Source of the DNA: Clostridiales bacterium
GTDB lineage: Bacteria > Bacillota > Clostridia > Lachnospirales > WRAX01
NCBI GenBank assembly: GCA_031265685.1
Contig: JAISCI010000125.1
Coordinates: forward strand, 1 to 34,346
Length of the DNA stretch: 34,346 nt
Direction of reading: 5' to 3'
How positions within the stretch are numbered: position 1 is the stretch's first letter; each line of letters opens with the position of its first letter. Both the position numbers and the translations under genes were made by a program. A model generated the notes under the pieces. The model was not told the origin of the DNA and did not search any database. It saw only the letters and a list, made by a program, of their open reading frames with translations. Shown piece by piece: positions 1-34,346 of this stretch.

Positions 1-123
1 ATATTCACTCCATATTTTGGAAACAACGTGCCGGTCGTTTCCCGTTTCTCTCGCGACGGCGCGGTTAGACATTCCGCTCTGCTTCATCCCGATTATCCGT
101 CCTTTGTCCAACGTCTGCAGCAT
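1..123 (-). CDS. istA: IS21-family transposase IstA, N-terminal fragment cut by window edge
   Basis: This ORF is too short for the supplied track. The minus strand reads from an ATG at 123 through 41 residues to the edge without a stop. The residues (LDKGRIIGMKQSGMSNRAVA, then VVSKIWSEY) match the N-terminal helix-turn-helix typical of IS21-type IstA transposases. A strong purine-rich ribosome site (GGGAGGGGCAGGGA) lies just upstream, and an extended -10 (TGATATAAT) lies about 50 bases before the start. The rest of the element would lie outside the window. The family call is from motif memory; an orphan HTH regulator is a weaker alternative. Confidence 0.7.
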   Translation of the reverse strand, partial: MLQTLDKGRIIGMKQSGMSNRAVARETGNDRHVVSKIWSEY

Positions 124-402
124 CCTTCCCTGCCCCTCCCGATTTGTTCGCTCGCTTTTGACACTGAGCGTCATTATATCACAAACCGCTTGTTTGCGCG
201 CGGGGTTGTATGGGTGATTTTTCAACTATATTCCCGCGCTTTTTTGGCTGGGTTTTAGTTTAGCATATACACAGTTCATCTGGTTAGTGTTTTTTGTTTG
301 ACTGGTATATTATTAAATTATAGCGTGTAGAGGAATTTCCAGTTGGCTAATAAAGGCGGCGGGTATGACGACGCGCCGCTTGGAGAGCTGTGTTTCTAAT
401 CG
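124..402. other. Non-coding left flank of the IS21-like gene
   Basis: No gene was found here. Between 245 and 350 a short motif recurs (CTGGGTTTTAG, CTGGTTAGTG, CTGGTATAT, and the inverse CCAGTTGGCTA). Repeated short motifs near an end are known for IS21 elements, where they bind transposase, so this may be the terminal region of the element. The exact end and a target-site duplication could not be defined. Confidence 0.3.
173..178 (-). promoter_or_regulatory. Extended -10 promoter for the istA-like gene
   Basis: On the minus strand the sequence TGATATAAT is an extended -10 (TGnTATAAT). No good -35 is visible 17 bases upstream, which fits an extended -10 promoter. It points into the istA fragment. 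Confidence 0.5.
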
Positions 403-437
403 AAAAAACCGCCGGTAAATACAGCAATTTACGGCGG
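403..437 (-). terminator. Intrinsic terminator, second of two after the DUF4097-like gene
   Basis: On the minus strand an 11-bp stem (CCGCCGTAAAT against ATTTACCGGCGG, one bulged base) with a 6-base loop is followed directly by TTTTTT. This is a classical rho-independent terminator for leftward transcription. Confidence 0.8.
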
Positions 438-460
438 CAACGGAGCGGGGAATCCGGGAG

Positions 461-497
461 ATATAAAACACCCCAAATATATAATATTCTGGGGTGT
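461..497 (-). terminator. Intrinsic terminator directly after the DUF4097-like gene
   Basis: The minus strand has ACACCCC, an A/T-rich loop, then GGGGTGT followed by TTTATAT. It starts about 15 bases after the stop of the DUF4097-like gene, so it should end the rpsU/rnpB-holA transcription block. Confidence 0.7.
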
Positions 498-511
498 CCG
501 AACATTTGTCT

Positions 512-1723
512 CTAATAAACTACACACTGCGCGTCAGAAGTTTCCAACTCGATACGCGCTTTTTTCAACGCGGTTTCGAAGTCACGCGAAAACGCTTCGG
601 CGACGTTACGAGTTCTTTGACGGAACGTCAGGCCGGGCAGACTGATGTCTACCGAACCCAGCGCCGACTTCGCCTTGACATGGTAGGACGCACGACCCGC
701 CGCCGGCAGCAACAAACTCAGTTTCTTGCTGCCGCCCTCCAGATTCCAGTAATAGTCGGCGAAACGGCTGAAATCCGACGCCGTGACGGTCATAGCGCCG
801 TTGCCCGTCACGGCGCGGAATTTTGACACGTCCACGCCCGAAACGTTTATATCCCCCGCGAAATTCTCCACGCGCGCGCTGTCGGCGGCCAAGCCGCTGA
901 TGGACGTCGGCTTACCGCCCTCCGCCTCGACGGTGATCTCCCGCGCCTCTACGCCGGAAAGCTCGACCGGCGCGTTATCGGCGAATACGCGAATCGCCCG
1001 CGTATTAAGAGTCGAAACAGAGAGCGAACCGCCCGCCGCCGAAACGTTGACATACGCAAACGCGTTTTCAGGCACGAAAGCCTCCAGCCCGACGCTGAGG
1101 AAGTCCACTTCGTTATAATCCAAGTAATATTTACCGCCGACGGACAGTATCGCAGCTTTTGCCCCGGCGCGGCGCGGCGACGCGAATATACGCGCCGTCA
1201 GCCGGTCGCCGTTATAGCCCTTTATCACGACGGGCGCGTTATACCCTCGGACGACCAGCTCGTTTGCGCCGGGGGCGATTTTACGCTCGTAAGGCTGCCC
1301 GCCGGACGAATAGACCGGTCTCGGCGTTGGAGCGGATGGTCTCGGCGGGGTCGCAGGTCTTGTAGCGGCGGGTCTTTCGCGCGGATCTTTGTATCCGATT
1401 CCCAGCCGATCCACCGCGCGTGAAACGCCGCCGGACACCCTGTCCGCGAACTCACGCGCTTTCGGCTCTATGTCCCGCGTGAATGCGTCCAGCTTCCGGC
1501 CGAAACTTTCGGCGTATCCGGCGAGGTCCGCAGCCGTGGTCTGGCGCGCGTTAGGATGGGGAGGCTCGTCGTAGGATTGGGACGAGCTTGGCGGCGAATA
1601 CGGCGGAACGGGCGATTGTTCCACGTAGGCGGGACCCGCCGCCTTCATCAGCCGCTCGGCCTCCACTGGCGTTATCTTGTTCTCTTCCAACATCTTCAAT
1701 ATTTTCATTTTATCGTTAACCAT
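512..1723 (-). CDS. SHOCT-like / DUF4097-type beta-repeat protein
   Basis: This 403-aa protein has two parts. Residues 1-30 (KMKILKMLEENKITPVEAER) resemble the short helical SHOCT-like segment found at the start of many Firmicutes DUF4097 proteins. A proline-rich, low-complexity middle (about 35-140) follows. The C-terminal half has repeated short beta segments of the adhesin-like DUF4097 type (for example ARVENFAGDINVSGVDVSKF). No signal peptide or membrane segment is seen, so it is probably cytosolic. The ATG at 1723 is supported by an upstream GGGGG-rich site. It lies 36 bases after holA and is followed by two terminators, so it is likely the last gene of that transcript. Its molecular role is unknown; proteins of this type are often linked to envelope stress or membrane association. 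Confidence 0.65.
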   Translation of the reverse strand: MVNDKMKILKMLEENKITPVEAERLMKAAGPAYVEQSPVPPYSPPSSSQSYDEPPHPNARQTTAADLAGYAESFGRKLDAFTRDIEPKAREFADRVSGGVSRAVDRLGIGYKDPRERPAATRPATPPRPSAPTPRPVYSSGGQPYERKIAPGANELVVRGYNAPVVIKGYNGDRLTARIFASPRRAGAKAAILSVGGKYYLDYNEVDFLSVGLEAFVPENAFAYVNVSAAGGSLSVSTLNTRAIRVFADNAPVELSGVEAREITVEAEGGKPTSISGLAADSARVENFAGDINVSGVDVSKFRAVTGNGAMTVTASDFSRFADYYWNLEGGSKKLSLLLPAAGRASYHVKAKSALGSVDISLPGLTFRQRTRNVAEAFSRDFETALKKARIELETSDAQCVVY

Positions 1724-1759
1724 ATGCTAACCCCCGGGGACTTTTCAACTATATACGGC

Positions 1760-2749
1760 TCAATCCCGGCAAAGTATGACCAGCTCGACCGCAAGACGGT
1801 CGCGCATCCGCCCGGACTTTATGTCCGCATCGGCGGCGAGGCAGCGCTCGAGCGCCCGCTCGATTCCGCGCCGCGTGAAGTTCGCCGACTGCGCGATATA
1901 TTCCCGCGCCTGAAAATCCCGAAGACCCAGACGCGCCGCCACTTCCGCGCGTCCCGCCCCGCGCTCGGCCAAGCTTTTTGACAGCATTATCAGCCGGAAC
2001 TGCCGCTCGATCATGGCCAATACCCGGAGCGGCGGCTCCTTGAGCGACAGCATGTCCGCGAACATGTTAAGCGCCTTCTTCGCGTCGCCCTGCCCGATCG
2101 CCCCGACAAGCGCGAAGATCCCCGATTCAATCGACCTGACGCACACGCTTTTTATATCGTCCTCAGTGATCGGCCTATCTCCGGCGTAATCGACGAGTTT
2201 CTGAAGCTCGTTCGCCCACACGTCCATCTCGCGCGGAACATACCGAAGAAACATGTCCGCGACGCGCGGATCGAGCCGGCCGCCGCGCTTTTCGGCGAAT
2301 TTGACCGCCCACCGGGCGGCGTCAGCGTCGCCGGGCTTCTCGCAGTCGATTATCCGCCCGGTCTTGGCCAGCCGCTTGTATACGTTAAGACGCGCGTCGG
2401 CGGTCTGCTCGGCTAAGATCAGCATAGACCATTCCGGTATGGTCGGGATGTACGCCGCGAGCGCGTCGGACTCGTCCTTTCTGCCAGGAGCGAAAAAACC
2501 GCACTCGCGGCAGACTACGACGCGGCGTTCGGCAAAAAATGGCGCCGTATCCGCCGCGTCCCTGACAGCTTCGGCGCCGGCCGATTTGCCTTCGAAAACG
2601 GTTACGTTCATATCCCTGAGGGCGCCTTCGGGAGCGGCGGCAGACAGCAACCGCTTAACGCGCTCGCGGATGAGGTAGCGCTCCGCTCCTTTGAAGAGGT
2701 ACGCCCGGGCAAATTCCCCGTTTTTTATATCTTTGGCGAGAGGATCCAT
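1760..2749 (-). CDS. holA: DNA polymerase III subunit delta
   Basis: This is the clamp-loader delta subunit, which opens the beta sliding clamp. The reading begins MDPLAKDIKNGEFARAYLFK and continues with the typical early segment GAERYLIRERVKRLL, a Walker-like fold without a functional P-loop, then the helical collar region (RAGRAEVAARLGLRDFQARE). At 329 aa it is the usual length. The ORF track extends the gene to 2836, but that extension lies inside the RNase P RNA, so the ATG at 2749 was chosen even though its ribosome site is weak. It sits 30 bases downstream of rnpB and upstream of the DUF4097-like gene. In many Firmicutes holA is next to rpsT; that gene is not present here. Confidence 0.85.
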   Translation of the reverse strand: MDPLAKDIKNGEFARAYLFKGAERYLIRERVKRLLSAAAPEGALRDMNVTVFEGKSAGAEAVRDAADTAPFFAERRVVVCRECGFFAPGRKDESDALAAYIPTIPEWSMLILAEQTADARLNVYKRLAKTGRIIDCEKPGDADAARWAVKFAEKRGGRLDPRVADMFLRYVPREMDVWANELQKLVDYAGDRPITEDDIKSVCVRSIESGIFALVGAIGQGDAKKALNMFADMLSLKEPPLRVLAMIERQFRLIMLSKSLAERGAGRAEVAARLGLRDFQAREYIAQSANFTRRGIERALERCLAADADIKSGRMRDRLAVELVILCRD

Positions 2750-2779
2750 TGTTTTCAACCCAATCTTCGGTTCCCGACC

Positions 2780-3271
2780 GTCGGCTTCCGGACTGTAAGC
2801 CGGGTTCTGTCTGACATAAAATGTCGCGGCGGCCATCTGTCTAGCCCTTCCGTCGCCGGAAGGGTCGCGCGATCCACCGTCGGCTTGCCGGGACGGGCAA
2901 TCCCGCGCGGACGCTGTCTCCGCGAGCCGTCTCTTGATCTTGCTTCGGGCGGGGCTTGCATTGACGCCTCCCGTCGCCGGAAGACCGGTGAGCTTTTACC
3001 TCGCCTTTTCACCCTTGCTTGAAAAATGCAGGAAAAATGCAGGAAAAATGCTAGGAAAAACGGCTGGGAAAACGCCTGAATCCGCGTTTTTCCGACCCGC
3101 GTTTTTCCGAACCGCATTTTCCCGACCAGCATTTTTCAGGAGCGGTCTTGTCTCTGTTGCGCTGTCCCTGGGGTCGCCCCCGCCGGTCGTTAACCGGCGC
3201 CCTGCCCTGTGAAGCCCGGACTTTCCTCACCCGGGAAAATCCCGGGCGCGGCCGCCCAACCGGGAGCCGAC
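2780..3271 (-). ncRNA. rnpB: RNase P RNA with enlarged P12 arm
   Basis: RNase P RNA is the catalytic RNA that cuts the 5' leader from pre-tRNAs. The minus strand carries the universal blocks in order: GAGGAAAGTCCGGGC, CACAGGGCAGGG, a P7-P9-like region (GGGGCGACCCCAGGGACAG), CAACAGAGA, AAGGGTGAAAAGG, and near the 3' end GACAGAACCCGGCTTACAG. The two ends pair as P1 (GTCGGCT with AGCCGAC), which sets the limits. The length is about 492 nt, well above the usual 350-420 nt. The excess lies between the CAAGACCGC and AAGGGTGAAA blocks, the place of P12. ORFs in the track over this region are not real. Confidence 0.95.
3016..3145 (-). repeat. Repeat-built extension of RNase P helix P12
   Basis: Inside rnpB the 5' arm holds about four copies of a GGAAAAnGC-type unit and the 3' arm about five copies of the complementary GCATTTTTCCT-type unit. 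The arms pair as successive 8-9 bp blocks (GAAAAATGC with GCATTTTTC) separated by small internal loops, giving one long rod-like hairpin of about 130 nt. Confidence 0.75.
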
Positions 3272-3296
3272 GGGCGAAAACCGAAGTAATTCAAAC

Positions 3297-3320
3297 GAAG
3301 AATGGCGCGAGCCATTCTTC
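3297..3320. repeat. Perfect hairpin between rpsU and rnpB
   Basis: The sequence GAAGAATGGC-GCGA-GCCATTCTTC forms a perfect 10-bp stem with a 4-base loop just upstream of the rnpB 5' end. No T-run follows on either strand, so it is not a standard terminator. It could be a processing or attenuation signal. Confidence 0.5.
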
Positions 3321-3332
3321 GCCAATAGACTA

Positions 3333-3354
3333 TACTGTTTCGGGTGAAACAGTA
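3333..3354. repeat. Second perfect hairpin after rpsU
   Basis: TACTGTTTC-GGGT-GAAACAGTA forms a perfect 9-bp stem, about 40 bases after the rpsU stop on the minus strand. A short T-poor stretch follows, so terminator function is uncertain. Confidence 0.45.
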
Positions 3355-3392
3355 CGACTGGTAATCGAACTGCAAAGCCGGAGGGTTAGAAA

Positions 3393-3569
3393 TCACATGA
3401 AGCGGCGTTTGCGCGCCAGTTCGGATTTCTTTTTGCGGCGCACGCTGGGCTTGTCATAATGCTCCCTTTTGCGTATCTCGCCCATGATCCCCGCCCGCTG
3501 GCACTTGCGCTTGAAGTTGCGCAAAGCGGCGTCCAAGGACTCGTTTTCTTTCAGTCTATATTCCGACAC
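3393..3569 (-). CDS. rpsU: 30S ribosomal protein S21
   Basis: This 58-aa gene is missing from the ORF track because it is short. It reads [20 protein letters not shown], then [20 protein letters not shown] and a basic tail ending KRRFM, the full S21 pattern and length. S21 sits near the anti-Shine-Dalgarno end of 16S rRNA and helps translation initiation. The start is a GTG at 3569 with a very strong ribosome site (GGGGGGAGGGAAGACC). A near-consensus promoter lies about 50 bases upstream. The gene lies between aspS and rnpB; rpsU elsewhere is often near dnaG or yqeY, so this context is not the usual one. Confidence 0.95.
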
Positions 3570-3616
3570 GGTCTTCCCTCCCCCCGACGGAAAAGCATAA
3601 TTACTATGCGCTTACT

Positions 3617-3645
3617 ATTATACACAAAATCAACCGTTCAGTCAA
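3617..3645 (-). promoter_or_regulatory. Sigma-A type promoter for rpsU
   Basis: The minus strand has TTGACT, a 17-base spacer, then TATAAT, about 50 bases before the rpsU start. It lies just past the aspS stop, so rpsU (and probably rnpB-holA) has its own transcription start. Confidence 0.85.
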
Positions 3646-3670
3646 TAAATTTTTCCCATCCGCGCCGCGA

Positions 3671-5479
3671 TTATTCCGGATCCGACTCTTTTCGCCGTAT
3701 TTCGACGCACAACTCGGCCAGCTGGGCGGGATCGGCGGCGGCGGGAGCGTTTGTCAGCGGACACGACGCGTCTTTCACTTTCGGGAACGCGATGACGTCG
3801 CGGATGGCTTCGGCCCCGGCAATGAGCATGACGAGCCGATCCAGCCCGAACGCCAGGCCTCCGTGCGGCGGCGCGCCGTACCTAAACGCCGTCAGCAGAT
3901 GGCCGAAGGCTTCCTCGGCGCGTTCCGGCGTTATGCCGAGTATCTCGAACATCCGGCGCTGTATGTCCGCGCGGTGGATACGAACGCTGCCCCCGCCCAG
4001 CTCGAACCCGTTCAGCGCCAAGTCGTACGCCTTAGCTCTGACGCGCCCCGGATCGCTCCCGAGAAACGGTATATCCTCGTCCATAGGCGCCGTGAACGGA
4101 TGGTGCGTGGCGTAGAAGCGCGCGTCCTCCTCCGACCATTCGAGCAGCGGAAACTCGGTTATCCAGACGAACCGATAATCGCCCGGGCGGATCATGCCGC
4201 GCCCGCGGGCGATCTCCTGCCGGAGCGCCCCAAGCGCGTTTGTTACCACACTATATTTATCGGCACAAATAAAAATTATATCACCGGGTTCGGCGCCGAA
4301 TTTTTTTATTATCTCTCCTAACTCCTCGGGCGTGAAAAATTTGGCGATCGCAGACTTGACCTCGCCGGACGGCGTAATGGTTATCCAGGCCAAGCCTTTC
4401 GCGCGGTAATCCCGGACGAACAGGGCCAGCGCGTCGATCCGCTTGCGGGGCAGATCGGCGCAGCCCGGCGCGCGTATGCCGCGAACCGTCCCGCCCGCGT
4501 CTATCGCGGACCTAAACACCGCGAAGCCCGTCCCGCGGACGCTGTCCGTTATGTCCACCAGCTCCATGCCGAAACGCAGGTCGGGCTTATCCGAGCCGAA
4601 GCGGTCCATCGCCTCGCGGTACGTAAGGCGCGGGATCGGCAGAGGGATCTCGTATCCGAGTGTCTCCATAAATATTGTACGCATCATGCGCTCGTTTAGT
4701 GCAATAATATCTTCCTCGCCGACGAACGAAAGCTCCATATCTATCTGCGTGAACTCCGGCTGGCGGTCGGCGCGGAGATCCTCGTCGCGGAAACACCTGG
4801 CGATCTGGTAATACCGATCGGCGCCGGCTACCATGAGCAGCTGCTTGAACACCTGCGGCGACTGTGGCAGGGCGTAGAACGCCCCCGGATGGACTCGGCT
4901 CGGCACGAGATAGTCCCGCGCGCCCTCGGGGCTTGTGTTGGCGAGTATCGGCGTCTCGATCTCGAGGAATCCCTCGGCGGCCAGAAAATTCCGCGCGGAG
5001 CGAACCGCCCTGTCGCGCAGTATCAGATTTCTCATCCGATCCTCCCGGCGCAGGTCGATATAGCGGTATTTCAGGCGCGTGTCGTCCCTCACGCCCTCGT
5101 CGGCGACAGAGAACGGCGGCGTCTCGGCTTCGTTCAGTATCACTAGGTCGGATACGATTATCTCGACCTCGCCCGTTTTCATCGACGTGTTTACGTCCTT
5201 ATCCGCGCGGCGTGATACCGTCCCCGTCACCGCCACGACATACTCGCCGCGCAGGGACTCGGCTCGGGCGAACAGTTCCGGCGCGGCTTCGTCGCCGTTG
5301 ACTACGGCTTGGACAAGGCCGCTCCTGTCGCGGACGGTTATAAAAATCAGGCGCCCCAAATCCCGCCGCCGCCCTACCCATCCCATAACGACGACTTCGC
5401 GTCCGACCGATTCCGCGCCGACCTCGCCGCACATGCTCGTGCGCCTTCTCGCGCCCAACAGTTCGCCCAAAGGAACCAT
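3671..5479 (-). CDS. aspS: Aspartyl-tRNA synthetase
   Basis: This 602-aa protein charges tRNA-Asp. An N-terminal OB-fold anticodon domain (about 15-110, GWVGRRRDLGRLIFITVRD) leads into a class II catalytic core. This has the active-site segment ALPQSPQVFKQLLMVAG, motif 2 (ARCFRDEDLRADRQPEFTQI), a bacterial GAD insertion (about 290-420), and motif 3 (HGGLAFGLDRLVMLIAGA). The residue after RRRD is Leu, as in the E. coli enzyme. The start is the first M, only 3 bases after the DUF4914 stop, with AGAGG immediately before it; MCGEVGAESV a few codons later is an alternative start. It is the last gene of the rpmE-to-aspS block. Confidence 0.95.
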   Translation of the reverse strand: MVPLGELLGARRRTSMCGEVGAESVGREVVVMGWVGRRRDLGRLIFITVRDRSGLVQAVVNGDEAAPELFARAESLRGEYVVAVTGTVSRRADKDVNTSMKTGEVEIIVSDLVILNEAETPPFSVADEGVRDDTRLKYRYIDLRREDRMRNLILRDRAVRSARNFLAAEGFLEIETPILANTSPEGARDYLVPSRVHPGAFYALPQSPQVFKQLLMVAGADRYYQIARCFRDEDLRADRQPEFTQIDMELSFVGEEDIIALNERMMRTIFMETLGYEIPLPIPRLTYREAMDRFGSDKPDLRFGMELVDITDSVRGTGFAVFRSAIDAGGTVRGIRAPGCADLPRKRIDALALFVRDYRAKGLAWITITPSGEVKSAIAKFFTPEELGEIIKKFGAEPGDIIFICADKYSVVTNALGALRQEIARGRGMIRPGDYRFVWITEFPLLEWSEEDARFYATHHPFTAPMDEDIPFLGSDPGRVRAKAYDLALNGFELGGGSVRIHRADIQRRMFEILGITPERAEEAFGHLLTAFRYGAPPHGGLAFGLDRLVMLIAGAEAIRDVIAFPKVKDASCPLTNAPAAADPAQLAELCVEIRRKESDPE

Positions 5480-5482
5480 CCT

Positions 5483-7408
5483 CTACAATTTTGGTATAAG
5501 CTTATAGTAATCCGACACATCGCCGTCGCCCAGACACGTCTCAATTATCCGTCTGCCCTGCGGCAGCAGATCCGGCACGAGAAACTTTGAGAGCTGCGCC
5601 TTGAAGAATTCGGCGAGCATCACCGCGCCGCGGTCGTACGCATCCCCGCCCACCTCGGGCTGAAGATGCGTCCGCAGGAACATTTTTGGGATGACGACGC
5701 CGTCTATCTTGATGGATTCCGGCGAGAAGCCCAGCAACGGGCATCGGCACGGCAGCAGGACGGCCGGGTTGAACTTGGCGCCGCCGCGCCGAGCGATGTA
5801 TTCACGCGTGGCCCACTGCCCCGCGAACCCGACTTTATACGCGCCGATATACTGGTTCGGAATAAGCAGAAAGCGCGTGGAGAGCGTGCGGAGTATCTGA
5901 GTGAGCAGCAAATTCGCCTGGTCTACCATCTTGCCCGTCGCGAACGGCCAGTAGCTGCCGACGCCCTCAGACTTCATGCCGCCCGTGTCGGTGACGGAGG
6001 GGTTGGCGTGGCCGCGCGGGCTGGCCAGCCGCCAGAGCCACGCGAGCGCCGGAGGGAGAACGTGGAACATACCCGCTATGCCATAGTTCGGATTGTCGCG
6101 CGTAGTCGGCGGCTGGCGCAGGCCAAACGAGCGCACGTCTATCTCGACGGCCTCGTCCACGTGGTTGTTGATCATACATCGCGGCACTATCAGCCGAGGG
6201 TTAGGGCAAGGCTTGCCATTCGGGCTTGTTTCCGACGGGACCTCGTCCAGAATCGGCTCCCAGATCAGGCACGTGGCGCCGGGCACGGCGTCCATATTAA
6301 TGAATACCAGCGGCTTGGGCGGGTGGATCGAGCGCTTCTCCGTCTCCGGCTCGGTGCCGTACTCAGTGATATGATCGACCCGCATGAACCAGCCTTCCTC
6401 GGCGTCCGCCACAACGAGCCGTTTCCTGCCATCCTGCAGCGACGGATGCGTCATCGCCATATCGTCCGTTATCGGGTGCAGATCGCACGAATCGTTCATC
6501 GAGAGCGCGAATTTCTCACCCGTTATGATATTTCTGCCGAGAAGCAGACGCCCGTCACCCTCGCGGTGGAACTGCTCGAGCATCTCGCTCTTGCCGCTGC
6601 CGCTCGCGCCCTCGTGCAGTATGCTCACGGTCAGCTCGTACGGCGTAACAACTTTGACGGAGCTGGCGTGCAGCGTCACCCATTTCTCCTGCTCGCCGAT
6701 GTTGAGCAGTACGCCGTATATGCCCTTTTTGGCCGACGGGCCGGGATACAGGTTGTACGAGAACACCTCGTGGTAATCAAACTGGCGGTTATGTATAACC
6801 ACCTGCTTGCCGTCAAAGTGCGTGTGCCGGAAGGGCGGCGCGACGAATACCGTCGCTTTAGGCTTGAAGAAATTGGGGACGGAGCGGCGCGGTATGAAAC
6901 CCTGGATGTCAGCGAGCGCCAGCGCGAAGAACGCCGCGTTGACCGGCGCGATGAGCAGAGACGCGTAACCCAGCCCCAGCGCTTCGTTTCCCGAATAGAA
7001 CGGCATGATTATGAGTTTCTCCTGTCCTCGCAGCCACTCGAACGTCTCCAGCCGGACAGGCTCGAACTCCCCGCCGAAACGCTGTTCGTATGTTTTCTTG
7101 TCCGTCGGCAGATCGTCCGCTATGACCATGGAATCCGGGTCGCGGCGGCGCATGTAAATATCGTCGTAGTTGCCGACGACGCCATTCTTGCAGCGCGCCA
7201 CATACGCCTCGCGCACCATCCCGCGCCCCGGCACGTCGTAGGACACGTCGAACGTCTCGTTCCCCGCTCCGCCCACAGCCAAGTCCAGCAATTCCTCGCG
7301 CGTCTGCACAATTACGACATCCGGACCCGGGCGCCGCAATATCTCCTTAACCTCGTGCGGCAGCACCATCTTCTTAAGCGCCCCAATAATTTCGGTAATA
7401 ACAATCAC
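5483..7408 (-). CDS. DUF4914 family, PEP-carboxykinase-like P-loop protein
   Basis: This protein of about 641 aa resembles the DUF4914 family, which is distantly related to ATP-type PEP carboxykinase and HPr kinase. A P-loop of that superfamily is visible at about residues 266-274 (EGASGSGKSE), with metal-site-like downstream segments (LLLGRNIITGEKF, SMNDSCDLHPITDD). The reaction is not known. The ORF starts with GTG at 7408 next to AGAGG, but an in-frame ATG at 7369 (MVLPHEVKEIL) better matches the usual family start. It sits between prfA (54-base gap) and aspS (3-base gap) in one transcription direction. A role in sensing or using nucleotide or PEP pools is only a guess. Family name moderately sure; function unknown. 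Confidence 0.7.
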   Translation of the reverse strand: MIVITEIIGALKKMVLPHEVKEILRRPGPDVVIVQTREELLDLAVGGAGNETFDVSYDVPGRGMVREAYVARCKNGVVGNYDDIYMRRRDPDSMVIADDLPTDKKTYEQRFGGEFEPVRLETFEWLRGQEKLIIMPFYSGNEALGLGYASLLIAPVNAAFFALALADIQGFIPRRSVPNFFKPKATVFVAPPFRHTHFDGKQVVIHNRQFDYHEVFSYNLYPGPSAKKGIYGVLLNIGEQEKWVTLHASSVKVVTPYELTVSILHEGASGSGKSEMLEQFHREGDGRLLLGRNIITGEKFALSMNDSCDLHPITDDMAMTHPSLQDGRKRLVVADAEEGWFMRVDHITEYGTEPETEKRSIHPPKPLVFINMDAVPGATCLIWEPILDEVPSETSPNGKPCPNPRLIVPRCMINNHVDEAVEIDVRSFGLRQPPTTRDNPNYGIAGMFHVLPPALAWLWRLASPRGHANPSVTDTGGMKSEGVGSYWPFATGKMVDQANLLLTQILRTLSTRFLLIPNQYIGAYKVGFAGQWATREYIARRGGAKFNPAVLLPCRCPLLGFSPESIKIDGVVIPKMFLRTHLQPEVGGDAYDRGAVMLAEFFKAQLSKFLVPDLLPQGRRIIETCLGDGDVSDYYKLIPKL

Positions 7409-7462
7409 CCTCTAAATTTATGCCTTTAATCTCTATCTTTTAGCCTTTGACCTTTCTAGATT

Positions 7463-8539
7463 CTAGCTTCTAGTCTCTGACGCGCTTAAGCGCCGCGCCT
7501 GATCTGTCGTTATAAGCGTGTCGATTATCTCGTCCAGATCGCCGCCGAGTGCCGCCTCCAGCCGGTACAATGTAAGGCCTATGCGGTGGTCGGTTACGCG
7601 GCCCTGCGGGAAGTTGTACGTGCGGATACGCTCGGAGCGGTCGCCGGAACCCACTTGGCTCTTCCGCTCGGCGGATTCGCTCCCGCGGCGCTTCGCCAGT
7701 TCCAAGTCGTACAGTTTGGCGCGCAGGATTTTGAGTCCCTTTTCCTTGTTCTTAAGCTGGCTCTTTTCGTCCTGCATCGAGACGACAATCCCCGTCGGCG
7801 CGTGCGTGATCCGGACGGCGCTGTCGGTCGTGTTTACGGACTGCCCGCCGTGGCCGGACGACCGGAACACGTCCACGCGCACGTCGTTCATGTCGAGATT
7901 TACCTCGACGTCCTCGGCTTCGGGCAGGACGGCCACGGTGACGGCGCTCGTATGGACGCGCCCGTTCGACTCGGTGACGGGTACGCGCTGCACGCGGTGC
8001 ACGCCCGACTCATACTTAAGGCGGGAATAAGCGCCCTTGCCGTACACCATAAAGACGACTTCTTTTATGCCGCCGCCCTCGGTCTCGTTTGCGCTCATCA
8101 GCTCGGTCTTCCATCGCCGGCCAGCCGCGTACTGGCAGTACATGCGGTACAGCGCCGCCGCGAACAGCGCGGCCTCGTCCCCGCCCACGCCGCCGCGTAT
8201 CTCCATGACGACGTTTTTCTCGTCGTTGGGATCGACGGGCAGCAACAGAATCTTAAGCTCCGCCGCCAGCCGATCGGCTTCGCGCTTGTTCCTCGCGAAC
8301 TCGTCCTTGACCAGCTGACGGAAATCGTCGTCCAGCGTCTCGCCTAGCATGGCGCGGTTCTCGTCGCGCTCGGACTCGGCCGCTTTCAGCTCGCGGAATT
8401 TGAGCACGACAGGCTCGATCCTCGCCCGCTCCCTCATCGCCGCGCGCCAGCCGGGCTGGTCGGCGATAAGATCCGGATCGGACACGCGCGCCGACAGCTC
8501 CTCGTATTTGTTTTCCAGCTCAGCTAGTTTGTCTGTCAA
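7463..8539 (-). CDS. prfA: Peptide chain release factor 1
   Basis: RF1 reads UAA and UAG stop codons and triggers peptide release. Visible features in this 358-aa protein are the N-terminal helical domain, the stop-codon reading segment with the PxT tripeptide (RVPVTESNGRVHTSAVTV), and the catalytic GGQ loop (SSGHGGQSVNTTDSAVRITH). PxT rather than SPF makes this RF1 and not RF2. The start overlaps the end of the upstream prmC fusion by 20 bases, which suggests translational coupling of the factor with its own methylase. The final residues (SASETRS) run into a TTCTAG-rich spacer. Confidence 0.95.
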   Translation of the reverse strand: MTDKLAELENKYEELSARVSDPDLIADQPGWRAAMRERARIEPVVLKFRELKAAESERDENRAMLGETLDDDFRQLVKDEFARNKREADRLAAELKILLLPVDPNDEKNVVMEIRGGVGGDEAALFAAALYRMYCQYAAGRRWKTELMSANETEGGGIKEVVFMVYGKGAYSRLKYESGVHRVQRVPVTESNGRVHTSAVTVAVLPEAEDVEVNLDMNDVRVDVFRSSGHGGQSVNTTDSAVRITHAPTGIVVSMQDEKSQLKNKEKGLKILRAKLYDLELAKRRGSESAERKSQVGSGDRSERIRTYNFPQGRVTDHRIGLTLYRLEAALGGDLDEIIDTLITTDQARRLSASETRS

Positions 8540-10322
8540 GAATAACTACCCTTTCAAGGCCGGCCAGATCGCGCCTGAGTTCGGCGGAAAAGCCCGCCGC
8601 CTCCGCGATCGCGCGGACGCGTTCAAACTGACCGTCGCCGATCTCGAATACGGCGCGCCCGTTATCCGCCAGAAATCCCGGCAGCACGGCGATTATATCC
8701 CGGTAGAACCGAAGCCCGTCCGCGCCGCCGTCGAGAGAGGCTCGCGGCTCGTAATCCCGGACGTCCGGCATCAGGGACTCAATCTCACCCGACGGTATGT
8801 ACGGCGGATTGGAAACGATTACATCCGCCGCGACGGGCGGTATCGCCGCGAACAGGTCGCTCTCGACGAACTCGACGCGTCCGCCGGCGTCGTTCGACCG
8901 CGCGATGGCCAGCGCGGCGGGGGATATATCGCCCGCGATGATCCGCGCGCCCGGGCAGGCCAGCGCCAGGCTAACGGCCACGCAGCCCGAACCCGTTCCG
9001 ATCTCGATAACCGCAGCGGACGCTCCGCCGATAAGCCCCGCAGCCGTCTCTACCAGCAGTTCCGTCTCGGGGCGCGGGATAAGGACGTCGGGTGTAACGA
9101 CGAAATCGCGGCCCATGAACTCTTTCTTTCCTATTATATAGGCGATCGGCTCCCCGCGTTGCCGGCGGTCGGTCAGATCGCGCAGGCGCTCGGACTCGCC
9201 GTCGGTCAGCGGGACGCCGCCGATAACCTCCTCAATCGGTCTGCCCGTCACGAACGCCGTCAGTATCCGCCTGTCGAGCAGCGGTGAGCCGGGTTCGCGC
9301 CCCGCGGCGTAATCAATCGGGAAACGCGCCAGACCCTCGTCGCCCGGCTCGTCCTCGAGAACGCCTCGCAAGGCGGATATCGCGGTCTCGATCTGACCGT
9401 CGTCCGGCTCAAGCGTCGTTATCTTCTGGAGCGCCAGCCCCGGCGCGGAAATCAGCCCGACGAGCCAGCTGTCAGACTTGCCCGCCCATCGGATCAGCTC
9501 GTATGAGATCCCCGCGACGACAGGGACGAGCAGTACGCGGCTGAGTATCTTGAGCCATAGATTGTCCGTCCGCACGAAGAAAAACACGACCATGCTCACC
9601 AGCATGACAAGCAGAAGGAAACTGGTTCCGCACCGCTTGTGCAGACGGGTGTACCGCCGGACGTTCTCGACGGTCATCAGCTCGTTGTGCTCGAAGCAGT
9701 TGATCGTCTTGTGCTCCGCGCCGTGATACTCGAAGACGCGCTTAATCTCCTTCATGCGGCTGACGAGCAGCATGTAGAGCAGGAAAATCCCGACGCGCGC
9801 GAGACCCTCGATCACGAGCGAGACGGTGAGGTTTATCGGGACGAGCAGCCTGACTCCCGACGACACGAGAGTCGGGAGTACCATGAACAGCCCGACCGAG
9901 AGAGCGACGGAGAGAACTACGCTGAATATCATGACGTAATCCAGCAGTTTGTCGCCCAATTTGCGCTCGAGCCACTCGTCGAACCTCGACTTTTCGCCCT
10001 CGTCCTCGACGTCGGCAAGCCCGGACAGGTCGGCGGAGTCGTAAAGCACCTTCATGCCAGTCACGAGCGAAACGGCGAAAGAGTACACGCCGCGCACCAG
10101 CGGCCATTTGAGTATCCCGTTGGTTTCGGCGGCCCGACCGACCGGCTTCTTGACGGTCTTTATGCCGCCGTCCGCCGCGCGGCAGCTGAGTGCGTACATC
10201 CCGCGCCCGCGCATCATGACGCCTTCCATGACGGCTTGTCCGCCGATAGTGTTTTTGATCAGCGGCTTGTCGCGCAGTAAATCTCGCACGCGCGGACGGA
10301 CGGCGCCGCGGTCTTCAGTCAT
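8520..10322 (-). CDS. prmC: Fusion of YqhQ/DUF1385 membrane protein and PrmC release-factor methyltransferase
   Basis: One open frame of 600 aa joins two proteins usually encoded by neighbouring genes. Residues 1 to about 315 are DUF1385 (YqhQ): GGQAVMEGVMMRG, three or four hydrophobic membrane spans, YHGAEHKTINCFEHNE, and the typical closing TTLEPDDGQIETAI. From about 330 to 600 is PrmC, which methylates the Gln of the GGQ motif in release factors: the SAM loop (IEIGTGSGCVAVSLA) and the catalytic NPPY (about 505, VSNPPYIPSG). The usual N-terminal helical domain of PrmC looks shortened. The ATG at 10322 is chosen because AGGGGG precedes it; the longer ORF start has none. The gene sits between rpmE and prfA. 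Confidence 0.88.
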   Translation of the reverse strand: MTEDRGAVRPRVRDLLRDKPLIKNTIGGQAVMEGVMMRGRGMYALSCRAADGGIKTVKKPVGRAAETNGILKWPLVRGVYSFAVSLVTGMKVLYDSADLSGLADVEDEGEKSRFDEWLERKLGDKLLDYVMIFSVVLSVALSVGLFMVLPTLVSSGVRLLVPINLTVSLVIEGLARVGIFLLYMLLVSRMKEIKRVFEYHGAEHKTINCFEHNELMTVENVRRYTRLHKRCGTSFLLLVMLVSMVVFFFVRTDNLWLKILSRVLLVPVVAGISYELIRWAGKSDSWLVGLISAPGLALQKITTLEPDDGQIETAISALRGVLEDEPGDEGLARFPIDYAAGREPGSPLLDRRILTAFVTGRPIEEVIGGVPLTDGESERLRDLTDRRQRGEPIAYIIGKKEFMGRDFVVTPDVLIPRPETELLVETAAGLIGGASAAVIEIGTGSGCVAVSLALACPGARIIAGDISPAALAIARSNDAGGRVEFVESDLFAAIPPVAADVIVSNPPYIPSGEIESLMPDVRDYEPRASLDGGADGLRFYRDIIAVLPGFLADNGRAVFEIGDGQFERVRAIAEAAGFSAELRRDLAGLERVVILDRQTS

Positions 10323-10441
10323 ATCAATTATCCCCCTGGCGCGAATTTCCTGAATATACGACAATAAAGCCTTTGGCCAGGCGGCTTACGGCTTTATGGG
10401 AAAGCGTTTTCGGGCGGACGCGGCGCGCCCGCCCAACAGAC

Positions 10442-10645
10442 CTATTCCAGTCCGTACTTTTTCTTAAACTTCTCGACGCGCCCACCGGACTCGACCAGCA
10501 TTTTCTGGCTGCCCGTGTAGAACGGATGGCACTTCGAGCAGACTTCCACGTGGATCGACTCCTTGGTGGATCCGACCACAAATTCGTTGCCGCAATTGCA
10601 CCTGACCTTTGCCTGATAATATTTCGGCTGTATCGCTTCCTTCAT
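10442..10645 (-). CDS. rpmE: 50S ribosomal protein L31, zinc-binding type
   Basis: This 67-aa protein reads [20 protein letters not shown] and then [14 protein letters not shown]. Four cysteines (CxC and CxxC) mark the zinc-containing C+ form of L31, part of the 50S subunit near the central protuberance. AAAGGGAGACCGCG precedes the ATG. A near-perfect promoter lies about 55-80 bases upstream, making rpmE the first gene of the rpmE, yqhQ-prmC, prfA, DUF4914, aspS block. Zinc-starved bacteria often swap this form for a cysteine-free paralogue; none is seen in the window. Confidence 0.95.
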
Positions 10646-10698
10646 CGCGGTCTCCCTTTCGTCCGGACGTATTTTGGCGTCCCCAATATAACCGATTG

Positions 10699-10727
10699 AT
10701 TATATCATATGTTTTCCGGGGACGCAA
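10699..10727 (-). promoter_or_regulatory. Sigma-A type promoter for the rpmE operon
   Basis: The minus strand has TTGCGT, a 17-base spacer and TATAAT. It lies between the IS3 relic and rpmE and drives the translation-related block. Confidence 0.85.
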
Positions 10728-11169
10728 GAGGCAAATAGCGTGTTTACGCATTCGCTTCAGTGCGCCAAAGCCCGTGTGAAACGCCCCGAAGAACGATAAC
10801 CGACAGGAAGCGAAAAAGCGAAGAAAGAGGTACGCCTAACGCTTTTATTGTACGAGAAATACTCCGTCCGTGCTCCAGATAGTATTAGGCGGCTTGTTTC
10901 CGCTGCTCTCCTGTAAATTTCAATCTTGAATAGCCGAGGTCGTCATCGCCGCGCAGTCTGCCGGTATCTTTGAATTCCTTATACCAGTTATACAGTATAC
11001 CTCGTGACGGGTAACCAAGCTCTCGTATAACCGTCGCCATGTTCATGTCGTACTTGATGTAAAGTTGAACCGCTCTCATTCGCTCCTCGTAGGAATCATG
11101 GACTACCTCCTGTACTTTTTGGTCCAGGTTTTCGTCCGCACCCCCGGAGGTTAAATTTCTCCGCGCACG
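10728..11169. other. Intergenic stretch holding only IS debris
   Basis: Apart from the IS3-like relic, no intact gene or RNA is seen between the rpmE promoter and the toxin-like ORF. The segment 11099-11169 contains the putative IS end and a short CCCCCGGAGG-centred stretch. Confidence 0.5.
10800..11098 (-). pseudogene. IS3-like transposase OrfA relic with nonsense and start frameshift
   Basis: The open part (track ORF 10885-11079) encodes MRAVQLYIKYDMNMATVIRE, LGYPSRGILYNWYKEF and GEQRKQAA, a transposase helix-turn-helix of the IS3 OrfA kind. The same frame continues past a TAA with YYLEHGRSISRTIKALG, the second HTH of such proteins, and then decays. The frame is also open upstream (HDSYEER). 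A good AGGAGG site precedes an ATG at 11098, but that ATG is out of frame by one step and ends after 7 codons in an ATGA overlap. A likely terminal-repeat stretch (TGGACCAAAAAGTACA) lies beyond. So it is a dead copy carrying at least two lesions. Confidence 0.75.
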
Positions 11170-11943
11170 GTGTTAAATCATGAGCGCGGCATGCGTCGTC
11201 CATTGGTCGATGGTTGTGCCGGTCACGCCGCTGCTGCCGTCGGCGTAACCGCCGTTGGCCTTCGCCCTCACCCAGCGCTGGTATGCTGTATGGATCGCAT
11301 GGGACTGGCGTATGGGTATTGGGGCGAAGCCGCCATGATGGCCGGAGTGTACGGCGCGTCGGCGATGAGTATGCTGTATCCTGGCGGCGTGGATAGCAGG
11401 TCCGCGAGGGATTATAAGGATGCCGAGGTTGCGGTTGGGAATAACGCGCGAAACGAGGCATCTCTTGGCTATAAAGCTCCAACAGGCGGCGGAGGTTCTA
11501 CCGCGACATTTAACATCAACGGGAAAACTATAACCTTTGGTCATGGCGGACAACATTTGGAATGTACTGGGTTGTCCGTCGCGGATGTTAATCAAGCCAT
11601 CGCGAACCATGTTTCGCAGATAGATGTGCCAGTCAATATAATGACACCGTACTCTGTAACAGTGAACGGAATCTCAATTGAATACCGAGCCTATGGATTT
11701 TCGGATGGGAGGGTTAACATTGGAACATATAGTGTACACGCGCACGGTCTTTACGCCGATAAACTCATAGCTGTTACTGGTGGCATTATCGCTACCATTA
11801 CCGAAATTTACTCTGTACCCCCTCCCGAGAACGTCATAATAGCCTTTTTTATGGTTGCGGGCGTGGCAGTAGTGGGGATTGCCGCCGTTGTCAACGTCGT
11901 CAGTCTTTATGGGCAGGCGCGGAATTATTATATTTTGTTTTAA
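11170..11943 (+). CDS. Orphan polymorphic-toxin-like C-terminal module
   Basis: Not firmly identified. The 257-aa ORF opens with a GTG and a stretch unlike its neighbours, then reads like the end of a secreted Rhs/polymorphic protein: a small-residue region (YWGEAAMMAGVYGASAMSML), a linker (RNEASLGYKAPTGGGGS), and a compact domain with GHGGQHLECTGLSVADVNQA, then TVNGISIEYRAY and GRVNIGTYSVH. The HGxxHL...TGLS pattern resembles toxin tips found at Rhs ends. The tail (about 195-257) is hydrophobic, probably one or two membrane spans. No Rhs repeats or secretion signal precede it, and an IS3 relic lies directly upstream, so the N-terminal body may be lost. A small membrane gene starts 6 bases after the stop. 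The true start is uncertain; M38 or M41 is possible. Confidence 0.5.
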   Translation: MLNHERGMRRPLVDGCAGHAAAAVGVTAVGLRPHPALVCCMDRMGLAYGYWGEAAMMAGVYGASAMSMLYPGGVDSRSARDYKDAEVAVGNNARNEASLGYKAPTGGGGSTATFNINGKTITFGHGGQHLECTGLSVADVNQAIANHVSQIDVPVNIMTPYSVTVNGISIEYRAYGFSDGRVNIGTYSVHAHGLYADKLIAVTGGIIATITEIYSVPPPENVIIAFFMVAGVAVVGIAAVVNVVSLYGQARNYYILF

Positions 11944-11949
11944 CTTTGG

Positions 11950-12165
11950 GTGATTAGGATGCCGTCCGGTTGGTGGGTTGAACTCCCGCTTATAACCGCG
12001 TTTTTAGCGGTGATCTTTATTGAGTTGTATTGGCTGAGCCGCTCGTTTGTGTACAAAAAGATACCTTATGTAGGCACGTTCCGCCTGAGACTGCTTATCG
12101 GGATAGCTATCAATATTCTTTTCATCGCCATATGGGCGCTGTGTCGGTTCGTCCTGAAACTTTAA
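11950..12165 (+). CDS. Small two-span membrane protein, copy 1 (candidate immunity protein)
   Basis: This 71-aa (GTG) or 68-aa (ATG at 11959) protein has two hydrophobic spans (WVELPLITAFLAVIFIELYW and LLIGIAINILFIAIWALCRF) around a basic hinge (YKKIPYVGTFRLR). No family is recognised. It begins 6 bases after the toxin-like ORF, so the two are probably cotranscribed, the usual place for an immunity gene. A terminator follows. A related copy lies 300 bases downstream. The immunity role is inferred from position only. Confidence 0.55.
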   Translation: MIRMPSGWWVELPLITAFLAVIFIELYWLSRSFVYKKIPYVGTFRLRLLIGIAINILFIAIWALCRFVLKL

Positions 12166-12218
12166 CGCGTTCGCCGCCGTCGCTCCCCAGAGAACCGGGG
12201 GCGGCAGTATTTTTCAAT
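12068..12218 (+). repeat. Direct repeat copy 1 (membrane protein 3' end plus terminator)
   Basis: The stretch from TAGGCACGTTCCGC through the terminator to TTTTTCAAT is nearly repeated at 12500-12641. The copies differ by a few substitutions and by an 11-bp deletion in copy 2 just after CTTATCGGG. Confidence 0.85.
12172..12215 (+). terminator. Terminator after membrane protein copy 1
   Basis: GCCGCC...CCCC pairs with GGGGGCGGC across AGAGAACC and is followed by a T-rich run (TATTTTTC). It lies just after the copy 1 stop. Confidence 0.65.
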
Positions 12219-12271
12219 CCCGGCGGTTTCCTGGTTATCCATAAATATTTATAAAATTGACGGAAATTCAC

Positions 12272-12300
12272 TTGACTTATTCCGATAGGCGCGCTATTCT
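12272..12300 (+). promoter_or_regulatory. Promoter before membrane protein copy 2
   Basis: TTGACT, a 17-base spacer and TATTCT lie about 50 bases before the copy 2 start. So copy 2 can be transcribed apart from the toxin-like gene. Confidence 0.65.
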
Positions 12301-12499
12301 ATGCAAGAATTGGCAGTTGAGGTTCCGTTTACGACAGGATGGTTTTTATGAAGAGGTTTATCGGCGTTATCATGGCGTTTGTCCTCTCGATGCCATTTAT
12401 GCCCATATACGAGAGAGCGTTCCTGTACCTAGCGGTTTTCACGTTTGTCATATTGGCCGCGCTTCTTCATCAAACCTTTTACTGGTACAGCAAAAAGCC

Positions 12500-12641
12500 C
12501 CACATAGGCACGTTCCGCGTGAGACTGCTTATCGGGTATTCTCGCTGTCGCCATATGGGCGCTGTGTCGGTTTGTACTGAAACTTTAACGCGTTCGCCGC
12601 CGTCGCTCCCCAGAGAACCGGGGGCGGCGGTATTTTTCAAT
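12500..12641 (+). repeat. Direct repeat copy 2
   Basis: Partner of 12068-12218. It includes the hinge codons, the frameshift point and the second terminator. Confidence 0.85.
12594..12639 (+). terminator. Terminator after membrane protein copy 2
   Basis: Same stem as the copy 1 terminator (GCCGCC...CCCC with GGGGGCGGC) and a T-rich tail (TATTTTTC). It also faces the convergent radC gene. Confidence 0.6.
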
Positions 12642-12678
12642 AAACCATCTTCTTGACGTCAGCGCATTACGGTCTCCG

Positions 12679-13389
12679 CTAATACTCCAGGCCCAGCAGC
12701 CGCTTCTCCGAAAAACTGACATAATTCCTGCCCGCCACGATTATATGGTCGCACACGCGAACCCCGATTGTAGCCAGCGCGTCCACTATGATCCGGGTCG
12801 TGTCCAAGTCGGTCTTTGAGGGGGACAACCCGCCCGAAGGGTGGTTATGAGAGACAATTACATACGCGGCTTGGTTCTTTATGGATTCCTGCACGACCTG
12901 ACGCGGGTATACCGCCGTCTCAGCCAGCGTGCCGCGCGATAGCAGTACGCTCTTGATGTGCTGGCGCTGGGAGTTGAGGCAGAGCATATAGAAGCATTCG
13001 CTCACCTCGCCGATAAACAGCGACACGCAATATTCCCCCGCGGCATGGGCGTTCGTGAGTTTGCGCCTTTTCCCCGATCTCGCCAGCTCATACCGGCGAT
13101 ACGCCGCTGAGATCAGCGAAAATAAAACCCCCGCCCCCTCGCTCAGCCCGGTTCGCCGGGATATATCCGCCGGGCCGGACTCGAACAGAGCGGCAAGAGA
13201 GCCGAACTCATCAAGGATGCCGTGGGCAAGCTCGTTGACGTCGCGCATCGGAATACAATAAAAAAGCAGCAACTCGACGACCTCATGATCGCTGAGGGCG
13301 TCGAGACCGTTCTCTATGTATTTTTGGCGAAGGCGCTGGCGATGCCCGGAATGAACACCACCGCGAGACTTCTTTTCGGCGTCGTTCAT
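12679..13389 (-). CDS. radC: RadC-family JAB-domain protein
   Basis: This 236-aa protein has an N-terminal helix-hairpin-helix-like region (HRQRLRQKYIENGLDALSDH) and a C-terminal MPN/JAB metal site (SHNHPSGGLSPSKTDLD), the RadC signature. RadC was once tied to DNA repair, but its real activity is unsettled. The ATG at 13389 (MNDAEKKSRG) is chosen over the longer start because it leaves 4 bases after the upstream DUF402 gene instead of an overlap. It is the last gene of the recO-pap-DUF402-radC run and converges on the toxin island. Confidence 0.88.
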   Translation of the reverse strand: MNDAEKKSRGGVHSGHRQRLRQKYIENGLDALSDHEVVELLLFYCIPMRDVNELAHGILDEFGSLAALFESGPADISRRTGLSEGAGVLFSLISAAYRRYELARSGKRRKLTNAHAAGEYCVSLFIGEVSECFYMLCLNSQRQHIKSVLLSRGTLAETAVYPRQVVQESIKNQAAYVIVSHNHPSGGLSPSKTDLDTTRIIVDALATIGVRVCDHIIVAGRNYVSFSEKRLLGLEY

Positions 13390-13393
13390 GGAA

Positions 13394-13882
13394 TCACCCG
13401 CGCGTTTTCTCAAAACCGTCAAAGGCGGCGGTAAGCTCGCCGAAGCGCCCGCCGTAGATAAGCGCGAGCAGCCAGTCCAGAGCGCGCAAGGCTTTTTTTG
13501 CCTGGGCGACGCTGATCAGACCGGAATCGAGCGCGTCGGCTATCTCTCCGACGTCGAGTACGCGGACGCCGCCGCCCGGCTCGACAATCACGTCGGCCAG
13601 CAGGTCGGAGAATACATAAACGCCCGGCTCGCTCGAAACCTCGATAATATCGCAATACCAGTATACGAAGCCGCCGTCCGCGCGGAACATGCGGCTGACT
13701 TTGACGCCGTCGTTCAGAAAGTACACGCTGTCGCCGCGCGCGAAATCGCGGCGGGGCCGAATCGCCCGCCAGCGCGTCAGCACCCGCTCGTCGTCCGCGC
13801 GGACTACTTCATCTTTATCGAGCAGTACGCGCTCGTTCGGGATATATCTGCGGCGGTAAAGCTTGATTCGCTCCGGCTCCAT
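13394..13882 (-). CDS. DUF402 family protein
   Basis: This 162-aa protein matches the DUF402 fold: an N-terminal beta barrel with DSVYFLNDGVKVSRMF and VYWYCDIIEVSSEPG, then DLLADVIVEPGGGVRVLDVG and a helical tail (ISVAQAKKALRALDWLL). Family members act as metal-dependent nucleoside di- or triphosphate phosphatases (FomD-like), which is suggestive next to a polyphosphate:AMP kinase. The ATG at 13882 has a strong AAGGGGGG site; the longer ORF start is not supported. It lies 17 bases after the upstream gene and 4 bases before radC. Confidence 0.8.
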   Translation of the reverse strand: MEPERIKLYRRRYIPNERVLLDKDEVVRADDERVLTRWRAIRPRRDFARGDSVYFLNDGVKVSRMFRADGGFVYWYCDIIEVSSEPGVYVFSDLLADVIVEPGGGVRVLDVGEIADALDSGLISVAQAKKALRALDWLLALIYGGRFGELTAAFDGFEKTRG

Positions 13883-13899
13883 CGGTACCCCCCTTGTCG

Positions 13900-15390
13900 T
13901 TATGCCTTCCCCAATTCCCGCTCCAGAACCCCGCACGCGTACTCCAGCGCGGTTATCCGCGCCCGGCGCTTGTCATTGCCCGCGACGACGAGCCACGGCG
14001 CGTATTCGGTCGAAGTCCGCGCCAGCATCTCCTCGGCGCTTTTCTCGTAAGCGGCCCATTTGTCACGGTTGCGCCAGTCCTCGTCCGTTATTTTGTAGCG
14101 CTTGAGCGGATCCGCCGCGCGTTCCTCGAATCGTCGGAGCTGCTCGTCCTTGTCGATATGCAGAAAAAACTTGAATATAATCGTGCCATGATTATAAAGA
14201 TGGCGCTCGGCGGCGTTTATCTCCGCGTATGCGCGGCGCCACTCGGCCTCGGATGCCAGCCCCTCGACGCGCTCCACCATGACGCGGCCGTACCACGAAC
14301 GGTCGAAGATCGCCAAGTGGCCGTCTTTCGGCATTCGCCGCATAAACCGCCACAGATAGCAGCGGCTCAGCTCGTCCGCGCTCGGCGCGCCGATCGGGAT
14401 AACCTCATATCCGCGCGGATCGAGCCGCTGCGTAAGCCGCTTTATGTTGCCGCCCTTGCCGGACGCGTCCCAGCCCTCGTACACGAATACGACCGACCGG
14501 CGCCTGGCGTAGAGCAGGAAGCCCAGCTCGGATATTTTGTTCTGGTAGAACGTCAGCTTCTCCTTGTAATCTTCCTTCGATATACGTTCCGTAAGATCGA
14601 CGGCCGGAAGCCAGCGCGCCGCCGGATCCGCCGTCGCGGCGGGGTTGTCGTTCGAGCCGGACGGAGCCTCCGCAAGCCGGTTCCCGATGTGCGCCTCAAT
14701 GCGCCCGATAATTACGCGAATCATTTTGAGCGCCGCGTAGTGCTTGTCGTCGGCCTCGATTATATGCCACGGCGAGCCGTTCCCGCCGGTTTTTTTCATC
14801 ATCTGGCTGAATTTTTTCAGGTTCGCGTTGTACTGCTTGTTCTGCTGCAGATCAGCCGAATCCACACGCCAGGCTGTGCCGGGATTCTTGCGAAGCTCGT
14901 CGAAACGGCGCTTCTGCTCCTCGCGCGACACGTGCAGGAACAGCTTGATAATGAGCGTGCCGTCGTCGATCAGCGTTTTCTCGAAAGCGTTGACGTCCTG
15001 GTAGAAGTTTTCGGATTCCCGCGCGGACAGCCCGCGCTTCTTCTGGCCCTGCGGCAGAGCGGTCCTGTGCCAGCTTCTGTCATATACACCGATCCGCCCC
15101 TTGGCGGGCAAATCCCGCCAGTACCGCCAGAGAAAGGGCCGCATAGCCGCTTCCTCATTTACCTTCGCAAACGTGCGCACCTCGAAATAACGCGGGTCGA
15201 GCGGATTAAGCAGCTTCGGCAGGAGAAGCCCCTTGCCCGCCGCGCTCCAGCCCTCGAACAGGATGAGAACGGGGAAACCCGCCGCCTTGACGCGCTGCTG
15301 AAGCTCGGCGAGCTTGCCTTCCAGTCCCGCCATAGCCGCCTTGAAGTCCTTCCGCGATATGGTTACGGTTGGATCGATCTTATCTAACAT
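13900..15390 (-). CDS. pap: Polyphosphate:AMP phosphotransferase (two-domain PPK2, class II)
   Basis: This 496-aa protein contains two PPK2 domains in tandem, the arrangement of enzymes that use polyphosphate to turn AMP into ADP. Domain 1 has a Walker A at about 46-54 (EGWSAAGKG) and a Walker B-like VYDRSWHR near 102. Domain 2 has EGWDASGKGG at about 305-314 and IFDRSWYGRVMVERV near 365. The domain 1 loop lacks the second Gly of the domain 2 one, and in known enzymes usually only the second domain is fully catalytic. The ATG at 15390 has GGGAGGG upstream; the extra 30 residues in the ORF track are not supported. It lies between recO and the DUF402 gene. Confidence 0.9.
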   Translation of the reverse strand: MLDKIDPTVTISRKDFKAAMAGLEGKLAELQQRVKAAGFPVLILFEGWSAAGKGLLLPKLLNPLDPRYFEVRTFAKVNEEAAMRPFLWRYWRDLPAKGRIGVYDRSWHRTALPQGQKKRGLSARESENFYQDVNAFEKTLIDDGTLIIKLFLHVSREEQKRRFDELRKNPGTAWRVDSADLQQNKQYNANLKKFSQMMKKTGGNGSPWHIIEADDKHYAALKMIRVIIGRIEAHIGNRLAEAPSGSNDNPAATADPAARWLPAVDLTERISKEDYKEKLTFYQNKISELGFLLYARRRSVVFVYEGWDASGKGGNIKRLTQRLDPRGYEVIPIGAPSADELSRCYLWRFMRRMPKDGHLAIFDRSWYGRVMVERVEGLASEAEWRRAYAEINAAERHLYNHGTIIFKFFLHIDKDEQLRRFEERAADPLKRYKITDEDWRNRDKWAAYEKSAEEMLARTSTEYAPWLVVAGNDKRRARITALEYACGVLERELGKA

Positions 15391-15424
15391 CGGAATTGCC
15401 CTCCCGTATGTACCGGAGACCGGA

Positions 15425-16030
15425 TTATTTGTCCGTTTGGATCCGCCGCTCCAGAGCCGCTCGGGCCGACCTGTCCGCAAAAGCGATTACGTCCGCGGAC
15501 GCGGACGCTCCAGCGCGGAACCCGAACGCGCGTTCCGGCGGCGTCTCCAGGATCAGCGCCGCCGCTTCCGGCGCTCTCTCCGCCGAGACAAGCCCTTCCG
15601 CCTGGAAGAACTTCAGCTTAAACACCGCCGCCGTCAGCTCCGGGTCCGCCGCTCCGCGCTCTATCGCCGACAGAGCGCGCACGCAAAGACGCAGCGTTTC
15701 GCGCATCGGTTCTCCGGGCATTACAAAAGCGTCCACAACCGCGACGACGGCGGAAGCCGCCTCAAACTTGCCGTAATCGGACGCAAGCCCGAAGAATCCC
15801 CGGATCACCTCGGCGTCTGTCGCGGATACAAAGCCGCCGCCCTCGAAGAATACGAAACGCGAGAGCGCGAAAGGCCGCGCCGCCGCGAAAACGGCGCTCT
15901 TGGGACGCTCCGCCCCCCGCGCCGCGGCTGTCGTAACACCGCGCCCGGCCAGCAGCAGGCGGAGCCGCCGGCCGCGCTCGCCCGCTTTATACGCGGCTAT
16001 CGTCAGACCGACGTCCTTCCATACGCCCAT
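15425..16030 (-). CDS. recO: RecO-like DNA repair protein lacking the zinc domain
   Basis: RecO anneals DNA strands and loads RecA together with RecR. The N-terminal OB fold is recognisable (MGVWKDVGLTIAAYKAGERG, then VTTAAARGAERPKSAVFAAA and RFVFFEGGGFVSATDAEVIR) and so is the helical core (FKLKFFQAEGL). At 201 aa it is about 50 shorter than usual. The CxxC...CxxC zinc module normally following the core is absent: only one Cys is seen, in RLCVRAL. The start has only a weak ribosome site. It is the first gene of the recO-pap-DUF402-radC run. No frameshift explains the loss, so it may be a natural short form. Confidence 0.75.
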   Translation of the reverse strand: MGVWKDVGLTIAAYKAGERGRRLRLLLAGRGVTTAAARGAERPKSAVFAAARPFALSRFVFFEGGGFVSATDAEVIRGFFGLASDYGKFEAASAVVAVVDAFVMPGEPMRETLRLCVRALSAIERGAADPELTAAVFKLKFFQAEGLVSAERAPEAAALILETPPERAFGFRAGASASADVIAFADRSARAALERRIQTDK

Positions 16031-16293
16031 TGTATAACGCGCCCCGATATATTAGATAATCGTCTATTCTGCCTGATTTCTTGAACAATTCCCATCCGCC
16101 GGATTTCTTGAACGATTCCCGGTGATCAGTGTCCACCCTCGACCCCCCTTGACGAACTATATTCTGTTTTTTATAGGTTATCCCCGTCCGCGTTTAATAT
16201 ACTGGAAGCCGATCCGCGAATAGCACGGGTCTATTCTAACAGAAAGAATATAATTCTTCAATGGTTTTCTAAAGGGTTTTCGGACCGGCGCGC
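16031..16293. other. Intergenic region with a short direct repeat
   Basis: A 22-base unit occurs twice (CCTGATTTCTTGAACAATTCCC at 16072 and CCGGATTTCTTGAACGATTCCC at 16099), 27 bases apart and just upstream of recO. A plus-strand TTGACG-N17-TATAGG is present around 16150, but no plus-strand gene follows it before fliD, so it was not called as a promoter. Confidence 0.4.
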
Positions 16294-16656
16294 CTACATC
16301 AGTACCGCCGAAAGCCGCCTGCACTGCGTTATGGTTTTCGACAGGCGCCGGATGATCTCGCGCTGACGGTCCGCCAGCCAGTCGATCAAGCGGTATGCTC
16401 TGCCCAAATCCCCGCCCGGCTTCATCAATTCCGCCTTGACCGCGTCCAGCGACGGCGGCGCGGCGCAGTCGATCGCCTCGGTCACCGCTTCCGCGTCGGT
16501 TTCCGCGAAGAACGATCTTACCGCCGCGATCTGGTCGTCCGTGAAAACCCCGGCTTTCGCCTTCCGCTCTATCTGCGCCCGGATAGCCCCCAGCGCCCGC
16601 TGACGCTCGCGCAGCATATCGTTGATCATTTTCGCGTTCTCGCCTATATCCATCAT
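16294..16656 (-). CDS. Unknown 120-aa helical protein divergent from fliD
   Basis: No family recognised. The product (MMDIGENAKMINDMLRERQR, then GVFTDDQIAAVRSFFAETDA and WLADRQREIIRRLSKTI) is helical and rich in charged residues, with no signal or membrane segment. The ATG at 16656 has GGGCGGACGGC upstream. The longer ORF start in the track is not supported, and the overlapping frame 16178-16732 is Gly/Arg/Asp-rich in the manner of a shadow. It faces away from fliD and shares the intergenic region with the SigD promoter, so a motility link is possible but unproven. Confidence 0.55.
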   Translation of the reverse strand: MMDIGENAKMINDMLRERQRALGAIRAQIERKAKAGVFTDDQIAAVRSFFAETDAEAVTEAIDCAAPPSLDAVKAELMKPGGDLGRAYRLIDWLADRQREIIRRLSKTITQCRRLSAVLM

Positions 16657-16745
16657 GCCGTCCGCCCTTTCCGCTTTGGATGACCCTATTATGAATGCGA
16701 AATATGAACAAACCGTGACGCGGGGGTAACAAAAGAGTAACTTCT

Positions 16746-16772
16746 TAAAAATCGTTCCATCCTTGCCGATAT
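16746..16772 (+). promoter_or_regulatory. SigD (sigma-28) promoter for the fliD operon
   Basis: TAAA, exactly 15 bases, then GCCGATAT: a full match to the Bacillus SigD consensus. It ends 36 bases before the fliD start, so this block is a late flagellar class. Confidence 0.93.
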
Positions 16773-16808
16773 TGATATAGAAAATATTAAAAACGAGGAG
16801 GCGCAGAT

Positions 16809-18683
16809 ATGGCCGCGTATTCGACGACATTAAGGATGACCGGGCTTTCCGGCCTGGATACCGAAACTTTGGTGACGCAGATGATGAAAGCCGAGAGCAT
16901 GAAACTGACCAAGCTCAAAAAGACGCGTCAGTCCACGGCCTGGCGGCAGGAATCGTACCGCGCGGCTACGAAATCGCTTAAGGATTTCCAGTCGTCGTTC
17001 CTGTCAATGACTTCGGCGGCGGCAAACAATTTCAAATCTTCCGCAAATTACTCCAACATAACCGCCAGCGTCGCCGGGCTGGGTTCGGACAAGACCGGGG
17101 CGAAGATCTCACTGACGCCGGACGGAACGGCCGCCGGAGGCAAGTACGACATATCAGTCGTCAGTATAGCGTCCAAGGACGTGTTTAAGAGCGCGGCGCA
17201 GGCGCGCGGCTCCGTCTCGGGCACAGGCGTGTTCGAGGCGTCCGCGGTCGGAGCGGATGAGAGCGTCACAGTCTCGCTGGACGGCGCGGCCAAAAAGATA
17301 ACCTTCTCGGCGGCGGACATAGCGGCCATCGCGGGCGACGAGGACGCTTTCGTGGCGGCGTTCAACCAAAAACTGGAGGCGGCGTTCGGAACCGAAAACG
17401 GAGCGGCAAAGGTATCGCTCGCTCGCGACGGCCAGTCGCTCAGTCTGACGGCTCTTATCGGCCACACTGCCGTCGTCTCGAACGGCACCGAGGGCACTCT
17501 CGCCGATCTGGGTTTCACGGCCGGCTCCAGCACGGCGGTCCGGACCGGCGACAGCCTGGAGACCGTCCTTGGCGTTACCGGGACGATCGACTTCACGATA
17601 AACGGCAAACAGTTCACTTTCGACAAGACCGACTCGCTCGACAGCCTTCTCTCGAAGGTAAACGCCGAAGCGGCCGGCGCGAAGATGTCCTTCGATTCGC
17701 TCTCGGGCAGGTTCACGCTGGAATCGTCGGAGACCGGCGCGGCGAACGCCGTCAGTTACAGCGGCAATTTCCTGACAAACACGCTCGGGCTGGCCCAGAC
17801 CTCGGCCGCCGCCGACGCGCAGCTGACGATAAACGGCGTCTCCACTACGCGCATGAGCAACGATTTCACGGTGGACGGCCTGAGAGTGAGCCTGATGGAA
17901 GGTTCGGCGGGCGAGAGCTACACTGTTGAGTTCAAGAGGGACGCCGCGAAAACGGTCGATTTCGTCAAAAAGTTCGTCGAGGAGTACAACAAGCTCGTCG
18001 ATACGCTGAAGGGCTATTACAACACGCCGCGCCCGAAGAGCGATTCGTACACCTACTACGAACCGCTCTCCGACGACGAGAAAGAAGCGCTCTCTGAAGA
18101 CGAGATAAAGAATTGGGAATCCAAGGCCAAGGAGGGCCTGCTCTACAATGACTCGATCATGCGCGGCATCGCTGGCCAGATGCGCCAGATGCTGTATGAA
18201 AGCGTCGATCTGGGCGGCGGCAAAACGGCGTCGCTGTATGAATTCGGCATAACGACGACGCAGGCTTGGAACGACGGCGGCAAGATACAGCTGGACGAGG
18301 GCAAGCTGACGCAGGCGCTCGAAACGCGCGCGGACGATTTCGAGAAACTGTTCACTAAGTCGTCGTCCGTAGCGTATAAAGTCGGCGCGAACAATCCGAG
18401 CCGACGAGCCACCGAAGGCATTGCCGAACGGCTCGACGATATAATCAAGGACGCCGTCAACGTAGGCGGCGCACTGTACACGAAAGCCGGCGTGGAGGGT
18501 TCGTCCGCGAAGAGCGATCTGACGAACCTGCTGTCGGCGCAGGACGAGAAAATATCTCAGATGACGAGCTATCTGCGTGACAGAGAGAATTATTATTACA
18601 CGATGTTCTCGAAGCTGGAGACGGCCATGAATCAGGCCAACTCCCAGATGAGCTATCTGACGAGCATGCTGGGCCAGAGCTGA
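16809..18683 (+). CDS. fliD: Flagellar filament cap protein FliD
   Basis: This 624-aa protein caps the growing flagellar filament and guides flagellin folding. The N-terminal conserved block is LRMTGLSGLDTETLVTQMMK followed by AESMKLTKLKKTRQSTAWRQ, the FliD_N signature. A repeated Ala/Ser/Gly-rich beta middle carries an ILEI-like segment (INGVSTTRMSNDFTVDGLRV), and a C-terminal coiled region ends with DLTNLLSAQDEKISQMTSYL. The length is in the Clostridia range. AGGAGG sits 8 bases before the ATG and a SigD promoter lies upstream. It heads the fliD, chaperone, flaG, fliS run. Confidence 0.95.
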   Translation: MAAYSTTLRMTGLSGLDTETLVTQMMKAESMKLTKLKKTRQSTAWRQESYRAATKSLKDFQSSFLSMTSAAANNFKSSANYSNITASVAGLGSDKTGAKISLTPDGTAAGGKYDISVVSIASKDVFKSAAQARGSVSGTGVFEASAVGADESVTVSLDGAAKKITFSAADIAAIAGDEDAFVAAFNQKLEAAFGTENGAAKVSLARDGQSLSLTALIGHTAVVSNGTEGTLADLGFTAGSSTAVRTGDSLETVLGVTGTIDFTINGKQFTFDKTDSLDSLLSKVNAEAAGAKMSFDSLSGRFTLESSETGAANAVSYSGNFLTNTLGLAQTSAAADAQLTINGVSTTRMSNDFTVDGLRVSLMEGSAGESYTVEFKRDAAKTVDFVKKFVEEYNKLVDTLKGYYNTPRPKSDSYTYYEPLSDDEKEALSEDEIKNWESKAKEGLLYNDSIMRGIAGQMRQMLYESVDLGGGKTASLYEFGITTTQAWNDGGKIQLDEGKLTQALETRADDFEKLFTKSSSVAYKVGANNPSRRATEGIAERLDDIIKDAVNVGGALYTKAGVEGSSAKSDLTNLLSAQDEKISQMTSYLRDRENYYYTMFSKLETAMNQANSQMSYLTSMLGQS

Positions 18684-18705
18684 TACTCGGGAGGGCGGGA
18701 ACACT

Positions 18706-19149
18706 ATGGACGGTCTGACGGTTGACGAGGCGCGCGCGCTGGCTCTGATGAAGAAACAGCTGGCAGCGCTCCGCGAGATATTCCGTGTTACGGAGCTGAC
18801 GCGGATAACGGGCGAGGCGGATAAAGCGGAGCTGGAGGCGCCGGATTATTCGTTCCTCATCGAAAAGCGGGGACGGATGTTCGCCGCCGTCCGTTCCGCC
18901 GAGGAGCGGATAACGGCGCTGCTCGCGGGGATTGAGCCGGGACCTCGGTTTTCGGCGGAGGCCGGGCGGATCGCTTCAGAGCGGGACGCGTGCGCCCGGC
19001 GGATCATCGGTATGGACGAGACGCATCTGACCCGCGCCGCGTCGCTAAAAGAGGCGCTTCTGGCGCGCATCCGGGGCGTTAAGGCCGGGGCGAGCGTCTT
19101 TATGGCCTATGGCGGCGCTTCCGGCGGGCTTGGCCGAGAGTACACCTGA
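18706..19149 (+). CDS. FliT/FlgN-like flagellar export chaperone candidate
   Basis: This 147-aa helical protein (LALMKKQLAALREIFRVTEL, then EKRGRMFAAVRSAEERITAL) has the length and all-helical character of FliT or FlgN-type chaperones, which hold cap or hook-associated proteins until export. No sequence motif proves it; the call rests mainly on the slot directly after fliD (22-base gap) and before flaG and fliS. The ribosome site is strong (GGGAGGGCGGG). The Gly-rich tail (YGGASGGLGREYT) is probably flexible. Confidence 0.55.
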   Translation: MDGLTVDEARALALMKKQLAALREIFRVTELTRITGEADKAELEAPDYSFLIEKRGRMFAAVRSAEERITALLAGIEPGPRFSAEAGRIASERDACARRIIGMDETHLTRAASLKEALLARIRGVKAGASVFMAYGGASGGLGREYT

Positions 19150-19163
19150 GGGAGGACGAAGAT

Positions 19164-19541
19164 ATGACGATAGCGGCTTCAGAATTTTCGCGGGTTCAGG
19201 CGAAAATTAACTTAGAGACGCCGTCAGCGGCGGAGCGGACACAATTCTTGCCCGACCGCGCCGAAAGCCCGCGCGGCGATCACGATACGCGGGAAGCCCC
19301 GGCCGATAAGGAGCGCCACATACTCGACAAGAAGGCGCTCGACGCCGCGAACAAGCGGCTTGTCCCGACGGGCAGAAGGCTCGAGCACCTTATCCATGAT
19401 AAAACCAACAAGGTTTTTGTCCGAGTAGTCGATACTAAGACAGACGAAGTAATCCGGGAGATACCGACGGAGGAGTCGCTGGATTACTACGCCAAAATGC
19501 TGGATCTCGCGGGGCTTATTATAGACAGCGAGGCCAAGTGA
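19164..19541 (+). CDS. flaG: FlaG family protein
   Basis: This 125-aa protein has a poorly conserved, charged N-terminus and the FlaG core at the C-terminal end (DKTNKVFVRVVDTKTDEVIR then EIPTEESLDYYAKMLDLAGL). FlaG proteins affect filament length and usually sit between flagellin or fliD and fliS, as here. GGGAGGACGAAGAT precedes the ATG, 14 bases after the upstream stop. Confidence 0.88.
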   Translation: MTIAASEFSRVQAKINLETPSAAERTQFLPDRAESPRGDHDTREAPADKERHILDKKALDAANKRLVPTGRRLEHLIHDKTNKVFVRVVDTKTDEVIREIPTEESLDYYAKMLDLAGLIIDSEAK

Positions 19542-19551
19542 GGAAGGGAAA

Positions 19552-19650
19552 AGATTTTTCAAGTCCGCGCCCGCACAGGGTAATTTTCGCGCGACGGAAT
19601 TTCGCGTCGAAATTTCTTCGAGCCGCGCAAAATTCATCCACGCGAAAATT
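19552..19650. repeat. Small inverted-repeat element between flaG and fliS
   Basis: The segment opens with ATTTTTCAAGTCCGCGCC, almost the same as part of the hairpin element at 28638-28728, and contains the inverted pair AATTTTCGCG / CGCGAAAATT (19582 and 19641) with related GGAATTTCGCGTCGAAATT in between. The related stretch GGAATTTCGCGTGG is found in the 300-bp element at 23430-23729. It looks like a decayed member of one family of small elements. Confidence 0.45.
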
Positions 19651-19682
19651 CGTTGCGCCGGCGCGTGGTTTGGGGGTGGAAC

Positions 19683-20066
19683 ATGGCTAATCCTTATCAG
19701 AAATACAGCCAGAACAGGGTTTTTACCGCATCGAAAGAGGAATTGACACTGATGCTTTACGACGGCGCGCTTAAGTTCCTCAATCAGGCGATAACGGCGA
19801 TCGACGCGAAGGACATGGTGAAGGCCGGCGACCTGATCATACGGACCCAGAATATTATCCGCGAGTTTCAGCTGACGCTGAACCGCGGTTACGAGATATC
19901 GCGGCAATTGAGCGAGATGTACGGATATATGCACAAACGGCTTGTTGAGGCCAACGTGACCAAAGACGCCGCGATCCTCGAGGAAGTCCGCGGTCTGACT
20001 CGGGATTTCCGGGACACTTGGAAAGAGGCGATGATGACCGCCAGAAAGCAGGAGGTAAGAGGTTAA
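19683..20066 (+). CDS. fliS: Flagellin export chaperone FliS
   Basis: FliS binds flagellin in the cytosol and prevents early polymerisation. This 127-aa protein has the expected start (MANPYQKYSQNRVFTASKEE), the LTLMLYDGALKFLNQAITAI helix, and the C-terminal helix (RDFRDTWKEAMMTARKQEV). The ATG at 19683 is preferred over the ORF start because GGGGGTGGAAC precedes it. It is the last gene of the flagellar run, separated from flaG by 141 bases that hold a small repeat element. Confidence 0.93.
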   Translation: MANPYQKYSQNRVFTASKEELTLMLYDGALKFLNQAITAIDAKDMVKAGDLIIRTQNIIREFQLTLNRGYEISRQLSEMYGYMHKRLVEANVTKDAAILEEVRGLTRDFRDTWKEAMMTARKQEVRG

Positions 20067-20346
20067 AAACCGAACGTCAGCGACGGCGGGAACCAGTGCG
20101 TGCCGACACAGCGCAAAGCAATAACAGTCCGGCCCCAATATATGTACGTCAAGAACATCTCGTCAAGTTTATCGCGGCGCGTGAATATTCCGCGATACTC
20201 CCGCAAGCGGCGGAATAAACGTTCCGCCGCTTGCGGAGTTGCTTGTCATTAGTCCCAAGGCTCTTTTCTGTTGGATTAAGGCGGCGCGGCAGGCTTCACA
20301 TACCGCCTTCCTGCTCAAGAATGGCGCCGCGGCGCCCTCGCGCGCG
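20067..20346. other. Intergenic space between fliS and the PAP2 gene
   Basis: Two convergent genes flank it. It holds the strong hairpin at 20201-20236 and a smaller one at 20171-20196 (ATCGCGG / CCGCGAT). No ORF with a convincing ribosome site was seen; the track ORFs here are Arg/Pro-rich shadows. Confidence 0.5.
20201..20236. terminator. Strong hairpin between convergent fliS and PAP2 genes
   Basis: CCGCAAGCGGCGGAA and TTCCGCCGCTTGCGG form a perfect 15-bp stem with a 6-base loop. There is no T-run on either side, so it may act as a bidirectional barrier or mRNA-stabilising stem rather than a classical terminator. Confidence 0.55.
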
Positions 20347-20832
20347 TCAGCCGCCGATAAACGCCAGAGCCGCGACGCCGATACCGACGCCGATAATCCA
20401 TCCGGCGGCGACGTCCCCCGGCCAGTGTTTTCCGGCGAGCACACGCGACACGCCGGTAAGCGCGGAAGCAATCCCCATGACGATGCCAAAAACAGGGTGC
20501 GCCGCTCCCATTACTACCGCCACCGTGGCGGACATAGCCGCGTGGTTCGAGGGGAACGACGCGCCCCGTTTTCCGCCGGGCGGGTCCCCCGGCCTCTTTC
20601 GCCCCACGATCCGACGCAAGGCGAAGCAGAGGGTATAACAAATAAGCGGCGCGGCCAAATACCCAACCACGCCGCCGGTATCAAACCATATTACATACGC
20701 GCAGACGAACGAGTACGCGGCGGATATGACTGGGGCGGAAAACTCCCCGATCATATCCGCCGCCCGCCGCCCCCGGGGATGGGCGCCGGCCCACTCCCGC
20801 GCGGCGGAAAGTATCAGTTCATCTGTCCTCAC
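20347..20832 (-). CDS. PAP2-family membrane phosphatase
   Basis: This 161-aa integral membrane protein has the three PAP2 signature parts: R-x6-RP (RRIVGRKRPGDPP), PSNH (GASFPSNHAAMSA), and SR-x5-H-x3-D (GVSRVLAGKHWPGDV). Such enzymes dephosphorylate lipid phosphates, for example undecaprenyl pyrophosphate, on the outer membrane face. Four to five hydrophobic spans are visible. The GTG at 20832 overlaps the upstream stop as GTGA, a coupled start; MIGEFSAPVI further in is an alternative. The Lys of the first motif is an Arg. The substrate cannot be told. Confidence 0.85.
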   Translation of the reverse strand: MRTDELILSAAREWAGAHPRGRRAADMIGEFSAPVISAAYSFVCAYVIWFDTGGVVGYLAAPLICYTLCFALRRIVGRKRPGDPPGGKRGASFPSNHAAMSATVAVVMGAAHPVFGIVMGIASALTGVSRVLAGKHWPGDVAAGWIIGVGIGVAALAFIGG

Positions 20833-21062
20833 GCGTCCACGCTCGGATTGCCGGGGCGATAATCCTCGTCCGCCGGTTCCTCCGGGATGACGACCGCGCA
20901 GATGAAATACGCGAGCACTCCCGGTACGCCGCTCGTGAACACCGACACGACGATCCATATGAGCCGGATAAGCGTGGCGTCGATGTTGAGGAATTTCCCG
21001 ATACCGCCGCACACACCGCAAATCTTGGAATCGTATTTAAGCCTGTAAAGCTTTTTTTGCAT
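20829..21062 (-). CDS. PspC-domain small membrane protein
   Basis: This 77-aa protein begins MQKKLYRLKYDSKICGVCGG and goes on with IGKFLNIDATLIRLIWIVV, the PspC core, with one hydrophobic stretch and a charged tail. PspC proteins take part in envelope stress responses in other bacteria; in Firmicutes small stand-alone forms are common. GAGGAGGGTTGTAT gives a good site for the ATG at 21062. The stop overlaps the start of the PAP2 gene, so the two are translated together. Confidence 0.85.
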   Translation of the reverse strand: MQKKLYRLKYDSKICGVCGGIGKFLNIDATLIRLIWIVVSVFTSGVPGVLAYFICAVVIPEEPADEDYRPGNPSVDA

Positions 21063-21154
21063 ATACAACCCTCCTCTAATTCGCTTTTGTACTATTATCT
21101 ACGAAATCCGTGAAAAAAAGTATGAAACTTACGCCGGTCTGATTCTTCGCGAGG

Positions 21155-21218
21155 GAAGTTTGTCTGGTTCCGCAAACTTCTTACTTGAGAAGTTTGCCTG
21201 GTTCCGCAAACTTCTTAC
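21155..21218 (-). repeat. Tandem 34-bp duplication at the aldo/keto reductase 3' end
   Basis: GAAGTTTGTCTGGTTCCGCA... occurs at 21155-21184 and again at 21189-21218 with one mismatch in 30 bases. Each unit holds a 7-bp hairpin (AAGTTTG / CAAACTT). One copy codes for the last residues (KKFAEPGKLL) and the stop falls at the junction with the next. Confidence 0.7.
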
Positions 21219-22224
21219 CGGCCAGTACGTCCTCGTAGTCGCGCAGATTCGCGCGGAGCAGCGCCGGCGTGTCGAGACCATACGGGCAGTGGGCGGAGCA
21301 ATGCCCGCAGCCGACGCAATCGTGTATTTTCGCCATCTCCGACTGCCATTCGGGCGACAGCCACGCCGCCGCCGGCGCGCGCCGCAGAAGCAGCGACGTC
21401 CGGGCGCAGTTGTTGATGGCGATCCCCGCCGGGCACGGCAGACAGTATCCGCAGCCCCGGCAGAACTCACCGCGAAGCTCCGTCCGGTCGCGATCGACGA
21501 CGCCGGACAGCTCCGGCGTGAGGCGCGGCGGATTTTCCATAAAGGACAGGAATTCCGCCAGCTCGGATTGCCGCTGGATACCCCATATCGGCAGGACATT
21601 CTCATGCCGCGCGAGAAACGCGAACGCCGCGTCCGCGCGGCGGATCAGTCCTCCCGACAGCGCCTTCATCGCGACGAACCCGACACGCTTCTCGGCGGCG
21701 AGTTTCACGAGGACCTCCTCACGCTCCCCGGCCAAGTACGAGAACGGGAATTGCAGCGTCGCGTACAGACCGGAGTTTACGATGTCGAAAGCCAAGTCTA
21801 TGCGATGGCTCGTTATGCCGATGTGCCGGATCAACCCTTTGGCCTTCGCCTCAAGCATCGCCTCGTACAGCCCGGAGCCGTCGCCAGGGGCTGGCATGAA
21901 CGGTGGGTTATGGAACTGGTAAACGTCGATATAATCCGTCCGCAACAGGCGCAGGCTCGCCGCGATGTCCGCCCAGAAGCCCTCCGGCGTCAGCGAAGGC
22001 GTCTTCGTGGCTATCGTTACGCGGTCTCGGACGCCCTCCAGCGCTATGCCCATTTTCTCCTCGCTGTCGGTGTAGCTCCGCGCCGTGTCGAAATACGTTA
22101 TCCCTCCCTCGAACGCGCCGCGCATGAGCGAGACGGCGGCGTCCAGGCCGACGCGCTGGAGCGGCAGCGCGCCGAAACCGTTTTTATGAGAGGTTATACC
22201 CGTGCCGCCAAGCGTTACGCGCAT
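21181..22224 (-). CDS. Aldo/keto reductase with C-terminal 4Fe-4S domain
   Basis: This 347-aa protein has an AKR barrel with the catalytic set Asp and Tyr (ITYFDTARSYTDSE), Lys (TIATKTPSL) and His (VYQFHNPP), then a ferredoxin-like tail with CRGCGYCLPC and CVGCGHCSAHCP. Such two-part reductases are frequent in anaerobes, but their substrates are mostly unknown. It lies 36 bases after metK in the same direction. The last residues come from a small tandem duplication. Confidence 0.88.
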   Translation of the reverse strand: MRVTLGGTGITSHKNGFGALPLQRVGLDAAVSLMRGAFEGGITYFDTARSYTDSEEKMGIALEGVRDRVTIATKTPSLTPEGFWADIAASLRLLRTDYIDVYQFHNPPFMPAPGDGSGLYEAMLEAKAKGLIRHIGITSHRIDLAFDIVNSGLYATLQFPFSYLAGEREEVLVKLAAEKRVGFVAMKALSGGLIRRADAAFAFLARHENVLPIWGIQRQSELAEFLSFMENPPRLTPELSGVVDRDRTELRGEFCRGCGYCLPCPAGIAINNCARTSLLLRRAPAAAWLSPEWQSEMAKIHDCVGCGHCSAHCPYGLDTPALLRANLRDYEDVLAGKKFAEPGKLLK

Positions 22225-22260
22225 TACGCTTCCCCCGTTTTGATCGGACTCGATTCAGCT

Positions 22261-23412
22261 CTACAGATCCAGATCCGTATTCTCCCACGGCAGGTCCAGA
22301 TCGTCCCTGCCGAAATGCCCGTATGCCGCCGTCTGCAGATAGATCGGACGGCGCAGGCCGAAGCGCCGGATTATGCCGTCCGGCGTGAAGTCGAGCTTCG
22401 CGGTCAGCCGTCTCGCTATCTCGTCGTCCGGAGTCTTCCCCGTGCCGAACGTATCAACCATGACCGACACCGGGTTGGATACGCCGATGGCGTAGGCGAG
22501 CTGAATCTCGCACTTATCCGCCAGCCCCCTCGCGACAGCGTTCTTCGCGGCGTACCGCGCCATATACGCCGCCGAGCGGTCTACCTTCGTCGGGTCCTTT
22601 CCCGAGAAGCTACCGCCGCCGTGCCGGGCGTAACCGCCGTATGTGTCCACGATTATCTTGCGCCCGGTCAGCCCGCAATCGCCCATCGGCCCGCCGACGA
22701 CGAAGGATCCCGTCGGGTTGATGAAATACCGCGTATCGGAATCAAGCAGTTCCGGCGGGATAACCTCGCCGATAACGCTCCGCCTGATGTCGGCGGCCAG
22801 CTCTTCGGGCAATATGTCCGGATCGTGCTGAGCCGAGACTACGACGCAATCGACGCGTTTCGGCGAACCGTCCTCATATTCTATCGTAACCTGCGCCTTG
22901 CCGTCCGGACGGAGGTACGGCAGCTTGCCGGATTTACGGACCGCCGCGAGCTTCTTGGCTATCCTGTGCGCGAATTCTATCGGCATGGGCATGAGCGACG
23001 GTGTCTCGCGAGCCGCGAAGCCGAACATCATGCCCTGATCCCCGGCGCCGGTTTCGTGGACGGAGCCGCCGCGCGACTCAAGCCCCGCGTCCACGCCCCG
23101 GGCTATATCCGGCGACTGCTCCTTGACGTGCGTCAGCACCGCCAGGGATCCCGCGTCGAAGCCGTATTCCGGGCGGTTGTACCCGATGTCCGCGATGACG
23201 CGCCGCGCGGCTTTCTCCACGTCGGCGTAGCATTCGGTTGACACCTCGCCCGCCACGATAACTACGCCGGTCGTCGCCAGCGACTCGCATGCCACGCGCG
23301 CGGCGGGATCGTTCGCCAGTATCTCGTCGAGTATCGCGTCGGCAATTTGGTCGCAGACTTTGTCGGGGTGTCCCTCCGTGACGCTCTCGGATGTAAAAAA
23401 CCGTTTTGCCAT
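22261..23412 (-). CDS. metK: S-adenosylmethionine synthetase
   Basis: MetK makes SAM from methionine and ATP. This 383-aa protein starts [20 protein letters not shown] and contains [12 protein letters not shown] and [19 protein letters not shown], the two family signatures, and closes with [14 protein letters not shown]. The length is typical. No SAM riboswitch was recognised upstream; the 317 bases before the gene hold mostly a MITE-like element, which would have separated metK from any earlier leader. SAM is the methyl donor for PrmC elsewhere in the window. Confidence 0.96.
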
Positions 23413-23429
23413 GGTATCACTCTTTCTTA

Positions 23430-23729
23430 GAACCTGTATTCATTAGTGGAATCGGCGGATTTCCGCGATGATTTTCCGCCGGGAGAGGAAGCGGAAAACG
23501 CCGCGTACTCTCTGAGTACGCAAATTTTTGGCTGACGAAGAAGATGGCTTGATGAATTTTGCGTGATGGAATTTCGCGTGGTTCGAAGCATTATCGTGTG
23601 GTTCAAACGATAATGCGATGCGAAATTCGTCCAAACAAAATCCAGATGTTGTCTAAGACAACATCAAACGTCGATCAACGACGGGAAATCAGCCAAAAAG
23701 ACGTCGATTCCATCTATTAATACAGGTTC
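23430..23729. mobile_element. 300-bp MITE-like element between metK and hpt
   Basis: The ends are imperfect inverted repeats of about 27-50 bp (GAACCTGTATT at both ends, then a matching GGAATCG). They are flanked by TTA on each side, a likely 3-bp target duplication; the right TTA is the reverse of the hpt stop codon TAA. No transposase is inside. Internal hairpins include GATGTTGTC/GACAACATC, GCATTATCG/CGATAATGC and CGTACTC/GAGTACG. Size, ends and lack of coding fit a non-autonomous element moved by an outside transposase. Confidence 0.75.
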
Positions 23730-24272
23730 TTATATATTTTCCTCAATGAATTCCAGCACGCCTATGAACGGCAGATTGCGGTAGCGCTGAGCGTAGTCCA
23801 GGCCGTATCCCACGACAAACTCATCGGGTATCTCGAAGCCGACGTATTCCGGCGTGACATCGAAATCGACGCGCCGCGAGGGCTTGTCCAGCAGCGTACA
23901 GACTTTGAGGCTGGCTGGCTCCTGCCGCTTAAGGTGCTTGACGACGTGGCTGAGCGTACGGCCCGTGTCGATTATGTCCTCGATCAGAATCACGTTCCGG
24001 CCCTCGACGGAGTGCTCCAGATCCTTGTCTATGCGGATATTGGACGACGACACAGTAGAGTCGCCGTAGCTGGATACGTCCATGAAGTCCAGCTCGACTA
24101 CGGCTTTTTTCAGCCGCTTCGCCAAGTCGCACATAAATATCACGCCGCCTTTGAGCAGGCATATGAGCGTGAGGTTCCGCCCCGCGTAATCCGCGTCCAC
24201 GGCCTCGGCCAGTTCGCCGACCCGCGCCATGATGTCTTCCTCCGAAAGTAACGGCCGCACGCGTTCCGTCAT
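23730..24272 (-). CDS. hpt: Hypoxanthine phosphoribosyltransferase
   Basis: Hpt salvages hypoxanthine and guanine to IMP and GMP using PRPP. This 180-aa protein has the PRPP loop VILIEDIIDTGRTLSHVVKH and the early LICLLKGGVIFMCDL. GGGGGAATCGTG precedes the ATG at 24272, whose A is also the last base of the tilS stop (TGATG); a GTG one codon earlier is possible. The tilS-hpt pair is conserved in Firmicutes, often followed by ftsH, which is not here. Confidence 0.95.
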   Translation of the reverse strand: MTERVRPLLSEEDIMARVGELAEAVDADYAGRNLTLICLLKGGVIFMCDLAKRLKKAVVELDFMDVSSYGDSTVSSSNIRIDKDLEHSVEGRNVILIEDIIDTGRTLSHVVKHLKRQEPASLKVCTLLDKPSRRVDFDVTPEYVGFEIPDEFVVGYGLDYAQRYRNLPFIGVLEFIEENI

Positions 24273-25600
24273 CACGATTCCCCCGAACTGTATTTTACGT
24301 TGATGTAAATTATGTCCTCGCCGCCTTCCGGTTCGAACCGCGCGTCGGCGCGTATGTCGCCGACGGCGGCTATCCCGCCGGATTCGTCCACGATCAGCGG
24401 GATCCGCGCGCGGCGTTCCCTCGGGATCTTGGCGTCGATAAAAAATTTCTTTACGCTCTGCGTGCCGATATGACGGATACTGATCCTGTCGCCGGCGGAG
24501 CGGGAGCGGACGACAAGCCCGTGGCGCGCCTTCTGGGCCGACAGCGCCAGACCCGGAGGATCGGGCGACGCCGAGACCGACGCGCCGGTCTCCGGGATTA
24601 GCGTTTCCCCCGGAACGGGCAGGCCGCGCCGGTATTCCGCCGCGCGGTACCGGACGGCGGCGACCGTCCCGTATCGGTTTTCGACGACGATCCCGCCCGG
24701 CAGGGCGACGCGACGCCCCGTCCCGCCCAGCGCCAGATCGACAAGCGACTCGGCGTGGGCGAACGACACGTCCGTCAGCGCGCCCGTCAGTTCCGCGATG
24801 AATATCCGCGCCATGCGCGCTCGCAACACCGGACGCGCCGCGAGCAGCGATTCCGCCGTCAACGCGCCGGGATACGCCGCCTGCGCCATCTCGGTCAACA
24901 GAGCGTCCTCGTCGGCGAACTGTCTTGCCGACCTCGCTAGCGCGGCGGAAGCTTCGGGATTTATCGCGCGGAGGGCGGGCATTATCTTGTGCCGTACTCG
25001 GTTGCGCGCGTAGTCCGTGTCCGCGTTCGTCGCGTCGGTGCGGAAGGGCTGTCCGAGCGACTCGAGATAGCGCTCGATCTCGGCGCGGCCAATCGCGAGC
25101 AGGGGTCGGATAACCGTGCCGGATACGGACGGTATCCCGCGAAGCCCCGCCGTGCCCGTACCGCGCGCCAGCCTCATGATCAACGTCTCAGCCTGGTCGT
25201 CCAGATTATGGGCGACCGCGATGGCGTCCGCGCCGAATTCCGTCCGCGCTTCCTCAAAGAAGGCGTAACGCCGGACGCGGCCGGCCTCTTCGAGTGTCAG
25301 CCGATTCCGCGCGGCGAACCCCGCGCAGTCGAAACGGAAACTCCGCAGCGGCACGCCGAGCGCGGCGCAGGTTTCCGCGCAGAAACGCTCGTCGCCGTCG
25401 GATTCCTCCCCTCGCAGGCCGTGGTTGACGTGCGCGGCGAAGAGAGTCAGCCCCAACTCCCCGCGCAGTTCCAGCAGGACGCGCAGCAAAGCGGAGGAAT
25501 CCGCGCCGCCGGAAAACCCGGCGACGATCCGCCGCCCGCGCGCCAACATCCCGCGCGCCTCTATCTCACGCCGGACCCTCGCGGCGAAAGTCAGCGGCAA
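24272..25600 (-). CDS. tilS: tRNA(Ile)-lysidine synthase
   Basis: TilS adds lysine to C34 of tRNA-Ile(CAU) so that it reads AUA. This 442-aa protein has the PP-loop (AGFSGGADSSALLRVL), the family segment FAAHVNHGLRGEESDGDERF, AVAHNLDDQAETLIMRLARG, and a C-terminal domain with HGLVVRSRSAGDRISI. The start is a TTG at 25600 with GGAGGGGGCGATCGC ahead of it; no ATG is as well placed. A promoter lies about 80-105 bases upstream. It is coupled to hpt. Confidence 0.93.
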   Translation of the reverse strand: MPLTFAARVRREIEARGMLARGRRIVAGFSGGADSSALLRVLLELRGELGLTLFAAHVNHGLRGEESDGDERFCAETCAALGVPLRSFRFDCAGFAARNRLTLEEAGRVRRYAFFEEARTEFGADAIAVAHNLDDQAETLIMRLARGTGTAGLRGIPSVSGTVIRPLLAIGRAEIERYLESLGQPFRTDATNADTDYARNRVRHKIMPALRAINPEASAALARSARQFADEDALLTEMAQAAYPGALTAESLLAARPVLRARMARIFIAELTGALTDVSFAHAESLVDLALGGTGRRVALPGGIVVENRYGTVAAVRYRAAEYRRGLPVPGETLIPETGASVSASPDPPGLALSAQKARHGLVVRSRSAGDRISIRHIGTQSVKKFFIDAKIPRERRARIPLIVDESGGIAAVGDIRADARFEPEGGEDIIYINVKYSSGES

Positions 25601-25679
25601 GCGATCGCCCCCTCCGATAGTTTTGCCGATTTGTACGGCGAATATATTTGAGAATACAGTCTTCGAGCGTTTTCATTAT

Positions 25680-25708
25680 ATTCTAACAAACGGCGCGTCT
25701 TGCGTCAA
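25680..25708 (-). promoter_or_regulatory. Promoter for tilS-hpt
   Basis: The minus strand carries TTGACG, 17 bases, TAGAAT in the space divergent from feoB. A TATAAT five bases further downstream could be an alternative -10. Confidence 0.65.
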
Positions 25709-25742
25709 TATGTAAAATGCGCTGTCGCAAGGTCCTATCCGC

Positions 25743-25771
25743 TTGACAAATTTAACCATCCAGTCTAGACT
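25743..25771 (+). promoter_or_regulatory. Promoter of feoB with operator-like palindrome
   Basis: TTGACA, 17 bases, TAGACT. The -10 lies inside the perfect palindrome AGTCTAGACT (25762-25771), and AACCATCCA is repeated at 25754 and 25781. This could be the binding site of a metal-responsive repressor, though it does not look like a standard Fur or DtxR box. Confidence 0.7.
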
Positions 25772-25808
25772 ATACCTATGAACCATCCAACTGGAAGGAC
25801 GAAATAAA

Positions 25809-27812
25809 ATGCCGATAACCATAGCCCTCGCGGGCAACCCTAATTCAGGCAAGACGACCATATTCAACGATCTGACTGACAGCAGACAGTTCGTCGGCAA
25901 CTGGCCGGGCGTAACGGTCGAGAAGAAGGACGGCCGGCTGAAGACGGACAAAAACGTCACAATTCAGGACCTTCCGGGGATTTACTCGCTGACGGCGTAT
26001 TCGCCGGAAGAGACGATAACGCGGAGATACCTCATCAACGAGAAGCCCGACGCCGTGATTAATGTCGTGGACGCGTCCAACCTGGAGCGCGGCCTGTACC
26101 TGACGACGCAGGTGCTCGAGACGGGTCTACCCGTCGTCGTCGCGCTCAATATGACGGACGTCGCCAGGAAACGCGGGAACAGGATCGACAAAAAGAAGCT
26201 CAGCGCCATTTTCGGGTGCGGGTTCATCGAAACGTCCGCCGTCAGGGGCGAAGGGATGGATGAGATCGCCGCCGCCGCCGAGAAGCTGGCCGGTTCGCGG
26301 CCAATCCCGAAGCGTATTTTCAGCGGCGAGATCGAGAACGCCGTCAGCCGCCTTTCGGAGATCGTCATGGGGCGCGTGCCGCCGGGGACGGGGCGCTGGC
26401 ACGCCATAAAGCTGATCGAGGGCGACGCGCCCGTCCTCGGCAGGGCGGATCTGGGCGAAAGCGCCGCGGCGTGGCTCACCGGGTTCAGGCGGCGGTTGGA
26501 GGAAACGCGCGGCGACACGGCGGAAAGCGTTATAATATCCGAGAGATACGCGTTCATCGAACGCGCCGTCAAGGAAGCCGCGGTCCGCCCCAACGCCGGG
26601 CGCGTGACAGAGTCCGACAAGATCGACGCGATAGTGACCAACCGCTTGCTTGCTTTGCCGATATTCGCGGCGGTGATGTTCCTCGTGTACTACATATCAA
26701 TCGGCACAATCGGCGGCTTCCTGACCGAATGGGTCGGCGGGACGCTCTTCGGCGGACTCATACCGGCGTGGGCGGCCGGTCTGCTGAAATCAATGAACGT
26801 TGCGCCGTGGCTGATCTCGCTGATCGTGGACGGCATAATCGCCGGGGTGGGCGGGGTACTCGGTTTTCTGCCGCAAATGGCGATACTGTTCGCGTGCCTC
26901 GCCGCCATGGAGGACTGCGGATATATGGCGCGGATCGCCTTCATCATGGACCGCGCTTTCCGGAAGATCGGGCTGTCCGGTAAGTCGTTCATACCGATAC
27001 TTATCGGAACGGGCTGCGGAGTGCCGGGCATAATGGCCAGCCGCGCTATCGAATCCGAGCCGGAGCGCCGCCTGACAGTCATAACTACGACATTCATCCC
27101 GTGCGGCGCCAAACTGCCGGTTATCTCACTGATCGCGTCCGCGCTGTTCGGCGGGGCGGCTTGGGTGGCGGCGTCGGCGTACTTCCTCGGGATGGCGGCT
27201 ATAATCGTGTCCGGGCTGATCCTGCGGCGCGCGCCGGTATTCGCCGGGGATTCCGCCGCTTTCGTCATGGAGCTTCCGGCATACCACACGCCGCGTCTCT
27301 CAAACGTTCTGCGGCGGATGTGGGACAGAACGCGCGCGTTCGCCGCGAAAGCCGGTACGGTCATCCTGCTGGCCAGCGTCGTGATCTGGTTCCTCAGCGG
27401 CTTCGACACGCGTCTCCGCGTGACCGGCGACGCCGGCGCGTCGATATTAGCCGCGATAGGCGGAGCCGTCGCTCCGGTATTCGCGCCGCTGGGCTGGGGC
27501 GACTGGCGCCCCGTGACGGCCTCCATCAGCGGACTTATCGCCAAGGAGAACGCCGTCGGCACATTGGGCGTGCTGTTCGGTTTCACCGGCGAGGGCGGCT
27601 GGGAGACGCTGCGTTCCTCGTTCACGCCCGCGTCGGCGTATTCGTTCCTGATCTTCAATCTGCTGTGCGCTCCGTGCGCCGCTGCTATGGCGGCGATCGC
27701 CCGCGAAATGCGCTCCGCCCGCTGGACCGCCTTCGCGCTGATCTACCAGACGATCTTCGCCTACGCCGCCGCGTTGATTTTTTATCAGACGGCCGTTATC
27801 TTCGCCAAATAA
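25809..27812 (+). CDS. feoB: Ferrous iron transporter FeoB
   Basis: FeoB imports Fe(II) across the cytoplasmic membrane and has a GTPase domain. This 667-aa protein shows G1 (LAGNPNSGKTTIFNDLT), G3 (DLPGIYSLT), G4 (ALNMTDVA), then the membrane part with GTGCGVPGIMASRAIESEPE and FIPCGAKLPVI, the Gate-type motifs. At least seven spans are seen. No feoA is found next to it. The ATG follows GGAAGGACGAAATAAA. The 3' end overlaps convergent recU by 28 bases. Confidence 0.96.
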   Translation: MPITIALAGNPNSGKTTIFNDLTDSRQFVGNWPGVTVEKKDGRLKTDKNVTIQDLPGIYSLTAYSPEETITRRYLINEKPDAVINVVDASNLERGLYLTTQVLETGLPVVVALNMTDVARKRGNRIDKKKLSAIFGCGFIETSAVRGEGMDEIAAAAEKLAGSRPIPKRIFSGEIENAVSRLSEIVMGRVPPGTGRWHAIKLIEGDAPVLGRADLGESAAAWLTGFRRRLEETRGDTAESVIISERYAFIERAVKEAAVRPNAGRVTESDKIDAIVTNRLLALPIFAAVMFLVYYISIGTIGGFLTEWVGGTLFGGLIPAWAAGLLKSMNVAPWLISLIVDGIIAGVGGVLGFLPQMAILFACLAAMEDCGYMARIAFIMDRAFRKIGLSGKSFIPILIGTGCGVPGIMASRAIESEPERRLTVITTTFIPCGAKLPVISLIASALFGGAAWVAASAYFLGMAAIIVSGLILRRAPVFAGDSAAFVMELPAYHTPRLSNVLRRMWDRTRAFAAKAGTVILLASVVIWFLSGFDTRLRVTGDAGASILAAIGGAVAPVFAPLGWGDWRPVTASISGLIAKENAVGTLGVLFGFTGEGGWETLRSSFTPASAYSFLIFNLLCAPCAAAMAAIAREMRSARWTAFALIYQTIFAYAAALIFYQTAVIFAK

Positions 27813-28300
27813 TCCAGCGGCAATCCCGGCGCCGCTTCTATCAGCAGCGATTCGTCGAACGCGGAGCGCGGGATAGAAGCGCGTCCGCCGTTTCTATATG
27901 CCAGCCAGAAAGAGCGCAGCGCGGCGAACGGCAGGACGACGCACTCGCCGCGCCGTGAAAAACTGACGATAAGGAACGCCTTGCCGCCCTGCCGCGCGAA
28001 GGCCTCCATAAAGTCGATCTGGTGCCCGTGGATGTTCTGGAGCGGCAGGTAGTCGCGGCTTGTCTCTTTCGCGTCAAAACAAAGCGCCAATCCCGCCGCT
28101 ACGCCGATGTAGTCCACGGTGGACTTGCGCTCGTAGAACGCTTTGGTGATAACTTTCGTGCCCGGCGTCTGCTCGACGGGCGTTATCGGCGTCGGAATTT
28201 TATGGACGACGGCCAGTCCCGCCGCCAGATAGCGCTCGTTGGTCATGTTGATAAGCGTCTCGAGCGTGGAGCCGCGCAGGCCGCGCGTCGTCCATGCCAT
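27785..28300 (-). CDS. recU: Holliday junction resolvase RecU
   Basis: RecU cuts Holliday junctions in Firmicutes in place of RuvC. This 171-aa protein has the active-site region STVDYIGVAAGLALCFDAKE with the DxK-type residues, PLQNIHGHQIDFMEAF, and GKAFLIVSFSRRGE. It is slightly shorter than the Bacillus protein at the N-terminus. recU commonly sits beside a penicillin-binding protein gene; here it is alone. Its 3' end overlaps feoB on the other strand. Confidence 0.92.
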   Translation of the reverse strand: MAWTTRGLRGSTLETLINMTNERYLAAGLAVVHKIPTPITPVEQTPGTKVITKAFYERKSTVDYIGVAAGLALCFDAKETSRDYLPLQNIHGHQIDFMEAFARQGGKAFLIVSFSRRGECVVLPFAALRSFWLAYRNGGRASIPRSAFDESLLIEAAPGLPLDYLAKITAV

Positions 28301-28317
28301 TGCCTCACATCCTCAAA

Positions 28318-28452
28318 CTGTTTCAGCATTAATGTCGACATTTGTTTTGTAAGGTTCGCGCCTACGAAGCTTGCGTGGTTCATGCAAACTTCAAAACCGC
28401 GCGAACACGCTGCCGCTCTTAAAAACAAATGTCACTATCCGATCTGAAACAG
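28318..28452. repeat. 135-bp nested inverted-repeat element upstream of recU
   Basis: Three nested inverted pairs build one long imperfect hairpin: CTGTTTCAG/CTGAAACAG at the ends, GACATTTGTTTT/AAAACAAATGTC, and GGTTCGCGC/GCGCGAAC. No coding potential. It resembles a MITE and covers the leader or promoter area of recU. Confidence 0.65.
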
Positions 28453-28637
28453 TATCAAACCGGCAGGCGCAAGCCGCAGTTGCGGTTGCTGAAATATACG
28501 CAATTGGCGCAGTCCGGCCATCCGAACGGAACCGCCCCGCCTCTGCCGCGGCATCGCCTGGTACTCATAACAGACATGGCAGTCAACCTCCCGCGTCTAT
28601 TATGCCCGCGCCCGGCGGGCGCTAAACTTTCCGCTCA
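28453..28637. other. Non-coding space between two hairpin elements
   Basis: No supported gene. The track ORFs across it are short, basic and proline-rich and begin inside the repeat elements. Confidence 0.5.
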
Positions 28638-28728
28638 TACTAATCCCATTCAGACTTGCGGATAAAAATTTTTCAAACTTCGGCGCGGACTGAAAAATTT
28701 TTACCCGTCTTTCAAAATGGGATTAGTA
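28638..28728. mobile_element. 91-bp hairpin MITE-like element overlapping the GT2 3' end
   Basis: TACTAATCCCATT and AATGGGATTAGTA are perfect 13-bp terminal inverted repeats. Inside, ATAAAAATTTTTCA and TGAAAAATTTTTA continue the pairing, so the whole element can fold into one hairpin. The right arm codes for the last eight residues (TNPILKDG) and the stop of the glycosyltransferase. Confidence 0.75.
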
Positions 28729-29669
28729 TCAAACCCCTCGCTCCGCGCCACGATATACAGCGGGCGCCCCTTTATTTCATCGAAAATCCGCCCGATGTAT
28801 TCCCCGATCATCCCCAGCATCATCATGATTATCCCCTGCGAGATCAGTATGATCGAAACCGTGGACGCCCAGCCCTGGATTGTCGTATTTGTGAACAGCG
28901 CCTGACAGACTATGACAATCAGGTAGGCGAAACTGAGCGCGGATAACGCCGCGCCAAGCGTCGTCGCGATTCTCAGAGGCATGTACGAGAACGACGTTAT
29001 GCCGTCCAGCGCGAATTTGACCATTTTGCGGAACGGGTACTTCGTCTCCCCGGCAAAGCGCTCGTCGCGTACGTATTCCACGGGCGTCTGACTGAAACCG
29101 ACCCACGCCACCAGCCCGCGCATGAACCGATTACGCTCGGAAATACGCTTCATCGTGTCCACAACCTTCCGGTCAAGAAGCCGGAAATCCCCGGTATCGA
29201 CGGGTATGTCGACGTTTGTGACTTTGCGCAGGACGCGGTAGAACATCCTTGCCGTCAGTTTCTTGAATACCGTCTCGCCTTTGCGCGACAGGCGCTTTCC
29301 GTAGACGACCTCCGAACCCGCGCGCCACGCCTCGATCATCTTCGGGATGACCTCCGGCGGATCCTGTAAGTCGGCGTCAATAATGACGACCGCTTCGCCG
29401 GCGGCGTAGTCCATACCGGCGCTTATCGCGGCCTGATGACCGAAATTACGGGAGAAATGAAGCGCTTTGACGCAGTTGTCGCGCCCAGCCATACCATCGA
29501 GTATATCCGCCGTCGTGTCCAAGCTGCCGTCATTGACGAAAATCAGCTCATACGGGGTTTCGAGCGCGGACATAACCGCCGTCAGCCGTTTGTACGACTC
29601 GGCCAGCACCGACTCCTCGTTGTAAGCGGGGATTACTATAGAGTAAACGGGTTTGATGCCATCACCCAC
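28701..29669 (-). CDS. GT2 polyprenyl-phosphate glycosyltransferase
   Basis: This 322-aa protein is of the DPM1/GtrB type, which moves a sugar from a nucleotide donor to undecaprenyl phosphate on the inner membrane face. It shows YSIVIPAYNEESVLAESYKR, FVNDGSLDTTADIL, the metal site VVIIDADLQDPPEVIPKM, SRNFGHQAAISAGMDYA, and two C-terminal membrane spans followed by IGRIFDEIKGRPLYIV. The ORF starts with GTG and a weak site. The last residues after SEGFD come from an inserted repeat element. The next gene upstream is a GT-C enzyme that could use the lipid-linked sugar. Confidence 0.92.
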   Translation of the reverse strand: MGDGIKPVYSIVIPAYNEESVLAESYKRLTAVMSALETPYELIFVNDGSLDTTADILDGMAGRDNCVKALHFSRNFGHQAAISAGMDYAAGEAVVIIDADLQDPPEVIPKMIEAWRAGSEVVYGKRLSRKGETVFKKLTARMFYRVLRKVTNVDIPVDTGDFRLLDRKVVDTMKRISERNRFMRGLVAWVGFSQTPVEYVRDERFAGETKYPFRKMVKFALDGITSFSYMPLRIATTLGAALSALSFAYLIVIVCQALFTNTTIQGWASTVSIILISQGIIMMMLGMIGEYIGRIFDEIKGRPLYIVARSEGFDTNPILKDG

Positions 29670-29789
29670 TTTATTAAGTTAAGATCCTGGGGTTCCGCCC
29701 CAAACCCCGCCGGGGATTTTATCCCAAGACCCCGTTCGTGCCTGGGTTCTCAGGGCGGAGATCCCGCGGTCTTATTTCGGGCGTTTTCA
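29670..29789 (-). other. GC-rich spacer with stem-loops after the GT-C gene
   Basis: The segment contains CCCCGGCGGGG and GGGGTTTGGGGCGGAACCCC, which can form stems on the minus strand. It may weaken or end transcription between the two glycosyltransferase genes, but no T-run follows. Confidence 0.35.
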
Positions 29790-32700
29790 CTATATGATTA
29801 ACTGCCAGTTAGGCGCGGCCAGCTTCAGCACCCAATTGACGTACCACTTAGCTACCGGTATGCCCGATAGCACCGGATAGTACAGCGCGAACAGCAGGAG
29901 CGCCGCGCCCATCACGATATATGCGGGCCTTTTCGAGCCGAAGCGCTCGCACGCGCGTTTCAGCGCCAAGCCAAGCGCCACGGCCAGGAAAGGGACGCAC
30001 GGGAAGTAGTGGTAGATATAGGTTGTCCGGGGTACCGGGATCCAGAAAACGTACTGCGCGAGCCACGCTATTAGCACAAATTTCCAGATTCCTGTGTCGC
30101 GCCCGTGATATGTCTCCCGAGCGCCGAAGATCAGCGCGGCCAAGCCGCCCAGCCATACCACCGGATTCCCGAACGACGATATGCCGCCGGAGACGGAATC
30201 GGTGTAATAGTGCGAATAGAAGAATATCGGCTTCAGTATGATCGGCCAGCTCCACCATTGCGAGGCGTATGGGTGGTCGCTGACAAGATTGTAGTGATAG
30301 TCGAACATGAAGCTCTGCGCGCGGATCACGCCGCCGATCAGCTTACCGGCGTCCCCTCCCGGCAACAGGCCCTGACTGATCCACTTATCCGCGTCCCCGC
30401 CGAACAGGCTGCCCGTCAGGTAATACGGTATATACGACAGCACGTACACGACAGCCGGAACGACGGCAAAAAAACCGACGCACGCCGCGAGCGTTATGGC
30501 CGTATATTTCCAGAACTTAGCCCGCACCGCGCGCGCGGTTTCACGCTCTTCCGGTTCGGAATCGCTCAGCGAGCTATCGCTTGGTTCACGAGAGAGGACG
30601 GCTCCCGCCAGGCGATACTCCTTGAACCGCTTCCATACCGTAAGGAAGAACAGCGCGGCAAGCCCCGCGCCGGCGTATACGCCCGGCCATTTGCTGGCGA
30701 CGCCCAGCCCCATCATCAGCCCGGACATACCGAGCGGCGCCAGAGTTTTCGCCAGCGGCGTGTCGTTCCAGCTCATCCGGTAGTATTTGTACATATAATA
30801 ATACATCGCGATAACGAAAAACGTTATGAACGTGTCGATCGTCGCGATACGCGTCTGCGCGAAATGCATGAAGTCGAACGCGAACAGCAGCGACACCGCA
30901 AACGCCCAGAAGGCGTCCCCAAAGATCCGCCGCGCGAACAGAAACATAAGCGGTATCATCAGAACGCCGAAGAGCGTCCCGGCGAAGCGCCAGCCGAACG
31001 GCGTCATGCCGAAGATCTCTACGCCCGCCGCGATGAACACCTTGCCAAGCGGCGGGTGCGTCGTCTCGTAGACGGGCAGTCCCTGGACGAACTCGTAGGC
31101 TGTGCGCGCGTGGTATATCTCGTCAAAGTAGGTGCCCGTCCAGTACGAGCTTACCGGCTCCCGGTCCGGCAATCCCACCGGGATATACTCCTGCTCGTCG
31201 AGCAACTCGGGCGCGTCGGGGCAGCTGGCGGGTATCAGCTCGCCGCTGTCGCTCTCGAAGCCGACCTCCATCAGATACAGCTCGCCCGAGTCGCCGGAGA
31301 CGCGGACGAACCGCGTCCGCTGTCCGATGTCCATCGAAGCCCACGCGAACACCCAGTCCGTATCGGTTGTGCCGGCCTCGGTATAAACGATCCCGTCCGG
31401 CGACGTCTCGACAGTCAGCTTGATATGGTTGCGCGCGCCCAGCAGCCAGTGCATACGCCTGACGCTCTCGGGTGAGCCGTTCAGCTCGATCACCGCGCCC
31501 TTTCCCGCTTCACCGGATTTCCAGTATGTTTGCGGGCTGCCCGCCGCCCCCAGGTTAACAAAAGCGACGACCGCATAGACGACCGTCAGGCCGCCCATCA
31601 ATATCCAATCCCATTTCGTAAACTTAGAGCGGATTTCGGAACGCTCCGGCCTGAAAGGCTCAGGTTCGCCAGATTCAGGTTCTCCAGATTCGGGTTCGCC
31701 AGATTCGGGCTTCAACGAATCTGGCGAACCCGAATCTGGCTTCAGCGAATCTGGCTTCAACGAATCTGGCTTCAGCAAATCTGGCTTCAGCAAATCTGGC
31801 TTTAGTTCTCCTGATATATCGTCCGCGGCGCTATTGGGGATAATCTCTTCCGATCCGCTTACGCCTGATTCAGGCGAGACCGGAAGCTCCGGCGCCAGCT
31901 TCGTGTCGTCCTCGCGGCCCTCGCGGTAGATGTCGAACATCCAGATTATCATCATCGCGAACAGTGCCGCGAACGGCACCGCGAAGACGATCGACGTCGT
32001 CTCAAGCAGCGCCCAGTTAGAATTCTCCAGCGTCGCGCGGAAAACATCCGCGCAGTTGATCAGCGCCGCCGCGGACACGCCCCAGTACAGCCACATGATA
32101 CGCTTGTCCCGGCGGTAGATGTAAGCGAACATCAGCATCGCGAGTGTCGGGAAGATGTAGCGCTCGTGCATCTTGATCGAGAGCATGAACGCGCACAGGT
32201 TGATAAGCGCCGCCGTGAAGAAGAAATTGCTTTTCGCCTTAGCCCGCCACAGCGAATAGAAGCTGAAACCGACGATGGCGGCTAGCATAAACGCGCCGAT
32301 ATGGCCGGCGGTTATGCCGAGGAACAGCTCGCGCGAGCCGTCGAACCAGTTCATGCCGAACAGCGCCCAGAAATTGTAAGCGTTCACGGTTGCGTAGTTA
32401 TACTGCGAGAGCGTTCCGATATACTGGGACAGTACGAGCGTAAAGTCGTACCCCCCGGAGGACGTGTCCGCGAAGGGCAGCATCACGAAACCCGCCAGAG
32501 CGGCGCATAGCAGCAGCCAGCGGAAATAAGTGCCGAGCAGTTTCCAGAAACTCTTGCCGGAAGCGATGAACTCGAGTATATTGAAGTAGCGGCGTTTCTT
32601 GTCCGCCAGAAAGCTTCTGAAACCGAACGCTTCCTCCCTCAGGTTCATGAAGAAAACGTACATATAGATCGGCGCGAACATGAAATTCTGCGGCTTGACG

Positions 32701-33296
32701 AGCACGCCGAGCGTGAAGAACAGAGAGCTTTTGAGCAGCCTCTTATCCACGATGGCCTTGAGCGAGACGACCGCCAGCAGCGTGTTGATCGAGTCTACCT
32801 GCCCCCACACCGCCGAGTCGAAGAGGACCATCGGGTTGAGCATGTAGCACAGCGCGAGGATCAGCGCCGAACGCTCCTTTACGCGTTTTTCGGCGATCGA
32901 GTAGATCAGCACGCCCGTGACGACGTCCGCCATTATCGCCGGGAACTTAAGCAGGAGGATATAATTATACCCGATGTTGTTCCGCTCAAAGGTGTCGCGG
33001 ATGAAGCCGATCATCCACAGCACGTACATGTATCCGGGCGGGTAGTCCGTGGCCGCGTCGGACGTGTAGAACGACGACGGGCCGTTCCGGTAGAGCATAC
33101 GGCTCCACGCGTCGAAACAGCCGAGATCATAGGGCTGCCCATCGTGAACGAACGTCGCGATTATCGAGACGACGACGCCGATAAGTATTACGATTGAGAT
33201 GTTGGACGAGAAGATCTCCGTTATATTCTTTTTGAGTATAAACACGGCTATGATGAACAGTAGCGCCACCATCATCAGCAGGAACAGCAGAGACAT
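29790..33296 (-). CDS. Double GT-C membrane glycosyltransferase (GT87-like plus PMT/GT39 with inserted discoidin-like domain)
   Basis: This 1168-aa protein has, in order, an N-terminal GT-C membrane domain (about 1-470; DAATDYPPGYMYVLWMIG, AVWGQVDSINTLL, MHERYIFPTLAML); a repeat linker (about 495-545; LKPDS and SGEPE units); one span; an extracytoplasmic beta domain like F5/8-type C (about 585-695; LGARNHIKLTVETSPDG); then a protein-O-mannosyltransferase-like GT-C domain (about 720-1168; TYFDEIYHARTAYEF, TTHPPLGKVFIAAG, RIATIDTFITFF) with the catalytic Asp-Glu. These enzymes take sugars from lipid carriers on the outer membrane face. The ATG at 33296 has GGGGGGAAATCGT ahead; the longer ORF start lies in the promoter. 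The acceptor is unknown. Confidence 0.88.
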   Translation of the reverse strand: MSLLFLLMMVALLFIIAVFILKKNITEIFSSNISIVILIGVVVSIIATFVHDGQPYDLGCFDAWSRMLYRNGPSSFYTSDAATDYPPGYMYVLWMIGFIRDTFERNNIGYNYILLLKFPAIMADVVTGVLIYSIAEKRVKERSALILALCYMLNPMVLFDSAVWGQVDSINTLLAVVSLKAIVDKRLLKSSLFFTLGVLVKPQNFMFAPIYMYVFFMNLREEAFGFRSFLADKKRRYFNILEFIASGKSFWKLLGTYFRWLLLCAALAGFVMLPFADTSSGGYDFTLVLSQYIGTLSQYNYATVNAYNFWALFGMNWFDGSRELFLGITAGHIGAFMLAAIVGFSFYSLWRAKAKSNFFFTAALINLCAFMLSIKMHERYIFPTLAMLMFAYIYRRDKRIMWLYWGVSAAALINCADVFRATLENSNWALLETTSIVFAVPFAALFAMMIIWMFDIYREGREDDTKLAPELPVSPESGVSGSEEIIPNSAADDISGELKPDLLKPDLLKPDSLKPDSLKPDSGSPDSLKPESGEPESGEPESGEPEPFRPERSEIRSKFTKWDWILMGGLTVVYAVVAFVNLGAAGSPQTYWKSGEAGKGAVIELNGSPESVRRMHWLLGARNHIKLTVETSPDGIVYTEAGTTDTDWVFAWASMDIGQRTRFVRVSGDSGELYLMEVGFESDSGELIPASCPDAPELLDEQEYIPVGLPDREPVSSYWTGTYFDEIYHARTAYEFVQGLPVYETTHPPLGKVFIAAGVEIFGMTPFGWRFAGTLFGVLMIPLMFLFARRIFGDAFWAFAVSLLFAFDFMHFAQTRIATIDTFITFFVIAMYYYMYKYYRMSWNDTPLAKTLAPLGMSGLMMGLGVASKWPGVYAGAGLAALFFLTVWKRFKEYRLAGAVLSREPSDSSLSDSEPEERETARAVRAKFWKYTAITLAACVGFFAVVPAVVYVLSYIPYYLTGSLFGGDADKWISQGLLPGGDAGKLIGGVIRAQSFMFDYHYNLVSDHPYASQWWSWPIILKPIFFYSHYYTDSVSGGISSFGNPVVWLGGLAALIFGARETYHGRDTGIWKFVLIAWLAQYVFWIPVPRTTYIYHYFPCVPFLAVALGLALKRACERFGSKRPAYIVMGAALLLFALYYPVLSGIPVAKWYVNWVLKLAAPNWQLII
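31665..31805 (-). repeat. 15-bp repeat array coding the linker, with a 24-bp inverted repeat
   Basis: The array codes for LKPDL/LKPDS repeats on one side and SGEPE repeats on the other. A perfect 24-bp inverted repeat (arms 31684-31707 and 31716-31739, 8-base loop) makes the two halves reverse complements of each other, so sense and antisense of one unit are both translated. Confidence 0.85.
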
Positions 33297-33339
33297 ACGA
33301 TTTCCCCCCGGAGAATTGGCATTTTCGCCCTTTGGTACT

Positions 33340-33368
33340 AATATAACATATATATCGCCTGATTTCAA
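33340..33368 (-). promoter_or_regulatory. Sigma-A type promoter for the GT-C and GT2 genes
   Basis: The minus strand has TTGAAA, a 17-base spacer and TATATT, about 45 bases before the ATG at 33296. Confidence 0.8.
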
Positions 33369-33449
33369 CGGGCTATTTTTTAAGACTGATACTCACGCGC
33401 AACCGTGGTGTCAGCGGTGAGGTCCGGATCGGCGGCTCGCGCGGACGCT

Positions 33450-33560
33450 TCAGTCGGGATCTGTCTCTATTCTGCCGAGCGACAAATGAATATATCGTGT
33501 TCTTTCAAACAAATATACGAGCAAAAGACAGTCATCAACCCGAACGCAATTTATTTCCAT
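33450..33560 (-). CDS. Small 36-aa ORF with strong ribosome site
   Basis: Too short for the ORF track. An ideal AAAGGAGAATTCT site precedes ATG, then MEINCVRVDDCLLLVYLFER and a stop after IETDPD. No family recognised. It lies just downstream of the helicase fragment in the same direction, so it may be a remnant of the same mobile element. The strong ribosome site is the main support. Confidence 0.4.
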   Translation of the reverse strand: MEINCVRVDDCLLLVYLFERTRYIHLSLGRIETDPD

Positions 33561-33673
33561 AGAATTCTCCTTTCCGCGGCCCTATGCCGCTTGCAACTTT
33601 ACCGAATCGCTACAGACGGAGTGGCTGCAATGCTGATTATTAGTGGGTTCTTTCAAACTCTCTTCACAGTATA

Positions 33674-33826
33674 CAACTTCGCGAAGATTATAGAACTTCG
33701 CGAAGCGGGTGCGAGCGTGGTACCCCGTTGCCTTTGAGGCAAGCTCAATCGAAGTCTGTGTCTCACCGAAGATACTCGCCCACGCATCAAAGTGAGTCAG
33801 ATTCTTCGCCATAAGCGCGTCATACT
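33674..33826 (-). pseudogene. Fragment of a conjugative-element SNF2 helicase/methylase-type protein
   Basis: About 50 residues (MAKNLTHFDAWASIFGETQT then ELASKATGYHARTRFAKFYN) match the HFDaWAStFGE...GYraKTRFAkFfNLpEl stretch known from the very large helicase-methylase proteins of Clostridial conjugative elements. The frame is not continued on either side. It is a scrap of a gene normally thousands of residues long. Recognition is from memory of the family. Confidence 0.6.
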
Positions 33827-34020
33827 GCAAATAGAGCTGTTACCCATTCGCTTCCGGAGTGTTCCGTTGCCCGCGGGAGCGCGAGAGTGGGCGCGGAAGC
33901 CTTATCGGAGTTCGGCATATTCTGCCGCAAGCCTCGCAACGTTCCCAGAGCAGCGCGGCGAGCAAAGTTGACTGCCCTGCAATTCACCAACACGCTGAAA
34001 GCCGGGCTACGCTTTATCAA

Positions 34021-34236
34021 ACCGGCATTTTGACGGAAGGGCGCTACACGATACGGGAGACACGCCCCGCACAGGGCTACTACCCGGACGATATTCCACG
34101 GACAGTGGTGTTCAAGTCAAAGTAATTTTCGCCTGAACCCGCTAAAATTCGTGGCGAATATACGGAGATAAAATGGGAAAACGATCCACATTTGGCTCAA
34201 ATCCAGATTATCAAGAAGTCCGCCGACGCGATGTAA
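34021..34236 (+). pseudogene. Fragment of a SpaA/Cna-B repeat surface protein with internal stop
   Basis: The frame reads TEGRYTIRETRPAQGYYPDD, the end of a Cna-B/SpaA domain (the T-x-RET-x-P-x-GY pattern). It then hits a TAA, and in the same frame goes on with EYTEIKWENDPHLAQIQIIK, the usual lead into the next domain, before a second stop. So it is a two-domain remnant with a nonsense change, lacking any signal or sortase motif. Confidence 0.65.
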
Positions 34237-34244
34237 ATGTCAAG

Positions 34245-34339
34245 CGAAAAATCGGCCACCCCCATAACAAAGCGCGAATTTAAGCGAACTTTAAAAATGG
34301 GGTGGCCGATTTCAATTATATTGCTATGCCGATTTTTCG
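34245..34339. repeat. Overlapping inverted repeats at the right edge, possible IS end
   Basis: AAATCGGCCACCCC (34249-34262) pairs perfectly with GGGGTGGCCGATTT (34299-34312). CGAAAAATCGGC (34245-34256) pairs perfectly with GCCGATTTTTCG (34328-34339). One left arm with two right arms suggests repeated transposase sites near an IS terminus. The element would continue past the window. Confidence 0.5.
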
Positions 34340-34346
34340 AGTAAGA

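What the first reader, a model, noticed from the sequence alone, without database searches (positions are those of the whole stretch)
11170..12656. Orphan toxin-like C-terminus followed by two related small membrane proteins
A domain with the HGxxHL...TGLS pattern of polymorphic toxin tips stands without an Rhs or CdiA body, directly beside an IS3 relic. Six bases downstream starts a 2-span membrane protein, and a paralogue with its own promoter follows. The order toxin, immunity, immunity paralogue is typical of displaced toxin tips. The hydrophobic tail of the toxin ORF and the membrane nature of the partners hint at a membrane-acting toxin, which would be unusual. Seen: ORFs, spacing, spans. 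Inferred: toxin and immunity roles.
Basis: partly seen in the sequence, partly recalled or inferred. Interest (0 to 1): 0.72.

Follow-up and report, generated by a model that had tools for sequence, protein, structure and literature searches.

The report
Decayed orphan bacterial RNase toxin tip
A cut-loose piece of an antibacterial, probably RNA-cutting toxin sits in a small inserted island of a Clostridia-type genome without its delivery body or its usual antidote gene, and the small membrane proteins behind it are probably not its antidote, so the locus looks like a worn-out spare cassette rather than a new weapon.

Summary
The toxin reading is right; the immunity reading is not supported. 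Residues ~113-189 of the 257-aa ORF match an unnamed toxin-tip family with no Pfam or NCBIfam model. I found nine relatives: three lie behind RHS sequence (Arthrobacter, Paraburkholderia, Acidobacteria), one beside an RHS core, one behind a PT-HINT pretoxin. A canonical member is predicted to have the BECR (RelE/CdiA-CT) ribonuclease fold. All nine are followed directly by a soluble DUF6984 gene, the likely cognate immunity. DUF6984 is absent from the window and from the whole assembly.

The window copy departs from the family: the invariant Arg of GHGxRH is Gln, the FWG segment is lost, and the usual stop is replaced by a ~68-aa hydrophobic tail not found elsewhere. The 'paralogue' is a recent duplicate of the 3' half of the 71-aa gene plus terminator, frameshifted by an 11-base deletion. 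A same-family genome has radC and rpmE ~20 bp apart, so the whole 2.03-kb region, with a stop-interrupted IS3 relic, is an insertion.

Best explanation: a decaying orphan tip of an undescribed BECR toxin family, beside unrelated or leftover two-span membrane proteins. A tail-plus-2TM ionophore-like module is not excluded (p ~0.1).

The parts
10646..12678 (.). Inserted island between rpmE and radC (2.03 kb, GC ~0.46-0.58, mostly below 0.50, against ~0.60 around it)
   Evidence: In same-family genome G006 (L219) radC and rpmE are adjacent, ~20 bp apart; GC profile
10775..10825 (+). Fragment of an interspersed repeat present in at least 10 other places of the genome
10822..11079 (-). IS3-type OrfA relic, reading frame interrupted by a stop (GEQRKQAA*YYLEHGRSISRTIKALG)
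   Evidence: NCBIfam IS3 E=0.0012, Pfam HTH_28 E=0.0044; translation
11170..11943 (+). 257-aa ORF that holds the orphan toxin tip; first ~100 residues of doubtful coding status
11470..11505 (+). Pre-toxin linker YKAPTGGGG, shared with the Clostridium clostridioforme relative (DYKAPEGGGG)
   Evidence: L114
11509..11736 (+). BECR-fold toxin domain of the unnamed family; the Arg found in all relatives is Gln at 11551-11553
   Evidence: profile match 103 bits; structure; deviations
11737..11940 (+). Hydrophobic C-terminal extension (one strong, one weak span) where all relatives end
   Evidence: no relatives found
11950..12165 (+). 71-aa two-span membrane protein of unknown family (GTG start; ATG at 11959 also possible)
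   Evidence: no convincing relatives in 295 order genomes, plasmids, phages, viral contigs
12164..12216 (+). Hairpin plus T-run after the 71-aa gene, possible terminator (fold not significantly better than shuffles); repeated at 12587-12639
12348..12585 (+). Second, frameshifted copy of the small membrane gene (11-base deletion at about 12537; the original frame resumes as GILAVAIWALCRFVLKL)

Best explanation
Residues ~113-189 are a displaced C-terminal tip of a polymorphic toxin. They belong to an unnamed family of BECR-fold ribonucleases, in which two N-terminal histidines (GHGxRH) and a C-terminal Thr (GTYY) probably cleave RNA by a metal-free, RNase A-like mechanism. In intact systems the tip is the end of an RHS or HINT-bearing secreted protein, and the DUF6984 protein encoded just downstream neutralises it in the producer. 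In the window only the tip and a piece of linker were carried, with IS debris, into the gap between rpmE and radC. Body and DUF6984 antidote are missing, the conserved Arg and FWG segment are gone, and the frame runs on into a hydrophobic extension. The copy is therefore most likely inactive or barely expressed: a relic or spare cassette. The two-span proteins are a separate gene and its broken duplicate, not the antidote of this tip. Shown: homology, contexts, DUF6984 linkage, insertion, frameshift. Inferred: RNase activity, immunity role of DUF6984, inactivity of this copy.
For: Eight relatives by motif scan, phmmer E 2e-9 to 3e-19, and a ninth by tblastn with relatives as query. RHS repeats or cores and PT-HINT upstream. 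DUF6984 directly downstream in 9 of 9, none in window or genome. Model of a relative: pLDDT 81, top PDB matches RelE (E 7e-3), HigB2 (prob 1.00) and two CDI toxin complexes. The window copy deviates at 5 of 25 conserved columns, including Arg 9/9 to Gln and a Gly 9/9 lost. All relatives stop a few residues after GTYY. Codon-position GC of the domain is flat (0.48/0.41/0.43) where four neighbouring genes have GC3 0.71-0.79. Empty site in G006.
Against: The window domain has no stop inside, keeps both His and the Thr, and gets a confident model (block means of pLDDT 92-97 over most of it), so it is not obviously dead. GC3 can also differ because the DNA is recently acquired. No PDB match reaches E<=0.001.
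Confidence: 0.68

Rival explanations
1. A working, re-armed module: the BECR-like domain now serves as carrier or entry part, the hydrophobic tail is a membrane-active (ionophore-like) toxin, and the two-span proteins are its immunity protein and a second copy, as in CDI ionophore systems.
For: CDI ionophore immunity proteins are 72-100 residues, very hydrophobic, two-helix hairpins (PMC11630599); the window protein is 71 aa with two spans. Imm17 and CdiI are other two-TM immunity types (PMC3482391). The tail is directly followed by the 71-aa gene, whose GC3 (0.61) is nearer the host's.
Against: Known ionophore domains are five-helix bundles; the tail is ~68 aa with two low-confidence helices. 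No relative of tail or 71-aa protein was found anywhere searched. The second copy is frameshifted. Similarity of the tail to geobacillin-26 is chance: 674 of 970 shuffles score as high.
Confidence: 0.12
2. An intact, active orphan RNase tip kept as a cassette for recombination onto a toxin body elsewhere in the genome, with the two-span protein as a non-homologous immunity protein that blocks uptake.
For: Recombination of bodies with standalone toxin cassettes is described for polymorphic toxins (PMC3482391). The linker YKAPTGGGG could serve as the recombination stretch. L118 shows a displaced core-plus-tip-plus-DUF6984 behind a full Rhs gene.
Against: No DUF6984 in the genome; invariant Arg lost, FWG lost, C-terminus extended; no second copy of the tip or of the DNA upstream of it in the genome. 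The assembly is 91% complete, so a body could be missed.
Confidence: 0.13
3. The ORF is a chance frame or assembly artefact.
For: Doubtful N-terminus, flat codon-position GC.
Against: Collinear homology to independent relatives including the linker.
Confidence: 0.03

Closest known systems
Ntox35 and other BECR-fold RNase toxin clades (Zhang et al. 2012, PMC3482391)
   Same: BECR fold; Ntox35 is described with two conserved N-terminal histidines (H, KH) and a conserved S/T in the C-terminal strand, the layout of this family (H, RH, T); RHS context
   Different: No member matches any Pfam toxin model at E<=1; partner is DUF6984, while no immunity partner is listed for Ntox35
Ntox41 (same paper)
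   Same: Listed motif [RK]H, [KR], [ST]xxP resembles RH, R and TYYP of several relatives; RHS and HINT contexts
   Different: Compared with a table row only, no model available to test; several relatives have TYYxP instead, and the window copy lacks [RK]H and the Pro
CdiA-CT EC3006 / Kp342 tRNases (PDB 6cp8, 6cp9)
   Same: Predicted fold match
   Different: No sequence similarity detected in the PDB search; different immunity proteins
CDI ionophore toxins with two-helix CdiI proteins (PMC11630599)
   Same: Small two-span protein next to an ORF with a hydrophobic C-terminus
   Different: No five-helix bundle, no CdiA body, no sequence relatives found

Membership tests
Polymorphic toxin tip | Domain found at the C-terminus of RHS/CdiA/HINT-bearing secreted proteins | tested here: met
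   L090 (RHS_repeat PF05593), L118 and L101 (RHS cores), L190 (PT-HINT)
Polymorphic toxin tip | Window copy attached to a delivery body | tested here: not met
   No body in the window; the tip is preceded by IS debris
Polymorphic toxin tip | Cognate immunity gene directly downstream | tested here: not met
   DUF6984 in 9 of 9 relatives, absent in window and genome
BECR-fold RNase | Helix followed by an antiparallel meander like RelE/CdiA-CT | tested here: met
   Models; Foldseek RelE, HigB2, CDI toxins, E 7e-3 to 0.3, so of moderate strength
BECR-fold RNase | RNase activity | not testable with these tools
   Needs a biochemical assay
Ntox35 | Match to the curated toxin model | tested here: not met
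   No Ntox model hit for any of nine members at E<=1 in Pfam
Imm17 / CdiI two-TM immunity | Match to a curated immunity model | tested here: not met
   No Pfam or NCBIfam family above cut-off for the 71-aa protein
Geobacillin-26 family | Significant profile match of the tail | tested here: not met
   16.6 bits against cut-off 40; with a profile built from members found here -1.5 bits, no better than shuffles

The most novel reading that the evidence does not exclude
An RNase-type toxin domain has lost its conserved arginine and been turned into the carrier of a new hydrophobic, membrane-acting toxin whose immunity is a two-span protein: a change of toxic mechanism within one toxin lineage, caught in an orphan cassette.
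Probability: 0.1. Interest if true: 0.65.

Novelty: new member of a known kind. Interest (0 to 1): 0.33.

Why it matters
The window copy itself is probably a relic. The useful result is the family: a BECR-type toxin tip without a Pfam or NCBIfam model, seen in Clostridia, Actinomycetes, Acidobacteria, Planctomycetes, Ignavibacteria and Burkholderiales. It is paired in every case seen with DUF6984, a domain of unknown function that no paper in the held library mentions and that can now be tested as an immunity protein. It also cautions against naming the nearest small ORF as immunity without looking at relatives.

Tried and rejected
Pfam, NCBIfam, PADLOC and PHROGs scans of the ORFs gave no family. 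Single-sequence searches of family, order and phylum genomes, plasmids, phages and viral contigs found no relatives; the weak hits L002-L010 were read and were chance. The first motif pattern gave nothing in viral contigs; the looser one gave 53 viral loci, none related. The geobacillin-26 link of the tail led to real members elsewhere in the order but failed a shuffle control. A search for remains of DUF6984 in all six frames of the window found nothing. An SLH-like minus-strand frame over 11180-11290 was seen but is not supported by any family hit. One script failed for a file reason and was rerun; another stopped on a too-short control peptide after printing the values used.

Full report
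Observation. Three details do not hold. The second membrane gene is a DNA duplicate of the 3' part of the first, terminator region included, with an 11-base deletion that shifts the frame. Its promoter-like site is no more than chance gives. The first ~100 residues of the toxin ORF have no detected homology and lie under long antisense frames.

Relatives. No family library knew the ORF, and searches with the single sequence found nothing real. I therefore scanned genome contigs for GHGxxHLxxTGL. Most hits were chance, but eight gave phmmer E-values of 2e-9 or better over the domain. A ninth, more distant one came from a Caballeronia plasmid by tblastn with relatives as query. The motif residues G, H, G, H, L, T, G, L are conserved in the first eight by construction of the search. 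The Arg between the histidines, the FWG segment and the C-terminal strand were not part of the pattern. In the sampled genomes of the window's own order and phylum no further member was found with the family profile.

Context of relatives. L090 is the end of a 1985-aa RHS protein, L118 and L101 follow RHS cores, L135 has RHS-core sequence just downstream, and L190 follows a PT-HINT domain. L118 is itself a displaced core-plus-tip behind a full Rhs gene. L114, the closest relative (47-49% identity), shares the linker YKAPxGGGG and also lies next to what reads as a transposase gene. In nine of nine cases the next gene, within about 30 bases or overlapping, is a DUF6984-type protein: three were checked against Pfam and the others by a profile built from the set. 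This linkage was not part of the search, so it is good evidence for a toxin-immunity pair.

Structure. A canonical member modelled at mean pLDDT 81; its best PDB matches are RelE, HigB2 and CDI toxin complexes, the BECR set. E-values are 7e-3 and weaker, so the fold call is moderate. It agrees with the layout of two N-terminal His plus a C-terminal S/T that PMC3482391 describes for the BECR clade Ntox35. The window domain itself models well (block means of pLDDT 92-97 for most of it), while the tail gives two low-confidence helices; the window model on its own gave less clear PDB matches, a CDI-system chain and HigB2 among the first three.

The window copy. Against the nine relatives it differs at five of 25 conserved columns: Arg to Gln between the histidines, two changes and a lost Gly in the FWG segment, and the terminal Pro. 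Leave-one-out gives 0-3 such changes for the eight close relatives and 11 for the distant plasmid one, so this is unusual but not extreme. Where relatives end, the window frame continues for 68 residues. DUF6984 is found neither in the window nor in the genome, which is 91% complete. The tail and the 71-aa protein have no convincing relatives in any collection searched. GC at third codon positions is 0.43 in the domain, 0.61 and 0.68 in the two membrane genes, and 0.71-0.79 in four other genes of the window. The membrane genes thus look more settled in the host than the toxin domain.

Island. In same-family genome G006 radC is followed by rpmE after about 20 bp; the window has 2033 bp there, of lower GC, with a stop-interrupted IS3 relic and a fragment of an interspersed repeat. 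Only one relative showed this gene order, so the empty site rests on one genome.

Mechanism. Established knowledge: BECR toxins cut RNA after delivery by a large secreted body, and most polymorphic-toxin immunity proteins are soluble and bind the toxin directly (PMC3482391, PMC12700104). Inference: this family does the same with DUF6984 as antidote. For the window copy the loss of body, antidote, Arg and normal C-terminus is best explained by decay after displacement. Lack of an antidote also argues that the domain is inactive or silent. The two-span proteins resemble in size and topology the immunity proteins of CDI ionophores (PMC11630599), so a membrane-toxin module cannot be excluded, but nothing beyond adjacency supports it.

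Verdict. Toxin tip: yes. Orphan: yes. Membrane proteins as its immunity: not supported. Membrane-acting toxin: not supported for the family, open for the tail.

Noticed in passing
window 10775-10825; L013-L022: An interspersed repeat (a ~50-base core, extending to 120-300 bases in other copies, TGTAAAACGTCCCGAAGAACGCAAACTGAC...) occurs in at least 10 other places of the genome, often near contig ends; nature unknown.
   Followed up: partly
L024-L029: Geobacillin-26 family proteins (NF035925) are fairly common in this order (10 of 146 genomes matched, 6 over cut-off); several are followed by a ~115-120-aa hydrophobic protein that could be their immunity protein.
   Followed up: partly
L118 1-4119: A full Rhs gene is followed by a displaced RHS-core fragment with this toxin tip and its DUF6984 gene: a clear example of an orphan cassette behind a main gene.
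   Followed up: no
L114 3-1172: A second, different toxin-like tip (HYGRHGDEVGA..., ends VSFGKQ) with a possible immunity gene at 753-1172 lies on the same small contig as the closest relative.
   Followed up: no
window 11173-11290, minus strand: A minus-strand frame reads WVRAKANGGYADGSSGVTG, reminiscent of an SLH-repeat piece; no family hit.
   Followed up: partly

Follow-up and report, generated by a model that had tools for sequence, protein, structure and literature searches.

Two GT-C glycosyltransferase modules and a CBM32-like insert in a single predicted clostridial protein

To our knowledge, little is known about protein O-glycosylation outside the cytoplasm in Firmicutes. The window analysed here, a stretch of 34,346 nucleotides (positions 1 to 34,346 of contig JAISCI010000125.1) from a Clostridiales bacterium (GenBank assembly GCA_031265685.1), contains a long reading frame for which the original prediction had proposed two GT-C glycosyltransferases in one protein. 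The questions raised by this locus are whether both halves of the protein are GT-C enzymes with conserved catalytic acids, whether their fusion is a family trait and what a chain of this kind might do.

The reading frame and its modules

The gene and the site ahead of it were as follows.

29790..33296, minus strand: gene of the dual GT-C protein, complete and stop-free, with its ATG at 33294-33296 and its stop at 29790; 1168 aa
33340..33368, minus strand: promoter-like site, TTGAAA-17-TATATT, sigma-70-like (10/12 matches, TG ahead of the second hexamer), a consensus match only

The promoter-like site sits immediately upstream of the ATG. A longer ORF of 1192 aa with a TTG start was set aside because the promoter-like site overlaps that start and the alignment of the relatives begins close to the ATG. 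The ORF was aligned with 89 fused relatives and is intact, and it encodes a single 1168-aa chain in which an ALG6/GPI-MT-I/GT87-like N half is followed by a GT39/PMT C half; both modules were confirmed as GT-C, the C half by Pfam and the N half by AlphaFold and Foldseek.

Four features were delineated in the N half.

31917..33203, minus strand: N-terminal GT-C module, residues 32-460, ALG6/GPI-MT-I/GT87-like by AlphaFold, Foldseek and profile matches
33126..33128, minus strand: Asp57, candidate catalytic residue of the N module; it comes after helix 1 (33-48), where the JM1 helix (55-71) begins
32790..32807, minus strand: WGQVDS motif of the N module, residues 164-169; W164 and Q166 invariant, D168 kept in at least 90%
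32157..32171, minus strand: MHERY motif of the N module, residues 376-380; H377, R379 and Y380 invariant, M376 and E378 kept in at least 90%

The AlphaFold model of the N half (pLDDT 91, pTM 0.91) has a GT-C fold, with yeast ALG6 (6snh, E 2e-6) and Candida GPI mannosyltransferase I (9wno, TM 0.68) as its best Foldseek matches, and the N-half profile matched GPI mannosyltransferase 1 (E 4e-13); the PMT_2 profile also gave a hit in this module (E 1.7e-5). Yeast ALG6 (GT57) and GPI mannosyltransferase I (GT50) share the fold of the N half at a TM of about 0.6-0.7 and 15-17% identity, but differ from it in being eukaryotic enzymes that act on lipid-linked acceptors. The GT87-like label originally given to this half held only in part. 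No Pfam GT87 match was found in the 1168-aa protein at E 0.1, and its Alg6_Alg8 match (E 1e-3, 18.5 bits) lies below the cut-off of 25, so that by Pfam cut-off the N half is assigned neither to GT87 nor to ALG6/ALG8 (GT57), and structurally it is nearer to ALG6 and GPI-MT-I. However, when 14 rows taken from a 71-row alignment of relatives were scanned, five matched Pfam GT87 (best 8e-6); the relatives at L069 and L134 lie above the GT87 cut-off, and the separate N genes of L043 and L048 above that of Alg6_Alg8. Membership of the GT-C superfamily is indicated by the fold together with an Asp in the first external loop.

The catalytic acids of this half appear to be intact. D57 is invariant, both in the 90/90 fused sequences and in 73/73 N-halves with separate genes included, and it occupies the same place in the N half as D725/E726 in the C half. 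K201 and N308 are likewise invariant in the 73 N-halves, and D84, D124 and D168 are each kept in at least 90% of them. An outward-facing position of D57 would fit both the model and the positive loops KRVKER (about 135-140) and DKRLLK (about 182-188), as read by eye from the sequence. Such conservation bears on the possibility that the N half is a GT-C without catalytic activity, serving as a scaffold or acceptor-binding subunit in the manner of PIG-U in GPI transamidase. PIG-U chains (8imx_U, 7w72_U) were indeed among the best fold matches of the N half by Foldseek, and Pfam PIG-U matched one of the 14 relatives scanned; the invariance of D57 in the 73 N-halves, and with it that of W164, Q166, K201, N308, H377 and R379, is nevertheless an active-site pattern, and a dead N half is considered improbable.

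The remainder of the chain contains a linker and a PMT half with an inserted beta-sandwich.

31632..31916, minus strand: linker, residues 461-555, with Pro/Asp/Glu/Lys repeats, predicted disordered
31560..31616, minus strand: first TM helix (TM1) of the PMT half, residues 561-579, a helix in the model with D563 and Y574 conserved
31161..31538, minus strand: CBM32 / F5-8 type C-like beta-sandwich, residues about 587-712, strands 600-682 in the model; profile and Foldseek
29793..31160, minus strand: PMT (GT39) core, residues 713-1168; Pfam, Foldseek and profile
31110..31127, minus strand: FDEIYH, the DE motif of protein O-mannosyltransferases, residues 724-729, aligned with FDEVHF of Pmt1

Assignment of the C half as a PMT-like transferase was borne out by Pfam, by profile and by fold. 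Over residues 747-1146, Pfam PMT (55.1 bits against a cut-off of 22.7), PMT_4TMC (58.6 against 32.4) and PMT_2 (52 against 26.1) all scored above cut-off; a profile of 71 relatives compared with solved structures matched Pmt4 (E 6e-19) and Pmt1 (E 2e-17), and the model had Pmt4 (9i5k, E 7e-13) as its best Foldseek match, with 9e61 and 6p25 also found. In profile and in fold alike, its counterparts are Pmt4 of yeast and Chaetomium and Pmt1 of yeast. D725 and E726 are conserved in 100% of the 90 fused sequences, R816 and D821 are invariant too, and GT39 membership rests on the PMT core and C-terminal four-TM profiles, the DE motif in external loop 1 and the GT-C fold. Fold and DE motif are common to the C half and to yeast Pmt4 and Pmt1-Pmt2 (GT39), compared with which the 1168-aa protein has a CBM32-like domain in loop 1 and an extra fused GT-C module. 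In yeast Pmt4 and Pmt1-Pmt2, a MIR domain occupies a later loop. A recent internal duplication of one GT-C as the origin of the two halves was rejected, their mutual alignment being weak (hhalign probability 15%, E 0.0018, in one comparison).

As strands 600-682 follow TM1 and precede the DE loop, the beta-sandwich is an insert in external loop 1 of the PMT half. The F5/8 type C-like domain foreseen for this protein was found, CBM32/F5-8C-like in character; it does not precede the PMT core, as had been supposed, and is placed within the PMT half, with TM1 on one side and FDEIYH on the other. Its class follows from a beta-sandwich that matches both profiles and folds: the family profile matched CBM32 modules (4a42, E 7e-6; AlyQ CBM32) and Foldseek matched the insert to CBM32 4a42 (E 7e-3), while Pfam F5_F8_type_C gave a hit in 7/14 relatives and none in the 1168-aa protein itself.

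The charged repeat linker is present between the halves as described, with a pLDDT below 50 at residues 466-538, and would lie on the cytoplasmic side provided that TM1 of the PMT half passes from inside to outside. Its KPDSL/SGEPE repeat corresponds to a 15-bp tandem repeat at 31663-31802. The repeat is not shared by the family, since only 2-8% of the relatives in the alignment of fused sequences have residues at positions 481-520; as a feature peculiar to the source genome, it was rejected as a functional trait of the family.

Distribution, gene order and the GT2 neighbour

A survey for fused or separate versions established that both occur, and that the fused form extends beyond Clostridia. 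Scanning a collection yielded 533 encoded relatives, of which 80 loci were kept, and 89 full-length fused proteins were recovered overall, from Lachnospiraceae, other Clostridia and Paenibacillus; no full-length relative was found in the plasmid collection. In an even sample of the source genome's class, 72/196 genomes carry the protein or its parts, and in at least 33 of these a single frame encodes both halves. Direct reading of nine more genomes showed the halves side by side as two genes, N before C, with a PgfS-like GT2 next to them or nearby in several. Elsewhere the N and C halves lie apart, some genomes show the C half only, and stand-alone N-like proteins occur away from PMT (L048, L050). 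Both halves are of known type, yet the joined form, although widespread in genomes, is apparently undescribed. The architecture is thus not unique to this protein, but no account of it as a standard family, or of the fusion at all, was found in a search of the open-access literature.

On a tree of C halves, the fused or separate state needs 12 changes, at least seven of which are forced by well-supported branches, a count that leans high since the separate C halves L103 and L124 are cut by contig ends. Repeated switching between the two states is as expected of functionally coupled modules. It was also considered that the protein is an ordinary PMT with an extra membrane domain, joined by a chance gene merger without effect on function. 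C-half-only genes exist, and Caldicellulosiruptor bescii works with a C-half enzyme of 556 aa (PMC6151902); the fusion has, however, been kept across lineages as distant as Lachnospiraceae and Paenibacillus with both conserved residue sets retained, and a merger without consequence is regarded as very improbable.

Several relatives show further variation. An extra N-terminal CBM4_9-like domain of about 230 residues was seen in L069, L073, L143, L139 and others, above all in Paenibacillus; it follows a signal peptide-like start, and with it each GT-C unit bears a carbohydrate-binding-like module. The N and C modules are encoded separately in L132-L135, and there each protein is longer at its N terminus by about 250-300 residues. 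A fused relative of 1649 aa (L142:3682-8631) has about 400 extra residues between the GT-C halves, and an 866-aa relative (L141:5198-7798) has a complete C half, whereas its N half only partly fits the profile and may be a module in decay.

The adjacent GT2 gene was as follows.

28701..29669, minus strand: GT2 polyprenyl-phosphate glycosyltransferase, PgfS/ArnC-like, 322 aa, the next gene downstream after a 120-bp gap

It matched Glycos_transf_2 (E 9e-35), and its best NCBIfam model was PgfS (NF047588; E 2e-87), with a score of 293.6 bits against a cut-off of 500, so that it is termed PgfS-like, under threshold. An orthologue lies immediately downstream, 7-82 bp away, in 24/82 fused loci and is not adjacent in the other 58/82. 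Across 57 relatives, the GT2 and the protein co-occur more often than expected (10/12; Fisher p 2e-5, a statistic that ignores relatedness). As most fused loci are without an adjacent GT2, and seven fusion-bearing relatives have a GT2 only 37-41% identical or none found, provision of the donor does not depend on one particular GT2. The source genome also encodes, away from this locus, one GtrA-family protein, a possible flippase for the lipid-linked sugar. Between the fused gene and the GT2, positions 29681-29788 are occupied by an interspersed GC-rich repeat with a GGGTTTGGGGCGGAACCCCAGG core, of which five more partial copies (84-91% identity) occur elsewhere in the genome.

Proposed function and comparison with known systems

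Three bacterial systems were used for comparison. Deletion of Cbes_1864 (GT39, 556 aa) of C. bescii abolishes glycosylation of secreted proteins (PMC6151902). By that paper's description, Cbes_1864 resembles the C half in having a PMT core and a carbohydrate-binding-like domain in external loop 1 but, unlike the 1168-aa protein, it is a C half only, without the fused N-terminal GT-C module. In mycobacteria, a PMT starts glycans that the GT87 enzyme PimE extends with the same donor, polyprenyl-P-mannose (PMC12757957); as is proposed for the fused protein, an initiating PMT and an extending GT-C act outside the cell, but as two separate proteins and with mannose as the sugar. In modification of Cnm in Streptococcus mutans, loss of pgfM1 abolishes the modification and loss of pgfM2 merely reduces it, as for initiation and extension (PMC5856776). 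The Pgf system (PgfS, PgfM1, PgfE, PgfM2) is like the present locus in combining a PgfS-family GT2 with two PMT_2-type membrane units; its membrane proteins are, however, separate and mutually similar and an epimerase is included, whereas the fused gene has no adjacent epimerase and its GT2 falls under the PgfS cut-off.

One chain carries two GT-C folds in predicted models, with conserved acids in both and a CBM32-like insert, and its modules are linked with a GT2. Activity of each half, the identity of sugars and acceptors, the sequence of the steps, a flippase and what the insert does are inferred. On balance, the protein is probably a bifunctional extracytoplasmic protein O-glycosyltransferase, with initiation and extension in one chain, fed by a GT2-made polyprenyl-P-sugar. 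Under this scheme, the PgfS-like GT2 would charge undecaprenyl phosphate with sugar on the cytoplasmic side, the lipid-sugar would be flipped outward, and the PMT (GT39) half would put the first sugar on a Ser or Thr residue of a protein that is secreted or displayed at the surface. The ALG6/GT87-like half, using its own GT-C active site, would then add a further sugar to that glycan from a lipid-P-sugar donor, and the CBM32-like domain in external loop 1 may hold the acceptor or first-sugar product near the active sites. The sugar moved by the C half may differ from mannose. We infer the two-step character, as originally envisaged, from the finding of the modules joined in one chain, side by side in a constant gene order, and together with a PgfS-like GT2, and from the mycobacterial precedent of PMT and PimE. 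Extension is not obligatory, as C-half-only genomes exist.

The nearest structural relatives of the N half (ALG6, GPI-MT-I) act on lipid-linked glycans, which leaves room for an acceptor other than the protein glycan, and two other arrangements were weighed. The N half might elongate a polyprenyl-linked sugar outside the cell, as ALG6 does, before the PMT half moves the short glycan to protein; the nearest solved structures, ALG6 (6snh) and GPI mannosyltransferase I (9wno), extend lipid-linked acceptors, and the GPI mannosyltransferase 1 profile match points the same way. Known GT39 enzymes, however, transfer single sugars from polyprenyl monophosphate. As the documented bacterial route is also GT87 elongation after transfer to protein (PMC12757957), elongation on the lipid is thought unlikely. 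Alternatively, the N half might modify a cell-envelope polymer or lipid, with the fusion merely co-localising two enzymes that share one lipid-P-sugar pool. Polyprenyl-P-sugars are used by known relatives of both modules, and the stand-alone N-like proteins away from PMT would suit this arrangement, but repeated fusion and the conserved N, C gene order argue for a coupling tighter than a shared pool, and separate acceptors are given similarly little weight.

Initiation and extension of one protein-bound glycan remain our preferred account. More tentatively, the family could represent a widespread and apparently undescribed enzyme class of Bacillota that combines an initiating and an extending GT-C in one polypeptide with built-in carbohydrate-binding modules, the O-glycan passing between active sites without release. 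If a single chain does hold two GT-C active sites, initiation, extension and hand-over would become accessible through point mutants of one gene, and many gut and soil bacteria, Paenibacillus included, would be pointed to as having a dedicated glycosylation system for secreted proteins.

Elsewhere in the window, one ORF at 8520-10364 joins DUF1385 with PrmC (release-factor methyltransferase) and adjoins the RF-1 gene.
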